From Bacillota bacterium (lineage in GTDB: Bacteria > Bacillota > UBA4882 > UBA10575), in the NCBI GenBank assembly GCA_012735195.1, contig JAAYIC010000062.1, positions 1 through 37,733 of the forward strand: a DNA stretch of 37,733 bases, read 5' to 3'. Below, one piece after another: positions 1 to 37,733 of the stretch (position 1 is its first letter; the number at the start of each line of letters is the position of its first letter). A program made the position numbers and the translations under genes. The notes below the pieces were generated by a model. It had not been told where the DNA came from and ran no database searches. It saw nothing but the letters and a program-made list of their open reading frames with translations.

Positions 1-1
1 C

Positions 2-73
2 GTATTACGGGGCGGTCACAACTTAACCAGGATGGCTCTAAAACACCTTATTGAACAAAATGCTGTTATTTAG
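2..73 (+). other. possible 3' end of an upstream gene
   Basis: A reading frame is open from the left edge to a TAG stop and could be the last 23 codons of a gene outside the window (ending LKHLIEQNAVI). No family is recognisable from so short a tail, and chance openness is possible. The rest of the stretch up to the first promoter holds only a short perfect inverted repeat (AGTGTC/GACACT, 110-123). Confidence 0.22.
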
Positions 74-142
74 TGCATGTTTGCTGAATGTGAGGTTGAA
101 AAAACCTACAGTGTCTTGACACTATCGGCATAAGAAGGGGAC

Positions 143-171
143 TTGTAAAGAGAAAATGCTTGTGCTATAAT
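143..171 (+). promoter_or_regulatory. SigA-type promoter
   Basis: TTGTAA (143-148), a 17-bp spacer and a perfect TATAAT (166-171). It lies about 50 bp ahead of the YqzL-like small gene. No equally good promoter was seen between that gene and the T-box, so it may also feed pheST. Confidence 0.7.
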
Positions 172-221
172 GGAAAAAAGAAAGAATGGGTCGACCGAGT
201 ATAAAAAGAAGGGGAGGGGAC

Positions 222-323
222 ATGATGATCCTTTCCGCCGAGTTTTTTTGGAAACTCTTTAAGATTACCGGGTCGATATCAGCCTATTTAGTATATAAAG
301 AATTTCTCAACCGAGTGAATTGA
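222..323 (+). CDS. YqzL-like small protein (33 aa)
   Basis: An ATG preceded by a purine-rich ribosome site (GGGGAGGGGA, 211-220) opens a 33-codon frame ending in TGA. The peptide has the FFWKLFKITGSISAYLVYKEF pattern (Trp, then TG-I-YL-YKE) that I recall from the short YqzL-like proteins of spore-forming Bacillota. The function of that family is not established. The gene has its own promoter just upstream and sits ahead of the T-box leader of pheST. In other species I recall yqzL near era/recO, so this location is unusual. The assignment rests on remembered motif similarity only, but promoter, ribosome site and composition all favour a real gene. Confidence 0.6.
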   Translation: MMILSAEFFWKLFKITGSISAYLVYKEFLNRVN

Positions 324-344
324 CTATTTATAAAAATACAAAGA

Positions 345-632
345 CAAGGAGAGAGAGAGTAGATCGGAGCAAACGGTACAGAGAGGAATGGGGGCTGTGA
401 ACATTCCCCGGGAGCCCGATTGAAGTTCACTCTGGAGTCGCAGGCTGAACAGGCGCAAGCGCGCAGTAAGTAGGCCGGGCCGGAACTCCACCGTTACCGG
501 AGAAAACGCACGATGCGGGGAGACCGGAAAAAAACGGGCTTAATCCCGCATGCTATCGAGGAGAGCCTTTGCCGGCTAAAAAGGGTGGTACCGCGGAGAA
601 CCTTCGTCCCTTATCAGGCGAAGGTTTTTTTA
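345..632 (+). promoter_or_regulatory. T-box leader (tRNA-Phe sensing) of pheST
   Basis: The leader carries the hallmark T-box core AAGGGTGGTACCGCG (581-595), whose GGTACC-flanking bulge pairs with the uncharged tRNA acceptor end. It is followed by a terminator with stem AACCTTCG/CGAAGGTT (599-606/619-626) and a T-run. Upstream, a Stem-I-like region contains AGAGAGGAATGG and the sequence GAAGTTCACTCTGGAG. TTC at 426-428 is the likely specifier codon, which matches the phenylalanyl-tRNA synthetase genes that follow. Uncharged tRNA-Phe would stabilise the antiterminator and allow pheST transcription. The 5' limit is approximate. Confidence 0.93.
599..632 (+). terminator. regulated terminator of the T-box
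   Basis: An 8-bp stem (AACCTTCG/CGAAGGTT) followed by seven T residues. Its 5' arm overlaps the T-box antiterminator sequence, as expected for tRNA-controlled attenuation. Confidence 0.85.
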
Positions 633-721
633 TTATCCTAGTTTTAGATTAAGATAAGCCCTGCCGCGGGAAGGAGATTTGCCCGCGTACGCCTGACCCG
701 GCAGGGGAGGGGAGGTAGACA

Positions 722-1741
722 ATGCGCGAAGAACTGCAGAAAATAGCGGAAGAGGCACGGGAAAGAATTGCGGATACTTCTTCAACAACAGAGATAAATC
801 AGGTCCGGATCGAGCTCTTTGGCAAGAAGGGAACAATTACACAGCTTTCCCGTAGGTTGAAAGAGTTTCCCCCGGAGGAGCGGCCGCTATTTGGCAAATT
901 AGTGAATGATCTGCGCCAGGAACTGACCGGGGTTCTTGAGGAGAGAGAAGAGGCCATCTCCCGGCGGGAGAAAAAAATCCGCCTACAAGAGGAACGTATC
1001 GATGTGGAGCTTCCCGGCAGAAAGCCACGGCGGGGGCGGCCGCATCCCCTGTTGATGTTGATTGATGAAATTACCGGTATTTTTCTTGGGATGGGTTTTG
1101 ATGTGGCCGAAGGGCCGGAGATCGAATGGGATTATTATAATTTTGAAGCCCTGAATATTCCCCCGGAACACCCGGCCCGGGAGATGCATGATACCCTCTA
1201 TATCACCGAAAAAATACTCTTACGTACCCATACTTCCCCGGTTCAGGTCCGGACGATGGAAGAACTCCGTCCGGAACCGGTCCGTATTATCGCCCCCGGC
1301 CGGGTCTACCGCCGGGACGCGCTGGATGCAACACATTCGCCGTGTTTCTATCAGATCGAGGGCCTGGCGGTGGATGAGGGGATTACTTTTGGGGACCTCA
1401 AGGGGATTTTAACGGTTTTTGCCCGGAAAATCTTTGGCAAGGACCGGGTAGTCCGCTTTCGTCCCAGTTTTTTCCCGTTTACTGAGCCCAGTGCGGAAGT
1501 GGATGTTTCTTGTGGATGCCAGGGAGCGGGGTGCCGGGTGTGTAAAAACACCGGTTGGCTCGAGATCCTGGGCGCCGGTTCCGTTGACCCCCGGGTATTG
1601 GCCATGGCCGGTTATGATCCGGAGAAATATTCGGGGTTTGCCTTTGGTATGGGAGTGGAACGGATCGCCATGCTACGTTATGGGATTCCGGATATTCGCT
1701 ATTTTTATGAGAACGATTACCGTTTTTTGGCGCAGTTTTAG
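722..1741 (+). CDS. pheS: phenylalanyl-tRNA synthetase alpha subunit
   Basis: At 339 residues it has the usual length for bacterial PheS, the class II catalytic subunit that charges tRNA-Phe as an alpha2-beta2 tetramer with PheT. The N-terminal ~90 residues are charged and helical (the tRNA-binding coiled coil). The catalytic core includes [45 protein letters not shown] and the C-terminal [18 protein letters not shown] (motif 3). [12 protein letters not shown] stretch near residues 265-275 is Cys-rich, as in many Firmicute PheS. The ATG follows a strong GGGGAGGGGAGG site. The T-box upstream supports the identity, and pheT follows. Confidence 0.97.
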
Positions 1742-1773
1742 CGTTTCTCTCTTGACGCTGCTGCCGACAGGAG

Positions 1774-1817
1774 GCGGAACCGGGATTTCGTCCGGGACGG
1801 AGAACGGTTCCGCTTTT
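1774..1817 (+). terminator. hairpin between pheS and pheT
   Basis: Perfect 8-bp arms GCGGAACC (1774-1781) and GGTTCCGC (1806-1813) with a 24-nt loop that itself contains CCGGGA/TCCGGG-type pairing. TTTT then GG follow. The T-run is short, so it may be a weak terminator that tunes pheT or a processing/stability hairpin. Confidence 0.4.
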
Positions 1818-1882
1818 GGCTAATATTTTTTACATTATTTTGGATAATTTTTACATCAGATTGGAGAAGGAGGCCGGAGAAG

Positions 1883-4294
1883 ATGCGAGTTCCTTACAAC
1901 TGGTTGCGTGAATATGTTCCCGTGGAACTGGATCCTCAGGAATTGGCAGATAAAATGAGCATGGCCGGGATTGCCGTGGAGGAATTGGACGATCCCGGCG
2001 CCCTTTACCGGGAACTGCGGGTGGGTGAGGTCTGCAGTCTGCAACCACACCCCCGGGCAGAAAAGCTTCTTGTCTGCCGGGTCAAGCTTAGCGACGGTGA
2101 GATCACCGTTGTCACCGCCGCCCGGAATCTCAAGGCCGGGGATAAAGTACCGGTCGCCCTGTCCGGGATGCGGTTGCCTGACGGCACGGTAATTGAGGAG
2201 GTTGATTTTCAAGGCATAGTCTCCCAGGGGATGCTTTGTTCCGAAGAAGAATTGGGGTTAAGCCGGAAGGCGGAAGGGATTATGGTTTTGCCCCCGGAAA
2301 CCGCCTTAACGGACGATCTTGCCACAAGACTCGGGCTTGACAGCCCTGTACTAATTCTGGAACTTACCCCCAACCGGGCGGATTGTTACGGAATGCTAGG
2401 CGTGGCCCGGGAAGTGGCGGCTTTGACCGGTTGCCGGCTTAACCCGCCGGAATTAACGGTGGTGGAGGAGACGAACCGTAAAATCGAGGACTTTATCGAT
2501 GTGGAACTCCATGATCCCGAGCTTTGCCCCCGTTATACAGGGAGGGTCTTTTTCGATCTGCAGGTGGGCGAATCGCCATTGTGGCTAAAAACCCGGTTGC
2601 TCGCTGCCGGGATGCGGCCGGTAAATAATGTGGTTGATCTGACCAACTACGTTATGTGGGAGTTAAACCAGCCTTTGCACGCTTTTGACCTGGACCGGCT
2701 GGCCGGAAAAAAGATCCTGGTACGCCGGGCCGGGAAGGGAGAACACCTGGTTACCCTGGACGGGGTAGAAAGGATCTTGACCCCGGAAGACCTGGTGATT
2801 GCCGATGCGGAAAAAGCGCAGGGAATCGCCGGGATAATGGGGGGCGAGGCCAGTGAAGTCTCTCCGCAGACACGTACGGTTTTTCTGGAGTCCGCCTATT
2901 TTTCTCCGGTCAATACCCGGCGGACAGCCCAGAACCTCGTCCTTCACTCGGAGGCGGCACTCCGTTTCGGGAAGGGACTCGATCCGGAAGGGACGCCGGC
3001 CGCTCTCAACCGCATGGCCCATCTGTTGACCAAAATCGATGCCGGCTGTACGGCCGCGGGATTAATTGATCTATATCCCCGGCCGGTACCGGCCAGAAAG
3101 GTCCGGTTGCGGACGGAACGGGTCAATAGCCTTCTCGGCCTAGACCTTGAGGCCGGTTATATGGCTGAGATCCTCCAGCGGCTCAATTTCGGGATCAGCA
3201 AGGAAGAAGAACGGGTTTTGCAGGTAGAGATCCCTTCATACCGCCTAGATATTGAGAACGAGGCGGATCTGGCCGAGGAGATCGCCAGGCTCCACGGATA
3301 CGACAAGATCCCACCGACTTACCCGGCGGCAAAACGCCCGGGGGCCTTAACCCCAAGGCAATTGTGGGAAAAACAGGTCCGGGATTTAATGCAGGGCTAC
3401 GGTTTCTCCGAGGTTGTGACCTACAGTTTCCATGGTGAAAAAACCTTTGACCGCTTAAACCTGCCAACGGACGATCCTTTACGCCATGCCGTCCGCTTGA
3501 AGATCCCCCTCAGTGAAGTGGGCTCCTTGATGCGAACCACGTTGCTCGGCAGTATCCTTGAGGTTTTGAGTTACAATTCGAAAAGGAAGATCGATAACCT
3601 GTGCCTTTTTGAACTGGCCCGTGTTTACTTCCCGGCCGGTGACGAAGAATCCTTACCGCAAGAAGATCTCCATCTGGCCGGAGGCATGATGGGCCTGATC
3701 AACGAGAAAGGCTGGAACCAGACGGCGAGGCAGGCCGACTTTTATGACGGGAAAGGGGTTTTGGAGGCACTCCTGACCGAGTTGAAGGTTAAGGACTGGG
3801 GTTTTGAAAGGGGTGAGCACCCCACCCTGCACCCCGGACGGACCGCTTTCCTGACCGTTCAAGGGAAGAGAGCGGGGGTGATCGGTGAGATCCATCCCGA
3901 AGTTAAAGAGGCTTTCGATCTGAACTTCCCGGTGATCCTCTTTGAACTGGATATCGAGGAGATTTGGGTGGCGGTGGAGAGAGAAATTATCCAGGTAAAC
4001 CCGTTGCCGAAATTCCCGCCGGTCCTGCGGGATATCGCATTGGTACTGCCGGCCGGGATCCCCGTGGCTGAAGTCATGCGTTTGGTGCAAGCCACCGGCG
4101 GCCGGATCCTGGAAAAGGTTGAGCTTTTTGATGTCTACAGCGGCGGGGCAATTCCAAAAGACCGGCGCAGCCTGGCCTTCTCCCTTATTTTCCGCTTACC
4201 GGAACGGACTCTCCAAGACGATGAGGTTAATGAGGTGCTGGAGAAGATCATTACCCGGCTGGCAGAGGAGTATGATGCCGAAGTCCGCCGGTGA
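1883..4294 (+). CDS. pheT: phenylalanyl-tRNA synthetase beta subunit
   Basis: The 803-residue product has the standard full-length PheT architecture. An N-terminal EMAP-like tRNA-binding domain (residues ~40-150) is followed by B3/B4 editing and B5 domains (LTPNRADCYGMLGVAREVAAL; MRPVNNVVDLTNYVM), a catalytic-like core, and a C-terminal ferredoxin-fold anticodon-binding domain (~710-803, ending with QDDEVNEVLEKIITRL). It acts in the cytoplasm with PheS. The ATG lies just after GGAGAAGGAGG. The 141-bp gap to pheS contains a hairpin, but the pair is presumably one T-box-controlled transcription unit. Confidence 0.97.
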   Translation: MRVPYNWLREYVPVELDPQELADKMSMAGIAVEELDDPGALYRELRVGEVCSLQPHPRAEKLLVCRVKLSDGEITVVTAARNLKAGDKVPVALSGMRLPDGTVIEEVDFQGIVSQGMLCSEEELGLSRKAEGIMVLPPETALTDDLATRLGLDSPVLILELTPNRADCYGMLGVAREVAALTGCRLNPPELTVVEETNRKIEDFIDVELHDPELCPRYTGRVFFDLQVGESPLWLKTRLLAAGMRPVNNVVDLTNYVMWELNQPLHAFDLDRLAGKKILVRRAGKGEHLVTLDGVERILTPEDLVIADAEKAQGIAGIMGGEASEVSPQTRTVFLESAYFSPVNTRRTAQNLVLHSEAALRFGKGLDPEGTPAALNRMAHLLTKIDAGCTAAGLIDLYPRPVPARKVRLRTERVNSLLGLDLEAGYMAEILQRLNFGISKEEERVLQVEIPSYRLDIENEADLAEEIARLHGYDKIPPTYPAAKRPGALTPRQLWEKQVRDLMQGYGFSEVVTYSFHGEKTFDRLNLPTDDPLRHAVRLKIPLSEVGSLMRTTLLGSILEVLSYNSKRKIDNLCLFELARVYFPAGDEESLPQEDLHLAGGMMGLINEKGWNQTARQADFYDGKGVLEALLTELKVKDWGFERGEHPTLHPGRTAFLTVQGKRAGVIGEIHPEVKEAFDLNFPVILFELDIEEIWVAVEREIIQVNPLPKFPPVLRDIALVLPAGIPVAEVMRLVQATGGRILEKVELFDVYSGGAIPKDRRSLAFSLIFRLPERTLQDDEVNEVLEKIITRLAEEYDAEVRR

Positions 4295-4380
4295 CCGGCA
4301 GATGGTAGAGACGGTAACGGTCTGGTAGAGATCAGGCCGGAAGAGACGTAACCCTTGTAATATAAGAGCCCTTCCTCTCA

Positions 4381-4680
4381 TAGATATAAGTAGACCCTCG
4401 TGAGGGGGAGGTTATCCCTCCCTCTCTCTCTCTCATAGGTACAAACAGGTCTTTGTGAAGGAGGGGGCCCCTCCTAAATATAGGGATGAACAGGTGGAGG
4501 AGGGGGTCCCTCCTTCCTATAGAGATAAACCGGTGAGAGGAGGGGGCCCCTCCCTCTTATAGAGATAAACCGGTGAGAGGAGGGGGCCCCTCCTTCCTAT
4601 AGAGATAAACCGGTGAGAGGAGGGGGTCCCTCCCTCTTATAGAGATAAATAGGGAGAGGAGGGGTTTTTTATCTCTCCGG
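4381..4680 (+). repeat. tandem 40-bp hairpin repeat array
   Basis: Six consecutive units with an exact 40-bp period begin at 4441, 4481, 4521, 4561, 4601 and 4641. A longer degenerate unit (4381-4440) lies upstream. The three best units share AGAGATAAACCGGTGAGAGG, and each full unit centres on a GGAGGGG(G)CCCCTCC inverted repeat (or GGTCCC variant), so the transcript could form a row of GC hairpins. The last unit is diverged, and AGAGATAAA (4641-4649) pairs with TTTATCTCT (4668-4676). There are no unique spacers, so this is not a CRISPR array. The preceding 4295-4380 contains no gene I can support. Confidence 0.9.
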
Positions 4681-4685
4681 AAAAG

Positions 4686-5540
4686 GTGGAACGGGTCGCT
4701 CTTTCTTTTTTAGCTGTAGTACAGCTTTGGGCCTTGTGGGCCAGATCCTATCTGCACCCCTTACTATTCTTCACCCATTTTACCTGGGATTACGGCCTGC
4801 GGCTCCTCTTCTTTCTGCTGGTTTTTACCGGCCGGTACCATATTTTCCATGAATACCGGCGCCCGGGAATACTGGCGGCGGCCTTTATAACCGGTTTTAC
4901 TGGGTGCTCGGCTTTTTACCTGATTTTTCAGCGGCCGCCCGGTGAAGAATGGTATCTGGCGGGTTTGGCCGTAATTGATTGTGCGGTACTGGCGGTTTTT
5001 TCCGGGGTTATCATTGAGTTTGTTGCCGTTATCACTGGAGAGCTTTGGAGAAAAGAGAAACCCTTTGGCTATGACCTTACTTCGCCAGGACAGCGGTTTT
5101 TAGCAGCTGAAAAGGGTTTGACCACCCATTTGCAGCTTACCCTCTATTTGGTTCCCTTGCTCTGCCTGGCTCTCTATGCTTTGCATACCCGTTATATCTT
5201 TGATTGGACCTTCTATACCCATGCGGCGGTCATCTTTCTTTTCCTCTTTTTCCTCCTGCCCCTCTTCCGGCTGCAGGTCCGTTTGCGGGAAGCAGCCGCT
5301 CCGGAACGGCAAGCAATTGCCGAAAGATTGATTTATCTACGGACCTGCATGGCGCCTTCTCTTTCCACGCCTTCTGCCGCCGGTTGCCGTGAAGAAATTA
5401 CTATGCTCTGTATCTACCATGATTTCCTTCTTTCCTCAGCCGCCCTCCCCTGGCACTGGGATAATTTGCTGGCTCTCACCGGCGGTTTTCTCTTGCTCTT
5501 CTCCCAACCCGCCCTTGCCCGGTTATTCTTAGCAAGTTAA
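4686..5540 (+). CDS. unknown polytopic membrane protein
   Basis: I do not recognise this 284-residue protein. It has about six to eight hydrophobic segments: residues ~5-30, 36-48, 62-80, 92-118, 150-165, 175-197 and 257-280. A polar stretch (~198-235) precedes the last ones. Basic clusters (RYHIFHEYRR, RLQVRLRE) mark inter-helix loops. The frame is open only from 4653, and the first usable start is GTG at 4686 with a weak ribosome site, so translation may be low or the start may be misplaced. It begins directly at the end of the 40-bp repeat array, between pheT and zapA. Confidence 0.6.
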   Translation: MERVALSFLAVVQLWALWARSYLHPLLFFTHFTWDYGLRLLFFLLVFTGRYHIFHEYRRPGILAAAFITGFTGCSAFYLIFQRPPGEEWYLAGLAVIDCAVLAVFSGVIIEFVAVITGELWRKEKPFGYDLTSPGQRFLAAEKGLTTHLQLTLYLVPLLCLALYALHTRYIFDWTFYTHAAVIFLFLFFLLPLFRLQVRLREAAAPERQAIAERLIYLRTCMAPSLSTPSAAGCREEITMLCIYHDFLLSSAALPWHWDNLLALTGGFLLLFSQPALARLFLAS

Positions 5541-5559
5541 TAGAAGAATAGCTTCTTCT

Positions 5560-5644
5560 GGTATTTCGTGCGCGTATCATATTCTTGTCGATACAGAACT
5601 GTACTTCTTTTATAATCCGGTATTTCGTACGTGCGCGCGTATCC
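5560..5644 (+). repeat. direct repeat with alternating purine-pyrimidine core before zapA
   Basis: GGTATTTCGT followed by a CG-rich alternating run and TATC occurs at 5560-5579 and again, with 6 extra bases, at 5619-5644 (TACGTGCGCGCGTAT at 5628-5642). A TATAAT (5611-5616) lies between the copies, but its best -35 candidate, TTGTCG (5585-5590), is 20 bp away. Confidence 0.5.
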
Positions 5645-5933
5645 TATTGTGTACTTGTGCATTTTTTTTGTTCATTATTTGTACAAGCCTCTGCCAACCG
5701 GCACGGGCCAGTTTTTTCAACACCGGATCCCGCCGGGTAAGGACCCGGCGCAAAGCAAGACCGCGCGTTTGCAAATCCTTGCCTGCCTTGGTTATCCTTC
5801 CTCCGGTGCAGGAGTTTGCGATCTTTTGCCTAATATTTTATTGACGCCGGGTTCGCAGAGGCGTAAAACACCCCGGCCTTGGGTGGTGGGGATATTGCTG
5901 ACCAGGAAAAATGGGAAGCAGGGAGAAAACCGG

Positions 5934-6173
5934 GTGACAGTGCGGATAATGGGTGATGAGTATACGATCATCGGTTCCGCACCGGACGATTACATTAATG
6001 ATCTCATCAAAAATGTCGAAGAAAGAATTGAAGCGGTATCTACTGCTCACGGTAATGCCAAATTATCCAAAACTCAGCTGGCGGTCTTAGTTGCTTTACA
6101 GGTAACCGATGAATTACAACAGCTTCGTATGGAACACGAAAAGATGGTAAAATTAATACAAGAAGCAAAATAA
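5934..6173 (+). CDS. zapA: cell division protein ZapA
   Basis: ZapA binds FtsZ and promotes protofilament bundling in the Z-ring. The 79-residue product has the full ZapA pattern: an N-terminal beta strand pair (VTVRIMGDEYTIIG), the first helix (YINDLIKNVEERIEAV), then KLSKTQLAVLVALQVTDEL and a C-terminal coiled coil. The frame is open about 300 bases further upstream, but that extension has no ZapA homology and no ribosome site. The GTG chosen here lies 8 nt after GGGAG (5921-5925) and starts exactly at the conserved domain. cvpA follows after 61 bp. Confidence 0.88.
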   Translation: MTVRIMGDEYTIIGSAPDDYINDLIKNVEERIEAVSTAHGNAKLSKTQLAVLVALQVTDELQQLRMEHEKMVKLIQEAK

Positions 6174-6234
6174 TGGTGGGTACATGACGACAAAAACACA
6201 ATGATTCCCGGCGACAAGGGGGAACCGATTAACC

Positions 6235-7089
6235 ATGAACGTTTTGGACTGGGCTATTATTCTCTCCCTGCTTGTATCTGTCTACCGGGGCTTTCGATCC
6301 GGCCTTGTCCAGCAGCTTTTTGGTTTAGGCGGGTCGATTCTCGCATTGATACTAGCCTTTCGCCATTATTCAGGGTTGGGAACCGCCCTGACCGGTTGGC
6401 TTAATATCTCAGAAAACCTCGGCAATATCCTCGCTTTTATCATCTTGGTGGTTGGTATCAGTTCGATAATGGCTTATCTCGGTTTCCGGTGGCAGGAGAC
6501 GACCGTGTCATCTCCGGTTTTTTTTATTGACGGGGTGGCCGGAGCGATCTTCGGCGGTTTGAAGGTCCTGGTGGTCTGGGTCCTTATTCTGTTGTTAATG
6601 GCTTCTCTGCCCTGGGATGCCCTGAAGAAACCCTTGTACGAGTCGGATTTGGCTGAAGATGTCTTGAAGATTACGCCATTCTTCTATTTTCTTCAGGAAG
6701 AAGTCTTACCGGCGGAAGTGCCCCGGATTTTCCTCACCCCGGAAGGGGTGCAAATCCGGCGGGTTAAATATGAGGATTTGGATGGAAGCACTTGTATCGC
6801 CTGTGGCGGCAAAGTCCGGTATCAAGGAAAGGAAAAGCAGGGGGCGTTTCACTTCCCCCGTTTTCAGTGTACTTCCTGTGGGCGGGTCAGCGACGGGTGT
6901 TTAACCTTTGAAGGTTACCACCTTTTTTACCGCCGCTGTATTTGGGAGACTAAAGCCGCTCTGACCGGTATTAACTGCCAGGTTTGGCCTGAGCCGGTTC
7001 CCGTCTACCCCATGTTGTCCTGCCCCGTCTGCGGAAAAAGCCGGCAGGAGGCGGGATTTGGGGTTTTTCCCGGGGTAAGCGGCTATTAG
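6235..7089 (+). CDS. CvpA-family membrane protein with C-terminal zinc ribbon
   Basis: Residues 1 to ~165 are a CvpA (colicin V production) domain with four hydrophobic segments and the family's opening DWAIILSLLVSVYRGFRSG pattern. Unlike ordinary CvpA proteins (~160-200 aa), this one continues to 284 residues. The extension carries paired cysteines: C187-x2-C190, C212-x2-C215 and a C263-x2-C266 pair, with single Cys in DGCLTF, RRCIWE and INCQVW between them. That looks like one or two zinc ribbons in a cytoplasmic tail. CvpA proteins are linked to cell-envelope functions and often sit beside zapA, as here. The role of the tail is unknown. Confidence 0.8.
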   Translation: MNVLDWAIILSLLVSVYRGFRSGLVQQLFGLGGSILALILAFRHYSGLGTALTGWLNISENLGNILAFIILVVGISSIMAYLGFRWQETTVSSPVFFIDGVAGAIFGGLKVLVVWVLILLLMASLPWDALKKPLYESDLAEDVLKITPFFYFLQEEVLPAEVPRIFLTPEGVQIRRVKYEDLDGSTCIACGGKVRYQGKEKQGAFHFPRFQCTSCGRVSDGCLTFEGYHLFYRRCIWETKAALTGINCQVWPEPVPVYPMLSCPVCGKSRQEAGFGVFPGVSGY

Positions 7090-7142
7090 CCGTGGCGCAT
7101 AGTACCAGTGGTTATGGAGGTATATTAGTTAGAAGGAGAGGG

Positions 7143-8117
7143 ATGGAATTGAAATTAAAAGACCTGTACCAACTGGCGATTAAGACCGGGATCGAAAAGG
7201 ATCCCCGTCCCCGTGAAGATGTCCAAAGGGTTCTTGATGAAGCCCAAAAAAGCTGGGAGGAGTGTAAACCGCAGCAAAAGGAGTTTTTTGACCGGGACAG
7301 CCTGGAAAACCCTTATGCAGATACCCGGATTCTCGTGGGTGACCCTGACCGGGAAGTCAAACGAATTCTGGCCGGGATCGATATCGGCGTGGGCGAGGTG
7401 CTTTTGGCGGAACGTCTGGCCGATAGGGGGAAACCGGTGGATCTTTTGCTCTCCCATCATCCGGCCGGACGGGCTTTAGCTCAACTCTATAAAGTTATGC
7501 CGTTACAGCAGGATTTTATGGCGGCCTACGGAATCCCCATCAACCTGGCGGAGGGGGTTTTGGCCGACCGGATTCAAGAGGTCAGAAGGGGTCTTTTGCC
7601 CCAAAACCACAACCGGGTGGTTGACGCCGCCCGCCTGCTGGATTATATGTTGATGTGTGTCCATACCCCGGCGGACAATTGTGTCACCACTTATCTCCAG
7701 GAGTTTCTCAACCGGGAACAGCCGAAGACGGTTGGGGAGATCGTTGAGACGCTGCTCACGATCCCCGAATACAAGGAAGCCGCGAAGTTGGGTGTGGGCC
7801 CGCAGCCCCTTGATCCCGGCGGTGAGAAATTGCGGGCAGGCAAGATTGTGGTGGAGATGACCGGAGGGACCGGCGGCTCACCAGAGATGTTCGCCCAATG
7901 GGCCAAAGCCGGTGTCGGCACCCTGGTCTGTATGCACCTGAGTGAAAAGAACAGGAAAGCCGCCAGGGAGAATCATATCCGGATTGTGATTGCCGGTCAT
8001 ATTGCCAGTGACTCACTGGGGTTGAACCTTTTCCTGGACCAAGTCGCCGCTGCCGGTATTGACATTATTCCTTGTTCAGGTCTGTTGCGGGTGGAAAGAA
8101 ATGGAGAAGCAACCTAA
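7143..8117 (+). CDS. NIF3-like protein
   Basis: The product (324 aa) resembles the group annotated in anaerobic Bacillota as NGG1p-interacting factor NIF3. It shows LAGIDIGVGEVLLAERLADR, LLSHHPAGRAL, ADNCVTTYL, VEMTGGTGGS and, near the end, GHIASDSLGLNLFLD. The SHHP and GH..SD motifs are likely metal ligands of a dinuclear site, by family analogy. The substrate is unknown. The ATG is chosen because AGAAGGAGAGG precedes it directly; an in-frame upstream start (7092) lacks such a site. Its last 17 bases overlap the start of the U32 gene, so the two are probably translationally coupled. Confidence 0.75.
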   Translation: MELKLKDLYQLAIKTGIEKDPRPREDVQRVLDEAQKSWEECKPQQKEFFDRDSLENPYADTRILVGDPDREVKRILAGIDIGVGEVLLAERLADRGKPVDLLLSHHPAGRALAQLYKVMPLQQDFMAAYGIPINLAEGVLADRIQEVRRGLLPQNHNRVVDAARLLDYMLMCVHTPADNCVTTYLQEFLNREQPKTVGEIVETLLTIPEYKEAAKLGVGPQPLDPGGEKLRAGKIVVEMTGGTGGSPEMFAQWAKAGVGTLVCMHLSEKNRKAARENHIRIVIAGHIASDSLGLNLFLDQVAAAGIDIIPCSGLLRVERNGEAT

Positions 8118-10623
8118 GCCGGAGCTTTTGGCCCCGGCCGGTGATGAGGAATCCTTGCGGGCGGCGGTCGCCGCCGGCGCCGACGCGGTTTATATAGGCG
8201 CCAAGGCCTTTAGCGCCCGCCGCTATGCCCAAAATTTTGACCGAGAACAAATGGCCCGCGCCGCCGATTACCTGCATGTCAGGGGGAAAAAACTGTATGT
8301 CGCCGTCAATACCCTGATTAAAGAAGCGGAGTTACCGGCGGTGTTGGATGAGATAAACTGCATTTACAGCTTGGGAGTGGACGGAATAATCCTCCAGGAT
8401 TTGGGCGTTGCCGCCCTGGCCGGAAAACTCTGGCCGGACCTGCCCCTGCATGCCAGTACCCAGATGACCATTCACGATGCCGCAGGGGTTCGTTTTTTGC
8501 AGGAGTCCGGCTTTCAACGGGTTATTCTGGCCCGCGAGGTTTCCCTGGCGGAGATTAAGGCGATTAAGGAGACAACCCGCCTGGAACTGGAGGTTTTTAT
8601 CCACGGCGCCCTGTGCGTTTCTTACTCCGGGGCCTGCCTTTTCAGCAGTATGGTCGGGGGAAGGAGCGGCAACCGCGGCGCCTGTACTCAGCCTTGCCGG
8701 ATGGAGTATGAGTTGCTCCGGAACGGGCAGGCTGTTGAAGTTCAGTCGGGTGTACGCGGTCCGTTTTATCCCTTGTCAACCAAGGATCTTTTTCTCTTGC
8801 CGCACCTGGCGGAGGTTGTCGCGGCCGGGGTCACAAGCTTGAAAATTGAAGGACGGATGAAAAACCCCCAGTATGTAGCGGCGATTACGCAGGTTTACCG
8901 GCGGGCCCTGGACCGTCTAGCGGAAGACCCCCGGGCCTTCCGCGTCTTGCCGGAAGAAGAAAAAGCGGTTTTTTCCGTTTTTAACCGGGGTTTTTCCTCC
9001 GGGTACCTGACAGGGGATCCCGGTCCGGATTTGAGCGCCGCCAGCCGCCCGAGTAACCGGGGGTTCTTTGCCGGCCGGGTAAAGGAGTATGACCGGGGGC
9101 GCAGGTCTTGCCGGGTAACCCTGGTTGAGGAGTTGACGGCGGGGGATGAGATCGAGATCTGGACGAGCAAAGGCGGGCGGCGGCGGGTGCTTCTCCGTGA
9201 ACTTGTCCTGGAGACGGGGAAAGACAAGCCGGAGGCTGTTTTTCCCCTGGCGGAACCGGTGCAACCCGGCGACCGGGTCTTTCTGGTCAACTCCCGCCGC
9301 CTCCAGCAGGCGCTTCGGCGCCTGTTGCGGGATGAGTCCGGTCCCGGTAAGGTTGAGTGCCGGATGACGGCCCGGGTGGCCCCGGGCGTTCCCCTGACGG
9401 TTATCATCGATGATTACCAAGGACATACGGTGACCGTAAGCTCTGCCGAACCGGCGCAAGCAGCGCGCAGGCACCCTTTGACCCCTGAGGTTTTAGAAGA
9501 GCACCTCTGCCGGTTGGGGGATACCCCCTTTGCGGTCAAAGAGTTTTACCCGGAAATAACTGGGGAGCCGATGCTAACTTTTGGCCGGATCCACCAGGTG
9601 CGCAGAGAGGCGGTAGCGGCCTTGCGTGAAGCAAGGTTGGCCGGGAGCTACCGTTCCCCGCGCAAGCGGGAGGCGTTGGAAAAAGCGGTTGCCTGGGAGA
9701 AGGGTCCGGTCCGGAGCGGCCCTTCTTCCCTAGTGGTCTTTGCCGGTGACCTTGAGACTGTCGAGGCCGCCGCCGGCCTGGGCCCGGGGGTCGCGAGGAT
9801 AATTTTTGGCGGCGAAAGCCTTCTTCCCGGCGCCGTCTGGGACGAAACCTCCCTGGCCCGGGCGGTGGCTGCCTGCCGGCAAGCCAAAATCAGTCCGGTG
9901 CTGGCTTTGCCGCGGATTACCCGGGAACGGGAGCAGGAGCGGGTCGGAACCTATCTGGAGATCGGCCGGCGTTTTCCCCCCGACGGGGTGCTGGTCTCCC
10001 ATCCCGGCAGTTACCAACGGGTGAAAGAAGAAACGGACCTGCCCATTTATATAAATTATACCCTTTATACTTTTAACACGGCCACCGGTTTCTTTTGGGC
10101 CGGCGACCCCCGGGTCAGGGGGTTTACCCTTTCTCCGGAGCTCTCCGCAGCAGAGTTTGCCCACTTTTTTACCGCCCGGAGATTTTCCGGGTTGGAATTG
10201 GAGATCCTGGTCTTTGCCTCTTTGGAACTGATGGTCTCCCAATTTTGTCCGGTCGGGGCTTTCAGCGCGCAGCGCCCGCCGGCTGCCTGCGGCCGGCCTT
10301 GCCGCCATACCCGGTACGAATTGCGGGATAAAAAAGGTTATGTTTTTCCCTTGGTTTGTGACGAATTTTGCCGCAGTCACCTGATAAACAGCCGCGATCT
10401 TTCTTTGCTTGACGAGTTGCCGGCTTTGCGGGAAAAGGGAGCCGGGCTCCGCCTGGATCTCCGTTTTTACCGGGCGCCGGTTGCCGCCCGTTTGCTCTCC
10501 CTTTTTCAAGAGGCCCTAAAAACCGGGGATAGGCGCGCAACACACGACGGGCTCTGGCAGGAGGTAATGGCAATAACCGGGAGAAAAACAACCCGCGGTC
10601 ATTACCGCCGGGGAGTGGAATAA
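8101..10623 (+). CDS. U32 family protein with DUF3656 (RlhA/TrhP-like)
   Basis: An 840-residue U32 family member. The N-terminal TIM-barrel-like part has PELLAPAGDEESLRAAVAAG, VNTLIKEAEL and LHASTQMTIHD. The signature HGALCVSYSGACLFSS with RGACTQPCRMEYEL supplies the conserved cysteines that bind an Fe-S cluster in characterised members. A DUF3656 region follows (~370-490), then a second barrel-like half with its own Cys set (QFCPVGAF, CGRPCRHTRYEL, CDEFC). Family members hydroxylate RNA (RlhA on 23S rRNA, TrhP on tRNA), so RNA modification is more likely than the older peptidase label. The start is the ATG 14 codons inside the longest frame, overlapping the NIF3-like stop. Confidence 0.85.
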   Translation: MEKQPKPELLAPAGDEESLRAAVAAGADAVYIGAKAFSARRYAQNFDREQMARAADYLHVRGKKLYVAVNTLIKEAELPAVLDEINCIYSLGVDGIILQDLGVAALAGKLWPDLPLHASTQMTIHDAAGVRFLQESGFQRVILAREVSLAEIKAIKETTRLELEVFIHGALCVSYSGACLFSSMVGGRSGNRGACTQPCRMEYELLRNGQAVEVQSGVRGPFYPLSTKDLFLLPHLAEVVAAGVTSLKIEGRMKNPQYVAAITQVYRRALDRLAEDPRAFRVLPEEEKAVFSVFNRGFSSGYLTGDPGPDLSAASRPSNRGFFAGRVKEYDRGRRSCRVTLVEELTAGDEIEIWTSKGGRRRVLLRELVLETGKDKPEAVFPLAEPVQPGDRVFLVNSRRLQQALRRLLRDESGPGKVECRMTARVAPGVPLTVIIDDYQGHTVTVSSAEPAQAARRHPLTPEVLEEHLCRLGDTPFAVKEFYPEITGEPMLTFGRIHQVRREAVAALREARLAGSYRSPRKREALEKAVAWEKGPVRSGPSSLVVFAGDLETVEAAAGLGPGVARIIFGGESLLPGAVWDETSLARAVAACRQAKISPVLALPRITREREQERVGTYLEIGRRFPPDGVLVSHPGSYQRVKEETDLPIYINYTLYTFNTATGFFWAGDPRVRGFTLSPELSAAEFAHFFTARRFSGLELEILVFASLELMVSQFCPVGAFSAQRPPAACGRPCRHTRYELRDKKGYVFPLVCDEFCRSHLINSRDLSLLDELPALREKGAGLRLDLRFYRAPVAARLLSLFQEALKTGDRRATHDGLWQEVMAITGRKTTRGHYRRGVE

Positions 10624-10631
10624 TCTAAATG

Positions 10632-10660
10632 TTTACACTTCCCGCAAACTATGATAAAAT
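10632..10660 (+). promoter_or_regulatory. SigA-type promoter for rpsO
   Basis: TTTACA (10632-10637), 17-bp spacer, TAAAAT (10655-10660), about 95 bp before rpsO. It separates rpsO from the U32 transcription unit. Confidence 0.7.
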
Positions 10661-10674
10661 CTATCTAGTGGTTC

Positions 10675-10740
10675 TTTACCAACCTTTGGCTGGGATTACC
10701 GCTCCTCCGACGGTCTTCTCGGGCAAAGGCTGAAAAACAA
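10675..10740 (+). promoter_or_regulatory. structured rpsO leader (candidate S15 autoregulatory site)
   Basis: The short leader folds on inspection: CCTTTG (10683-10688) pairs with CAAAGG (10724-10729), enclosing ACCG/CGGT (10698-10701/10711-10714). S15 is known to repress its own translation through leader structures in several bacteria, including Geobacillus. The assignment here is inferred from position and foldability only. Confidence 0.4.
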
Positions 10741-10755
10741 GAGGAGGTGAAAAAA

Positions 10756-11025
10756 ATGGCTTTAAGCCAGGAAAGTAAGCAGCAGTTGATTGAGAAGTAC
10801 AGGATCAATGAGAACGATACGGGTTCCCCGGAGGTCCAGATCGCAATTTTGACCGAACGGATAAATCACTTGACCGAGCATTTGAAGGTGCATAAGAAAG
10901 ATTTCCATTCCCGCCGGGGCCTCTTGAAAATGGTGGGTCAACGCCGGGGGTTACTCAATTATCTGCAGAAGAAAGATATCCAACGGTACCGGGCGATCGT
11001 GGAAAGTCTTGGGCTGAGGAAATAG
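10756..11025 (+). CDS. rpsO: 30S ribosomal protein S15
   Basis: The 89-residue product has the canonical S15 length and sequence: [54 protein letters not shown] and the closing [13 protein letters not shown]15 binds 16S rRNA early in 30S assembly. The ATG was chosen over an in-frame GTG three codons earlier because the GTG lies inside the GAGGAGGTG ribosome site. It has its own promoter and a strong terminator. The rpsO-pnp order is conserved in many bacteria. Confidence 0.98.
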
Positions 11026-11026
11026 C

Positions 11027-11052
11027 AAAAGCGGGGGGTCCCGCTTTTCTTT
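11027..11052 (+). terminator. rho-independent terminator of rpsO
   Basis: A 9-bp stem AAAAGCGGG/CCCGCTTTT (11027-11035/11040-11048) with a 4-nt loop and T-rich tail, starting just after the rpsO stop codon. The following 11053-11184 up to pnp shows no clear promoter and no gene. Confidence 0.85.
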
Positions 11053-11200
11053 CTGTACAACTCAAAAACGGTAAATAATAAGAAGGAATACCGGACCCTG
11101 TTTTTTTGTGGGTTTCGACAGGATTTTCAGGCTCAAGACGCCCTTTTAATTCTGTCCCTCCGGTTAAAACTTACTTATCGCAAAGGGAGGTTTTGAGGAG

Positions 11201-13306
11201 TTGGAAAAATTCCAAATCGACCTGGCAGGCAGGCCGTTGATTTTTGAAATAGACAAAGTAGCGAAACAGGCCAACGGTTCGGTCTTGATCAGGTATGGAG
11301 AAACGGTTTTGCTGGTTACAGCTGTCGTCGCTGCAGAACCCAGAGAAGGAGTGGATTTCTTACCGCTCCTGGTCGACTATGAGGAGCGCCTTTATTCAGT
11401 GGGGAAGATCCCCGGCAGCTTTTTGCGGCGGGAAGGGAGGCCGCCGGAAAGCGCCATTTTGGCGGCGCGGGCCATTGATCGTTCAATCCGCCCGCTCTTT
11501 CCAAAGGATTTCACCCGTGATATCCAGGTGGTGGTAACGGTATTGTCGGTTGAACCCGACAGTCCCTCCGACACCACCGGTCTGATCGGGGCATCCATCG
11601 CCCTTTCCCTTTCGGAGATCCCGTTCGCCGGTCCGGTGGCCGCGGTTCACGTCGGCCGGATTGACGGCCGGTTTGTGATTAACCCTACTTTAGAGCAGAG
11701 TAACAAGAGCGATCTCGATCTGATTGTCGCCGGTACCAAAGATGCCATTATTATGGTGGAGGCCGGAGCCCAGGAGGTGCCGGAGGAGACAATCCTCGAG
11801 GCGATCTTCTTTGGTCATGAAGAGATCAAAAGGATCGTGGCCTTTCAAGAGGAGATCGTAGAGAAGTATGGCCGGCCAAAGATTGAGCTGGAGACAAATG
11901 AGCCGGATGAAGAGATTGCGGCGGCGGTGCAAGAGTACGCCATCCCCAAGCTGCTGGCCGCCTTGAAAACCCCGGAGAACCTGGAACGCGAAGCCAAATT
12001 GGACGAAGTCAAAAAAGAGACCCATGAGTATTTCCAAGAAAAACTGGGCGAGGAAGAGTACGCCTTAAAAACAAAGGATATTGCAGGGGTTCTGGATACG
12101 ATCATTAAAGAAGAGGTCAGAAAGATGATCTCTCTGGAAGGGATCCGCGTGGACGGGAGGAAACCGGAGGAGATCAGGCCGGTCACCTGTGAAGTAGGGT
12201 TATTACCCCGGACCCACGGTTCGGCGCTTTTTACCCGCGGACAGACCCAGGTGCTTTCCATTGTCACCCTGGGCCGGTTTAGTGAAGAGCAGATCTTGGA
12301 CGGGTTGGGAGAAGAAGACTCCAAGCGTTATATCCACCACTATAATTTCCCGCCCTACAGTGTGGGTGAGGTCCGGCCAATACGGAGCCCCGGACGGCGG
12401 GATATCGGCCACGGCGCTTTGGCGGAAAGGGCATTGTTGCCTGTTATTCCATTGGAGGAGGATTTCCCCTATACCATAAGGGTGGTCTCGGAGGTCCTTG
12501 AATCCAACGGTTCCAGTTCGCAGGCGAGTGTCTGCGGGAGTTCTCTGGCCTTGATGGATGCCGGGGTAAAAATTAAGAAACACGTGGCCGGTATTGCCAT
12601 GGGTTTGGTTAAGTACGGGGAGCGTTTTACCATTCTCTCTGATATCCAGGGGTTGGAAGACCATTTGGGTGATATGGATTTCAAGGTGGCGGGAACCAGA
12701 GACGGAATCACCGCCATCCAAATGGATATTAAGATCGCCGGGATCGGGAAGGAAATTCTCCAGCAAGCCTTGGAACAAGCAAAAAGGGGACGGTTATACA
12801 TTATGGAGAAGATGGAGGAGGCGATCGCCCAACCCCGGCCAGATCTTTCTCCATATGCACCGCGGATGATCATCATGGAGATCGATCCCGACCGGATCCG
12901 GGATGTCATCGGCCCCGGCGGCAAGACAATCCGGAAGATCATCGAGGAAACAGGGGTGGAGATTGATATCGAGGATGACGGGCGCGTCTATATTACCGCC
13001 ATTGATCAGGAGGCCGGTGAAAAAGCCCGGGGCATCATTGAGCATTTAACCAGCGATGTGGAGGTGGGCAAGACCTACCTCGGTAAAGTGGTCAGGTTGA
13101 TGAATTTTGGCGCTTTTGTCGAAGTCCTGCCGGGCAAGGAGGGACTGGTTCACATCTCGCAACTGGCCAAAGAAAGGGTGGCCAAGGTGGAAGATGTGGT
13201 CAAACCCGGCGATGAAATCCTGGTGAAGGTGGTTGAAATCGACCGGCTGGGACGGATAAACCTTTCGCGAAAGGCCGCGCTGCTTGAAGCGGAAAAGGCC
13301 CATTAA
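11201..13306 (+). CDS. pnp: polyribonucleotide nucleotidyltransferase (PNPase)
   Basis: PNPase degrades RNA 3'-to-5' by phosphorolysis and can add tails. The 701 residues show two RNase PH domains (~10-140 and ~310-540, with [15 protein letters not shown] and [19 protein letters not shown]), the helical linker, a KH domain (~553-615, [16 protein letters not shown]) and a C-terminal S1 domain (~620-690, [21 protein letters not shown]). Length is normal. The start is a TTG: the GGGAGG site (11185-11190) is correctly spaced from it, and the protein then begins [12 protein letters not shown] as in relatives. It is flanked by terminators. Confidence 0.97.
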
Positions 13307-13340
13307 AAAAAGGAACCGGGAAATCTCGGTTCCTTTTTTA
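13305..13340 (+). terminator. rho-independent terminator of pnp
   Basis: A 10-bp stem AAAGGAACCG/CGGTTCCTTT with an 8-nt loop, an A-run before and a T-run after. It begins within the pnp stop codon. Confidence 0.9.
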
Positions 13341-13367
13341 TGCCCTTCTCATATAATATATTATTAT

Positions 13368-13381
13368 GCGCGGATCCGCGC
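13368..13381. repeat. 14-bp perfect palindrome GCGCGGATCCGCGC
   Basis: A perfect palindrome in the gap after pnp, 12 bp downstream of a TATAAT-like hexamer (13352-13357). It could be an operator for the small membrane-protein gene that follows, or chance GC-rich symmetry. Confidence 0.4.
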
Positions 13382-13418
13382 CGGCTGAGGATAATAAAGA
13401 CTCAAGGAGGAGGAGCAT

Positions 13419-13583
13419 TTGCACCCCTTTTTCCTGTTCCGCCGGATAGAGAAGGTTGTCTACCTGCTCATCACCGCCCTCGTATTGATTAAGTGCCTCT
13501 TTTACCCCAACGCCCTGGACGTCTTAATTCTAGCCGGATTATTGGTGCTGGTGATCCTGGAGGTAAACGGCAAAAAATTTTAA
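13419..13583 (+). CDS. small membrane protein (54 aa), unknown
   Basis: A TTG start 3 nt after a very strong AAGGAGGAGGAG site opens a 54-codon frame. The product starts HPFFLFRRIEKVVYLLITAL and contains a hydrophobic run (~14-28), a short loop (YPNALD), a second hydrophobic run (~36-48) and a short polar tail (EVNGKKF). It looks like a two-helix inner-membrane miniprotein. I do not recognise the family. The strong ribosome site, codon use and the terminators on each side argue that it is real. Confidence 0.6.
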   Translation: MHPFFLFRRIEKVVYLLITALVLIKCLFYPNALDVLILAGLLVLVILEVNGKKF

Positions 13584-13628
13584 ATAATAAAAATATTAAG
13601 ACTTTATTTTTCAGTAATCGGTTAACCC

Positions 13629-13651
13629 AGCCTTAAACGGGCTTTTTTTTC
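13629..13651 (+). terminator. weak terminator after the small membrane protein
   Basis: A short AGCC/GGCT stem (13629-13632/13640-13643) with a 7-nt loop directly followed by eight T residues. The stem is short, so efficiency is uncertain. Confidence 0.4.
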
Positions 13652-13688
13652 TTTCCCTGCCATGATGGAGAAAAAGATCAAAAAAGAC

Positions 13689-13717
13689 TTGACAAATGAG
13701 AGAAAATGGAGCATTAT
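13689..13717 (+). promoter_or_regulatory. promoter of the mraZ division/cell-wall cluster
   Basis: Consensus TTGACA (13689-13694), 17-bp spacer and CATTAT (13712-13717, four of six matches). Transcription would start about 10-15 bp before the MraZ boxes. Confidence 0.6.
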
Positions 13718-13734
13718 GAATAGTAAGCGGTACC

Positions 13735-13760
13735 GAGTGGAGTGAAGTGGAGCAAAGTGG
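13735..13760 (+). promoter_or_regulatory. MraZ operator (three AAGTGG-type boxes)
   Basis: Three direct repeats GAGTGG (13735-13740), AAGTGG (13745-13750) and AAGTGG (13755-13760) have exact 10-bp periodicity, so all face one side of the helix. MraZ is known to bind tandem (A)AAGTG-type boxes in front of its own operon. Here the boxes lie between promoter and start codon, consistent with autorepression of the cluster. Confidence 0.8.
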
Positions 13761-13781
13761 AGACGACGAGGTGACGCCAGC

Positions 13782-14213
13782 TTGTTTATGGGTGAATACC
13801 AACATTCCCTGGATGAAAAAAGCCGGCTCATTATTCCGGCGCGATTCCGGGATGATCTGGGGGAGAAGTTTGTGCTCACCCGTGGTCTGGATCGTTCACT
13901 TTTTCTCTATCCACTTCCGGAATGGAAGGCTATTGAAGAAAAGATGAAGACCCTCTCTACCACCCAGGCGGACGCAAGAGCCTTTGTCCGCCTGTTTTTT
14001 TCCGGAGCGGTTGAATGTGAACCGGACAAGCAGGGCCGGATCTCCATCCCCCCTCATCTCCGGGAACATGCGGGAATTAAAAGGGATCTGTATATTTTAG
14101 GGGTTTCGACACGGGTTGAAATTTGGGCACGGGAGGTCTGGGAAGAATACGCGAAGAAGGCCGAAGAAGCCTACGAGGCGCTGGCGGAGAAGATTATTGG
14201 GATCGGGATTTGA
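13782..14213 (+). CDS. mraZ: MraZ transcriptional regulator
   Basis: The 143-residue product has two swapped-hairpin AbrB/MraZ domains, each with the DxxxR signature: DEKSRLIIPARFRDDL (~11-26) and DKQGRISIPPHLREHAG (~82-98). It forms a ring-shaped oligomer that represses the division/cell-wall operon it heads. The start is TTG: it gives the family's usual MFMGEYQH opening and is 8 nt from GAGGTG (13768-13773). The ATG two codons later would be 14 nt away and would lose the conserved beginning. rsmH follows after 51 bp. Confidence 0.95.
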   Translation: MFMGEYQHSLDEKSRLIIPARFRDDLGEKFVLTRGLDRSLFLYPLPEWKAIEEKMKTLSTTQADARAFVRLFFSGAVECEPDKQGRISIPPHLREHAGIKRDLYILGVSTRVEIWAREVWEEYAKKAEEAYEALAEKIIGIGI

Positions 14214-14264
14214 TCCGGCTCTTCGCTTGTTGGACGCCACTAATTAAGGAGGAAAAACGGTAAT

Positions 14265-15203
14265 ATGGACCCGGTTGTTCATATTCCGGTTTTACCCGGA
14301 GAAGTAATGAGGTATCTCGCCCCGGCGGCCGGTGAAATCTTCGTTGACGGGACCATCGGCCTGGGCGGTCATGCCTCGCTGCTTGCCGGGAAACTGGGTC
14401 CTTCAGGCACTCTCCTCGGGATCGACCTGGATGCATCAGCCCTGGCCAAAGCCGGGGAAAATTTATCTTTTTTCCCCGGCCGTTTAATTCTCCGGCAAGG
14501 AAACTACCGGGATCTGCCAATTTTTCTTGAAGAAGAAGGGTTGCCTGCTCCCGACGGTATCCTTCTTGATCTCGGGGTCTCTTCTTTACAGCTGGACCAG
14601 GGGAACAGAGGCTTTTCCTATTGGGAAGATGCGCCTTTGGATATGCGGATGGATCCTTCCCAAAATTTCACCGCTGCGGATCTGGTGAACAGAGCAAGCC
14701 GGGAAGAGTTGCACCGGATTATCCGGGAATACGGGGAAGAACCATGGGCGGCAAGGATCAGTCAATTTATCGTCAATGAACGGCGAAAAAACCCGATTTT
14801 AACCACCCATCACCTGGTGAAGGTTATTAAAGCAGCCGTTCCGGCGGGCGCCCGCCGGCGGGGTCCGCACCCGGCCCGGCGAACTTTTCAAGCCCTACGG
14901 ATCGCCGTCAATAAAGAACTGGAATCATTGGAAGCCGGTTTGGCGGCGGGCATCAGGTGCCTGGCTCCCGGGGGGAGAATGGCGGTAATCTCCTTTCATT
15001 CTCTTGAGGATCGCTTGGTGAAACGGACCTTTCAAAAAATGGCCCGCAAGTGTACATGTCCACCGGGGTTTCCTGTTTGTTGTTGCGGCGGCGGCCCCGG
15101 GATCGAGATCCTGACCAGCCGGCCGGTAACACCGTCAGCGGAGGAAACAGCCGGAAACCCCAGATCCCGCAGTGCAAAATTGAGGGCTGTCCGTAAACTC
15201 TAA
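14265..15203 (+). CDS. rsmH: 16S rRNA (cytosine1402-N4)-methyltransferase
   Basis: RsmH uses S-adenosylmethionine to methylate C1402 of 16S rRNA. The 312-residue length is typical. Visible motifs are HIPVLPGEVMRYL, FVDGTIGLGGHASLL (SAM-binding glycine loop), GILLDLGVSSLQLDQGNRGF, PLDMRMD, a HPARRTFQALRIAVNKELE segment and VISFHSLEDRLVKRTF. The C-terminal part contains a Cys cluster (CTCPPGFPVCCCGG). The ATG follows TTAAGGAGG. Its place between mraZ and ftsL is the classical order. Confidence 0.97.
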   Translation: MDPVVHIPVLPGEVMRYLAPAAGEIFVDGTIGLGGHASLLAGKLGPSGTLLGIDLDASALAKAGENLSFFPGRLILRQGNYRDLPIFLEEEGLPAPDGILLDLGVSSLQLDQGNRGFSYWEDAPLDMRMDPSQNFTAADLVNRASREELHRIIREYGEEPWAARISQFIVNERRKNPILTTHHLVKVIKAAVPAGARRRGPHPARRTFQALRIAVNKELESLEAGLAAGIRCLAPGGRMAVISFHSLEDRLVKRTFQKMARKCTCPPGFPVCCCGGGPGIEILTSRPVTPSAEETAGNPRSRSAKLRAVRKL

Positions 15204-15235
15204 ATTGGTCTACCACCGGATGAGGAGGCATAAAA

Positions 15236-16018
15236 ATGTTAGCAGCAAAGAATGGAGAAGCGTACCACACGTACCCGGCCAACCAAGAAACACGGATAAA
15301 TACACAACAGGCGCCTTATGCATCGCACGCGCGTCCACACATGCACCAAGTGGGCATTAAAGCCGGACCGGGCAAGGGTTCGTATGCGTCGTACGCACAC
15401 GCACCCCACACACACGCACGCGCACACACAAAAGCATGCGCGAACCCGGCTGATCATTCCCGGGTGAGCGACGCAGGCGATACCTCGTACACGTCATGCG
15501 TACGGGCAGACGCTCGCGGGCGCACACGCGCCAATGACAAGCGGGCACATATGTGCGCGCATCAGGCTCCACGCGGGGTAAAAATCCGGAAAACCTACAG
15601 ACTGAAGATAAATAAAAAGAAACTGCTAGGCAGGGTTCGCATTGTCGCTTTCTTGTTCCTTTTAATGACTGCTAATATTTTGGTCCAAGCTATGCTCGCC
15701 CAGAGCCAGCACAGGTTGGCGGTAGTCCGTGGCGAAATAGAGGAAATGGAGAAAGAAATCGGCCGGCTCCAGTATGAGTTGGCGGATCTCAGTTCCAGTC
15801 AGCGGATTGAGGTTATCGCCGTTAATGTTTTGGGGATGAAACCCGCAGAAAACGACGGCCGGCAGTTGCTGGCTTATACACCGGCACTTTCGGAAACACC
15901 GGAGATCACCCTGTTCATGCAGGCCCCCGCTTACTTGGGAATGGAGAGGGGGGTACTGCAAAAGGTGGCGGATTGGCTTTCCGGGGCCGGACGGGTTATG
16001 GCCGACCCGGGTTATTAG
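15236..16018 (+). CDS. ftsL: FtsL-like division protein with ~105-residue low-complexity N-terminal extension
   Basis: Residues ~134-260 are a bitopic FtsL-type protein. A basic segment (YRLKINKKKLLGRVR) precedes one membrane helix (~134-154), a coiled coil (~157-188, VVRGEIEEMEKEIGRLQYEL) and a periplasmic-type tail. FtsL joins the FtsQ/DivIB-FtsB/DivIC complex that controls septal wall synthesis. Ordinary FtsL proteins are ~90-130 aa. Here ~105 extra residues rich in His, Ala, Thr and Arg are encoded by alternating CA/CG/TG DNA (about 15380-15560). The strong GAGGAGG site before the first ATG supports translation of the extension; an internal ATG at 15551 has only a weak site. Position between rsmH and the PBP supports the name. 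Confidence 0.8.
   Translation: MLAAKNGEAYHTYPANQETRINTQQAPYASHARPHMHQVGIKAGPGKGSYASYAHAPHTHARAHTKACANPADHSRVSDAGDTSYTSCVRADARGRTRANDKRAHMCAHQAPRGVKIRKTYRLKINKKKLLGRVRIVAFLFLLMTANILVQAMLAQSQHRLAVVRGEIEEMEKEIGRLQYELADLSSSQRIEVIAVNVLGMKPAENDGRQLLAYTPALSETPEITLFMQAPAYLGMERGVLQKVADWLSGAGRVMADPGY
15370..15566. repeat. alternating purine-pyrimidine (CA/CG/TG) low-complexity tract inside ftsL
   Basis: Long runs of strictly or nearly alternating purine-pyrimidine bases (for example 15401-15431 and 15543-15563) with CACACA, CGCACG and CGTACG steps, separated by short ordinary stretches. Such DNA favours left-handed (Z) helix under negative supercoiling. Similar tracts recur elsewhere in the window. 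Confidence 0.75.
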
Positions 16019-16040
16019 GGGTTTTGGGGGTTAAGCCGGG

Positions 16041-18167
16041 GTGAATTTAAAAGGGGTCCTGATTATAAAGAAAAGAATCACCATGCTTTTTTTGTTGGTC
16101 TTTGCCGGTGTTACCGTCTTGACCGGGCGGCTCTTTTTCATTCAGGTCATAAGAGCCGGCTATTACCAGCAAATAGCTGAAGACCAGCGTTTACGGGATA
16201 TCCCTCTCCAACCCAAACGGGGGATTATTTTCGACCGTAATCACCGGCCTTTGGCCATGAGTTTTAATGCCGACTGTATCTATGCAATCCCGGCGCAGGT
16301 TAGAGAGGCAAAGGAAACGGCAAAGACTGTCGCCGGGATTTTAAATATGCCGGAAAAGCGGGTTTATAGCCTCCTCACACGGAATCTTTCCTTTGTCTGG
16401 CTGAAAATGAAAGCCACCCCGGAAGAGGCGGATTTGATCCGCCGTGCCCGTCTGCCGGGGATTAAGGTGATCCCAAAAGCGCAGCGCTTTTATCCCCAAG
16501 GGAAGCTGGCTGCTCAGGTCTTGGGGTTTGTCGGTATTGACAATCAGGGTTTGGAAGGATTGGAAAGATATTACGATGCGCACCTGCGGGGTATTCCCGG
16601 GAGCCAGCAGGCTGAATTTGACTCCCGGGGGCAGAGCATTCCTTTGGGAGAACGGCGTTACATCCCGCCCCAGGACGGATCCAGCATCGTTCTAACGATT
16701 GATGAGCGCATTCAACACATTGCCGAACGGGAACTGGAAAAAGCCGTGCTGGAACAGGGGGCGAAACGCGGGACGATTATCGTCATGGACCCCATGAACG
16801 GGGAGATCCTGGCGATGGCTTCATTCCCCGGGTTTGATCCCAACAGCTATCAGGAGTACCCGGCCGCCCTCTGGCGGAACTGGGCAGTAACCGACCAGTA
16901 TGAACCGGGATCTACCTTTAAAATTCTTACCGCCGCCGCTGCTTTGGAAGAGGGGATTGTCCGTCGGAATTCGGTGTTTTTTGACCCCGGTTATATAATG
17001 GTCGATAAAGCCCGCTTAAGTTGCTGGCGGGCCGGTGGCCACGGCCGGCAGACTTTCCTTGAAGCCACGGAAAACTCCTGTAACCCGGTCTTCGCCACTT
17101 TGGCTTTACGCCTGGGGAAAGAAAAACTCTATTCCTACCTGGAGGCTTTTGGGTTCGGTTCCCGCAGTGGCATCGATTTTCCCGGTGAAGGACGGGGGAT
17201 CGTTCCCCCGTTAGCACGGGTGAAAAATGTCGAATTGGCGACGATCGGTTTTGGCCAGGGGATCTCCGTCACCCCGCTCCAATTGCTCCAAGCTTTGTCG
17301 GTTATTGCCAACGGCGGCTGTCTGCTCCAACCCCGGTTGGTCCGGGAAGTCCGTTCCCCCGGCGGCGAAGTGGTGGAAAAATATGAAAAGAAAGTAATCC
17401 GCCGGGTGATTTCCCAAGAAACCGCCAAAGAAACCGCTTTGCTCCTGGAATCCGTGGTTGAGCACGGGTCGGGAAACCGGGCGCAGATCCCCGGTTACCG
17501 GGTGGCGGGAAAAACCGGTACTGCCCAGAAACCGGTGGGCGGCATCTACGGAGCGGAACGCGTGGCATCGTTTTTGGGTTTCAGCCCGGTGGAGAACCCC
17601 CGGGTGGCGGTTATTGTGATCCTTGATGAACCGCAGGGGCTGGTGAAGTACGGAGGGGTGATTGCCGCTCCGGTATTTGCCGCGGTAGTCCGTGATATCC
17701 TTTATTACCTGGGCGTGCCTCCGGAAGTCCCCCAAAAGCAAAGCACGGGCCCGGAAGCGCTTGCGCGGGATGAAACCACCCTCAGGTCCGTCCCTAATCT
17801 CCTCCGCCTTACGCGGGCGGAAGCCAGAAAGATCCTCACCCGTGCCAATTTATCCTGGCGGGAATTGGGAGAAGGAGATTACGTGATGGAGCAGAATCCT
17901 AAAGCAGGGGCAATGGTGCCACCGGGAACAACGATCCTCCTTTATTACAATGAAAAGGCAAAGTACAATGTGAAGAATGAACCGTTGGTTCTGGTGCCCG
18001 ATCTAACCGGGCTCTCGGTGGAAAAGGCCGGCAAGGTCTTGCAGAAGATGGGCTTAAAGATGGTCCCCCACGGCGCCGGCCTAGCGGTCAAGCAGATTCC
18101 GGCTGCCGGAACTCGTTTGGGTTTGGGGATGACGGTCAACGTCTATTTCCTGGAAGCCGGGATGTAG
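16041..18167 (+). CDS. spoVD: class B penicillin-binding protein (FtsI/SpoVD) with two PASTA domains
   Basis: A septal transpeptidase cross-linking peptidoglycan outside the membrane. It has one N-terminal membrane helix (~12-34), a PBP dimerisation domain (PKRGIIFDRNHRPLA), and the transpeptidase domain with STFK (S291-K294), SCN (S346-N348) and KTG (K491-G493), followed by two PASTA repeats (~590-650 and ~655-708). At 708 residues with PASTA it matches SpoVD or PBP2b/FtsI; only one such gene is in the cluster, so it may serve vegetative division, spore cortex or both. The start is a GTG with a weak G-rich site; ATG at 16083 is an alternative. An 89-bp gap with a GC hairpin (18170-18185) separates it from murE. 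Confidence 0.92.
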   Translation: MNLKGVLIIKKRITMLFLLVFAGVTVLTGRLFFIQVIRAGYYQQIAEDQRLRDIPLQPKRGIIFDRNHRPLAMSFNADCIYAIPAQVREAKETAKTVAGILNMPEKRVYSLLTRNLSFVWLKMKATPEEADLIRRARLPGIKVIPKAQRFYPQGKLAAQVLGFVGIDNQGLEGLERYYDAHLRGIPGSQQAEFDSRGQSIPLGERRYIPPQDGSSIVLTIDERIQHIAERELEKAVLEQGAKRGTIIVMDPMNGEILAMASFPGFDPNSYQEYPAALWRNWAVTDQYEPGSTFKILTAAAALEEGIVRRNSVFFDPGYIMVDKARLSCWRAGGHGRQTFLEATENSCNPVFATLALRLGKEKLYSYLEAFGFGSRSGIDFPGEGRGIVPPLARVKNVELATIGFGQGISVTPLQLLQALSVIANGGCLLQPRLVREVRSPGGEVVEKYEKKVIRRVISQETAKETALLLESVVEHGSGNRAQIPGYRVAGKTGTAQKPVGGIYGAERVASFLGFSPVENPRVAVIVILDEPQGLVKYGGVIAAPVFAAVVRDILYYLGVPPEVPQKQSTGPEALARDETTLRSVPNLLRLTRAEARKILTRANLSWRELGEGDYVMEQNPKAGAMVPPGTTILLYYNEKAKYNVKNEPLVLVPDLTGLSVEKAGKVLQKMGLKMVPHGAGLAVKQIPAAGTRLGLGMTVNVYFLEAGM

Positions 18168-18256
18168 CCGCGCCCCCACGGGCGCATCTGTGCATCTGTA
18201 CGTAAACCCACTCATAAAATGCTAAATTGTGGTAAAGATATAAGCGGAAGACGGGT

Positions 18257-19774
18257 GTGGTCGGCATGAAACTAAAAGCTTTACTGGAGAAACTGCCGGT
18301 TACGGAGTTCCGGGGTGACGCGGAGGTTGAGATCACCTCGGTGGAATATGACTCACGGCTGGTCTCCCCGGGCGCTCTCTTTATTGCCCTGCGCGGGAGT
18401 AAGGCCGACGGTCATGACTATATACGGGAGGCGGTGGCCCGCGGCGCTGTCGCCGTCCTGGCCGAAGAGGCCGGAGGGGTGGAAGAAGCGGCCAACCTTA
18501 TTTTGGTGCAGGACACCCGGAAACTCTTACCAGCCATCGGCCGGATTTTTTATCATGATCCCGCCGCCCGTCTGCAGTTGTTGGGGGTGGTAGGTACCAA
18601 CGGAAAGACTACCTCCACTTTTTTTCTCCGCTCAATCCTGGAGGCGGCCTCCCGCCCTGCGGGACTGGTCGGAACCATCCACCACCTTTTTGGCGGGAAA
18701 GCCGAAACCTCCGGTAATACCACCCCCGGCCCCCTGGACCTGCAGCGTCTTTTCGCCGAGATGCTTAAGGAAGGAATAGACTGCGTGGTGATGGAGGTCT
18801 CCTCCCACGCCCTGGCCTTGGGGAGAGTGGATGGGCTGACCTTTGCCGGGGGGGTTTTTACCAACATCACCCCGGATCATCTGGATTTCCACCAGAGTTT
18901 TGACGAGTATTTACAGGTGAAAACCGGCTTTTTTACTCATCTTCCCCCGGAAGCCCCGGCGGTGATTAATATCGATGACCCCCATGGCCGGTATATTTTG
19001 GACCGGACAAGCGGACGGAAGTTCACGTACGGCCTTTCCCCGGCGGCCGCAATCCGCGCGGAAGAGATCTCGATGACCATCAAGGGCAGTGCTTTTACGG
19101 CCAATACGCCCTGGGGGAAAAGGCGCATAAACCTGAAATTACCCGGAAGGTTTAACATTTATAACGCTTTGGGCGCATTAGGCCTGGCACTGGCCTTGGG
19201 TGTGGATTTGGAAAGAGCCGGCCGAGGGCTGGAAAGTCTGACCGGAGTTCCCGGGCGTTTTCAGTTAATCCCGGGGGGCGACGATTTTGCGGTGGTGGTG
19301 GATTATGCCCACACCCCCGACGGCCTTGAGAATATCCTACGGACAGCCCGGGCCCTGACAAAAAACAACCTGCTGTTGGTCTTTGGTTGTGGCGGCGACC
19401 GTGACCGGGGCAAGCGTCCGGAGATGGGCAGGATCGCTGCGCGGCTTTCGGATCTGACCATTATTACCAGTGATAATCCTCGTTCGGAGGACCCGGCGGC
19501 AATTGCCCGGGAAATTGAGAACGGCTTTGTGGCGGAGGCGTGGGCGTTGGGACGTGATCCGGCCCGCGGCTGCCGGGTGATTCTTGACCGGAAGGAAGCG
19601 ATCCAGGAGGCGGTTTTTGCCGCCCGCCCCGGAGATATGCTGGTCATAGCAGGAAAAGGCCATGAAAACCACCAGATCTTTCATGACCGGACAGTACCCT
19701 TTGATGACCGGGAAGTGGCGGCGGCCGCATTACGCGCGCGGGCGCAGGGGTTAAAGGAGAGAACAGATGGCTGA
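18257..19774 (+). CDS. murE: UDP-MurNAc-tripeptide synthetase (MurE, meso-DAP type)
   Basis: MurE adds the third stem-peptide residue in the cytoplasm. The ~500 residues include the ATP loop GVVGTNGKTTSTFFL, TTPGPLDLQRLFAEML, MEVSSHALALGRVDG, FTNITPDHLDFHQSFDEY and the substrate motif DNPRSEDP. DNPR is the signature of enzymes that add meso-diaminopimelate rather than lysine, so the wall is predicted to be DAP type. The first GTG (18257) and the ATG three codons later (18266) are both possible starts; relatives usually begin MKLK, favouring 18266. It overlaps murF by 8 bp. Confidence 0.95.
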   Translation: MVGMKLKALLEKLPVTEFRGDAEVEITSVEYDSRLVSPGALFIALRGSKADGHDYIREAVARGAVAVLAEEAGGVEEAANLILVQDTRKLLPAIGRIFYHDPAARLQLLGVVGTNGKTTSTFFLRSILEAASRPAGLVGTIHHLFGGKAETSGNTTPGPLDLQRLFAEMLKEGIDCVVMEVSSHALALGRVDGLTFAGGVFTNITPDHLDFHQSFDEYLQVKTGFFTHLPPEAPAVINIDDPHGRYILDRTSGRKFTYGLSPAAAIRAEEISMTIKGSAFTANTPWGKRRINLKLPGRFNIYNALGALGLALALGVDLERAGRGLESLTGVPGRFQLIPGGDDFAVVVDYAHTPDGLENILRTARALTKNNLLLVFGCGGDRDRGKRPEMGRIAARLSDLTIITSDNPRSEDPAAIAREIENGFVAEAWALGRDPARGCRVILDRKEAIQEAVFAARPGDMLVIAGKGHENHQIFHDRTVPFDDREVAAAALRARAQGLKERTDG

Positions 19775-21167
19775 ATTTACAGTCCATGAGATCCTCGAAG
19801 CAACCGGGGGGAAGCTTTTGGTCGGCAAGCCCGACGCCCGCGTTTCCGGCGTGGGAACGGACAGCCGGACCATCCGGCGGGGAGAGGTTTTTCTTGCTCT
19901 TCGCGGTGAAAAATACGACGGGCATGATTTTACCGCCCAGGCAGTAGCCGGCGGCGCCGGCGTCCTGGTGGTCGAGGAAAAGCCGGAGATGGCTTTCCCG
20001 CCTGAAGTAGCCGTGGTCCAGGTGGCGGATACCCTTACCGCGCTGGGACGGTTGGCCGCCTGGCACCGGCAGCGCTTTTCCATACCGGTAATTGGGGTCA
20101 CGGGCAGTAACGGGAAAACCACCACCAAAGAGCTTCTTGCCGCTCTTTTGGCCCAGAGGTTCCAGGTGGTAAAAAATGAGAAGAACTATAATAATGAGGT
20201 CGGATTGCCCTTAACCCTATTGACCCTGAAGAGTGATACGGAAGTTATCATCCTGGAAATGGGGATGCGCGGGGAAGGGCAGATCGCTTATTTGGCCGGG
20301 ATCGCCCGCCCGACGGTGGGTGTGATCACCAATGTCGGCCACAGTCACCTTGAGCTTTTGGGTTCTCAGGAAGCCATCGCCCGGGCGAAGGGAGAACTTA
20401 TTGCCGCTCTGCCCCGGAACGGGCTGGCGGTTTTGAACGGGGACGACCCGCGGGTACGACTGATGGACCGGCTTTTCCCCGGAGTCTCTCTTTTTTATGG
20501 TCTCGAAGGGGACGGGCTGGATCTCCGGGGGAGCGCCCGTTCTGTTGCCGGCGGGCAGGAAGTGACGGTTACCGGAAAGTGGGGAGATTTCACCTTCTTT
20601 CTTCCTCTCCCCGGCCGGCATAATACCGCCAATGCCCTGGCCGCAACCACGGCGGCGCTCACTTTTGGCCTTACTGCCCGGGAGATCGCCACGGGCATGA
20701 AGAACCTGCCGCCCTTGGAAAAAAGGTTGCGGATCATGGAAGAGTATGGTTTGACCATAATTGATGATACGTATAATGCCAGCCCGCAGTCGGTTCAAAC
20801 AACCCTGGAGGTACTGGGCGGGATGGAAGGAAAACGGAAAATTGCTGTTCTCGGCGATATGTTGGAATTGGGAGAGTTCAGCGCCGCCGCCCACCGCAAA
20901 GTCGGTGAAAGCCTTGGTGATCATGGCTGTTCAGCTCTTTTTGCCTATGGGCCCATGTCGGCCGGGACCGCGGACGCGGCTGCGGCGGCAGGGGTTTTTA
21001 GCCGCCATTATGCAGAGCAGGAAGCCTTAATCCGGGATTTACGGGCTTATGTGGCAGAAGGTGACATCCTTCTGGTAAAGGGTTCCCGGGGAATGAAGAT
21101 GGAAAGGGTAATCCAGCAGTTGCTTAAGGAATTAGCCGAAGTATTCAGGGAGGAAGAGAAGAAATGA
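19767..21167 (+). CDS. murF: UDP-MurNAc-tripeptide:D-Ala-D-Ala ligase
   Basis: MurF completes the UDP-MurNAc-pentapeptide by adding D-Ala-D-Ala. At 466 residues it is of normal length. Motifs include GVGTDSRTIRRGEVFLALRG in the N-terminal domain, the ATP loop GVTGSNGKTTTKELLAALL, KNYNNEVGLPLTLL, ILEMGMRGEGQI, ITNVGHSHLELL and IDDTYNASPQSV. The ATG follows TTAAAGGAGA inside the end of murE. Its last 4 bases overlap mraY (ATGA), indicating coupled translation. Confidence 0.96.
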   Translation: MAEFTVHEILEATGGKLLVGKPDARVSGVGTDSRTIRRGEVFLALRGEKYDGHDFTAQAVAGGAGVLVVEEKPEMAFPPEVAVVQVADTLTALGRLAAWHRQRFSIPVIGVTGSNGKTTTKELLAALLAQRFQVVKNEKNYNNEVGLPLTLLTLKSDTEVIILEMGMRGEGQIAYLAGIARPTVGVITNVGHSHLELLGSQEAIARAKGELIAALPRNGLAVLNGDDPRVRLMDRLFPGVSLFYGLEGDGLDLRGSARSVAGGQEVTVTGKWGDFTFFLPLPGRHNTANALAATTAALTFGLTAREIATGMKNLPPLEKRLRIMEEYGLTIIDDTYNASPQSVQTTLEVLGGMEGKRKIAVLGDMLELGEFSAAAHRKVGESLGDHGCSALFAYGPMSAGTADAAAAAGVFSRHYAEQEALIRDLRAYVAEGDILLVKGSRGMKMERVIQQLLKELAEVFREEEKK

Positions 21168-22141
21168 AGCTGCCTTGGATTAGTTTTTTCGCCGCGGGAT
21201 TAACCGCTTTTTTCCTTGTGGTTCTTACCGGGCCCCCTGTGATCAGGTTCCTGAAAAAGATAAAAGCCGGGCAGAATGTGCGGACGGATGCTCCCCGCAC
21301 CCATTACGTTAAATCCGGTACACCCACGATGGGCGGGGTCTTGATCCTCGGCGGGCTTTTGGCCGGGGTAATCGCTGGCATGGGCCGGTCTTGGGACCCG
21401 GCTCTCCGGTGGACTCTCTTCATTACTTTCGGCTATGGTCTGATTGGTTTCCTTGACGACCTGTTGATCATCATCCGCCGGCGGCCCTTAGGACTTAAAG
21501 CCAGGTACAAACTGCTCCTCCAGGTATTTTTCGCCGCCCTTTTGAGTATCTATGTGATCAGGTCCGGGGTGATGGAGAGTCTACCGTTTCCCTTCTTTTC
21601 CTGGCGGCTTTCCCTTCTCCATCCCCTGGCGGCTTCGCTCTTCATTATCTTTGTCGTGGTCGGCACCTCCAATGCGGTCAACTTCACCGACGGCCTGGAC
21701 GGCCTGGCGGCCGGTAGCTGTGTCACCGCCGGCCTGGCCATGGGTATTTTGGCTGTTTTGCAAGGGGAGACGGGGTTGGGCGTTTTTGCCGTTGCCCTGG
21801 CTGGCGCCTGTGCGGGCTTTATCTGGTTCAACTGCCCGCCGGCCCAGGTTTTTATGGGTGACACCGGTTCCCTGGCCTTGGGCGCGGCTTTAGGAGCGGT
21901 GGGGGTCCTTTCCGGGACCGCGCTTTTTCTCCCGGTGGCCGGCGGGATCTTTGTCGCGGAGGTTCTTTCCGTTATTATTCAGGTGCTTTCCTTCCGTTTA
22001 ACCGGAAAAAGGGTCTTTAGGATGAGCCCGCTTCACCACCATTACGAGCTGGGAGGAATGGTCGAAAGCAAAGTGGTGATCAGATTCTGGCTTGTCGGTA
22101 TCCTCCTGGCTCTGCTGGCGCTGGCGGGTTACAAACCATAA
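21164..22141 (+). CDS. mraY: phospho-MurNAc-pentapeptide-transferase (lipid I synthase)
   Basis: MraY moves phospho-MurNAc-pentapeptide onto undecaprenyl phosphate in the membrane. The 325-residue product has about ten hydrophobic segments and the family motifs THYVKSGTPTMGGVLIL, GFLDDLLIIIRRRPLGL, NFTDGLDGLAAG, FMGDTGSLALGA and RVFRMSPLHHHYELGG, including the DDL and NxxNxxDGxDGL-type Asp residues. It overlaps murF by 4 bp and is followed at 18 bp by ftsW rather than the usual murD. Confidence 0.97.
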   Translation: MKLPWISFFAAGLTAFFLVVLTGPPVIRFLKKIKAGQNVRTDAPRTHYVKSGTPTMGGVLILGGLLAGVIAGMGRSWDPALRWTLFITFGYGLIGFLDDLLIIIRRRPLGLKARYKLLLQVFFAALLSIYVIRSGVMESLPFPFFSWRLSLLHPLAASLFIIFVVVGTSNAVNFTDGLDGLAAGSCVTAGLAMGILAVLQGETGLGVFAVALAGACAGFIWFNCPPAQVFMGDTGSLALGAALGAVGVLSGTALFLPVAGGIFVAEVLSVIIQVLSFRLTGKRVFRMSPLHHHYELGGMVESKVVIRFWLVGILLALLALAGYKP

Positions 22142-22159
22142 GTATCCGGGGGTGAGGCT

Positions 22160-23260
22160 TTGAAAAAACAGGGGCCGGATCTCCTGCTTTTATTAACCAC
22201 CATTTTTCTGTTGGTTATTGGCGTGATTCTGGTCACCAGTGCCAGCGCCCCCAGGGCTTTAAGCCAGACCGGCGGGAAAGACCCGTTTTATTATGGGAAA
22301 AGGCAGGCTATCTACGCCTTGCTCGGGTTTTTTCTGCTCCTGGCCACACTGCGGTTGGATTATCGCAGGCTGCGTAAGTTTACCGGTGTTTTTGCCTTTT
22401 TGGCGCCCCTTTTTTTACTGGTTGTCCTTTTTATCGGCGAAGAGATTCAAGGGGCGCGGCGCTGGATTGATCTGGGCCTTTTTACCTTCCAGCCTTCGGA
22501 GTTCGCCAAATTGTCTTTGGTCTTTGTTCTCTCCCATTACCTTGCGGAATTGGGTTCGGGAATAAGGAATTTTGTTACCGGAATCTTACTGCCATTGGTT
22601 TATACAGGAGTCATTGCCCTGCTGGTTATGTTGGAACCGGACCTCGGCACTACGGTGGTGATCTTCGGGATCTTCTTTATCATGCTTTTCGCCGCCGGCG
22701 CCCGCCTTGGCCATCTGGCCTTGGTTGGGCTTTTTGGGACCGGAGCCGGTGTTGGTTTGATTATCAAAGAACCCTATCGCCTGCGGCGGTTCTTCTCCTT
22801 CCTTGACCCGATGGTTGACCCGACAGGGGACGGGTGGCAGATTATTCAGGGTTTGATGGCCCTTGGTTCCGGTGGCCTTTTCGGTGTCGGGCTGGGACGG
22901 AGCAGGCAGAAATTTTTCTATCTCCCGGAATCCCATGCGGACTATATCTTTGCGATCATCGGCGAAGAGCTGGGGCTCATTGGGACGATATTTCTTCTCT
23001 TCCTGTTCTTCCTTATCGCCTGGCGGGGTTATAAAACCGCCTTGACGGCGCCGGATCGCTACGGCAGCCTGCTGGCGGTGGGGATAACCTCGTGTATTGT
23101 TGTTCAGGCTTTGATCAATATCGCGGTAGTGACCGCCACGATTCCTACGACCGGAATCACCCTTCCTTTGATCAGCGCCGGTGGTTCCTCCTTATGGATT
23201 ACCCTGGTCTCAATCGGCATTTTATTAAATATCTCAAAGGAAACCGGCGGCGGCTTTTGA
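22160..23260 (+). CDS. ftsW: FtsW/SpoVE-type lipid II polymerase (SEDS family)
   Basis: A 366-residue SEDS glycosyltransferase with about ten membrane segments that would polymerise lipid II together with the upstream class B PBP. Visible motifs: YYGKRQAIYALLGFFLLL, RRWIDLGLFTFQPSEFAKL, VMLEPDLGTTVVIF, DGWQIIQGLMALGSGGLFGVG, FLPESHADYIFAIIGEELG and TTGITLPLISAGGSSLW. The start is a TTG behind GGGGGTGAGG. FtsW and SpoVE cannot be separated from sequence alone. A 137-bp gap before murA contains a possible TTGTCA/TAGAAT promoter with an unfavourable 19-bp spacer. Confidence 0.93.
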   Translation: MKKQGPDLLLLLTTIFLLVIGVILVTSASAPRALSQTGGKDPFYYGKRQAIYALLGFFLLLATLRLDYRRLRKFTGVFAFLAPLFLLVVLFIGEEIQGARRWIDLGLFTFQPSEFAKLSLVFVLSHYLAELGSGIRNFVTGILLPLVYTGVIALLVMLEPDLGTTVVIFGIFFIMLFAAGARLGHLALVGLFGTGAGVGLIIKEPYRLRRFFSFLDPMVDPTGDGWQIIQGLMALGSGGLFGVGLGRSRQKFFYLPESHADYIFAIIGEELGLIGTIFLLFLFFLIAWRGYKTALTAPDRYGSLLAVGITSCIVVQALINIAVVTATIPTTGITLPLISAGGSSLWITLVSIGILLNISKETGGGF

Positions 23261-23397
23261 AATCTCAAATCCGGTAAGGACAAGCCTATTTGCATATGCG
23301 CCTTTGTCACTTAAAAACGAATTATGCATAGAATATCTACTGTCTCGCGCGGCAACGAAAAAACCAACTGTTGCGGCGGCCTTGGAGGTGAAAACCG

Positions 23398-24669
23398 GTG
23401 GAACGCTTGGAGATTGAGGGCGGTTACCCTTTGCGGGGTGAGGTCCCAATCAGCGGAGCAAAAAATGCGGTATTAAAATTGATGGCCGCTTCGCTCCTGG
23501 CCGAAAATGAATGCATCATTAGAAATGTTCCCCTGATAAAAGACGTATTAACCATGATCGAGGTCTTGCGAAGCCTGGGGGCTGAAGTTTCCTGGGCGGA
23601 CCACGCGGTCCTGCGGATAATTCCCCGGAAGGATTTGGGCTATTCCGCCCCGGATGAGCTTGTGCGGGAGATGAGAGCCTCCGTACAAGTCATGGGCCCT
23701 TTGCTCTCCCGGATGAGGAAGGTTAAACTCTTCCAGCCCGGTGGGTGTGTGATTGGGCAACGCCCGATCGACCTCCATCTAAAGGGGTTTCAGAGTCTCG
23801 GCGCCGAAGTGGTGGAGGAACATGGCTATATTTATGTGCAAGCCGACGAACTCCACGGGGCCGATATCCATCTGGACTTCCCCAGTGTGGGAGCGACGGA
23901 GAATATCATGGCTGCCGCCATTTTGGCCAAAGGCGTTACTGTAATCCGTAATGCCGCGAAAGAACCGGAAATTATTGAGGAACAGAATTTTTACAACCGT
24001 TTGGGAGCGCATATCCGGGGCGCCGGAACCGATATGATCCGGATTGAAGGTGTTAAAGCCCTGCGTTCCATCCCCATAGATTACACGGTAATTCCCGACC
24101 GCATTGAGGCCGGCACCTTTATGCTGGCGGCGGCGATTGCCAAAGGTGAGGTCCACCTGAAAGAGATTATCCCGGAACATTTGGAGTCATTGACTGCCAA
24201 ATTGAAAGAGGCCGGTGTGGAAGTACAGGTAAAAGAGGAGAGCATTAAGGTTAAGGCTGATAAACGTTTGCGGGCGGTGGATGTTACTGTCCTTCCTTAT
24301 CCGGGCTTTCCTACGGATCTGCAACCGCAGATGACAGCGGCCCTTGCGTTGGCGGAGGGGACTAGTTTGCTCACGGAGAATGTTTTTAGCGGCCGTTTCC
24401 GTTATGTCGATGAATTGGTGCGCATGGGCGCCAATATCAGGGTGGAGGGGAGGAGCGCCGTAGTAAAAGGAGTACCCCGCTTTACCGGGGCGGCGGTGGT
24501 CGCACCGGACCTGCGGGCAGCTGCAGCGATGGTTTTGGCGGGTTTGGCCGCTAAGGGCGAAACCATTGTCGAAGGAGTGGATTTGTTGGACCGCGGTTAC
24601 GAAAAATTTGAGGAGAAGTTGGGTTCCCTTGGGGCCCGGATTAAGCGTGTGGTTACGGATCACGGATAA
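23398..24669 (+). CDS. murA: UDP-N-acetylglucosamine 1-carboxyvinyltransferase
   Basis: MurA transfers enolpyruvate from PEP to UDP-GlcNAc, the first committed step of peptidoglycan synthesis and the fosfomycin target. The 423-residue product shows PISGAKNAVLKLMAASLLA, the active-site loop PGGCVIGQRPIDLHLKG with Cys at about residue 117, VGATENIMAAAILAKG, TVIPDRIEAGTFMLAAAI and PGFPTDLQPQMTAALALA. The catalytic Cys is present, so fosfomycin sensitivity is expected by family knowledge. GTG start, 7 nt after GGAGGTG. Its presence directly after ftsW is uncommon; murD or murG would be expected there. Confidence 0.97.
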   Translation: MERLEIEGGYPLRGEVPISGAKNAVLKLMAASLLAENECIIRNVPLIKDVLTMIEVLRSLGAEVSWADHAVLRIIPRKDLGYSAPDELVREMRASVQVMGPLLSRMRKVKLFQPGGCVIGQRPIDLHLKGFQSLGAEVVEEHGYIYVQADELHGADIHLDFPSVGATENIMAAAILAKGVTVIRNAAKEPEIIEEQNFYNRLGAHIRGAGTDMIRIEGVKALRSIPIDYTVIPDRIEAGTFMLAAAIAKGEVHLKEIIPEHLESLTAKLKEAGVEVQVKEESIKVKADKRLRAVDVTVLPYPGFPTDLQPQMTAALALAEGTSLLTENVFSGRFRYVDELVRMGANIRVEGRSAVVKGVPRFTGAAVVAPDLRAAAAMVLAGLAAKGETIVEGVDLLDRGYEKFEEKLGSLGARIKRVVTDHG

Positions 24670-24884
24670 AACAATTTGGTATTCATCATTACAACGAAGA
24701 GAAAGGCCAGAAGCCTCCAGATAGAGACTCCTGTCTTCCTCTTGCTGGGGACAAGTTGCCGGCTGTGCGTACGTGCGCGGCGCCCGTTTCGGTGGGATAA
24801 GTTTAAGGAATATTTTCCGGACGGGATCGTAACATTTATATAGAAAGTGGGTATACGCGCGTGCGCGAACAGTAAGGAGGGAGC
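24670..24884 (+). other. intergenic region with two alternating purine-pyrimidine tracts
   Basis: The 215-bp gap holds no supportable gene. It contains strictly alternating tracts at 24764-24779 (TGTGCGTACGTGCGCG) and 24851-24867 (GTATACGCGCGTGCGCG), the second only ~8 bp before the ribosome site of the SPOR-domain gene. Confidence 0.6.
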
Positions 24885-25364
24885 ATGATGGAGAAACGCC
24901 GGGAAAGAACAAAGGCCTTGACAACCCTGTTGACCAAGATTGCCGGTCTGGTTTTCATGGCATTTCTTGCGATTTCGGTAGGAGTTATCTTTGGTACCCT
25001 TTATTATGATTGGGTGCGGGAAGGACCCTTAACTCCGGTGCAAAGCTGGAACGAGCAGATCCAAACCCCGCTGGCGTTTGAATTTCCGGAGAGCGAAGGG
25101 GTTTACGAGGAGATCTTTTCCACGCCGGAAGCCGCTGTGGAGACGGTGACAGTAAGATATAAAGTGCAGATCGGTCCCTACCAAGCACGGGAGGAAGCGT
25201 TACGGACCGCCGGCGAACTGGAAGAACAGGGCTATCCGGTATTCGTCAGTCAAGAACTTCCCTATTACGTTCAGGTTGGGGCTTTTGCCAATCCGGTAAA
25301 TGCCGACCGGCTAAAACGGGAATTGGGGAATAAGGGTTATCGTGCCTATATTAAAGAAGAATAG
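24885..25364 (+). CDS. membrane-anchored SPOR-domain protein
   Basis: The 159-residue product has a short basic cytoplasmic start, one membrane helix (~21-42), a linker and a C-terminal SPOR domain (~88-157, YKVQIGPYQAREEALRTAGE and YYVQVGAFANPVNADRLKREL). SPOR domains bind denuded glycan strands and are typical of division and sporulation wall proteins. The ATG (a second ATG follows immediately) sits after TAAGGAGGGAG. It lies between murA and the hydrogenase cluster, with its own gap on each side. Confidence 0.8.
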   Translation: MMEKRRERTKALTTLLTKIAGLVFMAFLAISVGVIFGTLYYDWVREGPLTPVQSWNEQIQTPLAFEFPESEGVYEEIFSTPEAAVETVTVRYKVQIGPYQAREEALRTAGELEEQGYPVFVSQELPYYVQVGAFANPVNADRLKRELGNKGYRAYIKEE

Positions 25365-25396
25365 CTTTTAACTTAAATTTATCATAATTTATCAGG

Positions 25397-25450
25397 CGAC
25401 AATTCTCCTGCCTGAGAAGGTATTTCCCGGAGAATTGTCGTATCTATTTT
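25397..25450 (+). terminator. long hairpin before the hydrogenase-type cluster
   Basis: Perfect 12-bp arms CGACAATTCTCC (25397-25408) and GGAGAATTGTCG (25429-25440) with a 20-nt loop, then a T-rich stretch (TATCTATTTT). It probably ends the SPOR-gene transcript, but its position 40 bp before the next start also allows a leader role. Confidence 0.55.
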
Positions 25451-25480
25451 ATAGAGGCGTTTTTAAGATGAGGTGTTTTG

Positions 25481-25849
25481 ATGAATCTACGAAAAATCCA
25501 ACAACTCTTGGCGGCAGAAATCCTATGGGGAGAGGAGATCCTTGACTTAGTTGAGCCCCGTTACGCCTGTGGATCGGACCTGATGAGCGATGTCTTGGCT
25601 TTTACCAAAGAAAAAACCCTCCTTTTAACCGGTCTGACCAATGCCCAAGTGATCCGGACCGCAGAGATGATCGATCTCAGCGGGATTATTTTTGTACGGG
25701 GAAAAAAACCGTCGCAGGAAGTAATTGCCATGGCTCAAGAACGCAATCTGCCGTTGTTAATGACGAAATTACCACTCTATGAAACCTGCGGGATTTTGTA
25801 TTCCGCCGGCTTGGAAGGTTGTAGTGGTTTGCCTTCCCGCAGGAGGTGA
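25481..25849 (+). CDS. DRTGG-domain protein (first copy)
   Basis: A 122-residue protein of the DRTGG type, an alpha/beta domain often found with CBS domains or near HPr-kinase-like proteins. Visible are MSDVLAFTKEKTLLLTGLTN, IIFVRGKKPSQEVIAMA and LPLLMTKLPLYETCGILYSAG. Such small DRTGG proteins recur in pairs in clostridial [FeFe]-hydrogenase sensor clusters, as here with a second copy about 1.8 kb downstream. The ligand is unknown. ATG start behind GAGGTG; a TTG directly before it is a less likely start. The next gene starts 4 bp after the stop. Confidence 0.78.
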   Translation: MNLRKIQQLLAAEILWGEEILDLVEPRYACGSDLMSDVLAFTKEKTLLLTGLTNAQVIRTAEMIDLSGIIFVRGKKPSQEVIAMAQERNLPLLMTKLPLYETCGILYSAGLEGCSGLPSRRR

Positions 25850-25853
25850 AGTC

Positions 25854-26297
25854 ATGACAACCCCCGGGATGGTTTTGCGCTTCTCGGTGGAGGGTGGGGA
25901 TTATGCCGCTGCGGGTGAAGCGGCGAGCAAAATCAAGAAAGCTCTGAGAAAAATAGGGGTGGACGCCGGAGTTATTAGAAGAGTGGCCATCGCTGCTTAC
26001 GAGGCGGAGATGAACATTGTTCTTCACGCCCTCCGTGGACGGCTGATCCTGGAGGTTGCCGAGGACAAGTTACGGGTGATTGCCGAAGATGAAGGGCCGG
26101 GAATTCCCGATGTCAACCTGGCGATGCAAGAGGGCTTTTCCACCGCTTCCGATTTAGCCAGAGAGATGGGTTTTGGCGCCGGGATGGGTTTGCCGAATAT
26201 GAAAAAGTGTTCCGATACGATCACGATTGAAACCACAAAGGACCGGGGAACAAAAGTCGTCATGAATTTTGATATAGATGACGATGGGGTGACGTGA
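25854..26297 (+). CDS. anti-sigma-factor-type ATPase (RsbW/SpoIIAB-like)
   Basis: A 147-residue GHKL ATPase. The N box is AAYEAEMNIVLHA, the G1 box is EDEGPGIPDVNLAM, the G2 region is GFGAGMGLPNMKKCSD, and a DRGTKVVMNF ending matches serine-kinase anti-sigma factors. It lacks any sensor or dimerisation domain, so it is likely a protein Ser/Thr kinase or switch acting on a partner, here probably in the hydrogenase signalling module. ATG with an ideal AGGAGGTGA site; a longer in-frame start upstream overlaps the previous gene and has no site. The stop and the next ATG share one base (TGATG). Confidence 0.82.
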   Translation: MTTPGMVLRFSVEGGDYAAAGEAASKIKKALRKIGVDAGVIRRVAIAAYEAEMNIVLHALRGRLILEVAEDKLRVIAEDEGPGIPDVNLAMQEGFSTASDLAREMGFGAGMGLPNMKKCSDTITIETTKDRGTKVVMNFDIDDDGVT

Positions 26298-27685
26298 TGA
26301 AAACCAGATACCATTCGGTCGTCCTGGATGAAGAGAAGTGCCAAGGTTGTACCAATTGTATTAAGAACTGCCCGACAGAAGCGATCCGGGTCCGGGGAGG
26401 AAAAGCTGTGATCTTAACAGAACGCTGCATCGATTGTGGCGAATGTATCCGGACCTGTGAAAACCATGCGAAAAAAGCCCTCAGTGAGACCCTTGATGAT
26501 CTGAAGAACTTCCGTTACCGGGTGGCCCTGCCTGCCCCCAGCCTGTACGGGCAGTTTAAAAGAGGGGTGATGCCCCGCGCCGTGCTGGCCGCTCTCCGGC
26601 AGATCGGTTTCGATGAAGTTTACGAAGTGGCGGCGGCAGCGGAATTGACCACTTATGCGGTCCGTACCTACCTGGAAGAATACACCGCAGCCAATGACCG
26701 GAGGAACCTGCCTCTAATCTCTTCTTCCTGTCCGGCGGTGGTCCGCCTGATCCAAGTGCGCTTTCCGGGCTTAATCCCCCGGATTATTCCGATTGATCCT
26801 CCTTATGTGACAGCGGCGAAGATCTTCTACCGTGAGCGTTTGCCGGAATTGGATTATCCCCCGGAAGAGATCGGGCTTTTTTTTATCACCCCTTGTCCGG
26901 CTAAAATCACAGAGATCAAAACAGCCGTTCAAGCCGGCTACCATGTGGACGGCGCCATTCCTTTTGTCTCAATCTTTGGCAAACTCCAGGAACAGGTAGA
27001 AGCCGGAGAAAAAATTGACGTTCTCCCCAAAAGCACCGGAGTGGGGATCGGCTGGGCCCGGGCGGGCGGCGAAAGCGTCGCGGTAAAATGGGATAATTCC
27101 TTGTCTGTTGACGGAATTCATCATGTGGCCGCCCTCTTGGAAGAGATTGAAATGGATAAGTTAAATGATATCGATTATATAGAGGCGATGGCCTGTCCGG
27201 AAGGGTGTGTCGGCGGCGCGTTAACGGTGGAGAATCCTTTTGTTGCCCGGGTTAAAATCAGGAAACTGGCGGAAACGGTCAACGACAAGGAATTACCGCC
27301 GGAGGTGGCGGCCTTGGGTGCAGAGCTTTATGCCAAGGGCTTTTTCTACTCAGGACAAGAGTTGCCGGCGATACCAGCTTTGCAGCTTGACAAAGATCTA
27401 GGTGTCGCCATCAAAAAGCTGGAGCAGGTTGAAGGGCTGATGACCAAATTGCCGGGGCTGGATTGCGGGGCATGTGGTTCACCCACCTGCCGTTCGCTGG
27501 CCGAGGATATAGTGCAAGGAAACGCCCAATTATCGGATTGTATCTTTATCCTCCGGGAAGAATTGGAAGAATTGGCCAGTAAATTATTGCTCCTCTCGCA
27601 GAAGCGCCCCCCTGCTTTGGGTAAGACCGGCAGCGAAAAGGAGGTCGCAAAGAGTGAATCTAAAGAAAGTTCTGGAAAAGACTGA
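26297..27685 (+). CDS. sensory-type [FeFe]-hydrogenase (HydS-like)
   Basis: A 462-residue H-cluster protein. An N-terminal 2x[4Fe-4S] ferredoxin domain (CQGCTNCIKNCP, CIDCGECIRTC) leads to the H domain with all four cluster cysteines: C145 (SSSCPAV), C200 (TPCPAK), C300 and C304 (EAMACPEGCVGGAL). A C-terminal Fe-S domain (DCGACGSPTCRSLAED) follows. Catalytic enzymes have a TSCCP loop whose first Cys relays protons; here that position is Ser144. Loss of this Cys is typical of the slow, putatively H2-sensing groups C/D. Neighbouring DRTGG, ATPase and PHP genes fit signalling rather than bulk H2 turnover. The start overlaps the previous stop; the end overlaps the next DRTGG gene. Confidence 0.85.
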   Translation: MKTRYHSVVLDEEKCQGCTNCIKNCPTEAIRVRGGKAVILTERCIDCGECIRTCENHAKKALSETLDDLKNFRYRVALPAPSLYGQFKRGVMPRAVLAALRQIGFDEVYEVAAAAELTTYAVRTYLEEYTAANDRRNLPLISSSCPAVVRLIQVRFPGLIPRIIPIDPPYVTAAKIFYRERLPELDYPPEEIGLFFITPCPAKITEIKTAVQAGYHVDGAIPFVSIFGKLQEQVEAGEKIDVLPKSTGVGIGWARAGGESVAVKWDNSLSVDGIHHVAALLEEIEMDKLNDIDYIEAMACPEGCVGGALTVENPFVARVKIRKLAETVNDKELPPEVAALGAELYAKGFFYSGQELPAIPALQLDKDLGVAIKKLEQVEGLMTKLPGLDCGACGSPTCRSLAEDIVQGNAQLSDCIFILREELEELASKLLLLSQKRPPALGKTGSEKEVAKSESKESSGKD

Positions 27686-27995
27686 GGCACGGATCATCAC
27701 CGGAGAGGGTGAGACGGGCCGGGAATGCCGGGGGTTCTATGTCTCGGATTTATTAAGCGATGTGATGGGACATGCCGGTGAGGGAGAGGTTTGGTTGACC
27801 ATTCAAACCCACAGCAATGTGGTGGCTGTCGCGCTACTTTTAAACCTGGCCGCCGCGCTTTTTACTGCGGGCGCCGGCCCGGATTCCACCACCATCGAAA
27901 AAGCCCGTGCTGAAGGCGTTGTCTTACTTGGCACCTCTCTACCGACTTTTGAAGCGGCGGGCCGTTTATACCGGGCATTAACGGAAGAAGAATGA
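27654..27995 (+). CDS. DRTGG-domain protein (second copy)
   Basis: A 113-residue DRTGG-type protein, distantly similar in layout to the first copy (VSDLLSDVMGHAGEGEVWLT; DSTTIEKARAEGVVLLGTSL; TFEAAGRLYRAL). GTG start after AAGGAGG, lying within the last 32 bases of the hydrogenase gene in another frame. It overlaps the PHP gene by 4 bp, so the order is tightly coupled. Function is unknown; the context suggests a ligand- or protein-binding part of the redox-sensing module. Confidence 0.78.
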   Translation: MNLKKVLEKTEARIITGEGETGRECRGFYVSDLLSDVMGHAGEGEVWLTIQTHSNVVAVALLLNLAAALFTAGAGPDSTTIEKARAEGVVLLGTSLPTFEAAGRLYRALTEEE

Positions 27996-28713
27996 CAAGC
28001 CTGCTCTTTCCTGCGGATCTCCATATCCATACCGCCCTTTCCCCCTGTGCTGAAAGGGAGATGGATCCGCCGCGGGTCTTTGCCCGGGCCCGGGCGGCGG
28101 GGCTTAGGGTAATTGCCATCACCGACCATAACAGCACGGCCAATCTCCCGGCTTTCTTGGCTTCACCCCCAAAAGATCTTTGGGTGATCCCGGGGATGGA
28201 GGTCCAGACTAAAGAAGAGGTGCACATGGTCTGTCTCTTTCCCGGTTTGGAGGAGGCCATGGATTGGGGGGAGTTGGTGAAAAAACACCTGCCGCCGGTG
28301 AATAACCGGCCGGAGTTCTTTGGCGAGCAGACAGTGGTGGATGCGGAGGGAAACAGTATTGGTCAAGAGGAGATTTTGCTGTTGAACTCCGTCTCTCTTA
28401 GCCTGGAGGAAGTGGTGAAGCTGGTAACGGAGAGAAATGGCCTGGTTTATCCGGCCCATTGCCGGCGGCCTTCCTTCAGTATCTATTCGCAGTTGGGGGT
28501 TGTTCCGTCTTGTTTGCCCAAAAAGGTCTTGGAGATCAGTCCGGGAGACAATAGAGCGGTCCTGGAGAAGGAATACCCGGCTACCGGTTTATTTGTTCCT
28601 CCGATGCCCATCGTTTGGCGGAGATTGGCTGGGGGAGGACGATTTTTCCTTTTGCCGGCGCCCGTTGGAGCGAGTTGGTGCGCTGGATGGATCTGTCAAT
28701 CTATAATTATTAA
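27992..28713 (+). CDS. PHP-domain metal-dependent phosphoesterase, frameshifted near the 3' end
   Basis: The first ~198 codons encode a PHP phosphoesterase: the HxH motif in DLHIHTALSPC, TDHNSTANL, a PGMEVQTKEEVHMVCLF strand and VYPAHCRRPSFSIYSQLG. At about 28588 the reading frame leaves homology. The +2 frame from there reads FICSSDAHRLAEIGWGRTIF and on to SIYNY, stop 28711-28713, exactly the expected PHP ending with its metal-binding SDAH. One missing T in the GGTTTAT run would restore it. As written, translation continues out of frame to 28720 with 44 unrelated residues and loses SDAH. Overlaps the DRTGG gene by 4 bp; PHP genes are regular members of such clusters. Confidence 0.8.
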
Positions 28714-28869
28714 TCATTAGCCGTATAGCCTTTATTGTTAACATCTTTCTTACAAAGTGATGACCAGAGTTTAATTGTACCGGCGGGTAAAAAGTGTTAC
28801 TCTGAATAAGAAAACAGATAAAAACGGTAGAATGCAGTAGAAAAAAGGCGACAGGAGGCAAAGAGGGAT

Positions 28870-29367
28870 ATGGCGGCCAGTTCTTGCCGGGCGGCTTCAG
28901 GCGGGTGCGCCGGGAAGTACCGGAAACTCGATGAAATACTGCAAAAGTACAAGGGGGTGCCGGGTGCTTTAATTCCCGTCCTGCACCAGGCACAACTGCT
29001 CTTTGGTTATTTGCCCCATGATGTTCAGGTGCGCATCGCCGAGGAGTTGGACCTGCCTCTAAGCGAGGTTTACGGGGTCAGCAGTTTTTACTCGTTTTTC
29101 TCTCTGAAACCGCGGGGGAAATATACGGTCAGTGTCTGCATGGGCACGGCCTGTTATGTTAAAGGGGCGCCGGCCCTTTTGGAGAAGATTAAAGAGACCT
29201 TACGGATTGAAGATGGTGAAACAACGGAAGACGGCCTGTTTACCCTTGACACCACCAGATGCGTGGGGGCTTGCGGGTTGGCGCCGGTACTCACCATTGG
29301 TGATGACGTTTACGGCCGGCTAACCCCGGAGAAGGTTCCGGAAATTTTAGAACGCTATCGTCGGTAA
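28870..29367 (+). CDS. hydC: HydC/NuoE-type [2Fe-2S] subunit
   Basis: A 165-residue thioredoxin-fold [2Fe-2S] protein of the NuoE/HydC family. The ligand pattern is C90-x4-C95 (VCMGTACYVKG) and C131-x3-C135 (CVGACGLAP), preceded by the family helices (GALIPVLHQAQLLFGYLP, SEVYGVSSFYSFF). With HydB it would pass electrons from NAD(P)H in an electron-bifurcating hydrogenase or similar complex. ATG with ACAGGAGG upstream; there is a 156-bp gap after the PHP gene. The first 15 residues include extra Cys (SSCRAASGGC) that are probably not ligands. Confidence 0.9.
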   Translation: MAASSCRAASGGCAGKYRKLDEILQKYKGVPGALIPVLHQAQLLFGYLPHDVQVRIAEELDLPLSEVYGVSSFYSFFSLKPRGKYTVSVCMGTACYVKGAPALLEKIKETLRIEDGETTEDGLFTLDTTRCVGACGLAPVLTIGDDVYGRLTPEKVPEILERYRR

Positions 29368-29403
29368 TTTTTTTCTGCCTTGCTTTGTGAAAAGAAGCAC
29401 AAA

Positions 29404-29622
29404 CTAAAAAACACGAGCTAAGAGAGGCAAACTAAGAGGCGCAATTGAAGGAGACAAATTAAGAAGCACAAGCCAAGTAAGGAAACTAAGAGAGACAGAC
29501 CAAGAGAGACGAGCCGAAAGAGACAGCGAAGAAGCACAAGCCAAGAAGCATAAATTAAAAGGCATAACCGAAGCATAATCTAAGAAACGCAACCTAAGAA
29601 ACACAAGCCAAGAGGCAGAAAA
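29404..29622 (+). repeat. degenerate ~14-nt purine-rich tandem repeat array
   Basis: About 15 imperfect copies of a unit close to CTAAGARRCACAAG fill nearly the whole gap between hydC and the kinase gene. Examples are CTAAGAGGCGCAA, TTAAGAAGCACAAGC, CTAAGAAACGCAAC and CTAAGAAACACAAGC; unit length varies from 11 to 15. The + strand is very poor in T. No + strand reading frame uses it; a minus-strand frame through it belongs to a shadow of the kinase gene. The array ends only ~5-20 bp before that gene's ribosome site. Confidence 0.85.
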
Positions 29623-29640
29623 TATAGGTGGGAGCCGGTG

Positions 29641-30177
29641 ATGAAGGATCTTGCCCTGCATATTTTGGATCTGGCCCAAAACTCCCTGCGGGCCGGGGCA
29701 CGGTTGATCGAAATTCACCTGGTGGAAGAGGCGGAAAAAGATCTTTTCCGGGTTACGATCGCCGATGACGGGAAGGGGATCCCCGCCGGTAATTTGGAGA
29801 GGGTTCTGGACCCCTTTTATACCACCCGTACCACCCGCCGTGTTGGTTTGGGCCTGCCCCTTTTCGAAGCCGCCGCCCGCAGGAGCGGTGGCGGTCTTAC
29901 GGTAACCTCCACTCCCGGCCGCGGAACCAGGTTGGAGGCCACCTTTCAGCTCCGGAATTGGGACAGGCCGCCCTTGGGGGATATGGCCGAAACCATTTTG
30001 ACCTTGATCGCGGCCAATCCGGATGTGGATTTTCTTTACCGGCAGAAAAGGAACGGGAAGGAATTCACCTTTGATACCAGGCAAATAAAGGCGGTTCTAG
30101 AAGAAGTACCGATTAACCATCCTGAGGTAATCGGATATTTGCGCCGGGAATTACGGGATAACTTGAATGAAGGGTGA
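29641..30177 (+). CDS. histidine-kinase-type ATPase of the hydrogenase cluster
   Basis: A 178-residue GHKL ATPase. The N box is HILDLAQNSLRAGARLIEIHL, the G1 box is IADDGKGIPAGNLERVLDPF, the F/G2 region is FYTTRTTRRVGLGLPLFEAAAR, with a closing STPGRGTRLEATF strand and a ~60-residue C-terminal extension. There is no phosphoacceptor His domain, so it is not a full histidine kinase. Equivalents commonly lie between hydC and hydB in clostridia. ATG start 6 nt after AGGTGGGAG; the GTG just before it is too close to the site. Confidence 0.85.
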   Translation: MKDLALHILDLAQNSLRAGARLIEIHLVEEAEKDLFRVTIADDGKGIPAGNLERVLDPFYTTRTTRRVGLGLPLFEAAARRSGGGLTVTSTPGRGTRLEATFQLRNWDRPPLGDMAETILTLIAANPDVDFLYRQKRNGKEFTFDTRQIKAVLEEVPINHPEVIGYLRRELRDNLNEG

Positions 30178-30230
30178 TCGTTTGCACCCGTTTTGCGCGC
30201 TTAAACACCATAAATGCTACTAAAATACTG

Positions 30231-30268
30231 CTAGACTGCAAGGTTAAGGTTAAGAATGCATAGTCTAG
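30231..30268 (+). promoter_or_regulatory. inverted repeat in the hydB leader
   Basis: CTAGACTGCA (30231-30240) pairs with TGCATAGTCTAG (30257-30268) with a 2-nt bulge, enclosing a loop containing a doubled GGTTAA. It lies ~20 bp before hydB. It has no T-run, so it is more likely a leader structure or protein-binding site than a terminator. The (2Fe-2S) ferredoxin gene often present here in relatives is absent. Confidence 0.45.
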
Positions 30269-30289
30269 ACTCTAGGTGGGGGAAGAGAA

Positions 30290-32095
30290 ATGAAGCTGTT
30301 TCGAGCCCATGTTCTGATTTGCGGGGGAGCCGGTTGTATCTCCTCCGGCTGCCATGCGGTTAAAGAAGAGTTTATCCGCGAATTGCAAGCCCACGGGTTG
30401 GATGATGAGATCCAGTTGATCGAAACCGGCTGTGTCGGCTCGTGTGACCTGGGGCCAATCGTTATCGTCTACCCGGAAGGCGTCTTTTACCAGCACGTTA
30501 CTCCCGGGGATGTACAGGAGATCGTCAGTGAGCATCTGCTGAAAGGGAGATATGTAAAGAAAAAAATGTACCGGCATCCCTCCTCCGGGGAACCGGTCGT
30601 CTCCAGCAGAGAGATGGATTTTTTCCGTCACCAGACACGAATTGCCCTGCGCAATTTGGGATTGATTGATCCGGAGAGTATCGAGGAGTATATTGCCAGG
30701 GACGGCTATTTTGCCTTGGGGAAGGTCTTAAACGGGATGACCCCGGAAGAGGTCATCCAGGAGATCAAAGATTCCGGTCTCCGGGGCCGCGGTGGAGCGG
30801 GTTTTCCGACCGGTTTGAAATGGGAGTTCACGCGAAAGGCCGGTGGCGCGCGCGCGTGTGGGGAGAAATATGTGGTCTGCAACGCCGATGAAGGCGATCC
30901 CGGCGCCTTTATGGACCGTAGTATCCTTGAAGGCGACCCGCATTCGATTATTGAAGCCATGGCTATTGCCGCTTATGCCATCGGCGCCGGTCAGGGCTAT
31001 ATTTACGTGCGTGCCGAATATCCTTTGGCAGTTGCCCGGATGAAACAGGCCATTACAAAAGCACGGGAGTATGGCCTTTTGGGGAAAAATATTATGGGCA
31101 CCGGTTTTTCTTTCGACCTTGAGATCCGTGTCGGCGCCGGGGCTTTTGTTTGTGGTGAAGAAACAGCCCTGATCGCTTCGATCGAGGGCAAGCGGGGCGA
31201 ACCGCGGATGAAGCCGCCGTTCCCCGCTACAGCCGGACTGTGGGGGAAACCTACATTAATAAATAATGTGGAGACCTTTGCCAACATCCCAGTGATTATC
31301 CTCAAAGGGGCCCGGTGGTTTTCCCGGATCGGGACAGAAAAGAGCAAAGGGACAAAGGGCTTTGCCATTGCCGGGAATATAAACAATACCGGCCTTGTGG
31401 AGGTGCCAATGGGGACAACCCTGCGCAAGATCATTTTTGATCTGGGAGGAGGCATCCCTAACGGGAAGAGGTTTAAAGCCGCCCAAACAGGAGGGCCTTC
31501 CGGTGGTTGTTTGACTGAGAAAGATCTGGATACCCCCGTTGATTATGAATCGCTACAGGCCGCCGGTTCGATGATGGGGTCCGGCGGGCTGATTGTGATG
31601 GATGAGGATACCTGTATGGTTGATGTCGCCCGCTTCTTCTTAGAATTTACCCAGGACGAATCCTGCGGCAAGTGCGTCCCCTGCCGGATCGGAACAAAGC
31701 ATATGCTGGAGATTCTGACGCGGATCACGGAAGGCAAGGGCCAAGAGGGCGACCTGGAAACCCTGGAGGAACTGGCGGAGGTAATTGCCTCCTCTTCCCT
31801 CTGTGGCCTCGGCCAGACGGCGCCGAATCCGGTCTTAAGCACGCTGCGGAATTTCCGCGACGAATATGAGGCCCATATCAAAGAGAAGAAATGCCCGGCC
31901 GGTGTTTGCACCGCTTTGAAGCGGTATGAAATCATCCCCGACCTGTGCAAAGGTTGCGGTCTTTGCGCCCGGGTCTGTCCGGTACAGGCGATTGACGGCG
32001 TTCCCAGAGAGCCTTACCGGATTGACCAGGAGATCTGTAGCAAGTGTGGTTTGTGCCTGAGCAAATGCCCGTTTAAAGCGATCGTGACGAAATAA
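30290..32095 (+). CDS. hydB: HydB/NuoF-type NADH- and FMN-binding subunit
   Basis: A 601-residue flavo-iron-sulfur subunit. It has an N-terminal [2Fe-2S] thioredoxin-like domain (CGGAGCISSGC, ETGCVGSCDLGP), the NuoF core with the FMN/NADH loops GRGGAGFPTGLKWEF (from ~166) and CNADEGDPGAFMDRS (from ~197), GAGAFVCGEETALIASIEG, a [4Fe-4S] site ESCGKCVPCRIGTKHMLE, and a C-terminal 2x[4Fe-4S] ferredoxin (CKGCGLCARVCPVQAI, CSKCGLCLSKCPFKAI). It matches HydB of NAD(P)-linked bifurcating hydrogenases. An alternating GC run (30846-30860) encodes an odd GGARACGEKY segment just before the CNADEG loop. No hydA follows. Confidence 0.93.
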   Translation: MKLFRAHVLICGGAGCISSGCHAVKEEFIRELQAHGLDDEIQLIETGCVGSCDLGPIVIVYPEGVFYQHVTPGDVQEIVSEHLLKGRYVKKKMYRHPSSGEPVVSSREMDFFRHQTRIALRNLGLIDPESIEEYIARDGYFALGKVLNGMTPEEVIQEIKDSGLRGRGGAGFPTGLKWEFTRKAGGARACGEKYVVCNADEGDPGAFMDRSILEGDPHSIIEAMAIAAYAIGAGQGYIYVRAEYPLAVARMKQAITKAREYGLLGKNIMGTGFSFDLEIRVGAGAFVCGEETALIASIEGKRGEPRMKPPFPATAGLWGKPTLINNVETFANIPVIILKGARWFSRIGTEKSKGTKGFAIAGNINNTGLVEVPMGTTLRKIIFDLGGGIPNGKRFKAAQTGGPSGGCLTEKDLDTPVDYESLQAAGSMMGSGGLIVMDEDTCMVDVARFFLEFTQDESCGKCVPCRIGTKHMLEILTRITEGKGQEGDLETLEELAEVIASSSLCGLGQTAPNPVLSTLRNFRDEYEAHIKEKKCPAGVCTALKRYEIIPDLCKGCGLCARVCPVQAIDGVPREPYRIDQEICSKCGLCLSKCPFKAIVTK

Positions 32096-32164
32096 TCCTG
32101 CAGACTGCATGGACGGGAGGCTCTCACCTCTTTCTCCGGCTTGTCATATCATGTACCAGAAGAA

Positions 32165-32204
32165 AACCGTCCCGTTCGCGCGCGCGTTTCCTAAAAGGAC
32201 GGTT
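32165..32204 (+). promoter_or_regulatory. hairpin upstream of the GerE-like gene
   Basis: Perfect 8-bp arms AACCGTCC (32165-32172) and GGACGGTT (32197-32204) enclosing a CGCGCGCGCGT run (32177-32187). It ends about 18 bp before the chosen start and has no T-run. A leader structure or operator is possible. Confidence 0.45.
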
Positions 32205-32222
32205 GGAGAGGTGGAAGGGCAG

Positions 32223-32468
32223 ATGGCTCAGTTACCAAACACTCATCGACCCGGTCCTCTTGAACGGTTGAGCCCCAGGGAAAGGGAGATCCTGCCTTTA
32301 GTGGCCGCTGGTAAAGACAACCGCGAAATTGGACAGCTTTTGTTTATTAGTGAAAAAACGGCGAAAAACTATGTCACCAGTATCCGTAAGAAACTTGAGC
32401 TAAAAAACAGGACGCAGATTGCCCTCTTTGCCCTTAAAGAGGGGATTATTAAGTTGGATGATCTTTGA
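32223..32468 (+). CDS. GerE/LuxR-type helix-turn-helix regulator
   Basis: An 81-residue stand-alone LuxR-type DNA-binding protein: LSPREREILPLVAAGKDNREI, then LLFISEKTAKNYVTSIRKKL, closing with ALKEGIIKLDDL. It lacks a receiver or sensor domain. In size and layout it resembles GerE, the late mother-cell regulator of spore-coat genes in Bacillus. Adjacent CAP- and SPOCS-domain genes fit that, but regulation of the hydrogenase cluster is an alternative. The frame is open 38 codons further upstream across a hairpin and a CG run; the ATG here directly follows a GAGAGGTGGAAGGG site and matches family length. Confidence 0.8.
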   Translation: MAQLPNTHRPGPLERLSPREREILPLVAAGKDNREIGQLLFISEKTAKNYVTSIRKKLELKNRTQIALFALKEGIIKLDDL

Positions 32469-32491
32469 GAAATAAGGTTAATAAGAGAGCG

Positions 32492-32507
32492 CCGGGGCCG
32501 GCCCCGG
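32492..32507. repeat. 16-bp perfect GC palindrome
   Basis: CCGGGGCCGGCCCCGG, a perfect palindrome just after the GerE-like gene and 21 bp before a terminator hairpin. Possible structural or binding site; no further support. Confidence 0.4.
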
Positions 32508-32528
32508 GCGACACGGCAGATTACGACT

Positions 32529-32559
32529 TACAGCCCTGATTACCAGGGCTGTATTTATT
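32529..32559 (+). terminator. rho-independent terminator after the GerE-like gene
   Basis: A 10-bp stem TACAGCCCTG/CAGGGCTGTA (32529-32538/32544-32553) with a 5-nt loop and TTTATTTA tail. Confidence 0.8.
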
Positions 32560-32599
32560 TACATAAAGGGTTTTTCCGCCGGACAATGAATTAAAAATG

Positions 32600-32725
32600 T
32601 AACCGAAGTGGTTGCGGGTTGTCTTGAAAAGGAGGTGTACGGGCGGACAACCACCGGTTTCTCCAAACAACGCAGAAACTGTCGTTGCATCTTTCTCACC
32701 GAAGAGGGCAGTAATGAAAGGGGAG
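32600..32725 (+). promoter_or_regulatory. structured leader of the CAP-domain gene (unidentified)
   Basis: GGTTGTC (32617-32623) pairs with GACAACC (32646-32652), placing an AAAAGGAGGTG sequence (32627-32637) in the loop. A second pair CTTTC/GAAAG can form further on. The loop AGGAGGTG has no start codon at a usable distance. I tried to match c-di-AMP, c-di-GMP and other common riboswitch cores and failed. Confidence 0.35.
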
Positions 32726-32731
32726 TATTCG

Positions 32732-33478
32732 ATGTCCGCGTTACTTTCTTTACGCGCCCGATTCGTTGGTAGTTGAATCATCGCCGTCGTTCTAGTATTC
32801 GCAGCAATTCTTCCAGCAACAGCCGGTGTCTACTATTTTGTTGGTGGGTCGTCAAGCCCATATTACTACACTTCCGGTGCTGGGAGCCAATACGGCACAT
32901 GGAGCTATTCAACGAAGCAAACATCGAACTACTCATCGTACTATTCAACGCGGAATAATTCTACCAGCCAACGCAGATACTATCAGATCATTGTACCGCA
33001 GAAACCAAGCGCTCCGGCGCCTGCTCCACAACCTCCGGGTTCCACCAACCCGCCATCTCCAACTCCATCTCCTTCTCCTGCTCCGGGCGGGAGTCTTACT
33101 TCCAAGGAGCAGCAGATGGTGAGCTTGGTGAACCAGGAAAGATCGAAGGCTGGTTTACAGCAGTTGCAGGTGGACATGTCCCTGGTGGAACTGGCCAGGA
33201 AGAAGAGCCAAGACATGATCGACCGCAACTACTTCGGTCATAATTCACCAACCTATGGGTCGCCCTTTGATAAGATGCGGCAAGCCGGGATTAAATACAC
33301 CACTGCCGGTGAAAACCTGGCCGGCGCCTCTACCGTCACTGCGGCCCATAACAATCTCATGGCCAGTCCCGGCCATCGCGCCAATATTCTGAACCCCAGG
33401 TATAATTACTTTGGGGTTGGGATCGTCGCAGGCGGTCCTTATGGAAACATGTTCACCCAGTTGTTCGTGGGTAGATAA
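32732..33478 (+). pseudogene. secreted CAP-domain protein gene with in-frame TGA at codon 15
   Basis: From an ATG behind GGGGAG the frame runs 14 codons to TGA (32774-32776). It then stays open to 33478 with no ATG, GTG or TTG until the CAP domain itself (33116). Read through the TGA, the product has a signal-type helix (IIAVVLVFAAILPATAG), a Ser/Tyr/Thr-rich segment, a Pro-rich linker (PSPTPSPSPAPGG) and a C-terminal CAP/SCP domain (VNQERSKAGLQQLQVD, GHNSPTYGSPFDKMR, AGENLAGASTVTAAH, SPGHRANILNPRYNYFGVGI). That is the YkwD-like layout of many spore-former surface proteins. The TGA sits where Trp would fit the helix. It may be a true nonsense mutation, a sequence error or, less likely, readthrough. 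Confidence 0.75.
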
Positions 33479-33523
33479 AAAAACCCTTTTCGGGAGGAGG
33501 TGCAACGCCGCCCTCCTCCGGTG

Positions 33524-33555
33524 AAATAGCGCCCGGCAAGGGCGCTATTTTTTTT
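33524..33555 (+). terminator. strong rho-independent terminator after the CAP gene
   Basis: An 11-bp stem AAATAGCGCCC/GGGCGCTATTT (33524-33534/33540-33550) with a 5-nt loop and a T-run. A weaker GAGGAGG/CCTCCTC hairpin precedes it (33494-33518). Confidence 0.92.
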
Positions 33556-33612
33556 GACAAGGTTGCGGAAAGATTGTAGCTATAAGCACCACCGGCGCCG
33601 GTGGCATATAAT
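33554..33612 (+). promoter_or_regulatory. promoter region of the first SPOCS gene with a 16-bp palindrome
   Basis: A TTGACA (33554-33559) right after the terminator, a perfect palindrome CCACCGGCGCCGGTGG (33589-33604) and CATATAAT (33605-33612). TTGACA and TATAAT are too far apart to work together. CATATAAT resembles the -10 of mother-cell sigma factors (CATAnAnT or CATAnnnTA), but no convincing matching -35 is seen. Confidence 0.4.
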
Positions 33613-33718
33613 GTACTAGATCTGGATGTCCATCCGGATTTGGTGCGGTGACCGGCAGTTTGCTGAGGTTTTGGCAGGCGGCTGTCCGGAAACTGGCGGG
33701 AGAAAGGAGGGTGCGTTG

Positions 33719-36244
33719 ATGGAGTTTGAAGAGAAGGATGCGGCGCGTGAGCCGGAAGAGAACCAACCGCGAGCTGAAGATAGAATTACCCCGGACGGGA
33801 AGGAAGAACCGGCAGCGCGCGCGAGCGCGCAAACTGACGCCGGAGAAGAACAGGAAGTAACAGCAGAAACAGCAGAAAAAGAAGAGAAGAAGAAAAAAAC
33901 CACGCGGACACGGAAAAAACGGAAAAATCGCAACGCCAGGCAAGAGGCTGGGGAAACAGAGGAAGTAAAGGAAAAAGAGGCGGAACAGGAAAAGGCCGAA
34001 GCGGAGCCGGCAGAGGTAATAGAGGCAGAAAGCAAAAAAGAAGAGGAGAGCGAAGATGAGACCGGAGAAGAGGCGCCTCCGGAGGCAGTAAAGAACATTG
34101 TCATGCCGTCAAAAGTACAGGTGAGGGTGAGTTCGTGCACGGGCGGAGAAACGGAAGGAGAGTCCCTTCCGGAATATGATCCCAATCTGGTGAAGATTAA
34201 AGTCAGTAGTCCCGGTATTGAAGAGACTGATGAGATGGAAGCCGACGCCGAGGTGGCAACGGCTTTCCAAGGCGCCCAGGTACAGGTGGGTGAAGCAAGA
34301 ACCCGGGTCGCCCCGGTTGTGCCGGTTACCCGGCTGCCGGCGGTGGCGGTGAAGATACGGAATATCACCGGTGAGATCAGGGATATTACCGCGGAGATCA
34401 TCCCCGATAAAGTGATTATCCAGGGGATTATTCATAAACAAGTATTTTTCGTCGGCACCGATGGTGTGATTAGGCATCTTGCAGAAGATATCCCTTTTAG
34501 CACCTTTATCGATGTTCCCGGAGCGGAGCCCGGGATGAATGTGCAGGTGCACCCGGTTATTGAAAAAATCCTTTTCCGTTTGGCCGCGGACGGGCGGTCT
34601 GTACTGCAAAAAATTATCCTGGAGATCTTTGTCAAGGTAACCCAGTTTGTCCAGGTGGGTTTGGAAATAAGTGAAGGGCCGTTACTGCTCTTACCTTCTG
34701 TGGTCGGCGAAGCCGCCAAACAACACTTGATCGAAGAAATAGTGGAGCTTGATCCACCGGCAGAGAAGGTTGATGAGATCAGGGGAGAACTGCGTGATCT
34801 CCAGGTGGAGATTATTCCCGATAAAGTAATTGTTCAAGGCATAATCCACAAGCAGATCTTTTTTGTCGACCGGAACAATCTCGCCCGCCATCAGGAAGAA
34901 GAGGTTCCTTTCAGTATGTTTCTGGATGTCCCCGGGGCGGAACCGGGCATGGATGTACAGGTCCATCCGGTAATCGAGAAGATCTTTTTTGAACTCGTCT
35001 CCCCGGTGGAACTGCAGCAAAAAGTGATCATCGAGGTCTTTGTCAAGGTAACCGGGAAGATACAGGAACGTGTCCGCACCGGCGACGGACCCCTGTTCAA
35101 GGTCGAACAGGTGATTGGCGAAGGCCAGGAACAGCTCTTGAAAGAGTCCGTCATCGAACTGGAGCGGCCGGCCATTAAAATCCGGGAGATCGTGGGCGAG
35201 GTGCGAAATGTCAGCGCCCAGGTGATACCGGATAAAGTGATTATCCAAGGAATCTTGCATAAACAGATCTTCTTTATCACCACGGATAATGTAGAACGCC
35301 ATCAGATGGAAGAGGTTCCCTTCGGACTCTTTATTGATATCCCGGGCGCGGCGCCGGGGCTAAACGCCAACGTGAAGATCCTGATCGAACAGATAATTTT
35401 TCACTTGGATGATGACCGTATCCTACGGCAAAAAGTGATCCTTCAGGCCAGGGTTGTGGTGACAGAAACGATCCAGGCCCGCCTGGCGACCACCGATTGT
35501 CCCCTCTTCAAGTTGGAACAGGTCATCGGGGAAGGGATCCGGCAATTGCTCGTAGAAAAGGTGGAAGTCATCCCCGAAGTGGTCCGCTCTGTGCGGGTAG
35601 TCCGGGTCGTGCCCCAGCCCGTCGCCGTCATCGGCGAGCAGCAGATTATCGTGGAAAACGTCGTAGAACTGCCGGAAAAAGCGATTAAGATTCGGGAAGT
35701 AAGAGGGGAGATCACCGACCTTCGGGCCCGGATAATCACCGAAGGAAAGGTACTGGTGGAGGGGTTCGTTCACAAACAGGTCTTCTTTGTCAACAGAAAA
35801 AATGTGGTGCAAGCGGTTACAGAAGAAGTTCCCTTCTCGGTTTTGGTGAACGTCCCCGGCTTGACTCCGGATACCCCGATCCGTGTGGATGTACAAATTG
35901 AGAACATCTCTTTCACCCTGTCACAGGACGGCCGTTTCTTGCGGCAACTCATTGTCCTCCGCGTCCGGGTGGAGGGTCAGGAGATAGCTCCCGAACCGTT
36001 TGACGTGGTTACTGAAGTAACCGGTCCGGGGATTACAACCGAACGAATTCTGGTCCGTGCTCCGGTTCTTACCGAAGCCGGCATCGTAGAGGAAGAATTC
36101 TTTGCGGTGACAGATGTTTCCGGACCCGGAATCCTCAGGGTTGATAAAGCGGTTGTGCCTCTGGATGTGGTGGGTGACGGTATCCCTGAACCCGTCCCTG
36201 TGGAAGTGGTTACGAATGTGGTTTTTGCGCCTCTTCCTTTCTGA
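33719..36244 (+). CDS. SPOCS (DUF3794) repeat protein, four copies
   Basis: The 841 residues start with ~130 highly charged, probably disordered residues (many Glu/Lys, an RTRKKRKNRN cluster). Then come four SPOCS domains at about 208-315, 350-455, 485-590 and 654-755. Each has the pattern I-P-D-K-V-I-[IV]-Q-G-I-x-H-K-Q-x-F-F, followed by PFSxFxDVPGAxPG and a FVKVT-like strand (the last copy is the most divergent). Linkers repeat VIGEGxxQLL. The C terminus ends with two VTxVxGPGI motifs. SPOCS is the domain of SipL, which joins SpoIVA in spore-coat assembly in Clostridioides; a spore-envelope role here is inference. The ATG follows AAAGGAGGG; a TTG just before it and an upstream start (33626) are less likely. 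Confidence 0.88.
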   Translation: MEFEEKDAAREPEENQPRAEDRITPDGKEEPAARASAQTDAGEEQEVTAETAEKEEKKKKTTRTRKKRKNRNARQEAGETEEVKEKEAEQEKAEAEPAEVIEAESKKEEESEDETGEEAPPEAVKNIVMPSKVQVRVSSCTGGETEGESLPEYDPNLVKIKVSSPGIEETDEMEADAEVATAFQGAQVQVGEARTRVAPVVPVTRLPAVAVKIRNITGEIRDITAEIIPDKVIIQGIIHKQVFFVGTDGVIRHLAEDIPFSTFIDVPGAEPGMNVQVHPVIEKILFRLAADGRSVLQKIILEIFVKVTQFVQVGLEISEGPLLLLPSVVGEAAKQHLIEEIVELDPPAEKVDEIRGELRDLQVEIIPDKVIVQGIIHKQIFFVDRNNLARHQEEEVPFSMFLDVPGAEPGMDVQVHPVIEKIFFELVSPVELQQKVIIEVFVKVTGKIQERVRTGDGPLFKVEQVIGEGQEQLLKESVIELERPAIKIREIVGEVRNVSAQVIPDKVIIQGILHKQIFFITTDNVERHQMEEVPFGLFIDIPGAAPGLNANVKILIEQIIFHLDDDRILRQKVILQARVVVTETIQARLATTDCPLFKLEQVIGEGIRQLLVEKVEVIPEVVRSVRVVRVVPQPVAVIGEQQIIVENVVELPEKAIKIREVRGEITDLRARIITEGKVLVEGFVHKQVFFVNRKNVVQAVTEEVPFSVLVNVPGLTPDTPIRVDVQIENISFTLSQDGRFLRQLIVLRVRVEGQEIAPEPFDVVTEVTGPGITTERILVRAPVLTEAGIVEEEFFAVTDVSGPGILRVDKAVVPLDVVGDGIPEPVPVEVVTNVVFAPLPF

Positions 36245-36264
36245 TTACGTTTTCGTTTATCAAT

Positions 36265-36284
36265 GGCCGTAAAGGCCCTTTTTT
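36265..36284 (+). terminator. short terminator after the first SPOCS gene
   Basis: GGCC (36265-36268) and GGCC (36274-36277) form a 4-bp stem with a 5-nt loop, followed by C and six T residues, 20 bp after the stop codon. Short stem, but well placed. Confidence 0.5.
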
Positions 36285-36317
36285 AATCTCTCCTATGAGC
36301 ACAAGTGATGACCAATT

Positions 36318-36326
36318 CATATATTA
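36318..36326 (+). promoter_or_regulatory. possible mother-cell sigma -10 element
   Basis: CATATATTA fits the SigK-type -10 CATAnnnTA and the SigE-type CATAnAnT. An AC dinucleotide lies 15 bp upstream (36301-36302), one or two bases short of the usual SigK spacing. Weak evidence by itself; it gains some interest from the similar CATATAAT ahead of the first SPOCS gene. Confidence 0.25.
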
Positions 36327-36329
36327 TAG

Positions 36330-36418
36330 TAGCAACCGGGAACCGTTCAGGAATTCTTTTTGCGCCGGCAACAAGCGCCTGGCGGCCAAGAACTTATAGC
36401 AGGTAGCAACCGGAAACC
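36330..36418 (+). repeat. pair of 15-bp direct repeats before the second SPOCS gene
   Basis: TAGCAACCGGGAACC (36330-36344) and TAGCAACCGGAAACC (36404-36418) match at 14 of 15 positions, 74 bp apart. Both are preceded by a TTATAG element. They lie in a 266-bp gap that otherwise holds no gene. Confidence 0.65.
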
Positions 36419-36510
36419 ATTTCTCTGTTCTTCCTCCGCGTTTGCGGCGCGCTTAAACCTCACGGCTCCAAGGTGGTTTTTCCAGGACGGCGGGAGAAAG
36501 GGGGGATAAC

Positions 36511-37733
36511 TTGGAACCACAGGGATTGTCGGGTTAATCCTTTACCTTGCCCTTATAGCGCTCAGTGTTTTTTGGTTGTATTCCCTGCAAAAAACAAGGA
36601 TAGCCCAGATCATCACGGCCTCTTCTCTCAAGCCGGACGATAAGATTTTTTGTACACCCGGAGGCTTGAAGTTAAAGAGAAGGAAAAGAAAAAAAGCCTC
36701 GCCTCTCCGGGTGGATGCGGCCCCGGGCGGCAGGGATCCCCCGGCTGTGACCAGGGACCCGGGCGATGCTCTTTCTTTTCCGGAGAAGACCAATGGCAAC
36801 AGGGGAAAACCGGTGGAAGGAACCCCGGATGAAAAAAAACCAGATGAAAGAAGACCAGATGAAAAAGTGCCGGATGAAAAAAGTTTAGATGAAAAAAATC
36901 CGGATGAAAAAAGGCTGGATGATGAAAATCCAGATGAAAAGAGTCCGGATGTTACAGGTGAAAAAAGCCCGGATGTTACAGGTAAGGGAATGCCAGTAGA
37001 GGAAAATCCGGTGGTTCAGGAAGAGGAAAAAGAGATAAATACACGTACACGTGGGCCAACAGATTCTGTTACAGAAGGCAGCGTGTACTGGAGCGGAGAA
37101 CACGGTACTCCGGAAAGCGCCTGCGAGTTACTGCCGCTGCACCCGGCGGCTCAAGCAAGAGGAGAAACCAATGGAACCGGAGAGACCGGAGTTCAAGAAT
37201 TACCGAAAGGAGGAGAGACCTTAATGGACCCTTTGGTGCGGGCCGAGGTGGTCATTGGTGAAGCGACAAAACAATTATTGATTGAGAGTAACCTTACCCT
37301 GTCTCAACCTGCCCTTAAGATCAGGAATATTACCGCGGAGATTCGCGATCTGACCACTGAATTGATTCCGGATAAAGTTATTATCCAGGGGTTGCTGCAC
37401 AAACAGATATTCTTCGTCGGTGAGGACAATATTGTCCACCACCAAACAGAGGAGGCGCCTTTCAGCACTTTTGTGGATGTCTTTGGCGCCGAACCGGGGA
37501 TGAATATCCAGATTCACCCGACAGTGGAAACAATCCTTTTTAACCTGCTTAATCCAACTTTACTCCATCAAAAAGTCGTCACCGAATTCTTTGTGAAAGT
37601 GACCGCACCCACGCAGATTAATATCAGGGAAGGAAACGGTCCACTGGTACGTCTGGATCAGGTAATTGGCGAAGCCACCAAGCAAGAGCTTTTGGAAAAC
37701 CTGGTTACCTTGGAGTCCCCGGCAATTAAGATC
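36511..37733 (+). CDS. membrane-anchored SPOCS (DUF3794) protein, frameshifted at start and cut by the window edge
   Basis: A TTG behind AGAAAGGGGGG starts EPQGLSG and then meets TAA. From 36531 the +2 frame is open without a stop to the window end, and one extra G in the GGG run at 36531-36533 would join the two. The joined protein has a membrane helix (GLILYLALIALSVFWLYSL), a very basic stretch (LKLKRRKRKK), a linker of repeated xPDEKx units (36832-36960), more Glu-rich sequence and a SPOCS domain from ~37318 (IPDKVIIQGLLHKQIFFVG, FGAEPGMNIQIHPTVE, FFVKVT). A second SPOCS repeat begins at the edge (PAIKI). If no frameshift exists, ATG 37224 with AAAGGAGGAGAG could start a shorter, unanchored protein. 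Confidence 0.75.

Follow-up and report, generated by a model that had tools for sequence, protein, structure and literature searches.

The window, i.e. the whole stretch of DNA that was analysed (37,733 nucleotides), belongs to the genome of an uncultured anaerobe (G000). It was compared with the genomes of two congeneric species, the sister G001 and the outgroup G002; these, like all genomes used here, are draft metagenome assemblies. The features discussed below are collected in Table 1. The genes rsmH, ftsL and that of a transpeptidase PBP follow each other in the order of the division/cell-wall cluster, which is the synteny expected of FtsL.

The product of the middle gene is FtsL, by synteny, by the NCBIfam model TIGR02209 and by alignment. 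Its score against TIGR02209 (E 1.7e-10, 40.7 bits) is just below the cut-off of 42.45, and among the four FtsL proteins scanned only that of G002 passes (45.9 bits). The Pfam matches are weak and both below their cut-offs (FtsL_2, E 0.0075; FtsL, E 0.011, scoring 16.2 against a cut-off of 22.9 bits).

Table 1. Coordinates of the features in the window.
Feature	Position	Strand	Evidence or remark
RY run	5626..5642		Stretch of poor conservation; start of a mechanical ORF at 5631
rsmH (mraW)	14265..15203	+	Synteny anchor; PF01795, E 6.5e-111
Ribosome-site region GGATGAGGAGGCATAAAA, 5' of the ATG	15218..15235	+	Identical across the three congeneric genomes
ftsL, 260 aa, ATG start	15236..16018	+	Synteny, TIGR02209, alignment
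Conserved N-terminal flank MLAAKN	15236..15253	+	Alignments; one more Ala in G001
Variable RY-rich insert, residues 7-110 (~104 residues)	15254..15565	+	Predicted disordered
Longest perfectly alternating run, 24 nt	15407..15430		
Alternating run, 18 nt	15545..15562		Overlaps a palindrome
Conserved FtsL core beginning APRGVKIRK	15566..16015	+	Predicted long helix, residues 127-186 (membrane and coiled-coil part)
Transpeptidase PBP with PASTA domains	16041..18167	+	3' of ftsL
RY run	24764..24779		Between genes; shorter in G001
RY run	24851..24867		Just 5' of a ribosome site; common to the three congeners, with 2 bp fewer in G002
RY run	30846..30860		Within ORF 30290-32095; 6 bp of the run missing in G001

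The ribosome site, the MLAAKN start and the flank APxxVKIRK are common to all three congeners, with one more Lys in the flank of G001. Furthermore, M1 and A4 are invariant in all ten aligned FtsLs, so the start at 15236 looks ancestral and the head would have been added downstream of it later. Translation from 15236 is supported by this conservation. As the conserved start and ribosome site are those at 15236, translation is unlikely to begin internally at 15551. It was correctly noted in the initial annotation that a strong ribosome site precedes the head and that the division part is intact, the conserved core from APRGVKIRK onwards being evident in the alignments.

The AlphaFold model from a shallow alignment of three sequences is weak (mean pLDDT 46.5). 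It contains helices at residues 127-186 and 238-251, the first with a block pLDDT of about 50-86, while residues 1-116 have a pLDDT below 50 and are predicted to be disordered. Judged from its residues, the long helix would be of membrane and coiled-coil nature.

A variable head made of alternating DNA

FtsL has 260 residues in G000, 192 in G001 and 169 in G002, and the RsmH proteins of the two other congeners are 96% and 92% identical to that of G000. In the other genera of the family FtsL is 159-170 residues long when counted from ATG (10 of 13 loci), and at the remaining three loci it is listed from an upstream GTG with 179-184 residues. The head is thus a variable insert between conserved flanks, the length of which changes across the three species. 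The extension described earlier is therefore extra sequence within the division gene, flanked by conserved residues on both sides, and the comparison with related N termini that had been proposed does reveal variation in length. Its richness in His, Ala, Thr and Arg is real, over about 104 residues (7-110): residues 7-115 include 21 Ala, 11 His, 10 Arg, 8 Thr and 3 Cys, and no Leu, Phe or Trp. No common ancestry could be seen between the alternating heads of G000 and G001 (local score 31, shuffle p 0.11), nor any internal duplication in the G000 head (score 20, null mean 25).

The DNA of the head alternates between purines and pyrimidines (RY) beyond chance, which is the mark of a Z-DNA-prone RY tract. 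The highest alternation over 300 nt in the window, 0.69, starts at 15260; the mean of the window is 0.43, and the maximum in 100 Markov-1 simulated windows is 0.55. The longest RY run is 24 nt, against at most 18 in the same simulations. The DNA is thus strongly alternating, as had been claimed, but it is not "almost pure", as only about 68% of the steps between 15270 and 15575 alternate. Neither does it consist of CA/CG repeats, since Tandem Repeats Finder detects no array in the head. Among the 250-nt stretches in about 1.0 Mb of G000, the head ranks third for alternation. The two stretches that outrank it are not in mechanical ORFs, apart from a 21-nt overlap of one with an ORF end, and the fourth is within a 111-aa ORF that may itself be a product of RY DNA. 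In this sample, ftsL is the most striking coding case of the RY pattern.

The ftsL frame is open in all three species. Among the six frames of the G000 head, only that of ftsL contains no stop codon, while the five others have 1-3 each. In the G001 head, four of the five other frames are also free of stops, as expected for short alternating DNA. The fraction of the residues VILMFCW is 9.4% in the ftsL frame of G000, compared with 17-18% in the two remaining sense frames and 34-51% in those of the opposite strand; the corresponding values in G001 are 10.5% and, for all other frames, 24-50%. At the level of codons, C/(C+T) is 0.86 at the second position in G000 and 0.69 at each of the other two, and in G001 it is 0.79, against 0.61 and 0.50. 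This depletion of T at the second position has a Fisher p of 0.008 for both species pooled and 0.029 for G000 alone. GRAVY fails to mark the ftsL frame: it is -1.07 in G000, where the two remaining sense frames have -1.05 and -1.01, and in G001, where the ftsL frame scores -0.86, a different sense frame is still more hydrophilic at -1.25. From the open frame and the bias between codon positions, selection on the protein seems to keep the head in frame and poor in hydrophobic residues. The choice of codons points to a drive at the DNA level, as GCA encodes 9 of the 21 Ala and ACA 5 of the 8 Thr of the head, whereas their fractions in the 15 mechanical ORFs of the window are 0.10 and 0.16. The head is probably translated, and would act as a passive disordered spacer ahead of the membrane helix.

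RY islands are found genome-wide

RY islands were defined by a score of 14 or more. Per 100 kb, there are 12.8 islands in G000 (30 in 234 kb; slightly inflated by the inclusion of the window, which was itself chosen for its island), 11.3 in G001 (35 in 310 kb, leaving out loci L103, L112 and L130, which had been picked for RY hits) and 10.0 in G002 (5 in 50 kb, a small sample). The density is 2.0 in other genera of the family (1 in 49 kb; 13 loci, all at rsmH, likewise a small sample) and 1.9 outside the family (1 in 54 kb; 14 loci). The phenomenon is thus not confined to ftsL; both RY islands and the RY insertions described below are found genome-wide.

Perfect RY runs of 24 nt are present in only 32 of 249 genomes of the phylum, and the two highest counts are those of G000 (22 overlapping sites) and G001 (18). 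In the third genome, all 16 listed sites belong to one GTAT microsatellite. It is followed by a genus in which three of five members have 7-12 sites, and then by another genus with 5 and 10 sites in its two members. The runs in these Bacillota, G148, G203 and G227 in one genus and G204 and G228 in the other, are of mixed sequence and are possibly independent cases. Among the nearest 29 genomes, 13 contain RY runs of 20 nt, with 53 sites in G000, 60 in G001 and 3 in G002; G005 and G017 both have 15. Long RY runs are thus few in G002, which also has the shortest head of the congeners.

Islands between ORFs are over-represented (11 of 30 in G000 and 19 of 35 in G001, where such DNA makes up 12.5% and 11.8% of the bases) and islands in the interior of ORFs are depleted (14 of 30 and 13 of 35, for 74.5% and 76.4% of the bases). 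This fits removal by selection. There is no enrichment in the first and last 25 codons (5 of 30 and 3 of 35 islands; 13.1% and 11.8% of the bases). These positions refer to mechanical ORFs, some of which were perhaps created by the RY DNA.

The islands, about 60% G+C overall, are not made of repeats. Over 92 islands, the identity at lag 2 is 0.470, compared with 0.460 in pattern-preserving shuffles (z 1.5), i.e. there is no excess, and once the alternation is given, which purine (A or G) and which pyrimidine (C or T) fills a position is nearly random. There is some preference for CG and TA steps over CA and TG, and TA and AT steps are over-represented given the composition (observed/expected 1.2). 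Not one of the runs of at least 18 nt, 25 in G000 and 15 in G001, is a pure dinucleotide repeat. The sets behind these values, as well as the indel and island-likeness sets below, include stretches that were picked for RY hits. The simple-sequence expansion proposed in the initial annotation therefore finds no counterpart in the DNA, which has no tandem array, no excess at lag 2 and no pure dinucleotide among the long runs of G000. Palindromes are mildly enriched anywhere in an island, with a best arm of 5.8 on average instead of 5.1 (z 4.6).

Nor do the islands appear to be a mobile or miniature repeat family, such as a MITE or a palindromic element, as they are barely more alike than shuffles: among 50 islands of G000, the top local score is 18, against 15-16 in four shuffles, and the mean is 7.87, against 7.63-7.81. 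No shared motif was seen in their flanks. The two best flank matches are between neighbouring islands at one place (at ftsL and at L157), and the third has a score of 15.

Insertions seen against empty sites

The genomes of G000 and G001, which diverge by 11.6%, were aligned over 37 collinear stretches (253,745 aligned bases). A gap was considered well-flanked if identity was at least 60% in the 25 columns on each side, which holds for 176 of the 522 gaps of at least 6 bp. Among well-flanked indels of 8-60 bp, 11 of 113 are at least 90% alternating, while 0.14 would be expected from random segments of equal length. These 11 have 89% G+C, compared with 49% for gaps with an alternation below 0.7, and a few of them are located within genes. 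When the limits are relaxed to a length of 8 bp or more and an alternation of 0.8 or more, 15 of the 176 flanked gaps are retained, 12 of them inserts in G001 and 3 in G000, and the length is a multiple of three in 6 of the 15, i.e. at chance level. An earlier filter of 70% flank identity, applied to four regions, gave 6 of 54 indels with an alternation of at least 0.85.

Three inserts in G001, at window positions 7127, 21134 and 24642, are read as gains in G001 because neither G000 nor the outgroup G002 has them. Those at 21134 and 24642 are near the 3' ends of ORFs, and that at 7127 is just 5' of a likely gene start. The empty sites at 7127, at 21134 and at position 4970 of locus L197 contain no seed repeat; near the empty site at 24642 there is a short GCGCG. 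At L072 (8574-10307), a 577-aa ORF of G000 without Pfam matches at 1e-5 contains in-frame RY inserts of 9 and 18 bp that are absent in G001.

When the islands of both genomes are counted, 43 of 79 entries have a counterpart in the sister from which 20% or more of the island is absent. Some shared islands differ almost wholly by transitions, with the alternation retained. The ratio of transitions to transversions in shared islands (95/47, compared with 20473/8907 overall) is uninformative, since shared islands are pre-selected.

Origin of the head

We suggest, with modest confidence, that the head arose as a side effect of an insertion process that is specific to this lineage and makes RY DNA, and that the head is tolerated by the tail of FtsL. 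All along the chromosome, and strongly so in G000 and G001, short alternating tracts would be inserted and then lengthen; the pattern of tracts is what the genomes display, and from it we infer that some enzymatic activity inserts them. Selection would then filter where the inserts persist. All three stop codons (TAA, TAG and TGA) are of the form YRR, so strictly alternating DNA is free of stops in any frame. Inserts of this kind therefore close reading frames less often than random DNA does, which helps to explain how ftsL stayed open while its head grew. The disordered and variable cytoplasmic N-terminal tail of FtsL could have acted as a sink for the insert between MLAAKN and APxxVKIRK, which would have reached about 104 residues in G000 and fewer in the sister species. 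A stronger claim, that the genus has a mutational process inserting new, essentially untemplated DNA with RY alternation as its main rule, and that the FtsL head was born in this way, we put forward only tentatively.

Three candidate explanations at the level of enzymes were rejected. Loss of mismatch repair at the level of MutS1 is not indicated, as MutS1 is above the cut-off in 27 of 29 genomes, including G000-G002 (at a looser E-value MutS is found in all 29, MutS2-like matches included). End-joining by Ku (above the cut-off in 27 of 29) and PolX, whose thumb domain is found in 20 of 29 genomes with a match in G001 and none in G000, do not fit the island density. Among MutS1, Ku and the PolX thumb, no enzyme tracks the islands in these 29 genomes.

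Several observations sit uneasily with the insertion process. The recent inserts have far more G+C (89%) than the islands (about 60%), so one process may not explain both. G001 holds 12 of the 15 listed inserts, yet the longest ftsL head is in G000, and neutral insertion alone would not predict the conserved island at 24851. The absence of island enrichment at gene ends, together with a hydropathy that does not mark the ftsL frame, slightly weakens this explanation.

Alternatively, the tracts could be kept for the form of the DNA, flipping into Z-DNA and thereby absorbing supercoiling or pacing transcription, also at the 5' end of ftsL. Alternating RY DNA is the classical type of sequence prone to form Z-DNA, according to the available part of PMC4060949. 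The island at 24851, adjoining a ribosome site and conserved in three congeners, would agree with such a role, as would those of the shared islands that differ by almost nothing but transitions and keep alternating. However, TA and AT steps are poor Z formers and are over-represented rather than avoided (1.2), at least a fifth of the island is missing in the sister for 43 of 79 entries, and inserts also occur within an unrelated gene, the 577-aa ORF; selection on DNA form is therefore unlikely. We regard it as improbable, too, that short CG or CA repeats expanded by microsatellite slippage and then drifted by transitions that preserve the alternation. Transitions do preserve the RY pattern, the recent small inserts are indeed CG-rich (89% G+C), and some insertion sites are flanked by short GC or RY stretches, e.g. 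the G001 site at 24642. Against slippage, the head has neither a tandem array nor an excess at lag 2, none of the 40 long runs is a pure dinucleotide repeat, several empty sites lack a seed and MutS1 is present in G000-G002; moreover, to randomise the repeats fully by transitions would need far more change than the 11.6% between the two genomes, unless islands mutate faster. An origin from tandem repeats is disfavoured on the same grounds.

It appears very unlikely that the His-rich head was acquired for a function, i.e. selected for binding a metal or a divisome partner. Its 11 His and 3 Cys in residues 7-115, the frame that is kept and the few hydrophobic residues would be in line with such a function, and the three-sequence alignment places a Thr-His pair (59-60) in the same columns for all three congeners. 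However, the number of His varies widely between the heads, 11 in G000 and 5 and 1 in the congeners (the last two counted by eye), codon choice follows the alternation of the DNA rather than the need of the protein, and the head is predicted to be disordered in the shallow three-sequence model. In the ten-sequence alignment, the pair of G002 falls elsewhere and is not aligned with 59-60; as it is aligned in one alignment and displaced in the other, there is no clear conserved metal site, and the metal binding imagined earlier is unsupported. Least probable of all is an assembly artefact, or an untranslated head with the real start downstream. The draft metagenome bins and the odd composition of the DNA could raise this suspicion, but the bins of three species, two of them perhaps from one study series, share the flanks and differ in the inserts, the ribosome site and start are conserved, and in G000 the true frame alone is free of stops.

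Relation to known systems

A genome-level excess of RY tracts limited to single lineages is a known kind of fact. According to the part of PMC4060949 available, alternating RY patterns are generally suppressed in prokaryotes and are over-represented in Treponema pallidum, T. paraluiscuniculi, Helicobacter felis, H. bizzozeronii and Thermofilum pendens. Our case resembles these in that the excess is specific to a lineage and missing from near relatives. It differs in that the available text deals with counts and positions in single genomes, whereas here insertions are compared with empty sites between species and a protein tail is involved. A long disordered N-terminus is also described for mycobacterial FtsL, in which 93-95 disordered residues precede the membrane helix (PMC9846249, in the part available). 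That part describes no origin from a DNA pattern, while the head studied here is made of alternating DNA and varies in length within a genus.

Rickettsia palindromic elements are inserted in coding genes and are copies of a repeat family. As with the head of FtsL, short DNA of a non-coding type is tolerated in frame within proteins; unlike them, the 50 islands compared here are about as dissimilar as shuffles. Template-free ("doodled") synthesis by polymerases in vitro yields mostly repetitive motifs, with CG repeats rare except for Taq (PMC13061963, in the part available). Doodled DNA is likewise made de novo, with strong neighbour preferences and self-complementary products. However, in that part of the source the products are repetitive and formed in vitro, and they have no link to these genomes. 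In the open-licence literature, no report was found in which RY insertions had been compared across species or a protein head was encoded by them, nor any on alternating RY expansion in Firmicutes coding DNA, and nothing on point was found on CG-repeat insertion, as judged by titles and the start of abstracts.

The larger finding is the genus-wide pattern of RY insertion, and the head would be captured DNA, neither simple sequence nor special to the divisome. The odd tail of FtsL looks like a symptom of a genome-wide process, not a special adaptation of the divisome. If true, this would be an instance in nature where an insertion process that is structured but not repetitive gives rise to coding sequence, with stop-free alternating DNA as a steady source of it. 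The question why Z-DNA-prone tracts, which are generally suppressed in prokaryotes, build up in some genomes would also become testable.

Other RY runs and repeats

Some RY islands lie close to the starts of genes. Those at L064 15228-15287 and L095 3072-3102 are at, or directly 5' of, the starts called mechanically for ymdB-like and ftsZ genes. As ORF calls run into RY islands, annotated starts may often be mistaken in genomes of this kind. RY islands also surround the mechanical start of a 449-aa ORF (L157 3709-3790), which is possibly another RY-encoded head. In the window, the runs between 24764 and 24867 are upstream of ORF 24885-25364, and the conserved run at 24851 is perhaps regulatory.

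The window also contains tandem repeats. About five copies of a 40-bp repeat are found between ORFs at 4455-4664; the repeat is mostly missing from G002, as is the neighbouring ORF 4686-5540. At 36828-36951, tandem repeats of 15/30/45 bp are rich in GATGAAAAA and contain indels between congeners.
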